Source: Letharia columbiana (taxonomy: Eukaryota; Ascomycota; Lecanoromycetes; Lecanorales; Parmeliaceae). Taken from it: a stretch of 64,000 nt of DNA. The stretch covers positions 744,001 through 808,000 of the forward strand of contig NW_023501037.1 in the NCBI RefSeq assembly GCF_014066305.1, read 5' to 3'. Below, piece by piece: positions 1-64,000 of this stretch (within the stretch, counting starts at the first letter, position 1; every line of letters starts with the position of its first letter). Under the pieces are notes generated by a model. The model did no database searches. It was not told where the DNA came from and worked only from the letters and a program-made list of their open reading frames with translations. The position numbers were made by a program, and so were the translations under genes.

Positions 1-1
1 T

Positions 2-1257
2 AGAAATATAATATACGTATATTTCTTTTTAATATATATATATCCTCTTTTAATATATATATCTCTTCTTTTAAATTCGATTAGCTTTCGCGCGACCGCT
101 AGCCGTATAAGGTATAAGTCTCGTATAAAGCTTTCTAGAGAATATTATCGAGACTCTTAATAAGAAAAGTAATATACGTACACCCCCTTTTAATATATAT
201 ACACCCCCTTTTAATATATATACACCCCCTTCAAATCCGATTAGCTTCCGCGCGGCCGCTAGCCGTATAAGGTATACACCCCGTACATAGCTTTCTAGGG
301 AATATTGCCGAGACTCTTGGTGGTAGCAAGGCAAGCCTTCGCTGCCTTCCTAGACCTCTTCTGATAAAGTCTAAAAGATCAGACGGTTTCAAATCGTCGA
401 ATGATAAGGTCTTTGAAATGTCCTTCTACATGGCGATAGCTGATTGGCTGGCTACCCTCTCTCGTTGCTACTAGAAATACGCCTATCGTACCCGAATATC
501 TACTACCTATTAGCCACCTAGCCTTCCTGCAGCTGAAAAGTACCAAACATGGTCTCGTTACCCTGCATTAGGCTGGCGTACCACGTTCACCTCGCTATCG
601 ACTACCTCGCTGTCCGCCTCGTGTAGTCCCACCTCTTATAGCCCCGTCTTGCCGTCCGCCCCCTGTAGCCCCACCTCTTTCGGCCCTACTTCGGCTATGT
701 GCGGGGTTTATACCTTATGCAGCTAGCGGCCGCGCGAAAACTAATCGGATTTAAAGGGGGTATATATGTATAAAAAGGGGGTATATATATATTATATCCC
801 CTTAATAATAGTAAGATAAGCCTTTCTAGACCTCTTTTGATAAAGTCTAAAAGATCAGACGGTTGCAAATCGTCGAATGGTGAGGTCTTTGAATTGTCCT
901 TCTATGGCGATAGCTGATTAACTGGCTACCCTCTCTCGTTGCTATTAGAAATACGCCTACGGCCTATCGTACTCGAATATCTACTATCTATTAGCCACCT
1001 AGCCTTTCTATAGCTGAAAGATATTAAATATAATCTCGTTACCCTGCATGTAGGCTGGCGTATCACGTCCACCTCGCTGTCGACTATCTCGCTATCGACT
1101 ATCTCGCTATCCGCCTCGTATAGTCTTATCTCTTTCGATTCTACTTCGACTATATGGCTAGCGCTCGCATAGAAGCTAATCGAATTTGAAAGAGGGTATA
1201 TATATATTAAAAGAGGGTATATATATATTAAAAGGAGGTATACGTATATTACTTTTT
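2..1257. mobile_element. Outer TIR element (MITE-like), RIP-mutated, interrupted by a copy of itself
   Basis: The ends at about 2-105 and 1165-1257 are inverted repeats of each other, including the element-typical CGATTAGCTTTCGCGCG and GCTAGC blocks and runs of tatatata plus ctctttt. The internal part (about 808-1165) is a direct, more AT-rich copy of about 338-715 in the inner element. Most differences are C-to-T or G-to-A, as expected from RIP. No transposase reading frame is visible, so it is a non-autonomous element or a degraded one. Confidence 0.7.
163..800. mobile_element. Inner TIR element, less mutated, inserted in the outer copy
   Basis: This 638 bp element has terminal inverted repeats of about 85-90 bp (about 163-263 and 717-800) built from tandem cccccttttaatatatat units followed by AAATCCGATTAG and GCGGCCGCTAGC. 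It is flanked by the 7 bp direct repeat CTTAATA at 156-162 and 801-807, a plausible target-site duplication. The outer copy reads continuously once the insert is removed. It keeps far more G and C than the outer copy, so it arrived later or escaped part of the mutation. Confidence 0.75.
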
Positions 1258-1260
1258 ATC

Positions 1261-2230
1261 TTTTATATACTTATTAATTATCGAGTATTATTTAATTAAA
1301 AATTTACGTTTAAATCGATTCTTTTAATAGATTTATTAATATTAATTATTACGAATATATAATATAACTAGAAGAATTCTACTATTTAAACGAGATTTAC
1401 GCTCTTTTATACTACGATTAAATCGAGTATTACGACTTATAATATTCGAGAGAATATTATCTATAAAAGAATAGTATTAAAATTTTAGAGTAAGAGAATA
1501 ATATTTTTAAAAATTTAAAAAGAAGTTCTATAGTATTTCTTAATTAAAAAGCTTATTTTCTTAATATTTAAGAGTTGAAATCTTAAATAGCTTTTACGCT
1601 AAGAGACTAGTAGTTAATTAAATTATCGAATTTTATTATTTTTAATTTAAAATATATCTTATTTCTTTATTTTTAATTTAAACGTAAGTATATACGAGTA
1701 TATTTAAAAGAGAAAGTTAGAAAAGAACTTTAAAATTCTTAAATCTATCTTTTTTAATTTCTTTTCTTTTATTAAAAATATAATAATAAATTAAATATAT
1801 AAAGTTATAGAGTTAATTATACGCTTTTAGATAGTATAGCGTAGATAAAATTTAATAAAGTATTTATAAAGATATATTAAAAACTAAGATTTTTATTTAA
1901 ATTATCGAGTTTACGAGAAGAGCCTCTTCGATAAAAGCCTTCGAAGAGTCTTCGAAGAGCTCTTAAAGGGTTAGAGGGGTTTTAGAGAATCTTTCTCTAA
2001 TTAGAATTAATATAGGTGCGATATTAATATAGGTGAGGTAGAACTAGAATAATAAGACTATCGAACTATATAGATGAAAAGAAGATATAATATAATAGAG
2101 GATATCTTCTATTAAGATATTAGGTTATAGAATTAAGTAATATTAAGAGTACGCTCGTAACACCTCTAAGGATATCTCTCTCGTCTCGATTCTTAGAGTT
2201 AGATTATATAAAATCTCTTAAATTCTTTAA
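1261..2230. repeat. AT-rich RIP-mutated sequence without genes
   Basis: Nearly pure A and T with scattered CG and CT dinucleotides and almost no CA or TG. No reading frame of note. A segment near 1925-2000 (tcttcgaagagctctt, gaggggttttagagaatc) recurs as a direct copy near 2360-2410, just beyond the inverted repeat. Confidence 0.75.
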
Positions 2231-2376
2231 AGCTCTTTAAAAGCTTTTTAAGAGTTTATATCGAAGAGACTATTAAAGTAAGCTCGAAATTTAATTATTT
2301 TAATAATATTTAATTAATTTCGAGCTTACTTTAATAGTCTCTTCGATATAAACTCTTAAAGAGCTTTTAAAAAGCT
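2231..2376. repeat. Inverted repeat, arms about 60 bp
   Basis: 2231-2290 is the reverse complement of about 2317-2376 with only a few mismatches; the loop is about 26 bp and AT-rich. Both arms contain cgaagagactattaaag. The palindrome sits at the edge between the AT-rich block and the first gene. It could be the remains of a TIR element or of a head-to-head LTR pair. Confidence 0.75.
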
Positions 2377-2623
2377 CTTCGAAGGGTTCGAGGGGTTTTA
2401 GGGAATCTCTCTGAGAATTAAATATAGTTAAAAACCAGTACTCGGCAAGCTTTTCACTACTGGGAAGCCCGCGCCTCAGCACATATTTGTGGTTTTGGTT
2501 TTGTCGTAGTATCAGCCGTGGTCCGCCGTACTTACCCCACACGGCGGGGAACGCTCCGACGTCAGTTACTGATAAGAAGCTCTCGGAGCTGGGGAAGCAT
2601 GGTCATACGCCGCCGTCGCTGTC

Positions 2624-3951
2624 ATGGCCCAGAAACGTAAGATTCGTCTCTCAACGGGTGTCCCGTCCGCTCATAATGGCAGAGGCACTCTGCTGCATAT
2701 CCGTTGATATTGACGCTGTCGCCGGATGGCTGGGTTCATATGGTGGAGAAGACTCTACGAGTGATATATCAAGAGGTGTGTAAGTCCCTGATATACATGG
2801 GCAAGTAATACGCTGACTGGTCCAAGGTCTCTTCGCCGGTACGGTTGGAGTTCGCCGACTCCTGAAGTTATTTGCAAAATACGAAATCAAGACCACCTGG
2901 TTCATTCCTGGACACTCGCTGGAGACTTTCCCGGAGGAATGTGCAATGATAAGAGACGCAGGGCATGAGATGTATGGGAACAATACCACTTAGCGGAGGA
3001 TTACGGTGCTGAACAGATTCCTTCGCAGAGGCCTCCACGGCTACTCGCATGAGAACCCCGTGAAGATGAATCTTGAACAGCAACACGCTATCTTGGATAA
3101 AACCTACAAAGACCTCACTAAGTTCTGCGGGAAGCCGCCACGAGGGAACGTAGCACCCGTAAGTTATCCTTCTCTGAGCAATTTCATTCTGATCCTACTG
3201 CATTTCGAGTCGCGAGAATCGTCGCAGGAATGAAAGACTCCTAGGGCCTGTCTCACGACTTGAGATCAGTCCGAAAGAGACATTCTGACTCTTCAAACAT
3301 TTAGTGGTGGGAAGCGAGCCAGGAGGGTGCGGAATTGATGCTCAAGTACGGCGTAGAATACGGTCCGTACCCCGTGGCCCAGGAAATCGCTGTATATATC
3401 CTGAGATATCGTCTGCTCACACTATAAAAGATCACAGCTTCTCCCACCACGACTGCTTACCCTACTACCTCCGCACCGGCGACAAATGGACCCCAATCGA
3501 CTACAGCAAACACCCCGACCACTGGATGAAGCCGCTGGAGAAGGGCCCTGACACTGGTCTCGTAGAAATCCCAGCCAACTGGTATCTTGACGACCTCCCC
3601 CCCATGATGTTTATCAAGAAGGCACCCAACTCCCACGGTTGGGTGAACCCAAAGGACGTCGAGGACCTATGGAGAGATCATTTCGATTTCTTTTACAGAG
3701 AATACGACGACTTTTGCTTCCCAGTGACCATCCATCCGGACGTCAGCGGCCATCCACACGTGATTTTCATGCTGGAGAGATTGATCGAGTATATTAGCAG
3801 CAAGCCGGGTGTCAAGTGGGTGAAGATGGAGGACATCTGTGATGATTTCAAGAGCAAGAACAAGCCTCCCAAGGGGGCTATGTTGCCTGCGGAGCATGGT
3901 GCAATTCTTGATGATCCGAGTAAGTATTCTGCTTATGCAGCCACCTTCTAG
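2624..3951 (+). CDS. Polysaccharide deacetylase (chitin deacetylase-like, NodB-type)
   Basis: Predicted to be a metal-dependent carbohydrate esterase that removes N-acetyl groups from chitin or related glycans. My model has six exons: 2624-2636, 2683-2775, 2827-2971, 3029-3158, 3305-3362 and 3431-3951, giving 319 aa in one frame, the usual size for this cytosolic/cell-wall family. Visible family blocks are [17 protein letters not shown] near the N-terminus (metal-binding Asp), [24 protein letters not shown] (two metal His), [32 protein letters not shown] and [10 protein letters not shown]. No signal peptide is seen. The start at 2624 gives a short first exon matching the common MxxK start; ATG 2676 is an alternative. 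Intron 3 (146 bp) is much longer than the others and belongs to the introner-like family listed separately. The gene directly follows the RIP-mutated block yet has ordinary codon use. Confidence 0.85.
3159..3304 (+). repeat. Introner-like intron A (deacetylase intron 3)
   Basis: A 146 bp GT-AG intron (GTAAGT to TTTAG). Its core CGAGTCGCGAGAATCGTCGC at about 3206-3225 matches the cores of introns at 7054-7195, 8011-8121 and 8184-8337. The core pairs with TCTCACGACTTGAG downstream, and the 3' part ends TTCTGACTC plus a short tail. The other introns of this gene are 46-68 bp. Confidence 0.7.
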
Positions 3952-4386
3952 CGGCGAGAATTGAGTGCTAAGATAGTACTAGATATCCAACTTCAAAAGG
4001 CGTGAGGTAGCACTGCTGGCTTTGTATAGATGAGCACTAAGCATACCGCTCATCCTGCTCGTCTGGGCGTTTCACTTGGTCCATGTCAATGTAGGCAAAT
4101 GCCAGAGGCTACTATGGATTAACATCCCTCTATACCTTCCTCAGCATGTGATAATCTACGATATTTTCGTACAAGATTGCGCTGAAGACACAACATTTTG
4201 GCTTTTTGAAAGCCTGTGGCCCAGGTCATATGAACATGAGTCTTCATTTCGTTACCCATTATCTGTTCGTCACCTTCATAACATCAAGATCATTTCGCAG
4301 CAGACCCGTGGACGATTTTCATGACTGAAGAAGAGAAATATATAATATAGAACCAAGGTTCTATCAAGCCCTTCGCTACCACCACC
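3952..4386. other. Intergenic, no gene seen
   Basis: Between two convergent genes. Only short, unconvincing frames are present (the longest runs from 4076 to 4324 on the plus strand). It should hold both 3' ends. Confidence 0.5.
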
Positions 4387-4893
4387 TTATCTTGTCGAAT
4401 CGCTCCAACGCGATTTCAGATCAGGACTCGCATACACCTTGATCATCTCCCTCTTTGCCCTCGCCGCCTCTTTCCTGCGTTCATCATCATCATGCGGTCT
4501 CCTGAGGTTTCCCCTTTTTACGTGAACATTGTAATACTTCAACGCCTCACGATTCCGTTCTCGCTCCGCTTCGTCACGTACCTGTTGCCCATAGCCTTCG
4601 GCCCTTTTTCGCCCCAGGTGTTCCGTGTAATGTGTTTTGAGTTTTGCCTTTTCATCGTCAGCTGCGTAATGCTTCAATGCCTGACGGTTTCGTTCGCGTT
4701 CTGCTGCATCGCGTACCTGTTGCGCATACGCTTCCTTGTCCTCCTGATGCCAACGGGGCCTACGCTCTCCTTTGTGTCGGTAGGGGATATAGCCTCCTTT
4801 TTTATCCCAGTCGTAGTAGGAGCTGGAGGGGTGCTGTTTGCGGCGGTGGTCGCTATTGGGGCCGCTGGATTCGCGGGATGCTGCGCAACCCAT
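4387..4893 (-). CDS. Small charged protein with MGCAAS lipidation motif and internal repeat
   Basis: Function unknown. The 168 aa protein read from ATG 4893 begins MGCAASRESSG, a good N-myristoylation signal (Gly2, Ser6) with Cys3 available for palmitoylation, so membrane attachment is likely. The rest is very rich in Arg, Lys, Glu and His. It holds two copies of a module reading YAQQVRDAAERERNRQALK and YGQQVRDEAERERNREALK, about 45 residues apart, probably long helices. The open frame runs on upstream to 5133 without a stop, but the MGCAAS motif decides the start. The 3' end lies close to the convergent deacetylase gene. No enzyme motif is visible. Confidence 0.6.
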   Translation of the reverse strand: MGCAASRESSGPNSDHRRKQHPSSSYYDWDKKGGYIPYRHKGERRPRWHQEDKEAYAQQVRDAAERERNRQALKHYAADDEKAKLKTHYTEHLGRKRAEGYGQQVRDEAERERNREALKYYNVHVKRGNLRRPHDDDERRKEAARAKREMIKVYASPDLKSRWSDSTR

Positions 4894-4960
4894 GATGACG
4901 CTGAATACGTGGTATTTGGTTTGTGGTCGCTTGGAAGTTTGCCGGGTCTGAGATGTAAGG

Positions 4961-5478
4961 CTAAGGATTGCTTTCGTATATATATTTTTTGGATGCGATG
5001 GATTGATATAGTACGCAAGGCCTGAGGATGGTATTATACAGGAAGGAAAGGATCCGAAAACATGGGAGAAGAGAGCTCGTGAGTGAAGGAAAAGCTGTGT
5101 CGTATACAAAGGAATGCAGTGGATTTTTTTCAAAGGCCTTGTCGCACAATGTCAATTGTGCCATCTCCTGGTATGACAATGCCTTTCTCACTCGACCTTC
5201 ATTGTAACGAACAAAGACTGCTTGAGACATATGATCACCTGCATTTTGGTAGAGTTTCACAGTGCAAGGCTTCAGGAAACCATAGAAGCTCATCTCGGAT
5301 CTCTGCCTCTGCGACTGCTGTCTCATTTGCAAGAGCTTCGACCTAGACGTCCTTTTCAACCCTTGATGACGCTCCGAGCCTGGATTTAGAGACCACAGCA
5401 GGCATTGTATGTTCTGTTGGAACCGCAGAAGCAGTGACTGCTGCGTCCAACCTCGGGCTTGCTGGAGGTTGTGGACAT
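4961..5478 (-). pseudogene. SEC-C motif gene 2, paralogue of the gene at 6650-7442, probably degraded
   Basis: From ATG 5478 the minus strand encodes a start like that of the downstream SEC-C gene: MSTTSSKPEVG followed by CFCGSNRTYNACCG. This fits the zinc-binding SEC-C pattern CxCGS(x)nCCG known from SecA C-termini. The frame closes at a TAA directly after the motif unless an intron is used. A following open frame (down to 4961) contains VKLYQNAGDHMSQAVF, reminiscent of the paralogue's VMKLYNEPESN, but I could not find a clean splice joining the two. I therefore call it a relic or an unresolved gene. The SEC-C part is seen directly; its link to the second part is inference. Confidence 0.4.
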
Positions 5479-5900
5479 TTTGCAGAGTTGAGATTGATCT
5501 GACTATGCTCTGGAGGCTCTGATGGATTGTCCAACAGAATGGATTTTGCCGATGAAGCTTCGAACTCTAAGCAAATGGCGTGGAAGGTGGAGTGAAATTT
5601 CCAGGCGAATCACTGTGGTGACGCGCTTGCCCTTGATGCAGATCAAAACCATGGCTAACGCACAACACAATAGCTTGTATTAGAACGGAAGCTGCTCCCT
5701 GCTTTATCACATGGCCGGAACCCCCACTGTTGCCGTCCATCCATCATCCACCATCATCTTCCACATAGGCTACTAACACTTCCTGGTCTCCCTTGACACG
5801 GTCCATGTAAGACAAGCCACCAGATTCGAAATACTTCACCCTATTCAAAGCTGACTCCCAACGCCCCACAGCTACCCACCTCACAGGAAAATCTCTCAAC

Positions 5901-6378
5901 ATGGACTCCAGACCCTACCTCCAAGACCCTCGCCGTAAGTTTCCCTGCCCTTTGCAAGCTACATACTCCGATAACTGATCGATGCCCAACAGTCAGCGCC
6001 GACTCTAAACGCAAATTCGCCGAGTTTGAATCCATCGCCCGAGCTAGCTGCCCACCCACCCTGCGACTCTCGCAGCTGTACGACACGGCTTCGAAGCGTC
6101 CTGGGAACAATGATCCATTCCTTGCGTGATAGAAGGGTATTTCGGACGCACAGACGCGGCTGGCGCTGGAGACGCACGCCGCGGTCTCCAAGTTCAAGAG
6201 TCTCGAGGCACAACTGGATGGCAGTGTGAGCAAATTCGAGGAACGGAAAGAGCAATATGACGTGGTAGTGGATGCGACGAGCCGCTGGGCTTTGGAGCAG
6301 CAGGAGGTACTTGCCATCGACCGGGTCAATACGTTCGTCGCGGAAGAGGAGGCTTTGATAGCTGCAGGGACTGCTTAG
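5901..6378 (+). pseudogene. Small helical protein gene with two adjacent in-frame stops
   Basis: The family is not recognised. ATG 5901 opens MDSRPYLQDPR, a 58 bp intron lies at 5935-5992 (GTAAGT to ACAG), and the second exon reads on to TGA TAG at 6127-6132. The same frame then continues without a break to TAG 6376-6378 and encodes a typical amphipathic helix (ALETHAAVSKFKSLEAQLDG, then KFEERKEQYDVVVDA). Full length would be about 140 codons. The two consecutive stops after residue 56 break it. The nearby CACAG acceptor would give a 28 bp intron, too short and in the wrong phase, so splicing does not rescue it. Confidence 0.5.
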
Positions 6379-6649
6379 CTTCATGGGCAACTGCGGGGAG
6401 TATTTTGCTCGCAAGAGCTGCTGCTTTGCTTTTGGGGACAGATCTCAAGGATGGAGTCGATTTTGAAGAAAGCAACATCAATGGCCAGAATCCAAGCGCT
6501 GGCTGAGGCTCACTGAAAGAGTGCGGGAATGGACACCGAAGACTTTAGAGAGAAAAAAATATAAAGAAAAAACCCTCCGAGTCTCCAATTTCCTGAACCC
6601 TTAAACGTTCCACTTGTCACCTGAGTAGGTACTTGTTCACCGCGCCCAT

Positions 6650-7442
6650 CTAAGAACCTGAGTTCTCCCCCGCAACCCCCTCGGTAGCTTCAGCCCCGAA
6701 AGTCTTATCGAACGTCTCCTGAGCTGATCTCATTGCCTCCTCCTCTACCGCCTGCCGTAGGGTCATCATCAATGCCTCAAGTGATTCCTGGGGAGTTTTC
6801 TGCAATGCGGCTGTGCTGCACTTAAGCATTGGCTGCTTTCCAGGCTTGTTAAGCTGCACGTAGCTTCTGAACATCTTTCCAGAAACATCATCGTTGCGTG
6901 TGATGATCTTGATGTTTGACTCAGGTTCGTTGTATAGCTTCATTACAAGCTCTAGAAGCACTGGGTTAGTTCTTGTGGTCCTTGTTCGTAGAGAGTAGAG
7001 GATTTGCCCTACTTTTTGTTTTCGCCTCCACGTTCTTGATGTATTCGTAGACTCTACGCACATTTCGGGGTCAGCGTTGCTTCTTCAAGGTAGATGATTG
7101 AGTTGCAAGACAGGTCTCGCGAGCAGAACAGGTCAATTTGCTCCCGAAACATTCCTTGCGACTCATATTTCAGTACCAGATAGGAATTTACGTACGTAGA
7201 ATGCGAAGGGAATAACAATTCAACGTTTGCATCAGTCATCGCCTTTGGGGCCGCAAGGTTCGACTGCTAGTGACTCCGTCAGCAGAAGTCTAGAACATCC
7301 TAGGGTTGAGCTTTGCTGGCAATGGAACAGATCTACTTACCTTTTTCTCGCCGCAGCAGGCTTTGACTTTCTTGCTAGAACCGCACTCGCAGCGATCGTT
7401 GCGTCCAGCTTTGGAAGCCAGCTGGCTGGAGGATGTCGGCAT
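6650..7442 (-). CDS. SEC-C motif protein
   Basis: Exact role unknown. The SEC-C motif is a short zinc-binding module found at the end of bacterial SecA and in assorted eukaryotic proteins, where it is thought to bind protein or nucleic acid partners. Four exons fit: 7442-7341, 7263-7196, 7053-7013 and 6960-6650, giving 173 aa with all phases consistent. Exon 1 carries GRNDRCECGSSKKVKACCG, a near-perfect motif (Cys18, Cys20, Cys29, Cys30). The remainder is helical and charged and ends in Gly/Glu/Ser. Introns: 77 bp, 142 bp and 52 bp (the last with a CTAAC branch site before CAG). The 142 bp intron is an introner-like element that can be read in frame with exon 2, so a gene finder could easily take it as coding. 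A broken paralogue lies about 1.2 kb further on (4961-5478). Confidence 0.65.
7054..7195 (-). repeat. Introner-like intron B (SEC-C gene intron 2)
   Basis: A 142 bp GT-AG intron (GTACGT to GCGTAG). The core TGAGTCGCAAGGAATGTTTC is about 7165-7142 on the minus strand and pairs with CTTGCAACTC further on. The 3' end CGCTGACCCCGAAAT matches CTACTGACTCCGAAAT of the intron at 8184-8337. Removing it restores a single frame across the gene. Confidence 0.7.
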
Positions 7443-7502
7443 TTTCTTCGAAAGCTATCTATTGAGCGTGAAGAGTCCACGTATTGGTTTCGATACAGAA
7501 GT

Positions 7503-7916
7503 ATGTCCGGATCTGGGACAGATCATGCTGCTGATGTTGAACGGGTTGGCAAGAACCTTATATACCAAATTGACGGAGACCAAGGGTCATTCAATCCATT
7601 CAGGCGCCTGGAGTTCTCTTTCAAGCCCGGAGGCACCCAACTTTCGGAACATCACATTTCGTCCATTGGGTCTCACATTATCGCGACTGCTAGAGTTTGT
7701 GGGATACTGTTTGTTGACACCGAACTTTTTTGGAATAAAGAATCATCTAGTGGTGTAAATGTTACTGGTATGCAAATGGAAAGCCTGACTCCATATGTTC
7801 TCCCGAAGCTGGCGTCTCCTATACAGTTCGTGGTATCATTAAATCATTTGCTCCGGTCCATCGCAAAAAAATCGAACCTGACACCAATCGCCTCGAAAGT
7901 CTCCGGCTTATATTGA
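7503..7916 (+). CDS. Possible hypothetical protein
   Basis: A 137 aa open frame, divergent from the SEC-C gene (61 bp between the start codons). No motif or family is recognised. Its composition is ordinary (for example FNPFRRLEFSFKPGGTQL), with no signal peptide or membrane segment. It could be a chance frame, since it extends back over SEC-C exon 1. If it is not real, 7443-8001 is simply the spacer between the SEC-C start and the INP1 3' end. Confidence 0.22.
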   Translation: MSGSGTDHAADVERVGKNLIYQIDGDQGSFNPFRRLEFSFKPGGTQLSEHHISSIGSHIIATARVCGILFVDTELFWNKESSSGVNVTGMQMESLTPYVLPKLASPIQFVVSLNHLLRSIAKKSNLTPIASKVSGLY

Positions 7917-8001
7917 AGCATATCCAATTTGGGGCATTCACCAGAATAAATGTCTTTCTTCAGTCAATCTCCCACTGCAGGTTTTTCAGTCAGAATTCCC
8001 T

Positions 8002-10108
8002 TTACAAGATCTAGGAATTGAGTCAGAAGACAGTTGCGGCAGTCAGTGTACTCCCGCAACGTGTCTCGCGACTCAAAGCAGAGAACGAACAAGAAGGTAA
8101 AGGGCAGGGAGAGTTGCTTACAGATCCGCCCATCTCGCTAGCTCTGCTATCTTTCGATGATAAGTTCTTGCGGAGGGAAACACCTGCATATTTCGGAGTC
8201 AGTAGGACTTTTTTGAGGCCGAAACCAGGTTGTGAGACAGGTGTTGGGATTGAATGAGCTTTTTGCTCGCAAAACATGTCTCACGAGTCAACTCGCGGTC
8301 TGACTTGTGAACAAAATGCCAAGAAAAGTACACCTACCATAGTCGTCCTCTTCCCAGGTTTCATCAGCTCCATCGCTAGCATCACTGAAGTCCCAAGAGC
8401 ACGGTATCTTCTGTCCGCCGTCACCAAAGCCAAATGAAGTGCCTCGGGAAGCACCTCGAGCTATCTTAGCAGCGATCCTCATCATAAGGGCGACCAGCTG
8501 AATAGGTGGTCCCAACAACAGCGAGCACGTTTTTTGAAGAATTGCTGTGGTCATATGGTGACCTGACATATGTGAACGAGGTGAGTAAGGAGAGTACAGA
8601 TTTGAAGACGGTGGGAGTGGTGATTGACCTCGTCTCTTTCGTCTGATACCATGACGGCGAAGCTTGGTATGAGGTGAAGGTGTCGTAGGCTCGGGCCAAT
8701 GGTCATCATCTTGTGATGCAGCATCGCTTACCAATGGCGGCGTCCCTGGGAGATCAGGCGGTGAGTGATATGTACTTCCGTCCTCGGGCTTTGCGTCACT
8801 CATGTCCCAAAGCTCAGGAGACGAGGCTGTGACGGTGATCTCATATACATCACGTTTGTGGTTGCGGATTTCCGGTATGTCGATGCCGGCGTATTCCTCT
8901 CGCGGAGATGTAGGAAAGGGAGGTGAAGGCGCCAGAGGAGATATTGGGCTGTGAAAAGAATGGAAGGAGTCCACGCTCGAAGAGAGACTAGACGACTCTC
9001 TCTTGACATTGGGTAAGGCGAGAGACTCTGCTTCCTTGTTAGATGGTGGCGAGGTCCTGATGGTCAACTGTGGTGGTGCGGTGATGGCTCGCCCGGTCCG
9101 CAGACCCTTGGGCCGAGTGGGGGTCTTGAAGTCGTCGGGTTCTTCGTAGACATTTTCGTGCAAATCTTTGGGGTCAAAGCTTATAGCGTCGGTAGCCTCA
9201 CTGCCACCTTCGTTTTCCGTGCTCCCAGTACTACTGACGTCCGAATGTACGACTTGGAAGCTTGCTTCTGTCTCGCGATGTGTCTCAATATCAGGCTCGA
9301 CTAGCTCGCCCTTTCCAGCGTCTGGGCTCCGGGTGAACGTATCATTTATCGAAAACTCGCCTAAGTCTTCTATCACTTCAGGTACTTTTTCTGACATGGT
9401 ATCAAGTCGGGGCTTAGGTCTCCATGGTCGCTTCTGGATGGGTGTTTTTGAAGGCTGTGGTAGGTCGATGGTGAAACCCCTCTTGAAAGGACATGGAGTG
9501 GCTTCATATTGTAGTACTTTTGTCAGGACATTTTTGAAGTCATCCACCTTCTTCTTATCTTCAGAGCCTGCTCGTGGCAGTTCGATACGATAGTAAGCGT
9601 TCGGACGGATTCGGAGCACGAATTTAGATTCGCCGTCCACGCACCAACACTGCGATTTTGATAGTAGAGGCTGCAGCGTGGTGCCAGAGTTGAGGAAGGC
9701 CGTACCCAGAACTCTGTAGATCCGTAGGGGCCCTATGAAGAAGTCTTAGCTGGATAGTACTGTATCTATCTGAGTACGCTCGAGCATACCAGCGGCCAAG
9801 GTTCTCTCAGTGGTAGAGAACCATGGCAATGTCCCGACAGGTTCCTCTTGGAGCTCAGCCCGTCCGTTGCTGATACTCGAATGCCTTCGAGCCAAGCTTG
9901 TTGGGTTGTTGAATGAAACAATTCTTCCAGCGCCATGTGCGTATAATGTTTCAGCTCCGTCAACTGTCTCCTCCGGGAGTGGGATTGACCTAGAGGACCG
10001 AATTGGTGCAGTAAAGGAGCGGCGGATAAACGGCGGGGGAGTCGCTCTCTCTGGCGTAGATGGCGCTGATGCGAGCGCCATTTGATAAGGATCAGGAAGG
10101 CGGTCCAC
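8002..10108 (-). CDS. INP1: Inheritance of peroxisomes protein 1 (Inp1) orthologue
   Basis: Inp1 is a peripheral peroxisomal membrane protein that tethers peroxisomes to the cell cortex and keeps a share of them in the mother cell or older compartment. Exons 10108-9778, 9732-8338, 8183-8122 and 8010-8002 give 598 aa, a normal length for filamentous fungi. Family blocks: an N-terminal proline-rich stretch with RRSFTAPIRSS, then ETLYAHGAGRIVSFNN, LPWFSTTERTLA, PLRIYRVLGTAFLNSG, the CWCVDGESKFVLRIRP/YYRIELP core, and TPCPFKRGFTIDLP. The long middle and C-terminal part is disordered and rich in Ser, Pro and Thr, with a basic HGIRRKRRGQSP patch. The last two introns (154 and 111 bp) are introner-like. 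The final coding exon is only three codons, so the true C-terminus is uncertain. Confidence 0.8.
8011..8121 (-). repeat. Introner-like intron C (INP1 last intron)
   Basis: 111 bp, GTAAGC to CCTAG. The core TTTGAGTCGCGAGACACGTT (about 8076-8057, minus) is followed by GCGG and a near-perfect complement (CCGCAAC, TGTCT, GACTC), making a strong hairpin. It ends TTCTGACTC plus a short tail, as in intron A. Confidence 0.7.
8184..8337 (-). repeat. Introner-like intron D (INP1 intron 2)
   Basis: 154 bp, GTAGGT to GCAG. The core TTGACTCGTGAGACATGTTT (about 8292-8273, minus) pairs with TGTCTCACAAC downstream. The 3' end CTACTGACTCCGAAATATGC resembles those of introns A and B. Its flanking coding phase is 1. 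Confidence 0.7.
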
Positions 10109-11745
10109 TCGAGTGTTGGACGCGTGATGTGGGGCCCATGCTGTGCGTCTTGATCCACGGTAACGCGAGTGTCTGTGGCCGTCACAGGGCTGAAATCGGC
10201 GTAAATACGAGGGTACCCCGTACTCGTACTTGAAGATCTTAAGCGCGGTTACCTATACACTCTTAAAGTGCGGCTGACTCGGCAATTGAAACGTAAACAT
10301 TGTTTTCTTGTTCGCCAATTCGTCATTCGTCCGTAATCCTCTCTCAACTGTTAACAGAAAAAGACCCATCAAAACATCAAGCCAAAGGTCGAAGGCCTGA
10401 GCTTCAAAATAGATACTGGTGGGGGAGAGGTCCGTGAACATCGATGGCACGTCCAGGATAGAAAGGGAAAAATACAATGGCATTCACGATGCCTTTGGTT
10501 GGAATATCTTCCAGAATGAGATCTCGGAGGATAGCGTTCCTCGACACATTCAGACTGGGGATGATTGCCTTCCACGAGCATCAGCCCTTCTGGGTCAACG
10601 TCAACATCGAAGGTAGCACACGACGGAAGCACCGCCGTCTGAAAGCGACTCGTGAAAAAAGGGATAGTTCAACCCCCCAAGCTCTGACAATGTCGGTCGT
10701 CCTATACTTCGAGCAGCCATGGTGCAAAAGCTCGTGAGCAAGCAGAATCTTCTCATCAGGGATATTAGAGCGATGGAGGGCAAGACTGTACTCTCCATTG
10801 AGAATGACGGTCTGATAGCGGACAGTCCGACGACAATGCTGGACTCTAGTCTGTTAAAGTGACGCCCAGAACTGGACTCTGGTTTATCTTCTGAGAATAC
10901 CAAAGCGAATAGTGCTAAATGCTTTGAAATTTTATACGCGACTACTTTTCTGCGTTCCCTTATTCGACATGCCTTCACGTACTCGGTCGTGGGTGCGATT
11001 ATTTGACGATTTCCTGTAGCATCTTACTAATCTCGACATACTACTTCCTTACCGTGTTCTATCTATCAAATGCGACTGATTTAGACCTCGCTCGTCACGG
11101 ACAAACACCCTTCCTTCAACCAGATCCGAAGAGTACATATATATCTTCAGTTCCTGGTAGCAGGCTCGCTACTTCTCCCTAACCTCCCAGAACTGTTGCG
11201 AGCATGGTCAGGAAAGAGTAATGTCTGCCCGACTGAGTCCTGCCAAGGTTAAGCTTTACATGATCGGCATATTCTGACATTTCGTTCCTTCCATCCGCTT
11301 CTCCAAGGCCTGATGCAGTCCTTGGCGGCAGTATTGCTAGAACATGAATCATGCCATCAAACTTCGCGATCTAGGACAAAATGAGCTCACTTGCTCACAT
11401 ATATATTCGATTGTTCGGCGGCTTTTGCTCTTTCTGTTGAGAAAATTGTCTACACTGAGCAAGTTTTCAAGGAAAAATCAAGTATGACTCCCGCGATTAA
11501 TGCAGTATTCTCGTTTGTAGGTGAGAGTACTGAGCGAGTTATTAAATGCTGTTTAATTTATGACTCCTCCGATTAATGCATTATCGCTCTCCATGGGCAT
11601 AAAAGTGTGCAATTCCTCCCTCCATTGCTCCATCCAACACCCCACACATCTCGCATATATCTTTACCAAAAGGCGCATCACGCACGAAAGCATACTTGCA
11701 CCCAAGTCTATCATCCTCTCGTGACATATCATCCACTCACCCACC
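10109..11745. other. Intergenic stretch with possible minus-strand gene remnant
   Basis: No gene can be closed here. On the minus strand about 10610-10860, one frame preceded by a TTTAACAG acceptor reads like protein (NGEYSLALHRSNIPDEK, LAHELLHHGCSKYRTTDIV), then meets a stop. Further protein-like pieces follow in two other frames down to about 10400. This may be a decayed gene upstream of INP1. 10980-11745 shows nothing beyond the 5' region of the next gene. Confidence 0.3.
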
Positions 11746-12846
11746 ATGTCAGACAACATAGGCCGTATCATTTCGCCCGAGTATGCCGGACCAGCATTCT
11801 ACGCCTCCCCATCAGCATCCTCCTTGCCCATCCCCGAGTTTAGCAAGCGCTCTTCAACCGCCCTCGGTGTAAGCACACAACTCAATCTCGGAGCACGAAA
11901 ATCTCCTCTAAATGCCATTACTCACATCGAGCAGGTTTCATCCGATTCAGATCAATCAAGCAAATCCAGTACCAGAAGCAAATCCGTTTCCTTCACCTCA
12001 GACACCAAATCCAATGACGGCAAAAGAGCCATATCGGCTACCAAGGAGCAGGACAAGTCCATCGACATGGTTAGGGGCAATTCATCCAGTTGTTCGATCA
12101 ATTCATGTCTGACTCACCATATCCAGAAATCCAAGACTGCACTCGCGGCATCCGCCCAACGAAGTGCAGCATTCGAGAAGCTTGCCAAGCGAGTCGGAGA
12201 AGACAACGAAGCTCAAGCGAAACGTGAGACGGCACAGCACCAGGCATCAGAGATCCTCGAGCTCCGACAACGTCAACAAGTCATCATCGACCGCATCATG
12301 CGAAGATCCGCCAAGGTTACCATCCGATATACACCCCAGGAGATAATTGACATCCGGAACCAGAAGCCCACTATTCCCGCCAATGTGCAGCGCCAGGCAC
12401 AAGAAATGCAGCAGATGTGGATGGACCAACAAGTCCAAACAATTTCGCGGCAGGCGGCAGAGCATCTGGTGATGCTAGAGCGAAGTACAAATCACCTGCT
12501 GCAGCTCGCGACCAAAAGGCTAGAACAAAATCTAGCCAAACAACAGGAGATCTTGCAGCAAAGGCTCGACGAAATCAACGAGGAGATCAAACGAGAGGAA
12601 GGAAACCTAGCCGACGACGAACTAGGCCTGACCAGCAGCAGCGATGATGAAACTACCCTGATTGACTCCGTGATAGACAGGGACGAGTATCAATACCAGG
12701 AGGTTATCGTCCCCAGCAATCGCAGGCTCGCCGCGAATTCTCCGGAGACCATTTTCGAGGAGTCTGAGGAGACTGCAGTCGAAGATAGTACTGATGCTGA
12801 CCAGAAGGCGCCGGAGATTGAGCAGACCGGGAAGGCTGAAGAATGA
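11746..12846 (+). CDS. PNRC/EDC1-like motif coiled-coil protein, C-terminal tail out of frame
   Basis: Uninterrupted 366 aa frame. Residues about 14-35 read YAGPAFYASPSASSLPIPEF. This matches the short proline-rich motif of PNRC/EDC1-type decapping activators, which bind the EVH1 domain of Dcp1, so a link to mRNA decapping is possible. A Ser-rich region with a basic patch follows. Residues about 135-285 are strongly helical (LRQRQQVIIDRIMRR, AEHLVMLERSTNHLLQLATK, KQQEILQQRLDEINEEI), a likely coiled coil, and the C-terminus is acidic. The stop TGA lies at 12844-12846. One base off, 12845-12955 encodes a highly acidic tail ending FSMEE, so a single extra base probably shortens the protein by about 38 residues. 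The role is inferred from the short motif alone. Confidence 0.65.
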   Translation: MSDNIGRIISPEYAGPAFYASPSASSLPIPEFSKRSSTALGVSTQLNLGARKSPLNAITHIEQVSSDSDQSSKSSTRSKSVSFTSDTKSNDGKRAISATKEQDKSIDMVRGNSSSCSINSCLTHHIQKSKTALAASAQRSAAFEKLAKRVGEDNEAQAKRETAQHQASEILELRQRQQVIIDRIMRRSAKVTIRYTPQEIIDIRNQKPTIPANVQRQAQEMQQMWMDQQVQTISRQAAEHLVMLERSTNHLLQLATKRLEQNLAKQQEILQQRLDEINEEIKREEGNLADDELGLTSSSDDETTLIDSVIDRDEYQYQEVIVPSNRRLAANSPETIFEESEETAVEDSTDADQKAPEIEQTGKAEE

Positions 12847-12955
12847 AGCCGAGGACTTTGACGAGTTTGAGGAACTTGAGGACGAGGGCTACTATTCGAT
12901 AGAGGAGATGGTGGAAGAACAGGAGGATGAGGCTTACTTCTCTATGGAAGAGTAG
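12845..12955 (+). pseudogene. Frame-shifted acidic tail of the preceding gene
   Basis: A frame starting at GAAGCCGAG directly after the upstream stop encodes an Asp/Glu-rich stretch with two YFS/YYS-type repeats (YYSIEEMVEE and YFSMEE) and ends at TAG 12953-12955. Its composition continues that of the preceding protein. No intron fits at the junction. Either a one-base insertion near 12838-12845 or a sequence error separates them. Confidence 0.5.
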
Positions 12956-14135
12956 GAGGAATGTTGCAGAGCATGGTAGCGCTGGATACTTGAGTTCCTG
13001 GTCTTAGTCTTCAATTAGTTCAGCCGCAATGAACGGGTCGGTTTCAGCCCGGGATCATGCCCAGAAGACTAGACGACTGCAGAGATTTGGGAAAGTACGT
13101 TAGTAGAAGGCATCCAAGCGCTTCGCTCTCCTAAGACTCGGACCAACCTCGGCACCTCAATTGTTCTCGCGCTGAATATCGCCGGTTGGGCTACACCTTA
13201 CTGCTCATGCTCTCTCATCCGAGACGCTGATTCTCTGGGCCTTTGCATCCTACCGGGCTTGTGAAGACAGATACCAACTGCGGGTATGGCTATGTTGAGT
13301 GTCTAGGGTCGCGTGAGGAAATTTTCACCGGCAATCTTTCGAAGCATGCGACACAGCCGCCAACATCATTGAAAACTATCTGGCTGGGCCTTTGACGCCT
13401 GTGAAGCCCATGGGGCAACCCGTAGGGTGTCCAGTACATACCTATGACTTATCAATTTATCAACCATCATGACAACTAGGGGTGGTTTTTTCGACGACTC
13501 TCGGGACCGTGGGGGATGTTACATTGGGTGATTGTTCTAGGACGAATATAGGCAGAGCCTACAATTAGTCGTCATGTGGCATGACGTTGGCTGTGCCACA
13601 TTTCTTTCGCTTGTTATTCATAGGTCTAATCCAGAGGGCATCAGACCGTGATAATGTATAGTGTACTGTGTAGTATTTGGCCTCCTCCTAAACTCGAAAG
13701 CAGCACTGCTTCCTAAGGTAGTGCAACCTTCCTTCCGACGTTGGATGCCAAGTCTACGTTAAATACTTGATAGGCTAGAGCGCCGGAGCTTCATTTGCAA
13801 TCTGCAGTTCCCGGCCGGCTCATGTCAGGGCCAGGGCTCGCATGACCCCATCCAGTGAATTTGTTTGTCACCTCCCTCATACGGAGCATGGGTAGAAAGG
13901 ATTATTGGTCTTTCACTCAACGGTTCTGTTCAATCTTCAAGTCTTCCTGCCCCCACCTCTTCGTTACCTCCGCATGCGATGCGCCGTCATGCGCCGAAGA
14001 TCGCTTTGTATGGCTGGGATCCCTAGATACAAATAATCAACATCCCTCCGGGCCATCATTTTGCATCATGTAAAAGAGCACTCTTATCACACAGGGCTAT
14101 CTCTATATATATCCTGCCTCCATACCTAGCCGATC
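12956..14135. other. Intergenic, no gene supported
   Basis: Only short frames. A short protein-like piece near 13340-13450 on the plus strand (CDTAANIIENYLAGP) has no visible start or partner. The last 60 bases hold a TATA-like tatctctatatatatcc, about 25-35 bp before the start of the next gene. Confidence 0.45.
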
Positions 14136-14764
14136 ATGGCTCTCGGTTCAAAGCTCGCAACAGCACTACCATTCTTGTTTCTCGCAGCCAGAATCAATGC
14201 CAATAGCTCTATTACAGCCTTCAACCTTACCGCTATCTCCGCCTTCAACAATGCTTCCATACTGGAGTGCTGGCAGATCACTCTTCCCCTGACCATATCT
14301 CAGACGGCAGGCATTCAAGGTGCGGCTGTACAGCAGCTCGGCAATGTGAGCAGCATGGTGTGGTCAAGCCTACCGGGTGGATTTGCAGGTTCACCCCATC
14401 CTGCTCCGTCTGTACAGTACGTCTATATCCTATCCTTCTTCATACATACGATATACTTTCTCTTTCTTCCGATTCAATGTACTAACGCGCTATGTATTTC
14501 GCATATAACAGGTACAATGTGATCCTGTCCGGCACCCTGCACGTCACAATCCCAAACTCGTCGCAAGAAGTCACGGTGGTCAGCGGTAAAAGGAGCCTGC
14601 TTATTGCTGCGGACACGGCAAATGTGAGCAGGACGGGGCATATCTCAAGCCTTCTTGGAAAAGAGCAGGGCACTTCGTTAATGATACCCACGGCGAATAA
14701 TGAGATACCCCCGCATAAGGTCATACATGCTGGAGCTTGTGGAAAGCGCGATTTGGAGCTGTGA
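14136..14764 (+). CDS. Secreted small protein, cupin-like fold suggested
   Basis: Exons 14136-14416 and 14512-14764 (intron 95 bp with a CTAACG branch and ACAG acceptor) give 177 aa. The N-terminus has a clear signal peptide (KLATALPFLFLAARINA). The mature part contains ILECWQITLPLT, AAVQQLGN, a YNVILSGTLHVTIPN strand pair and a LLIAADTANVSRTGH block. These features fit fungal secreted proteins with a jelly-roll/cupin-like core, where a histidine often sits near the GH turn. No enzymatic function is established. Several Asn-X-Ser/Thr sites suggest N-glycosylation. Predicted to act outside the cell. Confidence 0.7.
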
Positions 14765-15043
14765 CGGAAGGGATGTTTCCAATTCGATCGTCGCAGAGGA
14801 TATGTAGAGGTGAAATTTACAGCAGAATGCCTGTCTGAAAGCCGGTGCCGTTTCAGCGATGTCGCATTACAGACCAGAATCTATCATTAGGGTATATGGA
14901 TAGTACATGCCTAAAGAGATGTACAAAAAGACTCTCAGATGGTACATTGAGGCTCTCAAAACCACTGCGAATGTCATGAACTGCTTCGGGGACTTTCCCC
15001 TTGAACGCAGGGCTTCGAACACAATTTCCTTTTCCCTTCAGAA

Positions 15044-16215
15044 TCATACTTTGCCCGATGGTAACGTCGCAGGAGGACGTGTAAGCGCCACGCTATCGTT
15101 ACTAAGCTCATATCCCTCGCTCCGGTATCTTGCCGTGATGCGGTCTTTCCAACTTTGCTGACTTCCAGATTCATACTGGTATCGATCTCCTTTACGATTC
15201 CTGCTGGATCCACGAGCGGGAGAGATAAGGGTTCTGTAAGTTGGCAAACATGACATGATTACCGCAATTGCAGGCTCTAGGGCGTCGTAAAGCAATGCTT
15301 GGCTTACAACTCCTCCACCATCACCCACCGCGAGTCGGACAGCGTCTATAACGACGACGACCATGCCGACTGAGAACAGCAATCCCACGGCAATTTTCTT
15401 GCCCAACTGCATTTGCAGGCCTCGCAGGAAACATGTGGGGAGGATCATGACTACTATTTGTCAGTATATAAGCGACTTCTTGAGAGCTGAAGAACTTACC
15501 AGCGAGATCGGAAGATATATTAAGGGCAAGGCCTACCTCCGCAAAGTTGTTTACGACACCGGACGCATGTGGAGTTAGACATTTCTCTGGCGGCCTATTA
15601 GCACGCATTGTGGAAAGCACGGGTTCAAAGTACGCACTGAGAACGAATATATCGGACGGACTGCCACAGATCCAAAACACCTCGAGGAAGCACGCCCAGA
15701 ATGCGATGCAGGTATAAATGAAGACAGCCCACCACCATCTCATAAACATCTTGTTGACACTGAAGATTTGGCGGAAGAGAATCAGAAAAGTGAATTTGAC
15801 CGCATACAAGATGATCCAGAAGAAGAGTTGTCCAGCAACTTCAAGCCGGAAGAATCGCTCTAGTGTTTCTTTCGAGGGCATTGGCCCATCTTTCTTTCCA
15901 AAGAGTCCCACTTCTATGGCTAAGGGGTAAATCGTCGTACTAAGAGCCATGTATGGGATCAAGAGTACCAATGCGAAGGCGTGGCTCCAGTCATCCATTT
16001 GAAGCTTTCCAAGCAAGCGTTTCCGGATCACGAAACGGCCAAAGGATAGAAGAATGGCGAAGCTTGTGAAGGTCCACGATACCGCCTGTCCCCACATAGG
16101 ATTGTGTTAGTGTGCTTTCATGGTGCATGCAATTCAGATATGTGGAAGGGCTTCTTACCAGATATTCACTACGACTGAGTGTCTTTGCTGGGGAGTGGGT
16201 CGTAGAGGGCGCCAT
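15044..16215 (-). CDS. Integral membrane protein, fungal rhodopsin-like domain (Fung_rhodopsin, PTH11-related)
   Basis: Exons 16215-16159, 16085-15500 and 15450-15044 make 349 aa. Seven hydrophobic segments are seen, starting with AVSWTFTSFAILLSFGRFVI. Family marks are LQMDDWSHAFALVLL, the segment FWIILYAVKFTFLILFRQIF, FWICGSPSD, and the late block SDLAV followed by MILPTCFLRGLQMQLGKKIAVG. The C-terminal tail is cytosolic, basic and Ser-rich. Members are fungal seven-pass plasma membrane proteins, often expanded in plant-associated species. The ligand is unknown and the PTH11 comparison is by family only. Introns are 73 and 49 bp. Confidence 0.8.
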
Positions 16216-16773
16216 AATTCTCTTACTGTAGGGCATCCGGTGACACAAAGGAAGGAAAACACCACCATTTTATTTGGCTTACGGGACAAAGATATGTGCC
16301 AAAACCAGCCCAGGGTAAGATGGCGTAGCATGTATGGCGGTGACTATGTGTGAGACGTGTGCCAGATACGACGAGCGATGAAACAGTACATTTCGAGGGT
16401 GCAGCCCGCACCCTCCATCTTTGTCACCATGGTCCTCAAAATCGACCAATCCGTTTTCGAGCCAGACATGCAGTTCAGCAAACTTTGCAGCTCAGCCTCA
16501 TTGTCATGGGCGGGTGTATAAGAGTTCTGTACTTCAACACGTGAGACTTCGAGAATAGCAGCACCAGCAGCATCATGCATCCCATTTTTTCGCTAGGGAC
16601 TCCGCACCTCAGGCCTAGCTACTTTTACGACCAACCCGATTAGGGCTAGCCGCATAGAGTATCCATGCTAAGAGACAACCTTCCGTCTGATTAATTTTCA
16701 TCCATGCTCGTTCTGCATGAACCCAGGTACGAGTGTGGTGTGGACATTAGTGCGTTCGTGCGAAAGCAGTCCC

Positions 16774-16782
16774 TCGGTCCGA
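16774..16782. promoter_or_regulatory. Palindrome TCGGTCCGA, candidate Zn2Cys6 site 1
   Basis: Perfect 9 bp inverted repeat (CGG and CCG half-sites with a one-base spacer). It lies about 280 bp before the candidate start at 17051 and about 970 bp before the PKS start. The same word occurs at 16904 and 29102. Confidence 0.45.
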
Positions 16783-16903
16783 ATGCCTATTTCTTCTATT
16801 GCCCCACGACGGCGACGGCGGTAGTTCTCAAAATTTGGTAAAGTATCTTGGTCTCGGCGCTTGGTTGACATGCTGCGTTATTCATAGTCTCGGCGCGAAA
16901 TTC

Positions 16904-16912
16904 TCGGTCCGA
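16904..16912. promoter_or_regulatory. Palindrome TCGGTCCGA, candidate Zn2Cys6 site 2
   Basis: Second copy, 130 bp from the first, embedded in ttctcggtccgaaaattc. A looser TCGGCGCGA occurs about 10 bp upstream. Confidence 0.45.
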
Positions 16913-17050
16913 AAATTCATTCCTTGCGGAAGGAGGCCATCTGAAAATCAGTGCGCTAGAAGCTTACCAAGATATACCGCATGCCTTCGGTATACCGTAC
17001 ACGGCTTCCTAAATTCTGCGCATCAAAATCTGGCTAAGAATTAATTCCAG

Positions 17051-17640
17051 ATGGATATTGTTGCAGGAAGCGTTGCAGCAGCATGACCAATGGCAGACGT
17101 TTTCATCTGATCATACCATCTTTTCCTCCAGTGAGGGACACTCCTCTTATATTGTGTCTCGCTGCACGGCATACCCAATGATTTTGAGAGAAAGCCTATC
17201 AACCGTGGAGCATTCCCGCAAGACGATTGTCCGGTGGAGTTTCGAATGGCTTTTTGTTCGCACTGGGGGATGAAGTGGGATGATGTCACGCTTACTTTGC
17301 CTGAGGTCGAACCGTAAGCATTTGGAGCAGGCACTCGCACTTGCAAGACCCGGGAGATAGAGGGTATAGTGTTGGCATCAGTATTTGTTCCTAGTTAGGG
17401 ACGGCTTTTGGCCCGGAAGCTCCCATAGTGGAGTGGCCACCGTTCGTGTACAGCGACATCCATGACGAGCATGTGCATCCTGTCCCGAGCATCGTGCGAG
17501 ATCTAGGCCTTGGCAACGTCTTACCGAGTCCGGCTGAAAGAACCGACTTGATCCGTTTGTTAGCAAAGCATTTTGTGGTGGGGACTTTCAGTGCTCTTGC
17601 ATCATGCGCCCAGTTTCAAACAGTAAGGATGTGTTGATTC
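17051..17640 (+). pseudogene. Unrecognised gene remnant upstream of the PKS
   Basis: At least two protein-like segments lie on the plus strand. 17143-17310 reads GIPNDFERKPINRG, then VEFRMAFCSHWGMKWDDVTL, ending at a GTAAGC donor-like site. About 17430-17630 reads FVYSDIHDEHVHP, then LLAKHFVVGTFSALASCAQFQT, ending at CA/GTAAGG. I could not join them in one frame with good splice sites, nor find a secure start (ATG 17051 is possible). The HDEHVHP cluster hints at metal binding. It may be a decayed tailoring gene of the cluster. No family is recognised. Confidence 0.35.
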
Positions 17641-17753
17641 CTATATCTTGGCCATCTAGATCGTTGTTATTGGCTTTTGTCGTGAGTTGTTGTGTTATAT
17701 CGACCCAACGCGAGAGACGGAATGCGCTCGAAAGGCGCTAAGTGACATCCAGC

Positions 17754-20700
17754 ATGGCTGATGATACAGGACCTCGGATCAACGGCAATAGCCATCAAAT
17801 TACCAATGGTAGCTCTAGAAGTCACGATCACACCTACCTCAGACGCCGGTGCCATCCTAGTAATGGCGATTTCAAGCCTGGTACTGTCCATCCCAACCTC
17901 GAGGCTACTACATCGACCCTTGACCCCATTGCCATTTGCGGTCTAGGAATTCGTCTGCCTGGAGGTGTTCGTAGTGCTGAAGACTTTTGGGACTTGTTAA
18001 TCAATGGGAAAGATGCACAGGGTCCAATTCGCTCTGATCGATACAAAATCGACAGCTTCAATGGTGCCTTGGGGAAAAAGGGCGCCATCAAGACTCAGAA
18101 GGGATATTTCCTGGACGACGATCTAACGTCTCTGGATACATCTTTCTTCAGCATGAGCAAAAATGAGCTGGAAAAGTCGGACCCACAACAACGACAGCTT
18201 CTGGAGGTAACAAAGGAGTGCCTGGAAAGCGCTGGTGAGATCAACTATAGAGGTAAGATGGTTGGATGCTACGTCGGGACATTTGGCGAAGACTGGCTAC
18301 AAATGAGTGCGAGAGAGACTCAGCACTCCGGAGGCTATATCTTGACCGGCCACGGCGACCTTATGATTTCCAATCGTGTCTCGTATGAGTACGATCTTCG
18401 AGGTCCTAGGTGCGTTGATGGGATCGACATCTTTTAACATTGCGCCAGCGTACACTGACATCTAGCCAGCATGGTCATCAAAACAGGTTGCTCAGCTTCG
18501 CTTGTTGCTCTGCATGAGGCATGTCGAGCATTGCATAGCGGTGATTGCAATGGAGCGATTGTTGCTGGGACAAGTCTCATCATGGGGCCGGCAACAACAG
18601 CGGCAATGACTCAGGAAGGGATTCTGTCTCCGGAAGGCTCGTGTAAAACGTTTGATGCAGCGGCGGATGGCTTTGCGCGCGCAGAAGCAATAAATGCGAT
18701 CTACATTAAAAAGCTAAGTGATGCCCTCCGGGACAACAACCCGATTAGGGCTATCATTCGGAATACTGGAACGAATAGCGATGGCAAAAGCCAAGGCTTA
18801 ATGACCCCTAGTAGTGAGGCCCACGAAGCTCTGATCCGAAAAGTATATTCCGATTCTGGTCTGATACCCTCGGAGACTGGCTACGTCGAGGTAAGAATTC
18901 CAGCCAAGCCTAATTCTTCATGACGTTAGGAGACATTTAACAGAACTTTCAAGTGTCATGGAACAGGTACACCTACGGGAGATCCTTTGGAGGTTGCAGC
19001 TGTTGGCAGAGTATTTGGAGAGAAAGGTGTTCACATTGGCTCGGTAAGTGGGAAGATCACGAAGAGTGCTACGTCTATTAACGAAGTATAGGTGAAACCC
19101 AACGTGGGCCACTCAGAGGGTGCATCAGGTATAACAAGCCTGATTAAAGTCATACTCTGCCTACAACATGGGACTATCCCTCCAAATATCAAGTTCAGTA
19201 CCCCGAACCCTAAAAGTAAGCCTCTAGATGCTTTCGGATGACCCCGTCTAATTCCGCTAGTTAATTTCAGAGAAAGCCGTCTTGTCGTTCCGACCAAAGC
19301 CACACCTTGGCCGCAAGATCGTAGTAAGCGTGCGAGTATAAATTCGTTTGGAATAGGAGGAAGCAATGCACATGTAGGTAATTTTGCGATTCATATTATC
19401 ATATCAATGCAAGCCAATGAGCTCACTCACACGGTCATAGATAATCCTAGAATCATCTGATGCATATGTTCCTACTCCACGCAAGGCATTCGAAATTGAC
19501 ATAGCAAGCAAGCTTCCCCAGTTACTTGTCTTTTCCGCAAATACCCAGGAGTCCCTGCGTCGGCAAGTCCTCAATAACACGACATATCTTGAAATGTATC
19601 TTGACCGGGTATTGGATATGGCTTACACCTTGAATCAACGCCGAGAACATCATGTGTATAGAACTTTCTGCACTGTTGGCGATGACAGAGCTATGGGAAA
19701 AGCCGCGGCGGTAGCAAAGGTTCCAATAGTTACGCCAGACCTTGTGATGACTTTTAGCGGTCAAGGCGCCCAGTGGCCTACGATGGGAAGAGAACTTGTA
19801 CTCAAAAATTCCGAATTCCGAAGTGATATTGGAGCGATGGATAGCATACTTCAGAGTTTACAGTATCCACCAGCATGGAGCATCAAAGGTTAGAACTGTC
19901 CCTTCCAGATATCGCGTACTTTACATAGGCCATGGTCCTACTTGCCACACTCCTCGTCCTCTTTTGTTCGTTATTGGATGCTCACCAATTGTTGCAGACG
20001 AACTTTTCAAGACCAAAACAAGCCAGATTCACCGTGCTGAGATGGCGCAGCCCCTGTGTACCGCGATTCAGATAGCTCTTGTCAATGTATTTCGCAGATC
20101 TGGCATTCAGCCAGTGGCTGTTGTTGGCCATTCCAGCGGTGAAATAGCTGCGGCCTACGCAGCTCGTGCTATCTCGTTCCGCGAAGCTGTAATCATCTCT
20201 TATTACAGAGGCTATGTCGCTAAGAAACCATCAGCTGGAAGCATGGCAGCAGTCGGCCTTGGTGCGGACGCAGCGTCAAAATTTCTGAAAGAAGGCGTTG
20301 TAATCGCCTGTGAGAACAGTCCTAAGAGCATAACTCTGTCTGGGGACGTAGGACAGCTTGATAAGGTGGTAGCAGCAATCAAGGAAAGCAAGCCCGATGT
20401 GCTGGCTCGGGTACTGAAGGTAGACATGGCATACCATTCTCGTACGTGACCGGCACCGGCTATCCTCTGCCTTTTAATGCTGATCTTAGCCTCATAGATC
20501 ACATGGTGTCCTTGGGTAAGGAATACCGCCGTCTCGTGGAAGAAGAACTAGCCAGAAGACATGATTCATCACTCCACACCGAAGAATTTTCCACAAGCCG
20601 ACATCTTGACACCCTGTTCTTCTCGAGCGCAACAGGCGAAGTAATTGAAGATTCCGAGGCAGTGAACCCCGAATATTGGCAGAAAAATCTTACCTCTCTA

Positions 20701-23700
20701 GTCCGATTTGATTCGGCGGTGCGTAGAATGCTGCAGCGTCAGCGCAATAACGTGTTCCTTGAAATTGGGCCTCACTCAACTCTTGCTGGTCCACTTCGGC
20801 AGATATGCTCTGAAGTTGGGTTAGATTGCCCCTACATTCCAACGATGATTCGAAACAAAGATTGTGCGGAAACTTTGCTATCCGCTTGGGGTCAACTCTA
20901 TCAGCAAGGGATTCCTTTCAGCTTTGAGCCTTTGACACGAGGCGGAAGTGTGCTCCCTAACCTTCCATCCTACCCATGGGATCATAGTGCATCATACTGG
21001 TATGAAAGTCGGCTGTCGAAGGACTGGAGATTTCGGAAACACGGATACCATGGCCTTCTCGGCGTACATGTAGGAGAAAGCACAATATTTGAACCTTCAT
21101 GGAGAAACGTCCTATCACTTGAGGACGAGCCGTGGCTCTACGACCATAAAATCCGAGGAGATGTAGTTTTCCCGTTCGCCGGTTATGCTGCCATGGCTGG
21201 TGAGTGTATTAGACAGGTATCTGGGATTAATAACGGCTACAGCCTGAGACATGTTGTTGTTCACTCTGCCCTAGTGCTCACAGATTCCAAATCGGTGGAG
21301 ATGATTACAGTCCTCCGGCCTCATAGACTGACCGATTCAATGGACTCGGACTGGTTCGATTTTACCATTTCATCGAATTCCGGCTCGACGTGGATGAGGA
21401 ATTGCGAAGGTCAAGTCAAGCCTCGTCAGGCGGATCTTGCGCGCTGTGAAAATTTTCATATTTATCCCCGCGAAGTAAATCCTTCCAGATGGTATGCAGC
21501 CATGACGCAAATTGGGTTCAATTATGGACCTGAATTTTCTGGGCTCACAAAGATCACATCTTCGACAACCGAGAACCTGAGCGTTGGGGAGATTGAAAAT
21601 CCTTACCAAGAAGCACCCTATGTGTTCCATCCAACTGCAATAGACGCTTGCTTGCAGTTACTCCTCGTTGCGATGTCAAAAGGCATAGGCCGCAATTTTG
21701 GGCATGTGGCTGTGCCTACCAGAATCGAAGAGATCGAGGTAGCTCGGAGCGCATCGACGATGATGGCCAAAGCAGGGAATTTGACCGCATCGGAAGCCCC
21801 GGGGATAGATTGTGTATCAGGGGGCCGGACTTGTCTCCGCCTTCGCGGCGTGTACTTGACTCCGATGGACAATGAGGAAGATCTCGACTCAGCATGGGAT
21901 CGACACGCAGCTGCTCGTTTGGAATGGGCCCCCGACTTTGACTTCTTTGACGTAGCATCCCTATTCAAGCCTCCAGAGTCGAAAATTGAAGAGACGATGC
22001 TTCAAGAAGAAATGACGTTGCTCTGCATGGTGGAATCGGCAGAGCGTCTCCGATTGCTAGAGACAGACCAATGGCACTTCCGAAAGTACCGAGACTGGCT
22101 CCACAAGGAAGTAGGCCGCGCCCAAAATGGCTTACACCCAGTGGTCAGAAACTGCAAGCAGCTCGTCAATCTAAACCCTTCAGTGCGGCGAGATCTCATA
22201 GAAGAACGCCTGAAGCAATTGTCTTCTATGGGCTCTAAGGCTGCCGTCGCCACAGGCATAAAGCGCATCAGTGACAATATCGAAGCACTCTTCACTGGAA
22301 CAGCAGATACGCTTGACACTCTCATGCAAGGAGACGTCCTAACCAAGATCTACAACGTCGTCAGCTTTGGACATGGCGAGTTCGTTCGAATGCTTTCGCA
22401 CACGAAGCCAAATCTTCGGGTGCTAGAAGTCGGCGCTGGGACCGGCGGGACGACCGTCTCCATTCTTGAGGATCTTGTAGACAAAGATGGATACCCTCTA
22501 TACTCACTCTACTCGTTTACAGACGTCTCTGCTGGATTCTTTCCACAGGCAAAAGAAAGGTTTTCCCATGCGTCAAACATGGACTATAGGGTTTTCGACA
22601 TATCACGAAATCCTATTGAGCAAGGCTTTGAAGTTGCATCTTACGACCTCATTCTCGCCCCCAATGTCGTTCACGCAACCCCATCCCTGCACGAGACCTT
22701 ATGCAACCTTAGGCCTCTCTTGCGACCACATGGTCATCTAGTGCTCACAGAGCTTTCTGCCCTGGTTCGAGCTCCCAACTACATTTTCGGCAATTTCTCT
22801 GGTTGGTGGCTGGGTGAGGCGGACGGCCGGCCAGACGAGCCATATGTCTCGGTAGATCGTTGGGACCAGGAGCTCAAAGCTGCAAATTTCACTGGCGTCG
22901 ATACGGCCGTCTTCGATGCTGAACAACCCTACCAGTACTGTGCTGCTATCGTCTCTCAGCCGCTCGCTGAGCTTGATGGTGGCTCTAGCAGGAGGACGAT
23001 CACAATCCTTTGTGACGAAGAAACCAATGAGATCACCAAAAACCTTGTTGCGGAGATTGAATTATTAGGAATAGACTATTTGCTTTCTAAATTTGGTGAT
23101 CGCCCCCCACAAGGGGAATGCATCATCACTACAATCGACTTAGAGTCGTGTTTCTTCGAGAATATTTCAGAGAATAAGTTCAGAGCCTTCCAAGACTTAC
23201 TTTCTGAACAGCATCATCGAACGATTCTCTGGCTAACTAGGCCCTCCCAAATTCTTTGCGATGACCCTCGCTCAGCGCAAACAGTTGGCGTTGCACGGAC
23301 AATTCGTTCAGAGTTAGCTCTGTCTTTCGTGACGCTTGAGATCGATCCAAGAGAAAAGGAGTTTGGAAAAAAGGTCATGCAGGTTTTTGGAAAGATCACA
23401 AGTAGAAAAGACGATGGTACACTCGCGCCGGACCCGGAGTATGCAGTCGATGACGGCGTCATCAAGGTTGGAAGATATCATCCGTTCTCCCTTGCAGAAA
23501 GAGCTACGCCAGAAAAGTAGCCTCACAGCTACAGACTGTGCAATGACCCTTGAGATCATGAAGCCTGGTCTGATGCAGACTTTCCAATGGTCTGAGAAAG
23601 CTACGCCGGTGGGACTGGGAAAAGGTGAAGTCGAGATCCAAACCGCGGCTGTTGGATTGAACTTTAGGGTGAGTCAACCTTTCCCTTGCTATCATGGTCT

Positions 23701-26094
23701 ACTCAGTAATGCTTCAGGACGTGCTACTCGCCATGGGGATTTCGGGTTACGGCCTCGAGGGGTTTCCCCTCGGTATTGATACTACTGGCGTGATCCGGAG
23801 AGTTGGATCCAATGTTCGCAACGTTGCCGTGGGCGACAGAATCTTTGCGCTTGCGCCTCACGGCTGCATCACAGATAGGCTGGTTCTTCCCTGTTCGCTC
23901 GCTGTCAAGCTGCCGGACGACTTGACTTTCGAAGATGCCGCAACCATGCCTTGTTGCTTTGCAACAGCGATATACTCCTTGCTCAATGTCGGTGGGATGA
24001 TGAAAGGACAGGTAAGTGTTCCCCTGCTCTCACTCAAACCAAGCCCAGCCTTGAGAACAACGTATCTCAACTTGTACAAACGCTGGTAAGCTCCTACTGA
24101 TTAGGCTTTCCAGACTGTTTTGATTCATTCAGCCGCTGGTGGAGTTGGACACGCTGCTTTACAGATCTGTAAAATGATGGACGCTGAGGTATGAGGTTCC
24201 TTTGATCTACGAACGAGTACCATCTCACACAATAAGGTTTACGCAACTGTGGGCAACGATGAAAAGGTCAAGCATTTGATGGACAACCTCCAGCTTCCCA
24301 GAAATCACATTTTTAACTCACGAGATCACTCGTTCCTTCCAGATTTGATGCGTGAGACAGAAGGTAGAGGGGTGGACCTCGTTCTTAATTCGCTTTCAGG
24401 CGAACTCCTCCATGCATCATGGAAATGCGTAGCCGAATTCGGCAAGCTTATAGAACTTGGAAAACGGGACATTTTGGGCTTCGGCAAGCTCGAGATGGAC
24501 ATCTTCGGGGCAAATCGTTCTTATTGTTGTGTGGACATTGCGCATCTCATTCGAGATAGGCCCGAGCGGATGGCAGGGTAAGCCAACCGCCGTCAAGACA
24601 TCTTGATGACATGGTGTTGCAATGCTGATATCCCACTCCAGAGTTTTGAAGGAAACCTTGAAGCTGTACCAACAGGGCCATGTGACTCCAATCAGACCCT
24701 TTCTCACGTATGAGGCTGGAGATGCCACGGAGGCGTTCAGAGTTCTGCAAAACGGGGATCACATTGGCAAAGTGATCTTGAGAATGCCACAGGACAACTC
24801 CATAATATCAAGCGTTCGATCTGCCAGTACTCTTACGCTGGACCCCAAGGGTTCGTACTTTCTAGCGGGAGGTCTGGGAGGACTTGGTAGATCAATTGCG
24901 ACTTGGATGGTTGAGCATGGCGCTCGGAGTCTCATATTCCTTTCTCGCACTGCAGGTCTCAACGAAAGCGACCAGACTTTCCTCAAGGAGCTCGAGAGTA
25001 TGGGATGCGTCGTTGCTGCCGTTGCTGGTATGACTCAGAATATGGAAGACGTGGTAGCAGCCATATCGTCAGCACCCGGCCCTATCAAAGGTGTCATACA
25101 GCTCGCGATGGTTCTAAGGGTATGTCACCTGTCTTCCGACAACCGAGGAGTAGCCCCACTAACCCAAGCCCAGGACAAACCCATCGTCAACATGAGCCAC
25201 GAAGAATGGGTGACAGCAAGCTTGCCCAAAGTAGACGGCACCTGGAACCTCCACAACGCCCTCGCGGACCAACCTCTCGATTTCTTCTTCATGTCCAGCT
25301 CCACGGTCACAATCGTCAACCAACCGGGCCAAGGCAACTACAACGCCGCCAACACCTTCCTCGAAGCCTTCTGCCAGTACCGGCACAGCCTCGGCCTGCC
25401 CGCCTCCGTGCTCAACATCTGCCCCATCGACGACGTCGGCTTCGTGGCCGCGAACCCCGCCACGCGCAAGAGCCTGAAGGCCCAAGGCCACCACTTCCTC
25501 CGGGAGCAAGCCCTCCTCGACTACCTGCACCTCTCCCTCCTCAACTCGCAGCCCCCAGCCGGCACCACCGCGCGCGGGAGATCGCCCACCGCCCCCGCGG
25601 TGTCCGCGTGGGAGAACAAGGGCCAGATCGTCATGGGGCTCCGCTCGGACCTGCACCCGGACGACCCGGCCAACCGCACCCACTGGCGCCGCGACCGCCG
25701 CATGGGCCTCTACCACAACATCCGGAACGCCAACACGGTCGACCACGCCGGCGGCGGCGACAACAACCGGCTCACGCGGTTCCTGCTGCGCTGCGCCGAT
25801 GACCCGGACCTGCTGGCCGCCGGGGCCGAGGGCGAGGGCCTGCTGGCGCGGGAGATCGGCCTCAAGGTGTTCGGCCTCGTGCTCCGGGACGCGGGGGACG
25901 TGGACGTCGGGATGACGCTCGGGGCCGTCGGGGTGGATTCGCTCATGGCGATCGAGCTGCGCCGGTGGTGGAAGCGGGCGTTCGGGCTGGAGATCAGCGT
26001 CCTGGAGATCATGGGCTTGGGCACGATCAGGGAGTTGAGCAAGGTGGCGGCGCAAAGGTTGAAGGTGAAGCTTGGAGGGGCTGCTGCGACCTAG
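17754..26094 (+). CDS. Highly reducing type I polyketide synthase (KS-AT-DH-MT-ER-KR-ACP), with one frame break
   Basis: Builds a reduced, possibly C-methylated polyketide from acetyl/malonyl units. Thirteen exons; introns at 18410-18469, 18891-18953, 19044-19091, 19216-19260, 19374-19440, 19889-19997, 20442-20497, 23669-23717, 24012-24113, 24189-24236, 24578-24641 and 25120-25173. About 2524 aa once the one-base break is allowed for, typical of the family. Domains with rough residues: KS 57-480 (active Cys in KTGCSASL, then [11 protein letters not shown] and [10 protein letters not shown]), AT 565-880 (GHSSGE), DH 945-1250 (His in [15 protein letters not shown], Asp in [11 protein letters not shown]), MT near 1400 ([11 protein letters not shown]), ER 1800-2110 ([13 protein letters not shown]), KR from 2129 ([10 protein letters not shown], catalytic Tyr in [11 protein letters not shown]) and ACP with Ser in [10 protein letters not shown] near 2472. 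Near 23497-23500 the frame slips by one base inside a run of A, giving a stop at 23518-23520 before the ER. The start ATG 17754 is the first before the conserved DPIAICGLG block. Confidence 0.88.
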
Positions 26095-26536
26095 GTGGGA
26101 ATACCAGGCTTTGAGTCTTCAGGCCCTGAGAGCAAGTGGTAAGGGGAGAGTATGTAGCAGAAGTCATGCATATAGGGAGAATTCTGCGGGCGAAAACCTC
26201 GAAATTTCCAAGTCCTACTAAGGAGAGAATCGAAAATTTCCAAGTCCCACAGTGCAACCGGCAAACATGCCGCAGTGGGACTTAGAAACTTTGGATTTCC
26301 CCATATGCATAACTTTCTGCTACATACTCTTACTACTGGTCCAATCACAGATGTGCACCGTAAGCTCTAAGCCCAAAGGTCCACGTCCCCCTTGGATCCG
26401 TGAGTTGTGTGCCTTGCCTTGGCAATCTCTTTTCCCACGGCGAGCATGCGCCCTGCCATCTACTTGACACTCATCCCGGACAACCCATATGCCATTCACC
26501 TCAACCCTGTCATTAATCAAAGACCTTTTCATAACA
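26095..26536. other. Short 3'-to-3' spacer between PKS and transporter
   Basis: Convergent ends. It contains two near-copies of gaaatttccaagtcc about 45 bp apart (near 26200 and 26235) and no gene. Confidence 0.5.
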
Positions 26537-28839
26537 TCAGCCACTCGTAAAGAGCTTAGTCTTCGGCAGAAAAACGGCCAGTAAAATCACTGTAGCCCCC
26601 GCAACGATGACGACGACATAAACGTCACCCAACGCCTTCACTATCCCTTCCGTAACGCTTCCCCTTTCCGCAGGACTGAGACTGGCAAAGTACGCGCTAT
26701 CGGTACCGGTGATTGCGGAGCGTAGACCGGAGATGTCGACGCCGGGGAGGATCGAGACCACGTTACTGACAGCGCGGTTTTGGAAGATTGCGCCTGCGAT
26801 GGCGAGGGAGATTACTATGCCAATCGATTGTCCTAAACGGCTCTGTGTTAATTCCTTCTTTTTCCATGGACGAAGGAAAGAAGGGATCTGTACCAAAGCT
26901 CATGAATCCCACCGCGTCGGTAATCTCCTCTGGTTCCAACAGCGCCTGAGTCACGCTGAATCCGGCTTGCAAGAAGGATCCCGCGCCCGCCCCGATTAGG
27001 ACCGTGTACCCGTAGACGGCGGAGGTCAAGGTTGTTGCAGTGACGGTGTCTGGATTGCTCGGTCAGCTGGGGGATCGAGTACTCAGAAAAGCGAAGACGG
27101 GAGTAAGATTACACATCAGAGCAGAGCCGATGAGCACGAGTGCGCCGCCGAATAGATACCATGGCATGTAGTAGCCAAGCTTCGCCATCAAAGACCCATT
27201 TATGATGACGAATACCACAACCATAATAACGAAGGGGAGGAGATGAACCGCGGAGCCGAGTGCTGAGGAACCCTGGGTGGTTTTAGTGTCTTGGCTGTAG
27301 AATGGTGAAGGCAGAAGCTTACCTTAGCGAATTGGTAGAAGAGCGGTATGTAGTATACTGGGATCTAGACTTGTTTTTAGCGTGGGCTGAGCGTTCAAGG
27401 ATGGAAATTATGACTTACTAGCAAGCTCACAGAGGACATGAAAACCGCAAGTTGCAGCATCACCATCACGGGTCGTCGGAGGAATATGGTAGGATAAAGC
27501 TTGTGTTGTGCGTTGACCAAGGGATGAAAGGCCTGGGTCAGACAAAAGACAAGGAACAACACTCCTGCCACGACCCAGAGTGCAATCTCGCTAGCGGAGC
27601 TCCAGGAGAAGAGGCTGCCACCGAAGGTTATCGCGAGGGTGAAACAACATATGCCTCCAATAAAAAAGAGGTTGCCGAGCCAATCGAAGTTCCGGACCAG
27701 TCGCTGCCGTAACGGAACATCTTTTTGAAGATCGAGGCTTGGTAAGAGGAACAGATAGACGGGAGCAAAAACAGCGCCAACAACGAGGTTGATGTAGAAC
27801 GCCTAGTCGACGTTACTTGATGTGGAACGAGCAAATGATCTCGCTGGAATTACCCATCGCCACGTCGCATTGCTGTCGATGAAGGCTCCACCAATCTATC
27901 ACTCCTCAGTCTCTTGCCGCGTCTTGGCGATGTTGTTGACTCACAACTGGACCTAGAATTGTTCCGAGTCCCCTGTAATCTTATAAGTATAGCAAATTTC
28001 ACTAGAGGCTAGCCACCTACCACACCAATCCTATCAGTCCCATATAGATCGGTCTTTCTTGAACGGTCGTCAAAATGGACACGTATGTCAAGCAACCAAC
28101 GTACATCCCGCTCGCCTACTGTTCTCAGTCACACTTTCATCTGAAGTCGCGAATCTTTGACACATACGCCAAAACCACTGTTGTTGGCATTGTGGGTCAA
28201 CTAAGAACGGCCGATTTGAAGGTAATTCTACTCACGCGATTGCTCTACCCACTATCAAAGCGTTCATATCTGGTGCTCCGCCGCATAGAGCGCTCCCGGT
28301 TTCGAAGACGATGACGTGCGATATGTACAGCCATTTGACGTTCAGAACCCCATATGCTTTGCTCCTATGGTAGTTCAGCTCCGTTCTGCTTGAGAACAGG
28401 ACTAGCGTACCAGGGTAGGATGGTGCTTGCCGAGCCCAGCGCGAAGGCTGTCCCCAGCCATGATAGCTTGGAGACTTCGCCAAACTCCTTAATGATGCTA
28501 GGTTGAACGTTGGCAACCTTGTGCGGCCGTCTGTTAGCATAAAGCTATACAACGTGGCTGGTGTTGTCGTACGATTGTCGTGTCCAAACTGAACAGCAGT
28601 GTTGTCGACAGGATTGCCGTTATAGTCATCAGCCACTGGTGATCGTAAGTGACATTGCTGTGATCTAATATGGTTCCGCTCATGTGTGGCCGAGTTACCT
28701 TTACGCCATGAAGATTGCGTGGTGAGCTCTCTTCAGCATTGGGATCAACGTCGTTCAAAGACTGCTTTCCCGCGTCTGACTGGGTATCGTTCGGAGACCG
28801 CTCCACAGTCTTCTCGTTATGCAAAGGAGAGTCAGACAT
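26537..28839 (-). CDS. Major facilitator superfamily exporter, DHA2 family (14 TM)
   Basis: Likely exports the cluster product or gives self-protection, at the plasma membrane by proton antiport. Eleven exons close in one frame for 566 aa: 28839-28573, 28517-28411, 28364-28236, 28110-28021, 27972-27945, 27895-27854, 27802-27419, 27364-27323, 27272-27113, 27049-26894 and 26832-26537. The N-terminus is polar and Ser/Asp-rich. Family blocks: LFSLDTTIV, SWLGTAFALGSAS, FETGSALCGGAPDMNALIVGRAI, TVQERPIYMGLIGLVWGLGTILGPVVGGAF (split by introns), WRWAFYINLVVGAV, IPVYYIPLFYQF and GQSIGIVISLAIAGAIFQN. Intron 3 (125 bp) removes the place where a GGxG motif often stands, so that boundary is the least certain. 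It is divergent from the monooxygenase gene, with a shared 680 bp promoter region. Confidence 0.85.
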
Positions 28840-29521
28840 ATTGAAAAAATATCAAGCCGAGAAGGAAAGAGGTCACACGCCTTGAAGTTTGAACTCCGAG
28901 CATTCGTTGCGTGACGACACTTACGTTTACTCGTAGATTGCACGACATGGAACTGCATAATGCGTGATACAAGCATGCATGCACCTTGTAGCGTCTTGCA
29001 AACTCTAGACCCTAGTTCCGGGATTTAAGGAATCTAGCACCACACTAGACCAAGAAACATGTGCTATATTAAAACGCCGATGCGAGCTTCCAGCAAAATT
29101 TTCGGTCCGATGCAGTCAGCTCCACTATGAGCCCTGCGTAAGTGCAGGATCAGGGATGGAATCATTGGATAGTCGGCACTTCTTGACCTGCGTAACACCT
29201 TATAATGGAATGTACGAGCGGTATCATATCATCAGCAAAGACGGCCGGTTGACAAACTTCCAGCAACGCAGGGTGCATACTCAGATACCCGAGGAAGAAA
29301 TAGATGCCCGAGGAAGGAATCGTTTCCTCAGCTCCGTACGTGACGCTTCGAGCGCTCCGGCCGAGGAGGGGGCAGCAACCAAGGAGAGCGACCGTTTGTT
29401 GCATTGGTTCTGACTTCTTGCGCCATCAGCATCTCATCATATTCCGTCGGGACCGTTAGTTGCCAGTCACTTTCAAATTGAAAGATGCAGAGTCAAGATC
29501 GCACTATATCAAATTTGAAGC
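28840..29521. promoter_or_regulatory. Shared divergent promoter region of transporter and monooxygenase
   Basis: 682 bp between two divergent starts. It contains TCGGTCCGA at 29102-29110. An 85-codon plus frame (29156-29413) lies here but has no recognisable family and is probably chance. Co-regulation of the two genes is inferred from this layout. Confidence 0.5.
29102..29110. promoter_or_regulatory. Palindrome TCGGTCCGA, candidate Zn2Cys6 site 3
   Basis: Third copy of the 9 bp word, about 260 bp from the transporter start and 410 bp from the monooxygenase start. Within the cluster it occurs in intergenic DNA only. Confidence 0.5.
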
Positions 29522-31001
29522 ATGGAGGAAACTAAGCTCAGGCCATTCAAGGTCGTCATTGTGGGAGCTGGCCTTTCCGGTCTGCTGCTGGCTCATCTCC
29601 TTACCCAAGCCAGCATAGACTTCGTCATTCTAGAAGCACACAAGAATGTGGTTCATCCAGCCGGTGGAAGCTTTGGCTGTTGGCCGAACGCTGCGAGGAT
29701 TTTAGACCAGGCAGGTTTTTGGGAAAGTGTAGAGAAGAGCGGCGCCCCCATGGGGCTCAACTACATCCGCAAGCCCAATGGCTCAGCGTTTATCACGAGC
29801 AGCTTATCTAGCAAGATCGCCTCCGTGTAAGTGCATACTCATATCACTTGATATTGAAGCCATAACTCTAGACCAGGTACGGATATGATTTCCGAATCCT
29901 CGAAAGATATCGGTACCATCAGATTCTGTACGAGAATCTTCCAGACAAGTCGAAACTTTGGACTGGCAAGCGAGTAACAGACATTATCGAAGACTGTAAC
30001 GGCGTCCGAGTTGTTTTCGAAGATGGAAGTTGCCAAGGAGACATTGTTGCCGGCTGCGATGGTGTTCATAGTGTCGTACGCCAGATCATGTGGGAAAAGG
30101 CCAACAAGCTGTCGCCGGGTTTGATAAGTGCCAGAGAGAAAAGATGTCAGTAGCCAAAGAATTTTGATACAATGAATCGCTACTCACCTGGCTGGGTAGC
30201 TCTTACTTCCTCTTACCGCTGTCTGGTTGGAGCAGCTCCGGCCATTGCCGGCATTGGCGCAAATGAATCCAATATGATACAGAATCAAGGAGTCTACATG
30301 GTGATCGTGAGCCAGCCTGGTCAAACACTATTCTTCGTTTGCATTAAAGAAGCCAACGTATCGCATTGGCCGCAAAGATCTCATTTCACCAAAGAGGATG
30401 CCGAAAAGGAAGCAGCCAAGATTGCCGATCGACCAGTCACGGCACATGTCCTATTTGGAGAGATCTGGATGAAGCGCACTCGGGGCTATTTGACATCCCT
30501 TGAGGACGGTGTTTTTGAGCACTGGTTCTTCAATCGCATCGTGCTGGTGGGTGACTCTGCACACAAGGTAGGTCGTTTTGAAAGCTGAAGTCGGCGATAC
30601 TTGGACTGACTTGGGTATTGTAGATGTCACCCATCGGAGCACATGGAGGTAATTGTGCAATTGAGAGTGTGGCTGCTTTAGCCAATTCTTTGGATCGCCA
30701 CCTGCGTCCCTGTTCTGACACGAGTGCCAACAGCAAGACCATTCAGTCTATCTTCGAAACGTATCAGAGAACGAGAGAGGCACGCGTGCGGAAATTCGCT
30801 GGCTCTGTCCACCTCATGACAAGACTAGTGACATGGGATGGTTATACAAAGAAATTTGTGGCACGATATGTGCTGCCGTGGTTGAACGAGGTTACTTTTG
30901 TAGGCAAGCTGATCAGAGACGCGGTGAAAGTTGACTTCCTTCCAATACCGAGCCGGTCGAAGGGATTCTTCGACCAAACCAGCGACGAGGGTAAGCGATA
31001 G
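29522..31001 (+). CDS. FAD-dependent monooxygenase
   Basis: Class A flavoprotein monooxygenase, expected to hydroxylate or epoxidise the polyketide using NAD(P)H and O2. Exons 29522-29826, 29877-30145, 30200-30567 and 30624-31001 give 439 aa. The Rossmann FAD motif VVIVGAGLSGLLLAHLL lies at residues about 11-27, the DG-type motif is GDIVAGCDGVHSVVR, and the second FAD-binding motif is VLVGDSAHKMSPIGAHGGN, split by intron 3. The length and the C-terminal helical part fit the PaxM/AusM-like fungal group. Introns are 50, 54 and 56 bp. No membrane anchor is clear, although the C-terminal region has a few hydrophobic stretches. Stop TAG 30999-31001. Confidence 0.87.
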
Positions 31002-32091
31002 ACCCAAATCCAGAGCAGATGCTTGGGGTTGACAATGATGATGCATGCTGCTTACTGAAAATGATTGCACGCACACTTGTGCATGCTCCAGGAAAGTGCG
31101 TCTCTTTCTTAGTAAGGGCGCCAGATGCAAGCTGAACACATTGGGAAGGAGCCTTACGCAATGGCTTAGATGGGTTTGGGGCCATAGAGGAACTGTGTTC
31201 TGCTGCAAGAGCGAGGCAAATATTGGACAAGGGCGTGAATTCCCCAAGCCCCGCTATTCTTATTTTGGCTTAGTGTCACGGAATCATTTTTGTCGGTGGA
31301 ATTTTCGATAAGATCATAGGTACCCACGGTACCTTACTTTGAAGTAGGTTAGATTTGTTAAGTAAGCGGGATAAGGTAATAATTAGGGCTACTTTATGTT
31401 CAAATCCACATAAATATCAAGTGAGCTGATTGCCTCAAGTTATCACAGAAAGTAACAACTTTCGACGGCGGTCTAAGTAAAGTGCAGGGTAATCAAGGTA
31501 CAAGTATGGAGGTTTAAGCGCCTCGTTTTGATTCGCACCATGAAAGATTGGCGAAGGGTATTTAAGGGATGGCCCGAATACATACTCGCAACATCTTGTC
31601 CTTTTCTTTTAATACTTTCATCCTCTGGCATCAACTACTCTCTATGCATCTGCAAGCAAGGTCAGGTATGTTGAAAAAGCGGTTGATAAGGTCATTTTGA
31701 CCCAATCGCATCTTCCCTTTTCGCATCCGACCAGCTCTAATGCAAGCCCACACGGATCCGATGCGACCGCACACCACCATTCCGCCCATCTCGAATCCTT
31801 CAGCTTGGACTTTGGCTTGATGGTGTGTACAAGTACAACATACACTCGATGCCTTAATCCCGCCTGGTGAAACCTGCAAGCAGCTGCCTGACTGGGAGAA
31901 TAAACGAGTCCCTCTCCCCGCCAAGGCTCATCCCGTTTTCCCTTCCCTTCCCTTTCCTCAACCTCCCTTCCCATGCCCTTCCTTTCCTGCCCCTCATTCC
32001 CCATTCCCTGCCCCTCCTTCAAAACCATGTCTTGGCCGCCGAGTTTTGCCAAAAGGTTGCAATTTCACAATGTAACCCCAACCTCTGCATC
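31002..32091. other. Intergenic region upstream of the regulator
   Basis: No gene supported. 31318-31334 holds the near-palindrome GGTACCCACGGTACC. A pyrimidine-rich stretch (about 31905-32035), typical of fungal core promoters and 5' leaders, precedes the regulator's start codon. Confidence 0.45.
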
Positions 32092-33252
32092 ATGCCGCCG
32101 AAACTCCGCGCTTCGTGCGACGCATGCCATTCTGCAAAGATCAAATGCATAAAAACGGACATCGGCTGTCAACGGTGTGACAACTCGGCGGGAGAGCTCG
32201 CCTGCAAGTACAGTCCGGTTGTGCCGCGTATCTACCACAAGAAGAGTAATCGCAATCACGTGGAAGAATCTCAGATCTCGCGGCCATCACCATCTAGCGA
32301 GTCTTCGTTGTCACACGACCTATATGGCACACAGGCTGCCTTTAACCAAGACATATATCCAGCAGCAATAGTTCCGCCGTGTGCTTTTGATCAGCAAGTT
32401 TACAGCATTGGTGCAAATGCTGAGCCGAACCCATTCTTCTGGCAGTATCTACCGCAGGGCTCAGTAGGAGTGCCTCAAAATCCGAATCCGTGGCCCAGCA
32501 GCATCAATGGTACATCTACCACGACTAACACACCAAACTTGACAGACGCTGCTACTCCCGCTACCGCAGCTTCTACAAATTCCGTGCTGCCTCCCACCAA
32601 CCAGCCCCGAGCTAGCAATACGCAAAACCTCCGGCACTATCACTCAGCCGCTCCTTCCACGTACTCCCCGGAGAGTGTGCTGGCAAGAACACCATGCAAC
32701 TGCTTCACTCAGCTTTTCGAAGCTATGCAACGTATGAACGCTCACGCGGCTAGTTGCAGCCCCAAACTCGACGTCGTCCTCTGTGCCAATCGAACAGCGG
32801 CGGAAAATTGCCTCACAAGTCTGCAGTGCTCAAATCCTTTCAGACCGGTTTCCCACGACAGCGTAAGTAGTTGTGCAACCATCGCGTGCGGCTTACTCGA
32901 CCGCATTTTGGCCTCATATCAAGCTGCGTTGGAGATCTTCTGTGCGAGCTTAGATTGCGAAAGGACAAAGGGGTCGGAGGAGCATGGTGACGAGAGAATT
33001 GGAGAGCATGAGGACGACGAAGACGAGAGGACGACCGCACACACAACGACTGTACAATTAAGGTTCGGAACGTTTGCTTTGGAGAGAAGCGAACAGGTTC
33101 TTTGGGCGAGGAAGATTGTAGCGAGGGAGGCTGGAAGGATCCAGGAGACGTTGGAGGGATTCGAAGTCGAGGGCCAGGGCGTTCGGAGCGTCCTCCGGAC
33201 TCATCTGTTGGAGAGGTGTAAAAGTGTGATTGAGAGAGTCTCCGGCAGCTGA
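32092..33252 (+). CDS. AflR-like Zn2Cys6 transcription factor
   Basis: Likely pathway-specific activator of the cluster, acting in the nucleus. 386 aa without introns from ATG 32092; the frame is open further upstream, but the binuclear cluster sits right after this Met as in AflR relatives. Zinc cluster: Cys9-X2-Cys12-X6-Cys19-X6-Cys26-X2-Cys29-X8-Cys38, with the usual basic KIKC run. A Ser/Pro/Thr/Asn-rich middle follows, then the AflR regulatory-domain region from about residue 200 (TPCNCFTQLFEAMQRMNAH, CGLLDRILASYQAALE), an acidic insert (HGDERIGEHEDDEDER) and a C-terminal helical part (LLERCKSVIERV). It is the only regulator seen in the cluster. Its target is probably a CGG/CCG palindrome such as TCGGTCCGA, which is inference. 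Confidence 0.87.
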   Translation: MPPKLRASCDACHSAKIKCIKTDIGCQRCDNSAGELACKYSPVVPRIYHKKSNRNHVEESQISRPSPSSESSLSHDLYGTQAAFNQDIYPAAIVPPCAFDQQVYSIGANAEPNPFFWQYLPQGSVGVPQNPNPWPSSINGTSTTTNTPNLTDAATPATAASTNSVLPPTNQPRASNTQNLRHYHSAAPSTYSPESVLARTPCNCFTQLFEAMQRMNAHAASCSPKLDVVLCANRTAAENCLTSLQCSNPFRPVSHDSVSSCATIACGLLDRILASYQAALEIFCASLDCERTKGSEEHGDERIGEHEDDEDERTTAHTTTVQLRFGTFALERSEQVLWARKIVAREAGRIQETLEGFEVEGQGVRSVLRTHLLERCKSVIERVSGS

Positions 33253-34570
33253 AAGAGATCAATGTGCATGTCTTGGCAGGGCTGTCGTTTCTTGGATCAC
33301 TTTAAGGAACTTTGAGAATCGAATTCCGGGTACGGAGTAGACGGTGCCCAAATCCTAGGCGAGCTTAAAGTACGGTCGAACAAGAAAGACCTCTTTACAA
33401 AAAGCCCGACAGATCACCCACGAACGAAGCCATAACGACACTCTCAGCGCCGCAATCCAAAAACTCTAGTCAACCTCGTAAACAAATGGTTTCCAACAAA
33501 CCAGTAGCATCCTTTAAACACTCAGATGACCGCAGAAACCAAGACCTCGAAAGCCCCCGCCACATGACCGACAGCTCGCCTCGCCAGGAGACAGACAGAA
33601 TTCGTTCAATACCGCGCGCGTACTCTGCAACCCCTCTGTTCGTTCATTGAACGATATAGGTAGGGCGTGCACAGCATCTCAAGTGAACAGTGGAGTAGAG
33701 TAGTGTGTAAAAGCCGCCCGGGCTGCATGAAAGAGGTTTGCTCGACGACAGGAGGTATCCGCAGGACACGGCGATGTGGGGTGTGGGGGGGGAAAGCGGG
33801 GCGTTTGGATGACTACCTACATGGAGCTTTAGACGGGGCCGTGAGACGCATGCAGAATGAGCGAGGTAAGTTGGAAACACGGATGCCCGCTAGCACCCAG
33901 AAAACATCATTGTTAGTGTCACCAGCGACCACACGGTACCGTTGCGCTGTGCCCGAACCACCCATATTTGGATGTCATTGTTCGCTAGCACAAGCGTTGG
34001 TGGAGCTGAAAAGGCTGGGCGATCGCACCGCTTACGAATCAAGTAAAGTACAAGTACGTCGGTTCTGACAGGCTGATTTTTTTGCTGCAACCTTTTTCCC
34101 CAAACCCATCGAATTTGTACCCATATACTTATATACCTACCTAAATGATTTCCCGACGACCCCCACCCCCCCACCACCTCGGTCTCGAACCCCGATCGAA
34201 AATCCCGCCGGCGTTAACGTCTCGGTCCTCGCCCGGTCGGCACTCGGCGGGGATGAAGCCTGGCTCCGAAACGCCGACGACGGTTTCATCTCATGCACGT
34301 TTTTTTTCCATGACTCCGAACTTATGCGACTTGAGACCCGCACCGCTGGGGTCTTCATGGCACCTCCGAAGTGATGCGATACGATCCCATAAGCGCGGGA
34401 TTTACGACCGGCACCTTTTGGGCGAAAGCGTTGCCTCCGGCAGACGGAGGGGAATGGTTTTGAGTTGAGCGACTATCCCAAATGGTCATCGGGTCCATAG
34501 AAGGTGTCTCTAGAATGTAGCACGGAATGAGAGACGAGTTGTGCTTTTTGTAACGCTAAGGCCCCCAAAA
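33253..34570. other. Intergenic, no gene supported
   Basis: Contains several short overlapping frames on both strands with no family signal. 34145-34470 is richer in C and G than its surroundings, with a run of C around 34158-34171. No tRNA could be folded from it by eye. Confidence 0.4.
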
Positions 34571-34643
34571 TAATTTTTTTAAAAAAAAAAATTTTTTTTT
34601 TTTTAAAAAAAAAAAAAAAATATAAAATAAAAAAATAAAAAAA

Positions 34644-34680
<37 letters not shown>

Positions 34681-34684
34681 AAAT
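34571..34684. repeat. Low-complexity A/T homopolymer tract
   Basis: Over 100 bases made almost only of long runs of A and T (runs of more than 20 A). It is abrupt on both sides and unlike the RIP-mutated DNA, which has mixed A, T and CG. Could be a poly(A) relic or an assembly or sequencing artefact. Confidence 0.75.
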
Positions 34685-34724
34685 ACCTGCTTTGATAGTG
34701 TTTCCACCCAAATGCCATTGTCCC

Positions 34725-35694
34725 TTACTTCTTCAGCCCGGCTGCAATCTCCCTCACATCTGGCCAACCACTTGTATCCACTCCTACGTAGATTTCGGGT
34801 TCAGTACACAAATGGGGTAAGTAAGTGGCAAGGAAGCAATCCAAAAGGTACGTACCTGACCATTTCGCAACAAGCTCTCCGCATTCCGTGACTCCCTCGA
34901 TCTCTTCCACGCTCAAGCCCATGCCCAACAGTCCGCCGAGGTGATTGTGGATCGTGACCTGTAATCCTTGACACATGATAGCCGTATACGTAATCAACTC
35001 CGTATCCACAAACCCCAGAACCGTGTCATCACCATAAAACATGCCGTATACAATTTCCTTGGTCAGCCATTCCGAGTCCTTACCCCAGCTTTTCCACATA
35101 GCTTCCATCTGCTCTTCGGTGTAGAGATAGCGAAGGAATTGAGTGCCACGCTCGCGGTTAGCTGGGGTAAGGGCAGCGTGAGATCTGAATACAGCCTCGT
35201 CAGGTTTTCGGCATGGGAAAGAGGACGAGGTTTACGGTCGATAATTGACTTTTAGTCGTAGAGGCCGTAGAGGTGCAGAGAGAAAAAGCGCAACATACTT
35301 GGTAAAGCTCAAATCAGCATCCCCAGGCTTCTCCTCTTTGATCAAAGAGAATAGAGCAACAGCACTCTTAGGTACGCCTATGGTGACCCATTGTTTCATC
35401 AGAAACTCTCGCAGTCGTCTATTAAGAGCTTGCCGCTTTTCAAGGGCTTGATATTCCCCTTGCGCTGTCAAATAGGTCCAGAGCTGGGCGAAGTTTGTGG
35501 GGTTAGAATTCGTGATGAGGGAGGATGCCTGAGTTCTATCAGCTGATCGTTTTTCGAAAGCAGGGGAAGGCAAAGTCCAGTCAAGGGATGTTGCTTACAG
35601 CAACAAGGTACCATCTGTCAGGTCCAAGGGATTCGGGGAACTTGGCCTTAACGGCATCGAAGAGTTGAGGGAGTGATTCAGGCTTGGGTGCCAT
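34725..35694 (-). CDS. AhpD-like / carboxymuconolactone decarboxylase-type protein
   Basis: Exons 35694-35599, 35528-35299, 35184-34856 and 34783-34725 join in one frame for 237 aa. The start is decided by MAPKPESLPQLFDAVKAKF. An all-helical protein follows with LITNSNPTNFAQLWTYL, ERGTQFLRYLYTEEQ, YGMFYGDDTVLGFVDTELI and CQGLQVTIHNHLGGLLGMG, the last resembling the CMD/AhpD core helix with a Cys and conserved His. Members act as peroxidases or decarboxylases; here only one Cys is seen in the core, so the classic CxxC peroxidase centre is absent and the activity is unknown. Introns are 70, 114 and 72 bp. It lies just outside the cluster core and next to the repeat block. Confidence 0.7.
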
Positions 35695-36340
35695 TGTAGG
35701 GCAAGCGAGGCTGCAGACGATTGCAGGCGCTGAAGTTGCTACGATTCGATGAAGAAGGGGCTATTGTTAGAGCAGTATGGCGACTCTTTGAAAGCGGAAG
35801 AGGTTTGGAAATGATGAACGGACAATCAATGTAAGAGTGGGATAGTGTGATGAAGGGATGCTCAAGGAAGACCAGAAGACCACTGGGATGTTTGCTAAGC
35901 CCCGCACCGGGCCGGGTTACAGCTGGCAGGGGTGAAAAAAAGTTCGGCAGAGGTGAGTAGATGCTGAGTATATGCACCTCATCCGAGGTGAAAGAATATA
36001 TTTAGTATATATTAATATCTTATCGAGAGTAAAGAAAATTAAATTTAGTCTAGCGATATTAACTCGCGCGAGATAACTTATCTATAATAAAAGTATATAC
36101 TTAATATATACTTCGCTTTTATTATATAATATTAATTTCTTAAATTCTTATTTATAATCTTTATAGCGAAAAGTAGATTATAAAGATTAAGATATATATA
36201 TAATATATACTTAAACTTCTCTTTAAACTAGTAGTCGAAAAGATATAATATTTAATATGAAATTTAAGTAGTTTTCGAGATATTATCTTAAAAGATATAG
36301 AATATTTCTATTTTGTATTTTTATATAATATTAAAATAAT

Positions 36341-36371
36341 AAAATATAAAAAAAAAAAAAAAAAAAAAAAA

Positions 36372-36403
<32 letters not shown>
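36341..36403. repeat. Poly(A)-like tract at the broken end of a gypsy element
   Basis: About 60 bases of A with rare T. It sits exactly where the internal 5' part of the plus-strand gypsy element starts (match to the other copy begins at about 36405), in the place of the missing 5' LTR. A similar tract occurs at 34571-34684. Confidence 0.65.
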
Positions 36404-36406
<3 letters not shown>

Positions 36407-37454
36407 TTCTCTATCTTTTAAAGAAAAAGATCTATTATTATTACGATATCGAGTTTATCTTTAAATTATATAATAAAAAATAAAGATAATATCGAGAGTC
36501 GCTATAGCGCTAATAATAAGTTCGAGAATTTCTTATTAATAAAAGATCTTACTATAAAATAATATCTTATAATTATTAAAATCGAAAATCGTTATCTAAA
36601 ATAAGAATAAGAATTAACTATATTAAAGGTTTATAATCGCGAGCTTTATAACGCTAGCTTATCGTCTATAATTAGCGAAGATCTATTTATACTAATTACT
36701 ATTATATCTCTAGCGAATATATTAATTAAGATAAAAATATTTCGCTTTAAAAGAATATATTCTTATAAGAATATTAATAAGAGAGAGTATCTACGCTAAT
36801 TCCGCGAAATTAAAATTAAGTTTCTTATAAATTTTAAGTATTTTACTATTAATTAATTAAGAATTATTTATTATATATAATTCTTAGAAGATAATCTTAA
36901 TATCTAATAATATAGATATTATTAAATCTATAGTCTAAGAAATATAACTTTTAAATTCTTTAAGTAGTTTCTATTTAATTTAATAGCGAATTTAATAAAT
37001 TACTATTTTCTTATATATGAAAAGTAAGAGAAGATTAAATAACGCTTTAATTAGAAGATATTTATTTTTAAGATTTATTTAAAGAAGCTAGAGATTTATA
37101 TAATCTTATTTTTTAAAAAGTATCGAGCTAATTTCTTCTTAGCTAAGCTTAGATTAAAGCTTAAAAATAAGATTCTAAATATTAATAGTATATTAAAATA
37201 ATAAAAAGAAATTCTTATCTAGATTATTATATAGAAAAAGATTTTAAAACGTATACGCTTCGACGACGATTTTTATTCGAAGTCTTTAAAAGAATTCGCT
37301 AAGGATAAGCCTTTAAAGAATTAAATTTCGAAATCTAAATTAATTTTAAACGACGGCGTTTATATAGCGCGTATTTAAGATAATAATATAAAGCGTAAAG
37401 CTAAATTCTTTAACTCTAACTATAAAAAGAATAATTATTTTTATTATAATAAAC

Positions 37455-39290
37455 AAGTAAAGGCCCATGAATTAAATTCATGGAGTTGGATTTTTCTAAG
37501 TCAAATGGAGTTGGATTTTTCCAAGTCAAATGGAATTTTAGCCCTAGCCCTAAGTCAAATCGAACTCTGATCGCTTGCTGTGCGTTTTTGACCTACATAC
37601 AGGCATATATGTGCGGAGAGAGGCGCGCTAAGGCCTAATTAGGAAGGTATATCGAGTGTGGAGGATTGATCCGTAATAATTGCCTACAAAAAACAGAGAA
37701 AGGCCATGTCCTTATGGCAAGAAGTATCGAAATACCGGAAAGAAATGGAGACAACATGCCAATTAGTGGTGTGAATCCCACATTATCTCCTGCCGCAGTG
37801 AAATCTTTCGAATAATGAAATAGCTGTCAGAGCAAGACATCGGACGGTTTCAATTCGTCCAAATATGTATCGTCCGATGTTCCTTCTGCAGAGGCCTAAT
37901 TGGCTGTGATCGTCGCAGTAGATCCTCCTCTTGTGACGTCATTGCAGTGATGTACCATATCAATGCAGAGGGGATGACAGGCCAAGTTGCAGTGGTGTTC
38001 TCCGCTTGCTGAGTGATGATTTGGTGTGGAACCGTGGAGAGTATATGACGTGGGATCTTGGAGAGCTGAGCCGTGTTCTTGGTGCTGGGGGCCCTATTGC
38101 CGCTTGGTTTCTCCGCAGTGTTCTTCATAGTGTTCTCCGCAGTGTTCTCCGCATTTGCCTGTTGTAGTTCCTCCTCTTACTTCTTAATGTAGTGGGGATA
38201 ACAGGCTAAGTTGCAGTGGTGTTCTCCGTAAGATCTTAGAGAGCTGAGCCGTGTTCTTGGTGCTGGGGTCCCGGTTGCCGCTTGGTTTCTCCGCAGTATT
38301 CTCCGCATTCGCCTGCTGTATTGACTTCTCTTGCACTGGCTGAGTGGATTGATGTGAGATCGTGGAGAGTAGGCCTGTTGTGTCACTGCTGCTGATGACT
38401 ATCTCAGCAATATTCTCCGCAGTGTTCTCCGCATTCGCCTGTTGTAGATCCTCCTCTTATTCAACTGACTGCGAGGGTACCGAGGGTAAATATGTTTATA
38501 TTGGTGGAATTGGTAGAATTGGTAGAATGGTGGAAGAAGAATGATTACACAAATAGGTGGAAGGATTATTATCCGATCCCGAACGCGTTTGGTATGACTA
38601 CAAAATTTGAATATCAGTTTAACCCACCTACCGCTGGCTTAGGAGAAGTATATAGAGGAGGACGTATCCGTTTGGGCTCTTTTTGAGGGCTTTCCGACGC
38701 GTTTATGAGCAGTAGTAGGTAGCTGTTAGGCTCGCTTACGGCCTCGATTACTAGTAGTAGCGGATTCGTCGAGGGGTGGCCTAAGGGCGTTAGTAGGGGC
38801 TCTAAGAGGCGGGCAAAAGGGGTGTATATACCTGAAACGTTAAGTAACCTTTAGGCGAGGGGTATCGAAGACGATTGTGTTCATATTGATGGAATTGATA
38901 GAATTGATAGAATAGTGAAAGAAGAATGATTACACAAACAGGTGAAAGGATTATTATCCGATCCCGGACGCGTCTGGTATAACTATCATAACTATTATAT
39001 TTAAATATCCATTTAATCTACTAATAGTAAACTAAACTTCATTATTTTTATAGCGTTAGAAAGCGTATACTAAGCTCTATAATTTACGAAATTATAAAGA
39101 AATAACATTCGTAGAAAGCTGGTTATTTTAGAGTGTAAAAGTTCTATATACAAATTTTTAATAAGAGAGCTTAAGAGGGCTAGCGGGCTAACTTAGTTAG
39201 TCTAGCTAAAAGGCGTAATAACCCCGAATTTATAATTGGCTATATATATAAATTCAAGGTTTTCTAGTTTAGCTCTATCTTATTCTATTA
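37455..39290. repeat. Less mutated insert inside gypsy copy 1
   Basis: This stretch has no counterpart in gypsy copy 2, whose sequence is continuous across the site. It begins near ggcccatgaattaaattc. 37690-38110 matches 63400-63770, the latter being a heavily C-to-T and G-to-A mutated version. Internal repeats include GTTCTCCGCAGTGTTCTCCG units and two copies of gagctgagccgtgttcttgg (near 38063 and 38233). 38485-38620 is repeated at about 38872-39000. No coding frame is supported. It may be two or more repeats inserted after the host element had been mutated. Confidence 0.6.
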
Positions 39291-42200
39291 TATATATTAA
39301 TAAGATTATTAAATATCTAAGTATCTAGATCTTAATAAATTATCTATAGTCTAGATATAATATAGTATTAATAAAAAAAAGATTTAATCTTATAATCGTT
39401 TTAAAAGCGAGATAAAAATAATAATTAATAGAGATAATTTCTTCTATTCTTATAAAGAGATAGATAAAGCTTTAGAGTAAATAGAGATAACTCGTTACTC
39501 TACTTAATACTAGAGTATATATTAATTTAATTTTATAAAAGTTTATAATCTAATAAGACTTAAAATCTTATAACGCTATTTTATTATAATTAAAAGCGTT
39601 AAATAATTAAAGTATATATTATTATAGCGTATATTAGCTAGATTATTAATTAATAAATAATTAAAGTTAAAGTAAAAAGTATAATATACTCTTCTATATT
39701 ATTAATTAAAAAGACTTTAATATTATATTAAGTATATTTAAATTAAATTAATTATAAATATTATTAAATTTAGCGATAAAGTAATAATAATTTAAAATTA
39801 ATACTAATAAATTATAGATTAAAAAATTAATTAAATTTATTTAAACTATTAAATAAAAGCTAAATATATTTATAATTATATATATCGCGATAGTATAAAA
39901 TAAATTAAAAAATAAGTATAATCTAGAGCTCTCTTAGAAGTTATTAGAGTTTAATAACGTTTTTTTTAATAAAAAAGTAGAAGTCTTATCTACGCTTAAG
40001 TAGAAAGATTATACTATTAAGATTAAGAGTAATAAAAAACTACTATATAGTCTCTTATATAATTTATCTTAAACGAAATTAATAAAACTATAACGTTATT
40101 TAAAGGATTTTCTTTAGAAAAATTAAATTTATTATTTAACTTTCTTAGTTAAAGTATTAATTCTTTTTATTCTTAAAAAGAATAGAGAACTTCGTCTTTA
40201 TATTAATTATCGAGATCTAAATATAATAATTATTAAAAATTAATACTCGCTATCTCTAATTATTAAGACTTTAAATCATTTATATAAATCTAAAATCTTT
40301 ATAAAGCTAGATCTTAAGAATATCTATTATTAAATTTAAATTAAAAAAAGTAATAAGTAAAAAATAGCGTTTTATAATTATTATAACTACTTTAAATATT
40401 TAATTATATCTTTTAAACTTATTAATATATTAATAACTTTTTAAATATATATTAATAAAGCTTTTATAGATTTAATAGATATAATATATATAATATATTT
40501 AGATAATATTCTAATTTATAATATTAATTTAATAAAATATTAATAATATATTAAGTAAGTACTTAAGCGTTTATATTAGTTTTAACTATATGCTAATTTA
40601 AAAAAGTATTAATTTTATATTAAATAGATTAAGTTTTTAGAGTTTATTATATCTATTAAAGATATTATAATAAATTAAAAATATATCGCTATTATTAAGA
40701 AGTAGTTAAAATTAAAAAGTTATTAGAATATATAAGTCTTTTTAGACTTTATTAATTTTTATTAATAATTTATTTATAGCTATTTTAATATAATAACGCT
40801 ATTTATTAATTTACTTAAAGAAAATAAGAATAATAAGAAATTTAAATTATTAGAGTAAATAGATAACGCTAAGCTAGCGTTTTAATAACTTCGAAATACT
40901 TTTATAACCGCGCTATTTCTACGCTATTACGATTTAAATTTAAAGCTATATCTTAAAATTAATACTTTTAACTTCGATATAAGAGCTATACTTTTATAAT
41001 TAAATAAAAATAACTATTAGCGACTAATAATATTTTAATTTAAAAAAATAATTTTTATAAAGTAAAATTATAAGATTTATAATTAAGAGCTATTTATTAT
41101 CGTAATATTTATAAAATAATAATATTACTATCTAGAAGATAATATATTTTATATTAAAATTCTAATAAATTATAATAATTTTAAAGACTTTATAAAGTAG
41201 AAGAAATTAAATTTTAAATAAACTCGTTAGACGCTAAAGTTAGCTACTTATAACTTTAAGATTTTTTATTAAATAAATAAATTAAACTTTATTAACCCGC
41301 TATCGCGATACCTCGATTATAAAAAAATTTTATTATTAAATATTAAACTATTATCGATATTATAAAATAAATTTACGCTTTAAATTAATAATAAGTAATT
41401 ATAAAGAGATAAGAAGATTATAGCGATAATAGCGCTTATATTTTATATTATTAATATTTAAATAATTATTTCTAAAAGAGAACTTAAGATCGTATAAGAG
41501 ATTACTTATAACGCACTTTAAAGACTAATAAAAATATTAATTTAAAATTTATAAGCCTATAATAATTAAATAAACCTTTTTTGAATTAATATTAATAAGC
41601 TAGTAATTAAATATCGCGTATATAATTAAATATAGATTTTAGATTTTAAGAAATTATTAAGATATAATAATTATCTTTATATTTCTAGAGATAAGACTTT
41701 AAAGAAAGAGCTTATTAATAAATATTATAATAATTTATTATTAAAATACTTTAACGCTATAAAAACGTATAAACTACTTATTTATAAATATTATTAGAAT
41801 AAAAATCTAAAATAAATTATTAATTATATTAAGATATATAATATTTATTAATAGATTAAAAGCTTCACGATATCGTCTATATAGCGAATTAAGCTCGCTT
41901 TCTATCGCTATTAAGCTATAAAAGAAAATTTCTATAGACTTTATTATCGGCTTATTAATAAATAAATATAAGAATATTATTTATAATATTATTCTAATTA
42001 TAATAAATTAATTTATAAAAATAATAAGATATATTTTTATATTTATTATAATCGATATCGCTTAGCTAGCGAAAGTATTTTATTTTAAAATAGTATATTA
42101 CTATAATATATTAAATAATATTATTAATAATAGAGGCTCTATATTTACTAATAGCTTTTAATTCGCTATTTACTTTTATTTTAAAATTAAGCGCTTAAAT

Positions 42201-44821
42201 ACTATCTTTTACTTATAAATCGATAAATAGATTAAGCGATAAAATTAGATATTAAAATACTTTTTATATATATTCGCTAATAATAAGTAAAATATTTAGA
42301 TAAAATAACTATTAATAATAGAGTTCGCTTATATAAATAATTAATATTTCTCTATTAAAACGATATTATTCTTTCTAATATATAAATATTATTCTAAAAT
42401 CTATTAAAGATTAAAAACGACTTTATTAAGAGGGAGATATTTATTATAAATAATAGAATAAAAAAGTTATAAGTATTAAGAAATAAGATAGTAGAGTATT
42501 TTTATAGCGCGATTATAATTTAATTTAAATATTATAATAAAATATATTAACTTTAAAGCTATAAGATAGATAATTTAATAATATTAATAACTAAGAATCT
42601 AAAGTAGAAATATTTAAATAAAAAGTTATCTTATAAATTTATAAAATTATTTTAAATTATAGATAAGATAGGAGTATAGATATATCGCTTACTTCTATTC
42701 TTAATATATAAAATTTATAATATCTTTTATATATCGTTATTTAAGTTTTATTATCTTCGCGATTATAATAATATAACGAAAGTCTTTATATAAACTCTTA
42801 ATCTTATTAATAATAATAAGCTTTAAAAAATTAAAAAAATTATTAATAAGATTAAATATAAGAAAGACGTTTAATATAAAATTAAATAAACTAATTAAAA
42901 TGAAGAGTATAATTAATAATTATTAAATAATAAATTTATTAATATTAGCGAGCTAATTTAAATCTATAAATAAGTAAATAATAAGCGAAAGTACTAAGTA
43001 ATAAATAATAAGTTTCTTATTATTAAAGAGCTTAATTAATTATATAGATTAATAGCGAATAAGCGAAAATAATAAAATAAAATATAACTATTAATTAGAT
43101 TAGATATATTTCTAGATAATACTTATATTACGCGTATACTTCTCTATACTTATTACTATTAAGATATAAATTAATAAAATAATTATATTATTTAATTATC
43201 TACTAAACTCTACTATAAAGAAAGTTTATTATATTAAAATATATATTATTAATATAGATATATTTTTATCTAGAGTAGCTATTAAAAAATTATCTAAAAA
43301 TCTTACGCTAACGTTATTACTAAAAAAAGATTATTATTTAAATATTCTTCGCTATCTTAACGTTAGATTTTAAATTAAATTTATTAATTTAATTCTTTAA
43401 TAAGAAGATAGTTAAAGTATAATCTTTAAGTTAATATTTATTAATATTCGCTATATATTAATAAAGGCTCTTAAACTTCTTCTCTAATAACTTATTTATT
43501 TTCTCTAATTTCTCTATACGCTTATATATTATTATAAATTAATTTTAGAGATTTATAATTATAATAAAGATAATCGAAGTTATCGCTATTATATATTTCT
43601 ATAATTTATATTATTAAGTAATCTTCTTATCGAGCTTAACTCGTTAATAAAATAGTTTTTAAAATTATCTAGCGCGATAATAGCGTTATATTAATTTTCT
43701 TATCTATATTTAAAGATATAGAGAAATTTTAATATAGCGATTAATATCGCGTTTTTTAATCTTATAATTATCGTAGAAAGAAGATTTATTTTAAATATAT
43801 AAATTATTATTTTAATAAAAGTAAGTTTTATATAATAAATTAGATATTAGAATTTATTAATAATTATATATATAAAGCGATAATAATAGAAATAGTTAAG
43901 GGTTAGTAATCGCGTTTATAAAACGACTATATATTTATTATTAAAGTTATTATTATTATTAAAAAAGAATATTATAAAATTATTAATTTATATATTAATA
44001 TAATTAATAATAATAAAATATTTATAATAAAGAGAAGTAGATTACTAGTATAATAAGATATATTATATTTATATTAATATTAATATCGACGTTATAGCGC
44101 TAAAGTAAGTACTTATAAGAGAAATATTAGAAGTTATAAAGAATAAAAATAAATAATTTAAAAGAAATTTTTATATTCTTTATTATAGCGCTATTATTAA
44201 TAGATAGTATCTAGTAATATAGATAGTAATAACGCGATAATATTTCGCTATTATTTATAAAATCGCGTTATCTAACTATTATTATTATTTCTATTATTAT
44301 TATTAATTAATAATTAAGAATATTATCGTAAACGCGTCGCTCTATTAATTATTTTCTTCGAATTCTTATAATAAAGATTATTACTACGTTACTTCGCTAT
44401 AAATATAATATATTATAAAAATAACGTTATCTATAAAAAAACTCTTCTCTCTTTTTTTATCTATTAAAATTTTAAGATTTTATTATAAATTCTTAAATCT
44501 AATATTATTTACTATAGAGGCTATTAATTAGCGCTATAAGAACGCTAATATTAAGCGTATTAGCTTATTATAAATTATTATTAATTAATATTATAGAAGT
44601 AATATTATTTTTAAAAATAGTATTAATATTATTATATAATATATTAATAACGCGTCTACAGCGTATAAGAATTAATTTTATTATATTATTAAAATAATAT
44701 CGTAATCTTAACGAATTAACTCTTTTCTCTTATTTCCCTACTAAGATTTAAAGGTTTTTTAATAAATATTCTATTTTTATTTAGATATCTAAGAATTAGA
44801 GTCTAGAAGAAAAGATAATTA

Positions 44822-45090
44822 TTAAATCTAATACGTTATAGACCTTAGCGCTATTTATATTAAGACGTCGATATTATATATTCTATATTAGAGTTTCTTT
44901 TAGAGTTTAGTTTTAATAATATATCTTATATATTTAAAGACTTAACGAATATAGATTTACTTTATATATCTCGAAGTTTTAATATTTCTTAAAAATTAAT
45001 TCTACTATTAAATATATTATTAAATTTTATAATGATATTATATCTTTTATAGTCTATATTCGCTAGCTAATCGCTAGTAAACTACGCCCT
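44822..45090 (+). repeat. LTR of gypsy family A (3' LTR of copy 1)
   Basis: About 265 bp, matching the reverse complement of 51680-51935 and 58528-58778, and in the same orientation as the partial copy at 63825-64000. Shares gacttaacgaatatagattt and tcgaagttttaatattt. Confidence 0.65.
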
Positions 45091-45099
45091 TATATATAT

Positions 45100-48000
45100 A
45101 AAGTAATATTCTTAGATATATTAACTTAATATTCTATTACGATATCGAAGTCTTTTTATAAATTAATATAACTATTATAAATTAATAGCGCTAATAAAGA
45201 AAATTATTCTAAAGATCTTTTAAATAATAAATAAAGATTAATAATCTCGGGATAATAATAATAAAAGTCTACTACTAGATTCGAATATTCTATTATATTT
45301 ATAAATAGTTATTAAAATAGATTTTCTTTAATCTTAAAGCTTTTATATCTAATTTTATATATTAGATATTCTCTCTTATTAGTTAAAGAATCGTTTTTTT
45401 ATTTATTTAATTTAAATTAAACTATTTCTTTAATATCGTAGATTTTATCTTCTTTATTAATATTAATAGATAATAATAAAAACTCGATCTATTCTAATAG
45501 TAAGTTATTATTATTAAGATATAATAGCTATAAATAAAAGATAAAGTAAATATTATTTATAAAAATCGAGAGTTTTAATTTATAAGCGAAATTATTTAAA
45601 GCTTTAATAATTTTAAATAATTCGAAATTCTTATAATTTAGTAATTTATTAGAGCGTATAATTTTAATATTTTTTCTATTAAATATAATTATATTTTTAA
45701 TTTTTAATTTTAATATTAAAAGTTAATAATAATTAGCTTACTTCTTTTATAAAGCTTATAATTATTTAAATTAACTTCTTAGATAATCTCTTATAATATT
45801 TATCTTCTCGATAAATCTATTAATTAATTTAATATCTCTTTTTACTCTTTAATTAGCGAATTAATTTTAGAGAATAAAGAATTCTATTTTTAAGTAAGAA
45901 ATATATTCTTTAATAAGAAGAAATAATAATACGCTTAATAAGGCGTTCTTATTAAAGTTAGCTTCGAGCTTTACTATTAATAATAGATCTATCTAATTAT
46001 CTTAATTATAATTAATATAAACTTTAAAATATTACTTTAAAATAGCGTTAGCGTTCTTTATCTATCTATTAATTTCGAAATAAAATATAATAAAGAGTTT
46101 AGATTTAATCTTAATTCTTTTATATAGTCTTCTTTAGAAATATATTATAAATTAAATACTTCGATCGAAGATAATAATAAATTTTTTTTTTTTCTCGCTA
46201 TATAAATTCGATAAAGATTTAAACTACTATCTTTATTTTTAAAGAGTTTAAAAAAATAAATTTCTTCTTTTTATTAAGTCTATTTATAATTATTATAATA
46301 TATTAATAAAGATATTTATATCTAAGATAGATAGATAATAATATAATAAAGTTAATAAAAATATTTTATTAGTATTATTTAGAAATAAAAAGAAATTTAA
46401 ATAAATCTTACTTACTCTTTTTATAAATTTTAGATTTTTTATAAATATAATAGCTCTTAATATAGCGGATAATAAAATTTATTATTCTTAATTAATAGTA
46501 AAGTCTACTTATTCTATTATAGATTAATAATCTATTAATATAATCTTCGAGTAAAGAGTTATAAATACCTCTAATAATTTTAATTCGTAATTCGAAAACG
46601 TCTAGTACGTATAATCTATTATTAACGTATAATAATCTATTATAAAAATAATAATTACTTAATTTCAGCTTAAGATTATTCTTAATTATTTTAAGTAATA
46701 ACTTTCTCTATTTAAATATCTTTAATTAAATAATTTCTTAAACGATATTATTATAATTATAAGTATTCTTTATCTAATATAATAACTTAGAAATATTAAT
46801 AATAAAGACTTCTCTCGATTCTTCTAAAAACTCCTCTTAAGAAATCTTTATTAAAACTCTTAATATAATTCTTTATTAAACTCCTTACTATTAATATTAT
46901 CTTATTTATTAAATTTATATAATATTATAATTAGAGAGATAATATTTTCTCTTATATCGTCTAAAAGTATAATAACTAGATATATAGCGTTCTTAATATC
47001 TTTATTAAGATTATTATCTTTAAGAATTATATAATATTAATAATAAATATAATCGTTATTTTTATTTTTAGATAAATCTTTTACTTATTAAATAAGACTA
47101 TTAGATTTAATACTTTATTTTCTTAAATAATAAATAATATAAAAATTAAATTCGAATAAAAACTTCGTTTATCTTACTTAGCGGGAGTTAAATTATTTAA
47201 ATAATATAAAGTATTATAAGTTCTTATAATTTAAAATAACTTTAATAAGATTCTCGATAGGAGTATTAGCTAGCTTAAAATACTATTTCTCGAAGATTTA
47301 TATTATAATTATAAGTTTCTTATTATAAATATTATAGTTATACTCTATAAAAGATATCTTTTTAAAAAGAAATATTATAAATTTAAATATTTTATTTTTA
47401 TTTTCTTATAATAGAATAGTAATAACTATAAAATTAAACGCGTTTATTTCTAATTAAGTCTTTTTATTCGAGTTGAAGTATATAAATATAGAGATAATAG
47501 TAAAAGCTTTCTTAAGTATTTCGAAAGCGAGTTATTTAAGATACTCTTAAGTCTATAAATAGATAAAGTCTTTCTTCTATTAAGTATAAATAAGATTTAT
47601 TAGAGATATAGTAATTTTAAAATATCTTATAAGAAACTTTTAATAGAAATTAGCGAATTTTAGAAATACTTATATATCTTTAATATATTTAAATTTCTTT
47701 TATTAAGTAATAATCTTAATTTTCTTTATATTTATTTCTACTTCTTTTATAATAATAATTAATTCTAGATATTTAATTTTAATAATATAAAAATTATATT
47801 TATTAATATTAAGATAGAGATTAACTTATCGAAATTTCTTTAATATCTTTTCTATATATTAAATATATTTATCTTTAATATTATTATAGATAAAAATATT
47901 ATCTAAATAGATAATATAGAATATATTTAAATATTCGCGTAAGATATTATTAATAAATATCTAGAAAGTAATAAAAATATTATATAATTCGAAAGATATT

Positions 48001-49050
48001 ATTATATATTTAAATAGATTATATCGAGTAAGAAATACGATTTTTTTCTTATAACTCTTTTTTACTCTAATTTCATTAAAAGCGACTATAATATCGAATT
48101 TACTATATATTCTTATCGCGTATAATTTAGCGAAAGTCTCTTTAATTAATAAAGAAGTATTTTAATTAGAGATAATAAGTACGTTTAAAGCTCTATAGTC
48201 TATATATAATCTAAATTCTTTATTAAATTTCTTTACGATTAGAATAGATACTATATAAAAAGAAGTACTTAATCTAATCTAATCTTTTTCTAGTATCTTA
48301 TTAATATATTTTTTTACGATTAATATCTAATCTCTAAAGAGTCTATAAACCCTTTTCGATAATAAAGTAATTTCTTTCTTAAGATATATTTCGTAATTAA
48401 TAAAGCGATAAGAAGAAAGTTTATTAATTTTAATTAAGTTCTAAATATCTAGCTATTTATAATATATTATAAAAATTTATTTTTATAACTATTCTATAAT
48501 CGAAGGTTTCTTTTTTAACTTATAAAAGAATTTTTTATAATCTTCTATCGTAATAGCGGCGATATTAATAATAAACTTCGCTTTCTTATTAATAAAATTA
48601 AAAAATTATTCGAAATCTTAGAATTATATAATAATAATTTAATTCTCTAATTTTTTAACTATCTTAATAAAGATATAAATAAAAATCTCTATTATATTCT
48701 TTTTTTTTAAATATATTCTTTATTATATATTTTTTTTTTTTTTTTTAGAAATTTATTATTACTTTAAATAATAATAGATTTATTATATAATAAATAGTTA
48801 AATATATAGTAATCTAAATTAAATATAATAATTTTAAATTTAAAGAATATATAAGAGTTATATTATTCTAATTATAATATTTCTAAAATAATATTAAATC
48901 GTTTTAATAAGATATTATTAGTAACTTAGTTAAAAAAGCTAATTTTAAGAGTATCTACGCTTAATAGTTAAATATCTCTATTTAAATCTAAATATCTATC
49001 CGTAGAGGCTTCGTAGAATTCTCGTAAGAACTATTTCTAATAATACCTCT
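45100..49050 (-). mobile_element. Ty3/gypsy retrotransposon, family B, RIP-mutated
   Basis: On the minus strand 48270-47850 gives reverse transcriptase remnants: EFRLYIDYRALNVL, SKFDIIVAFNEIRV, the catalytic region reading IIYLDNIFIY, and NNILREYLNI. This sequence differs from family A. Many stops interrupt it. The rest of the frame is not separable by eye. Confidence 0.6.
48910..49050. repeat. Copy of a ~120 bp module (also at 49745, 50935 and 58885)
   Basis: Contains agtaacttagttaaaaaagc and tctacgcttaatagttaaat, the reverse complement of 50935-51065. The least mutated copy, at 58885-58995, starts TGTTAGAAGCAAC and ends GTTGCTAACA, so the module has complementary ends. Confidence 0.55.
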
Positions 49051-49139
49051 CTCTCTAGAGGACTTATTCTTAAACTTCGAAGATAATATAAAAATCGCGA
49101 CGTTTCAAAAACTCTTCTCCGAAAGATTCACGATTTTAA

Positions 49140-51660
49140 GAATAATATACCCTATACTCTAAGGTTTACTCCCTCGAAGACTCTTAAATACCCGCTTATT
49201 TGCGAGGTTTCAAATTTACTACTAGAGTTTTTTACTTATAAGACTATTAAGTAAAAGGTCTTTAGCCCGCCTTCGCATCGATATATAATATGAAAATGAA
49301 GCTATATTCCGGGCCTGTAGCCCCGCCTTAGCGTATACAAATTAGGCCTATTTTAGCCGGCCTCGAGGTTTCTTTCTCAGGCGTCTGCTTAGGGCTTTTT
49401 GCCCTAGGGCGTTCTACCCGAAATGTCCTTATTGGAATAAGACTGTTCTACCCGAAATGTCCTCAATGAAATAGAGCTATTCTATCCGAAATGTCCTCAT
49501 TAAAATAAGACGTCCTAGTCGAAAATATTCGACTTCGAGACCCGTCTTCGACGTAACTTTTACTCGAGCGACTCTCTGAAAAAATCTAATTTCTAATTTT
49601 TAATAGAGGATTTAAGTATTCTCGAATTCTTAACTCTTAATAGATTAAGCGTATTACTCTCGATTATAGCTAATATTACTTTAAGATAATTACTAGCTAA
49701 GTACTTTAGACTATAATTAATTTAAAAATAAAGTATAGATACTATTATTAGTAACTTAGTTAAAAAAGTTAATTTTAAAAGTATCTACGCTTAATAATTA
49801 AATATCTCTATTTAAATCTAAATATCTACCCGTAAAGACCTCGTAAAGTTCTTATAGAAACTATTTCTAATAGATAATTAAGTATTAAAGTTCTTCTATA
49901 TAATCTTCTAAGATAAGTTTTATTAAGATTATATATATAATATTAAAAATAAAGATAGATTTATTATCGACTAATTATAATTTATAAAATTATATTAATA
50001 CTACTTTAAGTAGCTTATTTACTTTAATAAAAGATATATTTATAAAGCTTAATATTAAAGCTTCGATATTTAAAAAATAATTAATCTTAATAGTCGAAAA
50101 GATATAATATTTAATATAGGATTTAGATAATTTTCGAGATATTATTTTAAAAGATATAGAATATTTTTAATTCTACTCGATATTTTATATATAAATTATC
50201 GTATTTTAAAATCGTCTCGTATAGAATAGACTAGTCTCGATATTAAGCTTTAAGAATTATAAGATTCTATAAATAGATTATAAAGATATAAATTTTCAAA
50301 TAAAAGAAGTAAAAGTTAAAAAATTCTAAGTCTAAAAACTTTTATATCTTTTCGACTAGTAATTAATCTTAATCTATTTTATTAATATAATAGTTTTTTT
50401 TATAAAAGTTTAATTAATATTTATTTTATAAAGAGACTTCGATAATAATAGTATATGTAAATAGAGAGATAAAAGCGAGTATTTCTTCTATTTCTAACTC
50501 TTTAATTTTTATATATAAGACTTTTAAATCCCTAGCGGCGACTTAGCTAGAGATATTTAGTTTTTTAATTCTTATAATAATTCGATAAGAACGTTCTCTT
50601 TAATATCGACGACTTTTAAAATTATATTAACTTATTCTTTTATTAATAGATTTATATTCTTATATAGAATATTATTATCGCTAGAATAATATTTAATCTT
50701 TAAATACTTAAAATATCTATCTTCTTTTTAAATTCTATTTATTAATAATTTAAAATACTTATATTCTTATATATAAAAATTTTCGATAATAATATTATTA
50801 TTTCTTTTAATAAAGAAAGTATTACGCTAATTATTCGAGGAAGTAAAGTTCTTATTAATTTTATTAGTTTCTTTCTTACTTTTTAAACTTAATATATTAT
50901 TAATAGCTCGAAAATTTATATCTTATTAGAAGTAATCTCTATAAGAGCTCTACGATATCTCTACGAAGGCTCTATAGAGTTCTATTTAGATTTAAATAGA
51001 GATATCTAACTATTAAGCGTAGAGACTTTCGAAATTAACTTTTTTAGCTAAGTTGCTAATAATAGTATCTATACTTTATTTCGAGTCGATTATAGTCTAA
51101 AGAATCTAGCTAGCTATCTCGAAGTAATATTAATTATAATTAAGAGTAATACGCTTAGTCTATTAAGGGTCGAGGGTTTAAGAATACTTAGATCCTCTAT
51201 TAAAAAATTAGAAACTTAATTTTTTTAAAGAGTCGCTCGGGTAATAATCACGCCGAAGGCGGGTCTCGAAGTCGAATATTTTCGAGTAGGACGCTCTATA
51301 TAAATGAGATTTTCGGGCAAGACGCCCTATTTCATTAATGACATTTCGGGCAGAACAGCCCTATTTCAATGAGGACATTTCGGATAGAACGCCCCAGGGC
51401 ATAAAGCCTAAGCAGACGCCCGGGAAAGAAAACCCCGAGGCCGGCCAAAATAGGCCTGAAATTGTATGCGCTAAGGCGGGGTTACAGGCTCGGAATATAG
51501 CCCTATTTCCACATTGTACCGACGTGAAGGCGGGGTCACAGGCCTTTCACCTGGTAGCCCCGTAGGCAAAAACCCCAGTGGCAAATTTCAAGCCCCGCAA
51601 AATGAGCGGGCATTTAGAAGTCTTCGGGGAGTAAACCCCGAAGCACAGGGTATTGTGAGG
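49140..51660. repeat. Inverted repeat pair (49140-49720 and 51045-51660)
   Basis: Two ~580-615 bp arms are reverse complements. The right arm is almost unmutated, with GGGCGTC-, GCCCGCC- and CCCCG-rich sequence such as ccgaggccggccaaaatagg. The left arm carries many transitions. The arm holds short tandem units (gaacgccctatttcaatgaggacatttcgg-like, three times). Probably two LTRs or terminal parts of one repeat in opposite orientation. Confidence 0.65.
50091..50358. mobile_element. Small TIR element (about 268 bp), RIP-mutated
   Basis: Ends are the inverted repeats TAGTCGAAAAGATATA and ...TATATCTTTTCGACTA. Flanks share taattaatcttaa on both sides, a likely target duplication. A truncated copy is at 36232-36310 and a partial copy at 60700-60880, which ends with the same ATATCTTTTCGACT. 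Confidence 0.6.
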
Positions 51661-51669
51661 GTATAGTCC

Positions 51670-54600
51670 ACTGACGATCAGCTAGCGGGCATAGGCTACA
51701 AAAGACGTAGTGTCGTTATGGGGTTTAATAGTATATTTAGTAGTAGAACTAATCTCTAAGAAATATTAAAACTCCGGGGTATATAAAGTAGATCTATGTC
51801 CGCTAAGCCCCTAGACATATAAGACACATTATTAAAATTGGATTCTAAAAGAGACTTTAACGTAGTATATACGATATCGACGCCTTAATGTAAGTAGCGC
51901 TAAGATCTATAACGTATTAGATTTAATAATTATCTTTCCTTTTAGACCTTAATTTTTAAGCGTCTAAGTAAAAATAGAATACTTATTAAAAAATCTTTAA
52001 ATCTTAATAGGAAAATAAGAGAAAAGAGTCGATTTATTAAGATTATAATATTATTTTAATAACGCGATAGAATTAATTCTTACGCGCCGTAGGCGTATTA
52101 TTAATATATTATATAATAATATTAATACTATCTTCGAGAATAATATCGCTTTTATAATATTAATTAATAATAATCTATAATAAGCTAACGCGTTTAATAT
52201 TAATATTCTTATAGCGCTAGTTAATAGCCCCTATAGCGAATAATATTAGATTTAAAAATTTATAATAAAATCTCGAAAATCTAATAGATAAAAGAAGAGA
52301 GAAGAGTTTCTCTATAAGTAACGTCGTTTTTATAATATATTACGTCTATAGCGAAGTAACGTAATAATAATCTTTATTATAGAGATTCGAAGAAAGTAAT
52401 TAATAAAGCGACGCGTTCGCGATAACGTCTTCGATTATTAATTAATAATAATAGTAGAAATAATAATAGTAGCTAGGCGACGCGACTTTATAAGTAATAG
52501 CGAAATATTATCGCGTCGCTACTATCTATATTACTAGATATTATCTATTAATATTAGCGCTATAATAGAGAATATAAAAACTTCTTTTAAATTATTTATT
52601 TTTATTCTTTATAACTTCTAACGTCTCTCTTATAAGTATTTACTTTAATATTATAATATCGATATTAATACTAATATAAGTATAATATATCTTATTATAT
52701 TAGTAGTCTACTTCTCTTTATTATAAATATCTTATTATTATTAATCGCGTCGATATATAGACTAATAATTTTATAATATTCTTTTTTAATAATAATAATA
52801 ACTTTAATAGTAAGTATATAGTCGCTCTATAGGCGCGACTACTAACCCTTAATTATTTCTACTATTATCGCTTTATATATATAACTACTAATAAATTCTA
52901 GTATCTAATTTACTATATAGAACTTACTTTTATCGAGATAACGATTTATATATTTAAGATAAGTCTTTCTTCTATAATAACTATAAAATCGAAAAGCGCG
53001 ATATTAATCGCTATATTAAAATCCCCTTATATCTTTAAATATAGATAAGAAAATTAATATAACGCTATCGCCGCGCTAAATAATCTTAGAAACTATCTTA
53101 TCGATAGGCTAAGTTTAATAAAGAGATTATTTAATAATATAAGTTATAGAGGTATACGATAGTAATAACTTCGGTCGCCTTTATTATAATTATAGATCTT
53201 TAAGGCTAGCTTATAGTAATATATAAATATATTAAGAAATTAGAGGGAATAAACGAGTTACTAAAGAAGAAGCTTAAGAGCCTTCGTCGATATATAACGA
53301 ACGTCGATAGATATTAACTCGAAGACTATACTTTAACTACCTCCTTATTAAAAAACTAGATTAATAAACTCGATTCGATTTTTAACGCTAAGATAATAGA
53401 GGATATTTAAATAGCGATCTTTTTTTAGTAATAGCGCTAGCGTAAGATTTCTAGATAGTTCTTTAATAATTATCTTAGATAAAAATACGTCTATATTAAT
53501 AGTATATATCTTAATACGATAAATTCTCTCTATAGTAGAGTTTAATAAATAGTTAAATAATATAATTATTTTATTAATTTATATCTTAATAGTAGTAAAT
53601 ATAGAGGAGTACGCGCGTAGTATAAGTATTATCTAGAAATATATCTAATCTAATTAATAATTATATCTTATTTTATCGCCTTTACTTACTCGCTATTAAT
53701 CTATATAATTAATTAAACTCTTTAATAATAAGAGACTTATTATTTATTACTTAATATTTCTACTTACTATCTATTTACTTATAAATTTAAATTAACTTAC
53801 TAATATTAATAAATTTATTATTTAATAATTATTAATTATACTCTTCGCCTTAATTAATTTATTTAACTTTATATTAAACGTCTTTCTTATACTTAATTTT
53901 ATTAATAATTTCTTTAATCTTTTAAAGTTTATTATTATTAATAAGATCGAAGATTTATATAAAGATTTTCGCTATATTATTATAATCGCGAAGATAATAA
54001 GACTTAAATAACGATATATAAAAGATATTATAGATTTTATATATCGAGAATAGAAGTAGACGATATATTTACGCTTCTATCTTATCTATAATCTAAAATA
54101 ATTCTATAAATTTATAAGATAACTTTTTACTTAGACGTTTTTACTTTAAATTTTTAATCGCTAATATTATTAAATTATCTATCTTATAGCTTTAAAGTTA
54201 ATATATTTTATTATAATACTTAAATTAAACTATAACCGCGCTACGAAAACGCTTTACTATCTTATTTCTTAATACTTATAACTTCTTTACTCTATTATTT
54301 ATAGCGAATATCTCCCCTCGATAAAGTTATTTTTAATCTCTTAACAAATTTTAGAATAATATTTATATATTAAAAAGAACGATATCGTTTTAATAAAGAA
54401 ATATTAATTATTTATATAAGCGAACTCTACTATTAATAGTTATTTTATTTAAATATTTTACTTATCGTTAGTGAATACGTATAAGAAATATTTTAATATC
54501 TAATTTTATCGCTTAATCTATCTATTAATTTACGAGTAAAAGATAATATTTAAATATCGCTTAATTTTAAAATAAAAGTAAATAGTAAATTAGAAGTTAC

Positions 54601-57600
54601 TAGTAAATATAGAGCTTTTATTACTAATAATATCATTTAATATACTATAGTAATATACTATTTTAAAATAAAATACTTTTATTAGCTAAATAATATCGAT
54701 TATAGTAGATATAAGAATATATTTTATTATTTTTATAAATTGATTTATTATAATTAGAATAGTATCGTAGATAATATTCTTATACTTACTCGCTAGTAAA
54801 CCGATAATAAAGTTTATAGAAATTTTCTTTTATAGCTTAATAGCGATAGAAAGCGAGTTTAATTCGTTATATAAATAATATCGCGAAGCTTTAATTCGCT
54901 AATAAACGTTATATGTCTTAATATAGTCGATAACTTACTTTAAACTTTTATTTTAATAGTATTTATAAATAAGTAGCTTATATATCTTCGTAGCGCTAAA
55001 GTATCTTAATAATAGATTATTATAGTATTTATTAATAAGCTCTTTCTTTAAAGTTTTATCTCTAGAGATATAAAGACGATTATTATATCTTAATAGTTTT
55101 TTAAAGTCTAAGATCTATACTTAGCTACGAGCGTAACGCTTAATTATTAACTTATTAATATTAATTCGAAAAGAGCTTATTTAATTATTATAAGCTTATA
55201 AATCTCGAATTAATATTTTTATTAGTCTTTAAAATACGTTATAAGTAATCTCTTATACGATCTTAGACTTTCTTCTAGAAATAATTATCTAAATATTAAT
55301 AATATAAAATATAGGCGCTATAGCCGCTATAAGCTTCTTATCTCTTTATAATTACTCGTTATTAATCTAAAGTACGAGTTTATTTTATAGTATTAATAGC
55401 AGTTTAATATTTAACGACGAAATTCCTTTATAATTAAAACGCCGTAATAGCGAGTTAATAAAGTTTAATTTATCTATTTAATAAAAAATCTTAAAGTTAT
55501 AAATAGTTAACTTTAGCGTTTAACGAGCTTATCTAAAGTTTAATTTCTTCTACTTTATAAAGCTCTTAAAATTATTATAATTTATTAGAATCTTAATATA
55601 AAATATACTATCTTTTAAATAATAATATTATTACTTTATAGACGCTATAATAGCGAATAACTCTTAATTATAAATCTTATAGTTTTATTTTATAGAAATT
55701 ATTTTTCTAGACTAGAATATTATTAATCGCTAATAATTATTCTTATTTAATTATAAAAGTATAATCTTTATATCGAAGTTAAAAGCGTTAATCTTAAGAT
55801 ATAGCTTTAAATTTAAATTATAATAATATAGAAATAACGCGGTTATAAAAGTATTTTAAAGTTACTAGAATATTAGCTTAGCGTTATTTATTTACTCTAA
55901 TAACCTAGATTTCTTATTATTCTTACTCTTTTTAAGTAAATTAGTAAGTAACGCTATTATACTAAAATAGTTATAGATAAATTATTAATAGAAATTAATA
56001 AAGCTTAAAAAGACTTATATATTCTAATAATTTTTTAATTTTAACTACTTCTTAATAATAGCGATATATTTCTAATTTATTATAACATCTTCGATAAATA
56101 TAATAAACTCTAGAAACTTAACTTATTTAATATAGAATTAATACTTCTTTAAACTAACGTATAGTTAAAACTAATATAAACGCTTAAGTATTTACTTAAT
56201 ATATTATTAATACTTTATTAAATTAGTACTATAAATTAGAATATCATTTAAATATATTATATATATTATATTTATTAAACTTATAAAGACTCTATTAATA
56301 TACGCTTAAAAAGTTATCGATATATTAATAAGTCTAAAAGATATAACTAAATATTCAAAGTGGCCGTAATGACTGCGGAACGCTATTTTCTACTTATTAT
56401 CTTCTTTAATTTAAATTTAATAATAGATATTCTTAAGATCTAGCTTTATAAAGACTTTAACGTCGTATAAGCGATTTAGAGTCTTAATAATTAGAGATAG
56501 CGAATATCGATTTTTAATAGTTATCGCGTTTAGGCCTCGATAATTAACGTAAAAATAAAGCCTCTTATTCTTTTTAGAAATAAAAAGAATCGATATTTCG
56601 ATTAAGAAAGTCGAATAATAAATCTAATTTTTCTAAAGGGAATCCTTTAGATAACGTTATAGCTTCGTTAATTTCGTTTAAGATAAATTATATAAGAAAT
56701 TATATAGCGGCTTTTTATCGCTCTTAATCTTAATAGTATAATCTCTCTACTTAAGCGTAAATAAGATTTCTACTTTTTTATTAGAAAAAATATTATTAAA
56801 CTCTAGTAACTTTTAAGAAAGCTTTAGATTATACTTATTTTTCGATTCGCTTTACATTATCGCGATATATATAATTATAAATATATTTAACTTTTATTTA
56901 ATAATTTAAGTAAATTTAATTAATTCTTTAATTTATAATTTATTAGCGTTAATTTTAAATTATTATTACTTTATCGCTAAGTCTAATAATACTTATAATT
57001 AATTTAACTTAAATATATCTAATATAATATTAAAGTCTTTTTAATTAATAGCATAGAAGAGTATATTATACTTTTTACTCTAACTTCAATTATCTACTAA
57101 CTAATACTTCAGCTAATACACGCTATAATAATATATACTTTAATTATTTAGCGCTTTCGATTACGATAAAATAACGTTATAAGATTTTAAGTTCTATTAA
57201 ACTACGAACTTTTATGAAATTAAATTAATATACGCTTTAGTATCGAGTAGAGTAACGAGTTACCTCTATTTATTCTAAAGCTTTATTTATCCCTTTATAA
57301 GAATAAAAGAGATTACTTCTATTAATTATCGTTCTTATCTCGCTTTTAAGACGATTATAAGATCGAATCTTTTTTTATTAATACTACGCCGATATAAGCT
57401 ATAGACGATTTATCGAGATTTAAATACTTAGATATCTAATAACTCTATTTTTTATAATAGAAATAACTATTCTTCTTATAATTAGAGTTAAAGAATTTAG
57501 CTTTATATTTTATATTATCGTCTTAAATACGCGTTATATAAGCGCCGCCGTTTAAAGTCGATTTAGACTTCGAAATTCGATTCTTTAAAGACTTATTCTT

Positions 57601-58790
57601 AGCGAACCCCTTTAAAAACTTTAAATAAAAATCGCCGTCGAAGCGTATATATTTTAAAATCTTTTCCTATATAATAGCTTAGATAAGAATTTCTTTTTAT
57701 TATTTCGATATACTATTAATATTTAGAATCTTATTCTTAAGCTCTAATTTAAGCTTAGCTAAGAAGAAATTAATTTAATATTTCTTAGAAAATAAGATTA
57801 TATAGACCTCTAGCTTCTTTAAATAGATCTTAAAAATAAATATCTTCTAATTGAAGCGTTATTTAATCTTCTTCTATTTTTTATATATAAGAAGATAACG
57901 ATTTATTAGATCCGCTATTAAATTAAGTAGAAACTACTTAAAGAATTTAAAAGTTATATTCTTTAGATTATAGGCTTAATAATATTTATATTATTAAGTA
58001 TTAAAGTCGTCTTCTAAGAATTATATATAATAAATAATTCTTAATTAGTTAATAGTAAAATACTTAAAACTTATAAGAAACTTAATTTCGACTTCGCGAA
58101 ACTAGCGTAAATACTCTTCTTTATTAATACTCTTATAAGAATATATTCTTTTAGAGCGAAGTATTTTTATCTTAATTAATATATTTATTAGAAATACGAT
58201 AGTAATTAATATAGATAGACTTTCGCTAGTTATAGATAATAAGTTAATATTATAAAGCTCGCGATTACGAATCTTTAATATAGTTAATTTATATTCTTAT
58301 TTCAAATAACAATTTTCGGCCCTAACGACTATAAGATATTCCTTTATAATAAAATCTTTTATTAATAAGAAATTCTCGAACTTATTATTAACGCTATAGC
58401 GACTTTCGATATTATCTTTATTTTTTATTATACGATTTAGAGATAAATCTAATATCGTAATAATAATAAATCTTTTTCTTTAAAAGATAGAGAGATTAAA
58501 ATTATAAAAATATAGTTTATTAACGATTAGCTAGCGGATATAAGCTATAAAAGATATAATATCGTTATAAGATTTAATAATATATTTAATAGTAGAACTA
58601 ATCTCTAAGAAATATTAAAACTCCGGGATATACGAAGTAGACCTATGTTCGCCAAGCCCCTAGACATACAAGGCACGTTATTGAAACTAAACCCTAAAAG
58701 GAACCCTGACGTAGCACATACGATATCGGCGCCTTAGCGTAAGCAGCGCCAAGGCCCATGACGCATCAGGCCTAACAGGTATGTTGTTCT
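51670..58790 (-). mobile_element. Ty3/gypsy LTR retrotransposon, family A copy 2, RIP-mutated
   Basis: LTRs of about 255 bp at about 51680-51935 and 58528-58778, about 7.1 kb end to end. Reading on the minus strand from 58520: a gag-like part, a zinc-knuckle-like stretch near 57480, reverse transcriptase remnants near 56690-56370, then integrase-like sequence to about 53600. It matches copy 1 (36405-45090) in reverse orientation over nearly its whole length. The outer LTR (58600-58780) is far less mutated than the inside. Confidence 0.75.
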
Positions 58791-58884
58791 TAAGATCGTG
58801 GATCTTTCGGGGAGTGAGTCCCCGGAACGCTGCGATTTTTGCACCATCTTCGGAGCTCGAGGACGAGCCCCCTAGAGGGGGAGG

Positions 58885-58995
58885 CATTGTTAGAAGCAAC
58901 CTCTATGGGGGCCATATTTAGATTCAAATAGGGGTGTCTAACTATCAAGCGCAGACACTCTCGGAATCAGCTTTTTTAGCTGAGTTGCTAACATA
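58885..58995. repeat. Least mutated copy of the ~115 bp module
   Basis: Runs from TGTTAGAAGCAACC to TTGCTAACA, with complementary ends of about 10 bases and body blocks such as ctaactatcaagcgcagac. It immediately follows a short GC-rich patch (58780-58885). Could be a mini-TIR element or an LTR fragment. Confidence 0.5.
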
Positions 58996-61119
58996 TCTAG
59001 TACTTATAGAAATATAATTAATTCTCGAAAAGTATTAAAAGATTATTTTAAAATTCGATATCTTAAACGTATAAAGATTAATTATTTTAGATTAAATATT
59101 TTATAAATATTAGTAAATTCTAAGAAAGTAATAGCTATAGAGAATTATACGTAGAAGTTCTTAAATAATTTCTTCTTATTTATTATTTTTATATTAAATT
59201 TAAAATCGAATATCTTAATATTTAATTTAATAATCTTATTATATATTTCGAATATATTATCTAATTTATCGATTATTTCTTAAATAATTTAATATAAATC
59301 TAAGATATCTTTATTTACTTTTATTTTAATAATATTATATATAATAAACTTATAATAATTTTATATATAATCGATTTTCTTAAGTTTAATAAGAAAGATT
59401 ATAACGCTTTATTTAAACTTCGTTTTAAGATATTAATATTAGCTATTTTACTTATTTCGATTATTAATATTATAGAAATTCGAGATATCGAGATATCGTT
59501 TATTTAATTCTATACTCTCTACGCGATTCGTAATAGAGATATAATATAAATTTTAATAAATATTATTAATAAAAATACTCGACTAACGAGATATAATCTC
59601 TATATCTTTCTTATTAAAGTTTTTTAAAATAGCTAATATAAAAAGTTATTACTTCTTTAGCTATTACTCTTTATATTTTAAGTCTTACTTAAGTTTCTTA
59701 TTTTCTTTAATAAATTTCGTAATATTAATATAATATTTATTATATAAACTTTAAAGTTTATTATTAATTTCTCGCTTATAAAATAATTAGCTATTATTAT
59801 TACTTAGCTAGATAATAATTATTAATATCTTTATCTTAATATAAGCGATATTATAGCTAAGTTCTTTATTTTATTATTAAAATATCTTAATATTACGATT
59901 AATAGTTTAAAAGCTTTTTATTAAAATCTTTAATCTATTATATTAAGTATTAGAAGTTTTAATAGCGCTTTTTATAAAATTCTATAAGTTAGATATAAAG
60001 ATAAAGATTATAATTAACTCTTCTTCGATAATATTTATAAGTTATACTTCGATATAATTTAAATTAAATTTAATAATATATCTTCTAGAGATAAAACGCT
60101 TTCTCTTATATTATATAAATAATCTAATTTTAAAGATATTTAGAATTTTCTTATCGAAGTTCTTAAGTTCTTTTAAATAATAATATATTTATAATTTATC
60201 TATAATAGTTTAACTTTAAATATTATCTAGATTTAAGATTAAGAGATTTATAGCTAATATTAAATTAGTAAGAGTATAAAGAAGATTCTATTTAAGATTT
60301 ATTTTCTTTAATATATTAAAGATATTTATTTTCTTTAAATTCTTATTTAATCTAATTAGATTAATCTTTATATAAGTAAAAGATTTTCTTTTAAATAATT
60401 TTTTAAGTAATAAGCTTCTTTAGCTATAGCTATTAACTTTTTTATAATATATTTTCTTTTTAACTATATATTTAATATAACTAGTAAATAAATTATTATC
60501 GCTCTAAAAGAAAGATAGATAGTATTATATTAAGAACTTAATAATATATATAATAACTCTATATTATAGTATAAAGAGAATATTATTTATATAGAATTAT
60601 TATAAGTATAGACTTTATAATAAGATAGAAAGGTTAAAAGGTCTTAGTACGCTAAGCCTAATTAGGCTATAATATAAGTAAGATCGTAAGATTATTAAAA
60701 TCGTAATAATAAATTATCGTATTTTAAAATCGTCTCGTATAAAATAAACTAGCCTCGTTATAGAACTTTAAGAATTATAAGATTCTATAAATAGATTATA
60801 AAGATATAAAATTTTTAAAGAAAAGAAGTAAAAGTTAAAAAATTCTAAGTTTAATTTTTTTATATCTTTTCGACTACTATAGTCTAAAGTATAAATATTA
60901 TTTTAAATTTAATTTAAGTTTATTTAAAATAAAACGAATATATTTAATATATACTATAAGTTTATTCGAGATAAAGTAAGTATATATCGAAGCTTTATCT
61001 CTATAAAACTTTTTTTATCTCTATTAAGCTATAATCTATACTTACTTTACTTTAAATTATAACTCGATAGAGGTAAGAAAAAATTCGATAGAAGTAAAGC
61101 TTTAATATATTATACGCTG

Positions 61120-61300
61120 CGTAACGGGGCGGGGGACCCCGACGGGGTTTTGGGGGGTCGGGGTGGGGGAGGGTTTCGGGTCGGGGTTTCGAGTCCACCT
61201 TGAAACCCCGACCCCGCCCTGACCCGAAGGCGGGGTTTCGGGGTATACCTCGGCTACTTCGGTGGACCCTAAGTACCCCGAAGTACCCCTAAGTAACCCC
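61120..61300. repeat. GC-rich block with runs of G and C
   Basis: Appears abruptly between AT-rich DNA. 61125-61185 has at least six runs of four or more G, a strong G-quadruplex pattern on the plus strand, followed by its near-complement (ccccgaccccgccc). Later copies of accccgaagtacccc are tandem-like. No gene. Confidence 0.7.
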
Positions 61301-61460
61301 CTTAAATTTTAATATTATATATTAAAAATAGGGTAAAATAGAGTGTAAAATATAAATATTTAGAAAGATGCTTAGAAAGATATAATAGATTATATTTAAA
61401 ACCTGTTATGGGGGTAATAGCTCTATATTTAAAGCTCGTTATAGGGGTAATAGCTCTAAG

Positions 61461-62683
61461 CTAATTCGTTGTAAGGGTAATCGTGGTGCGGAGGAGGATG
61501 GCGGTTGTGTCGCTGCCGGCGGCTATGTTGGAGGTTGTCCACGCTGTGAGGGCCCTAGGTGGAGTAATTAGATTCAGTCCTTTGGGGGGTTGGGGCACCC
61601 ATAGTTAGGTTGAGGGGTGGATGTGGATAACGAGATACCAGGGCGGGATGGACTTGTCTTTGGCTTGGGCTTCGAGGAAGCGCGAGAGGAAATCCCGAGA
61701 GTTGGTCGAGGACTCCTTGTCGTCAGAGGTGTCCGGCGCGCTTTTACGTTCTGCAATGCGCGCGAGCCCAAATCCGGCGATGGGGTTCATGCGGACGGCC
61801 TTTAGGCGTTGGAATATGGGGTTCTTTGCCCAGAGGCGGTCAACCCAGGGGATCTGCGTGACCTACCACCTTGTCAGTACACAGGTCTTGAAGCGATCGC
61901 AGAGCGAAGACTCACGGGAGTCGTCTTTTGGAAGTAATGCCAAATCGATTCCATGATCCCATCGACATCTTCCGCTCTCTCCAGGAAGCCCAAGCGCTTG
62001 GAGAAGGTAAGCTCGCCCATGACGTCGAATGCAAACATCTGCAACCAGGTGCCTAAGTTACAAATGTCTCCAGTCTGCGCGAAACGCTTGTCTAGCTGGG
62101 CGAAGAAGAAGGAAATGGTCGTGTCAACGTAGGGCTCAAAGGACATGAGATTGCTCATCGTGTAGATGCCCGCAATTGGTCTTTTGAGCATTCGGTGCAT
62201 ATTCTCATCCTGTGTCGTGAAGATGGTTTGTACTGGTTTGCCTTTGGCGTAGAATACGATGACATGGTAGAAGTCAGACTAAAGGTGATAATCAGAGAGA
62301 CCACTTCGTCTACCCTGGTGTTGGATTGGCGCCGTCCTTACCTTGGTGAACTTTCCAGTGAAGCTATATAGAGTTGGGATCTCGGCCGGGTCGCCAACCG
62401 AGACCATGTTCGGTCCGAAGCGTACCAATTTTCCATACTTTCGATGCAGATCGATGTGTATGTCGTGCGCTCGGTTAGACAGAACCCATGATACGCGAGG
62501 AAGATTCGAAAACGCGGCGAGGAAGGGCCCTGGGATTTGCTGGAGGAGGATGTAAGAATAGAAAGACCAGAGAGAGACAATGAAGAGGCTGAGAACAGGG
62601 ATAAAGAGGACATTGGATGGGAACGCGTCGAAAACTCTATGAAGAGCAATGCCTGCAGCCATCTGCTTAATGACAGCAGACAT
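61461..62683 (-). pseudogene. Cytochrome P450 (pisatin demethylase-like), truncated after the I-helix
   Basis: Exons 62683-62342, 62278-61916, 61862-61639 and 61554-61461 join in one frame. An N-terminal membrane anchor (NVLFIPVLSLFIVSLWSFYSY) is followed by the proline hinge QQIPGPF, RKYGKLVRFGPNMVSV, QDENMHRMLKRPIAGIY, FAFDVMGELTF and the oxygen-binding I-helix AAGSDTTAI. Six codons later the sequence enters repeat DNA and stops at 61461 (340 aa). The ExxR helix and the haem-binding FxxGxRxC loop are missing, so it cannot be an active P450. Three introns of 63, 53 and 84 bp are intact. Family members usually have about 500 residues. The assignment to the pisatin demethylase group rests on the N-terminal half. 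Confidence 0.75.
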
Positions 62684-63139
62684 TCATGAATGACGGACGA
62701 TGGTAGACAGAAGGATACAACCAAAGGAACGTGCGACGGAAATGATCTATCTGCAGTGATTCGTACAGACCCAGCTGTGCTTGTCTCCCCAATCACCATG
62801 TCCTCGGGCCCCAAGCATCCGAGGGCGGACCCGAGTTCCAAATCTTCATTTCAGCCCAGACCCACAAGGGACAGAAGACTTCCTGTCGTACATGTCACAA
62901 ATGAATAATAATGCGGGTTCAGTGATTGATTCAGTGATAAATGATAGGTTTGGCAAATACAAGGAAGAGAATGAGGGGGGGGCGCATACCTTTTGCTCAT
63001 GGAAAGACTGGGCTCTTGCACTCGTTGAGGGAGTCGCAACGAAAAGGTGGATTAAATAATGGAGTGCGATGCAATACAGAATGAAGAAATGAGGCGCATC
63101 TGCTCCTCATTTGATCCAGTAGGGAGGTTTAGCAATTTT
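62684..63139. other. Upstream region of the P450 remnant
   Basis: Ordinary base composition; only short chance frames on both strands. It ends at about 63140, where AT-rich sequence begins. Confidence 0.45.
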
Positions 63140-63824
63140 TTTAAAGGAAATGATTTAAAATAGAAACAGCCCTACCCTTCTACCGCTAACTCGATTAGAT
63201 AATATTATAAACTTCGATAAAATCTTTATCGAAGAGTTATAAATCTCTTTAAATTTTATTTATTTTTTTTCTTTTACTATATATATATATTATAAACTTC
63301 TTTAATAATAAGATCTTTATTATAATAATCTTTATAGTTATATTACTAGACTATTAAGCTATAATCGTTAATATATTATATTATAAATAGATAATTACTT
63401 ATAAAAAATAGAGAAATATTATATTCTTATAGTAAGAAGTATATATATATAAATAAGTTTTCGAAATACTAGAAAGAAATAAAGATATTAAACTAATTAA
63501 TAATATAAATTTTACGAGTTTCTCTATCGTAATAAAAGCTTTCGAATAATAAAATAACTGTTAAAATAAGATATCGAACGATTTTAATTCGTTTAAATAT
63601 ATATCGTCTTATATTCTTTTATAGAGACTTAATTAACTATAATCGACGTAGTAGATTCTTCTCTTATATACTTATTATAGTAATATATTATAATATAATA
63701 TTATCTAGATATATAATAACTTAACGTAGAATTATAAAGAGCTAAGCGATATTTTTAATAATAGTAGCCTTATTATCACTTAATTTCTTCGAAGTATTCT
63801 TCTTATTTATCTATTATTATCAGA
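63140..63824. repeat. RIP-mutated copy of the 37690-38110 repeat and flanks
   Basis: 63400-63770 aligns with 37690-38110; differences are almost all C-to-T or G-to-A (for example aatgaaatagctgtcagagc against aataaaataactgttaaaat). The first part (63140-63400) is AT-rich without features. Confidence 0.7.
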
Positions 63825-64000
63825 TCTAATACTATTATAGGCCTTGACGCTACTTACACTAAGGCGCCGACATCGTATATATTATGTTAGAGTCTCTTTT
63901 AGAGTTCAATTTTAATAATATACCCCGTATACTTAGAGGCTTAACGAATATAGATTTACTTTATATACCTCGAAGTTTTAATATTTTTTAGAGATTAATT
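63825..64000 (+). repeat. Partial LTR of gypsy family A, continuing past the window
   Basis: Matches 44830-45000 in the same orientation (gacttaacgaatatagattt, tcgaagttttaatattt), and keeps more G and C. A further element probably lies beyond the window's end. Confidence 0.65.

Follow-up and report, generated by a model that had tools for sequence, protein, structure and literature searches.

The origin of new introns is a long-standing question, and introners are a known and poorly understood route of intron gain. The locus described here, in a 64-kb window of the Letharia columbiana genome (the whole stretch of DNA analyzed), raises that question in a compact form: are four long introns in three neighboring genes copies of one another, and how might such copies have spread? 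We conclude, with a probability of roughly 0.85, that the four introns belong to introner-like families A, B, and C and their diverged relatives, which have multiplied in L. columbiana, and we propose a mechanism for their multiplication.

The three host genes are unrelated, as the sequence-only reading of this DNA had supposed. The first (2676..3951, forward strand; the 3′ end of the model is provisional) encodes a polysaccharide/peptidoglycan deacetylase-like protein. Its best solved relative is 3qbu (E = 8e-121), and its orthologues with PF01522 are 88% identical (the best among the matches listed). The second (6650..7442, reverse strand) encodes a protein of 171 aa that has no Pfam match and whose start resembles a SEC-C type zinc motif. 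The third (7960..10081, reverse strand) encodes Inp1, inheritance of peroxisomes protein 1 (PF12634, E = 3e-40), and the orthologue from Alectoria sarmentosa is 86% identical.

Intron 1 (3159..3304, forward strand; 146 nt, phase 0) separates VAP from WWE in the gene for the deacetylase. The gene for the 171-aa protein carries intron 2 (7054..7195, reverse strand; 142 nt), a family C element missing part of its 5′ arm. Two more, intron 3 (7975..8121; 147 nt with a corrected acceptor) and intron 4 (8184..8337; 154 nt, phase 1), interrupt the Inp1 gene, both on the reverse strand. The predicted GT..AG borders were present in all four, although one acceptor had to be moved. With the acceptor of intron 3 at 8011, as first proposed, the protein would end in ...GGSIL*, while 7975 gives ...GGSWEID*. 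We placed the acceptor at 7975 because SWEID is a conserved Inp1 C-terminus, found in 20 of 49 fetched relatives. Both acceptors preserve the reading frame. The introns are about twice the ordinary length, as noted from the start (142–154 nt, compared with 51–74 nt among six ordinary introns from these genes). All four share a core, a downstream complement of it and a 3′ end with CTGAC, and introns 2 and 3 agree in their cores at 26 of 35 alignment columns, counted by eye, the figure given in the sequence-only reading; the longer ending CTGACTC proposed for the whole set reads CTGACCC in intron 2. The predicted hairpins fared unevenly: folding is significant for introns 2 (z = -2.8) and 3 (z = -4.3) and weak for introns 1 (z = -1.6) and 4 (z = -1.8), and among the six ordinary introns the strongest case is z = -2.6, in a single intron.

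A search model that held sequence but no structure (R1) was built with the four window introns included. Its matches to them are therefore not independent, so we made a separate, combined profile from 86 copies that all lie outside the window. This profile recovered intron 2 at E = 1.2e-32, intron 4 at 6.4e-20, intron 3 at 5.9e-13, and intron 1 at 6.9e-12. Throughout the 64 kb it gave no other match at E ≤ 10, except where these four introns were read on their opposite strands, and the single-family profiles gave a few chance-level extra matches in the window (best E = 0.21). Judged by these profile scores, the relatedness of the four introns is far beyond chance. Intron 1, which as a genome DNA query matched only itself, is by its profile scores a diverged copy with family B as its nearest relative (E = 8.5e-11 with the family B profile). 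Used as a genome query, intron 2 gave 70 candidates, of which 40 were scored (intron 2 among them), with identities to the other copies of up to 89%, and intron 3 aligns over its full length with one copy elsewhere (L021).

Searches of the genome defined three families (147–168 nt). All 27 candidates were scored for consensus A, 40 of 65 for consensus B, and 40 of 138 for consensus C. Matches covering the whole consensus made up 19/27, 35/40, and 31/40 (sense matches, for C) of those scored, respectively, and the others were shorter or diverged at their ends. Most matches begin exactly at GT and stop exactly at AG; in most copies the borders coincide with the splice sites, and the unit copied is a complete intron. 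A 14-mer from the 3′ end has 104 exact occurrences in the genome, against 0 for a control, and a 13-mer search gave 27 matches against 1; one of the 13-mer matches (L011) looks like ordinary coding sequence. Borders could be defined for 86 copies. Seven of 57 A/B loci with unclear borders (L047, L062, L069, L076, L081, L082, and L084) were dropped, as were L056 (a duplicate of L057), L131 among 38 family C loci, and intron 2 itself; the family C counts of 37 include the duplicated pairs L115/L116 and L111/L121. The closest pair of copies is 97.3% identical, median within-family identity is 73% for A (n = 21), 85% for B (n = 28), and 78% for C (first 20), and a few copies form tandem or overlapping pairs. 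The sequence-only reading had staked its case on further copies in the genome, and with their discovery and the independent profile its proposal of an introner-like family, descended by copying, gains support. Its pointer to Dothideomycetes does not suit the host, which is a lichen-forming Lecanoromycete; a Dothideomycete origin of the DNA is rejected, given the 86% identity of its Inp1 to that of Alectoria sarmentosa.

Splicing of the window introns and of the copies elsewhere is inferred from protein continuity at GT..AG borders and from a matching database protein. Removal of intron 1 yields VAPWWE, which is uninterrupted in 3qbu. Removal of intron 2 yields HSTVYEYIKN, also present in P0241, an independent database protein (source ‘lgn’) that is identical to the intron-free model of the second host gene at 169 of 171 positions. 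Taking out copies elsewhere restores KVKGQC^TTD in an aconitase, LFG^PAYKG in an orotate phosphoribosyltransferase and, for family C, HPD^K in a phosphomannose isomerase. Fifty joined proteins were made and ten of them scanned against Pfam; a domain spans the joint in seven (L028, L040, L049, L064, L071, L074, and L083), does not cross it in L041 and L053, and is only touched at its edge in L045. The MFS match in L028 falls slightly under the curated cut-off. Where they could be checked, insertions leave conserved codons intact.

Reading frames across the joints point the same way for families A and B. Over 90 + 90 nt the joined frame is open in 40 of 50 copies, compared with 19–32 for shifted joints, 15 in antisense, 11 with the element retained, and a mean of 29.8 for shuffled partners (s.d. 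2.8, maximum 37, 200 rounds). The sense frame outscores the antisense frame in 42 of 49 copies (not in the other 7), and its score exceeds zero in only 28 of the 49. For family C with 45-nt flanks, the true joint is open in 32/34 cases vs. 29–30 for shifted joints, a poor separation, and the seamlessness of these insertions rests on single conserved motifs. One such motif, YjiA-like, shows a one-residue gap near the joint in its alignment. Neighboring copies share a strand in 38 of 42 cases, and in all 26 of those within 800 bp. Flanks have a gene-like composition, with a GC of 0.51 against 0.38 over the window as a whole.

Copies of A, B, and C showed no consistent target-site duplication; a repeat matching at both ends over at least 3 nt occurs in 1/42 copies, and over at least 4 nt in 0/42. 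Size by size, flanks match about as often as shuffled partners do; they match more often for B at 9 nt (35% vs. 26%, 3 s.d.) and for C at 7 nt (32% vs. 25%, 2 s.d.), values far below those of a real duplication. A duplication at a shifted border was considered and rejected: a single register gave 3-nt matches in 7/42 copies, which we read as the GTAAGG of family A set against AG plus an exon G. The bordering exons are biased in a family-specific way. In family C an A follows at +1 in 29/37 copies, the base at -1 is C or G in 34/37, and the site is C|A in 20/37; a recount without the duplicated pairs gives C|A at 19/35 and A at +1 in 27/35. Family B has C at -2 in 15/28 copies and C at +2 in 16/28, favoring C or G at the latter position, and family A shows little flank preference. 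The bias of family C may reveal the mechanism of insertion.

The consensus introns of the families are nearly end-to-end inverted repeats, and A, B, and C (at least three families) group around a shared central palindrome. Family C carries terminal inverted repeats of 16 nt, starting at nucleotide 2, with 15/16 positions matching; in family A the repeat block is set 3–5 nt in from the ends, and in B it is weaker. The consensus sequences fold far more strongly than the four window introns (z = -7.1, -6.3, and -10.0 for A, B, and C), and single copies reach z < -2 in 11/21, 14/28, and 35/37 cases, respectively. The folding energy of the family C consensus is -66.2 from 20 copies and -57.6 from 35, a few near-even columns having changed. 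RNAalifold returned no consensus structure for a mixed alignment of 21 introns, so that model R1 held sequence only. In single copies, folding showed no correlation with how closely the copy matches the consensus. Selection keeping the structure in each copy is unsupported: changes in paired columns more often broke the pair than kept it (150 vs. 106 cells in A, 137 vs. 72 in B, and 237 vs. 118 in C).

The two introns of the Inp1 gene differ in age. Their history was followed in 49 Inp1 proteins, which we chose from 120 listed. At the site of intron 4, 48 of the 49 proteins run straight through and only one, which is 99% identical (P0005), reads into the intron; by this comparison intron 4 is a recent insertion. 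At the position of intron 3, 28 of the 49 read into an intron, all 28 of them without intron 4, and intron 3 is, on the same protein comparison, an old insertion common to many relatives. The comparison of orthologues that the sequence-only reading had called for separates the two.

On these data we regard the elements as fungal introner-like elements of the symmetrical kind, here in the genome of a lichen fungus. By sequence each is a whole U2-type intron that brings along a GT donor, a CTGAC motif resembling a branch point, and an AG acceptor, and removal by the spliceosome would make its insertion nearly harmless. New copies would come from excised intron RNA that is paired with itself, or from its cDNA, going back into a transcribed gene on the coding strand. 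The route would be either reverse splicing into an R-loop or the patching of a DNA break, and after insertion the hairpin would not be maintained and would decay. We lean slightly toward an RNA intermediate for the copying step, hold transposition of DNA alone, with the terminal repeats as its guide, to be a weaker candidate, and consider any other route improbable. Reverse splicing has its own difficulties: one spliceosome would not predict exon biases that differ among C, B, and A, and end-to-end inverted repeats, which resemble transposon ends, go unexplained by it. Conceivably, though we doubt it, each family selects its own target, with (C or G)|A for C, C at -2 and C/G at +2 for B, and little preference for A. 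Given that the splice sites lie within end-to-end inverted repeats, such element-encoded selection would imply that transcribed exons are the substrate of a transposition chemistry that leaves no target-site duplication. Neither reverse splicing by the spliceosome nor the cut-and-paste introners known so far would match this mode of targeting.

The most serious competitor, which we hold to be possible and clearly the less probable, is that the elements are non-autonomous MITE-like DNA transposons bearing splice sites, whose terminal inverted repeats are recognized by a transposase, either the host's own or a foreign one, and whose antisense and frame-damaging copies were purged by selection. 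The 15/16-matching repeats of family C and the family-specific flanking bases, as expected of an integrase, fit this explanation, and such signs are described for many non-ascomycete introner families in a survey (PMC9860276). It is harder to reconcile with the lack of a consistent target-site duplication in all three families, the scarcity of opposite-strand neighbors (4/42, the nearest 814 bp apart), and the gene-like flanks. Breaks in transcribed genes might instead have been patched with intron RNA that was then copied to DNA, the double-strand-break model put forward for stwintrons of Hypoxylaceae (PMC12403724). Codons neither gained nor lost, the symmetry of the RNA, and the common strand of neighbors would agree with it, but random breaks would not yield the C|A bias of family C, and we think this explanation unlikely.

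Structured RNAs of a self-splicing or snoRNA type inside the introns could account for the strong consensus hairpins, but no Rfam family reached its gathering threshold anywhere in the window and the structure is not maintained between copies, so that this explanation is very improbable. Chance similarity, or long introns having converged on splice signals, has in its favor that GT, a branch point, and AG are common to all fungal introns; the independent profile scores and the 14-mer counts refute it, and we give it almost no weight. The introner-like reading, with a slight lean toward copying through RNA, is the one we carry forward. It adds a Lecanoromycete that forms lichens to the hosts of introner-like elements of the fungal type. 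Our search of titles and the listed parts of abstracts in the open literature found no report of introners in lichen fungi or Lecanoromycetes; the papers it listed for introners and lichens concern Pleosporales and Sapotaceae. In Letharia, young families whose copies are up to 97% identical occur beside an old insertion that relatives share and a target bias that can be measured, and RNA- and DNA-mediated copying make different predictions for this genome.

Among known systems, group I and II self-splicing introns are set apart by the absence of any Rfam match in the window at gathering threshold. Algal and protist DNA-transposon introners resemble family C in the inverted repeats at their ends, but the Letharia elements show neither a consistent target-site duplication nor splice sites co-opted from one. 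The survey cited above states that ascomycete introner families have neither TIRs nor TSDs (PMC9860276), a statement that the TIRs of family C do not fit. Introner-like elements of Dothideomycetes (Fulvia fulva, Dothistroma, and Zymoseptoria) are, as described in parts of PMC4457414, near-identical long spliceosomal introns in many unrelated genes, with several families per genome that degenerate with age and sometimes two elements per gene; excerpts of PMC8469720 add stable structure or inverted repeats, seamless insertion, and a cited exon preference for AG/GY. By these published descriptions the Letharia elements are alike in occupying many genes, in length, in forming several families, in lying two to a gene, in decaying with age, in their inverted repeats or structure, and in seamless insertion, whereas their host belongs to another class, the Lecanoromycetes, and family C prefers C|A. 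A close parallel is found in the symmetrical sister (stw)introns of Hypoxylaceae and Xylariaceae, for which sections of two papers describe terminal inverted repeats, symmetry, seamless insertion without target-site duplication, function on the coding strand only, and no bias in the bordering exons (PMC8469720; PMC12403724). The nested [D1,2] twin intron does not occur among the 86 bordered Letharia copies, which were defined as single introns. Terminal inverted repeats, symmetry, seamless insertion, and the lack of target-site duplication are thus common to both, as far as those sections describe them, while the Letharia elements differ in being canonical introns of 147–168 nt, in forming at least three families around a common central palindrome, and in the strong exon bias of family C.

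The four candidate introner-like introns of the window sit in three genes: intron 1 (3159-3304, forward strand) in a deacetylase gene, intron 2 (7054-7195, reverse strand) in a gene for a 171-aa protein, and introns 3 (7975-8121) and 4 (8184-8337), both on the reverse strand, in a gene identified as Inp1 by a match to PF12634, whose product is 86% identical to Alectoria sarmentosa Inp1 in a protein comparison. Six ordinary introns of the same genes span 51-74 nt, so the greater length noted in the sequence-only reading holds. With intron 1 removed, the deacetylase model aligns without gaps to 3qbu across VAP|WWE, and V(A/V)PWWE is present in all seven fetched orthologues. Removal of intron 2 leaves a product identical at 169 of 171 residues to one database protein; a second, P0242, begins by eye inside the 3' end of intron 2, indicating that this relative carries the intron too. 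Intron 3 had been drawn at 8011-8121. Its donor-side end is retained, but the acceptor at 8011 was wrong, as the conserved Inp1 C-terminus SWEID places it at 7975.

The proposed kinship of the four introns was borne out by a combined profile made from 86 bordered copies (21 of family A, 28 of B and 37 of C), all from outside the window, which recovered them with E-values of 1.2e-32 (intron 2), 6.4e-20 (intron 4), 5.9e-13 (intron 3) and 6.9e-12 (intron 1). Because these elements are inverted repeats, the opposite strand of each also matches (E 1e-14 to 6e-6); nothing else in the window matched at E <= 10. Used as single DNA queries, intron 2 returned 40 scored places of 70 candidates, intron 3 six and intron 4 four, each including itself, and intron 1 found only itself. 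This places intron 2 in a large family (C) and shows introns 1, 3 and 4 to be diverged.

Further copies occur elsewhere in the genome, as predicted. Consensus A (165-nt query) matched 27 of 27 candidates at 70-90% identity (19 full-length), consensus B (147 nt) gave 40 scored copies of 65 candidates at 86-95% (35 full-length), and consensus C (155 nt) gave 40 of 138 at 83-91% (31 full-length), with seven weaker matches that lie antisense to copies of this kind. The closest pair, L028/L029, is 97.3% identical. The 14-mer GCTGACTCCGAAAT occurs 47+57 times in the genome, versus 0+0 for the reversed control. Since only 26 of the 86 bordered copies contain it (4/21 A, 14/28 B, 8/37 C), the genome total is likely several hundred. 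Four pairs on different contigs (L012/L027, L024/L025, L115/L116, L111/L121) have identical or near-identical flanks, which we read as duplicated or uncollapsed assembly regions; L012/L027 are the same places as L057/L056. Window positions 36001-62000 have a GC content of 15-33% across 26 kb, versus 46-57% in 2001-36000, and look like mutated, RIP-like repeats; the profile search found no element copies there.

The core, downstream complement and CTGAC-bearing 3' end described for the four introns recur across families, as a central palindrome around TGAGTCGCRAGACATGTT with its complement downstream and an end CTGACTCCGAAAT..AG containing the branch-point-like CTGAC. In family C, inverted repeats run inward from nt 2 (TACGTACATTTCGGAG vs TACGCACATTTCGGAG, 15/16 matching), so the terminal stem encloses both donor and acceptor. 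The consensus sequences fold at -60.1 (A), -47.8 (B) and -66.2 kcal/mol (C), with z of -7.1, -6.3 and -10.0. Single copies fold less strongly (median z -2.4, -2.0 and -3.9), and across copies a change in a paired column disrupts the pair more frequently than it preserves it, so the symmetry looks ancestral and now decaying. At 147 nt, the family B consensus has a length divisible by three, and by eye two of its three frames are free of stops; 18 of 28 B copies likewise have lengths that are multiples of three. If retained, such an intron could add 49 residues with no stop.

Introns 3 and 4 differ in age. Of the 120 Inp1 proteins listed, 49 were fetched. The intron 4 site is crossed without a break by 48 of them, and 28 of these 48 run into an intron at the intron 3 site; these are therefore unspliced models, and genuinely empty at intron 4. 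Some read-throughs translate the element core by eye (ESQDTMRK in P0007; ELSRRTRCGS in P0011 vs ALSRETRCGS in the window), which marks intron 3 as an old copy common to relatives. On these protein comparisons, intron 3 is old and shared, and intron 4 is recent. The SWEID C-terminus in 20 fetched proteins could mean either that intron 3 is absent or that the model is spliced. P0005 (99% identity over 74% of the query) is the sole fetched protein that reads into intron 4; this public model continues through 8288-8337 and ends RCTFLGILFTSQTAS, likely an annotation error caused by the element.

Flanks of A and B copies joined at the true joint (90+90 nt) were open in frame in 40 of 50 cases, versus 19-32 for shifted joints and a mean of 29.8 for shuffled partners. 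Joints fall within conserved motifs of aconitase, orotate phosphoribosyltransferase and phosphomannose isomerase. A fourth such motif, of a YjiA-like GTPase, is weakly matched, and its alignment has a gap of one residue close to the joint. The borders revealed no consistent target-site duplication: repeats of at least 3 nt occurred in 1 of 42 copies and of at least 4 nt in none. Flank matches resembled those of shuffled partners; the two exceptions are mild (35% vs 26% for B at 9 nt, 32% vs 25% for C at 7 nt). The bases flanking the introns are biased in ways that differ between families: in family C the base after the intron is A in 29/37 copies (chi-square p 6e-14) and the base before it is C or G in 34/37, family B has C at -2 in 15/28 (p 0.009) and at +2 in 16/28 (p 0.0005), and in family A the sole signal is T or G at +1 (17/21, p 0.013). 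With sixteen positions examined per family, only the family C bias is beyond doubt. In a family C sub-group (L107, L110, L117-L120), AG or G precedes instead of C and the acceptor tails differ, as if it were a subfamily with a different target preference. Of 42 further copies lying within 1.5 kb of fetched ones, 38 share their strand, and the closest opposite-strand copy lies 814 bp away. At L073, L072, L081, L117 and L093, copies stand in tandem 0-2 nt apart, and at L081 the AG of one copy and the GTAAGG of its successor overlap, an arrangement resembling the birth of [D1,2] twin introns through nested insertion.

Every feature of fungal introner-like elements that was tested is present here, with splicing predicted, in keeping with the original introner-like reading. 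Earlier work has described such elements in Dothideomycetes (PMC4457414) and symmetrical forms in Hypoxylaceae and Xylariaceae (PMC8469720; PMC12403724), and a broad survey reports that TIRs and TSDs are both lacking in ascomycete introners (PMC9860276). The Letharia elements agree in symmetry with the Hypoxylaceae type. The host is a lichen-forming Lecanoromycete, not a Dothideomycete, and the new points are this host class, the presence of several families around one palindrome, and the target bias.
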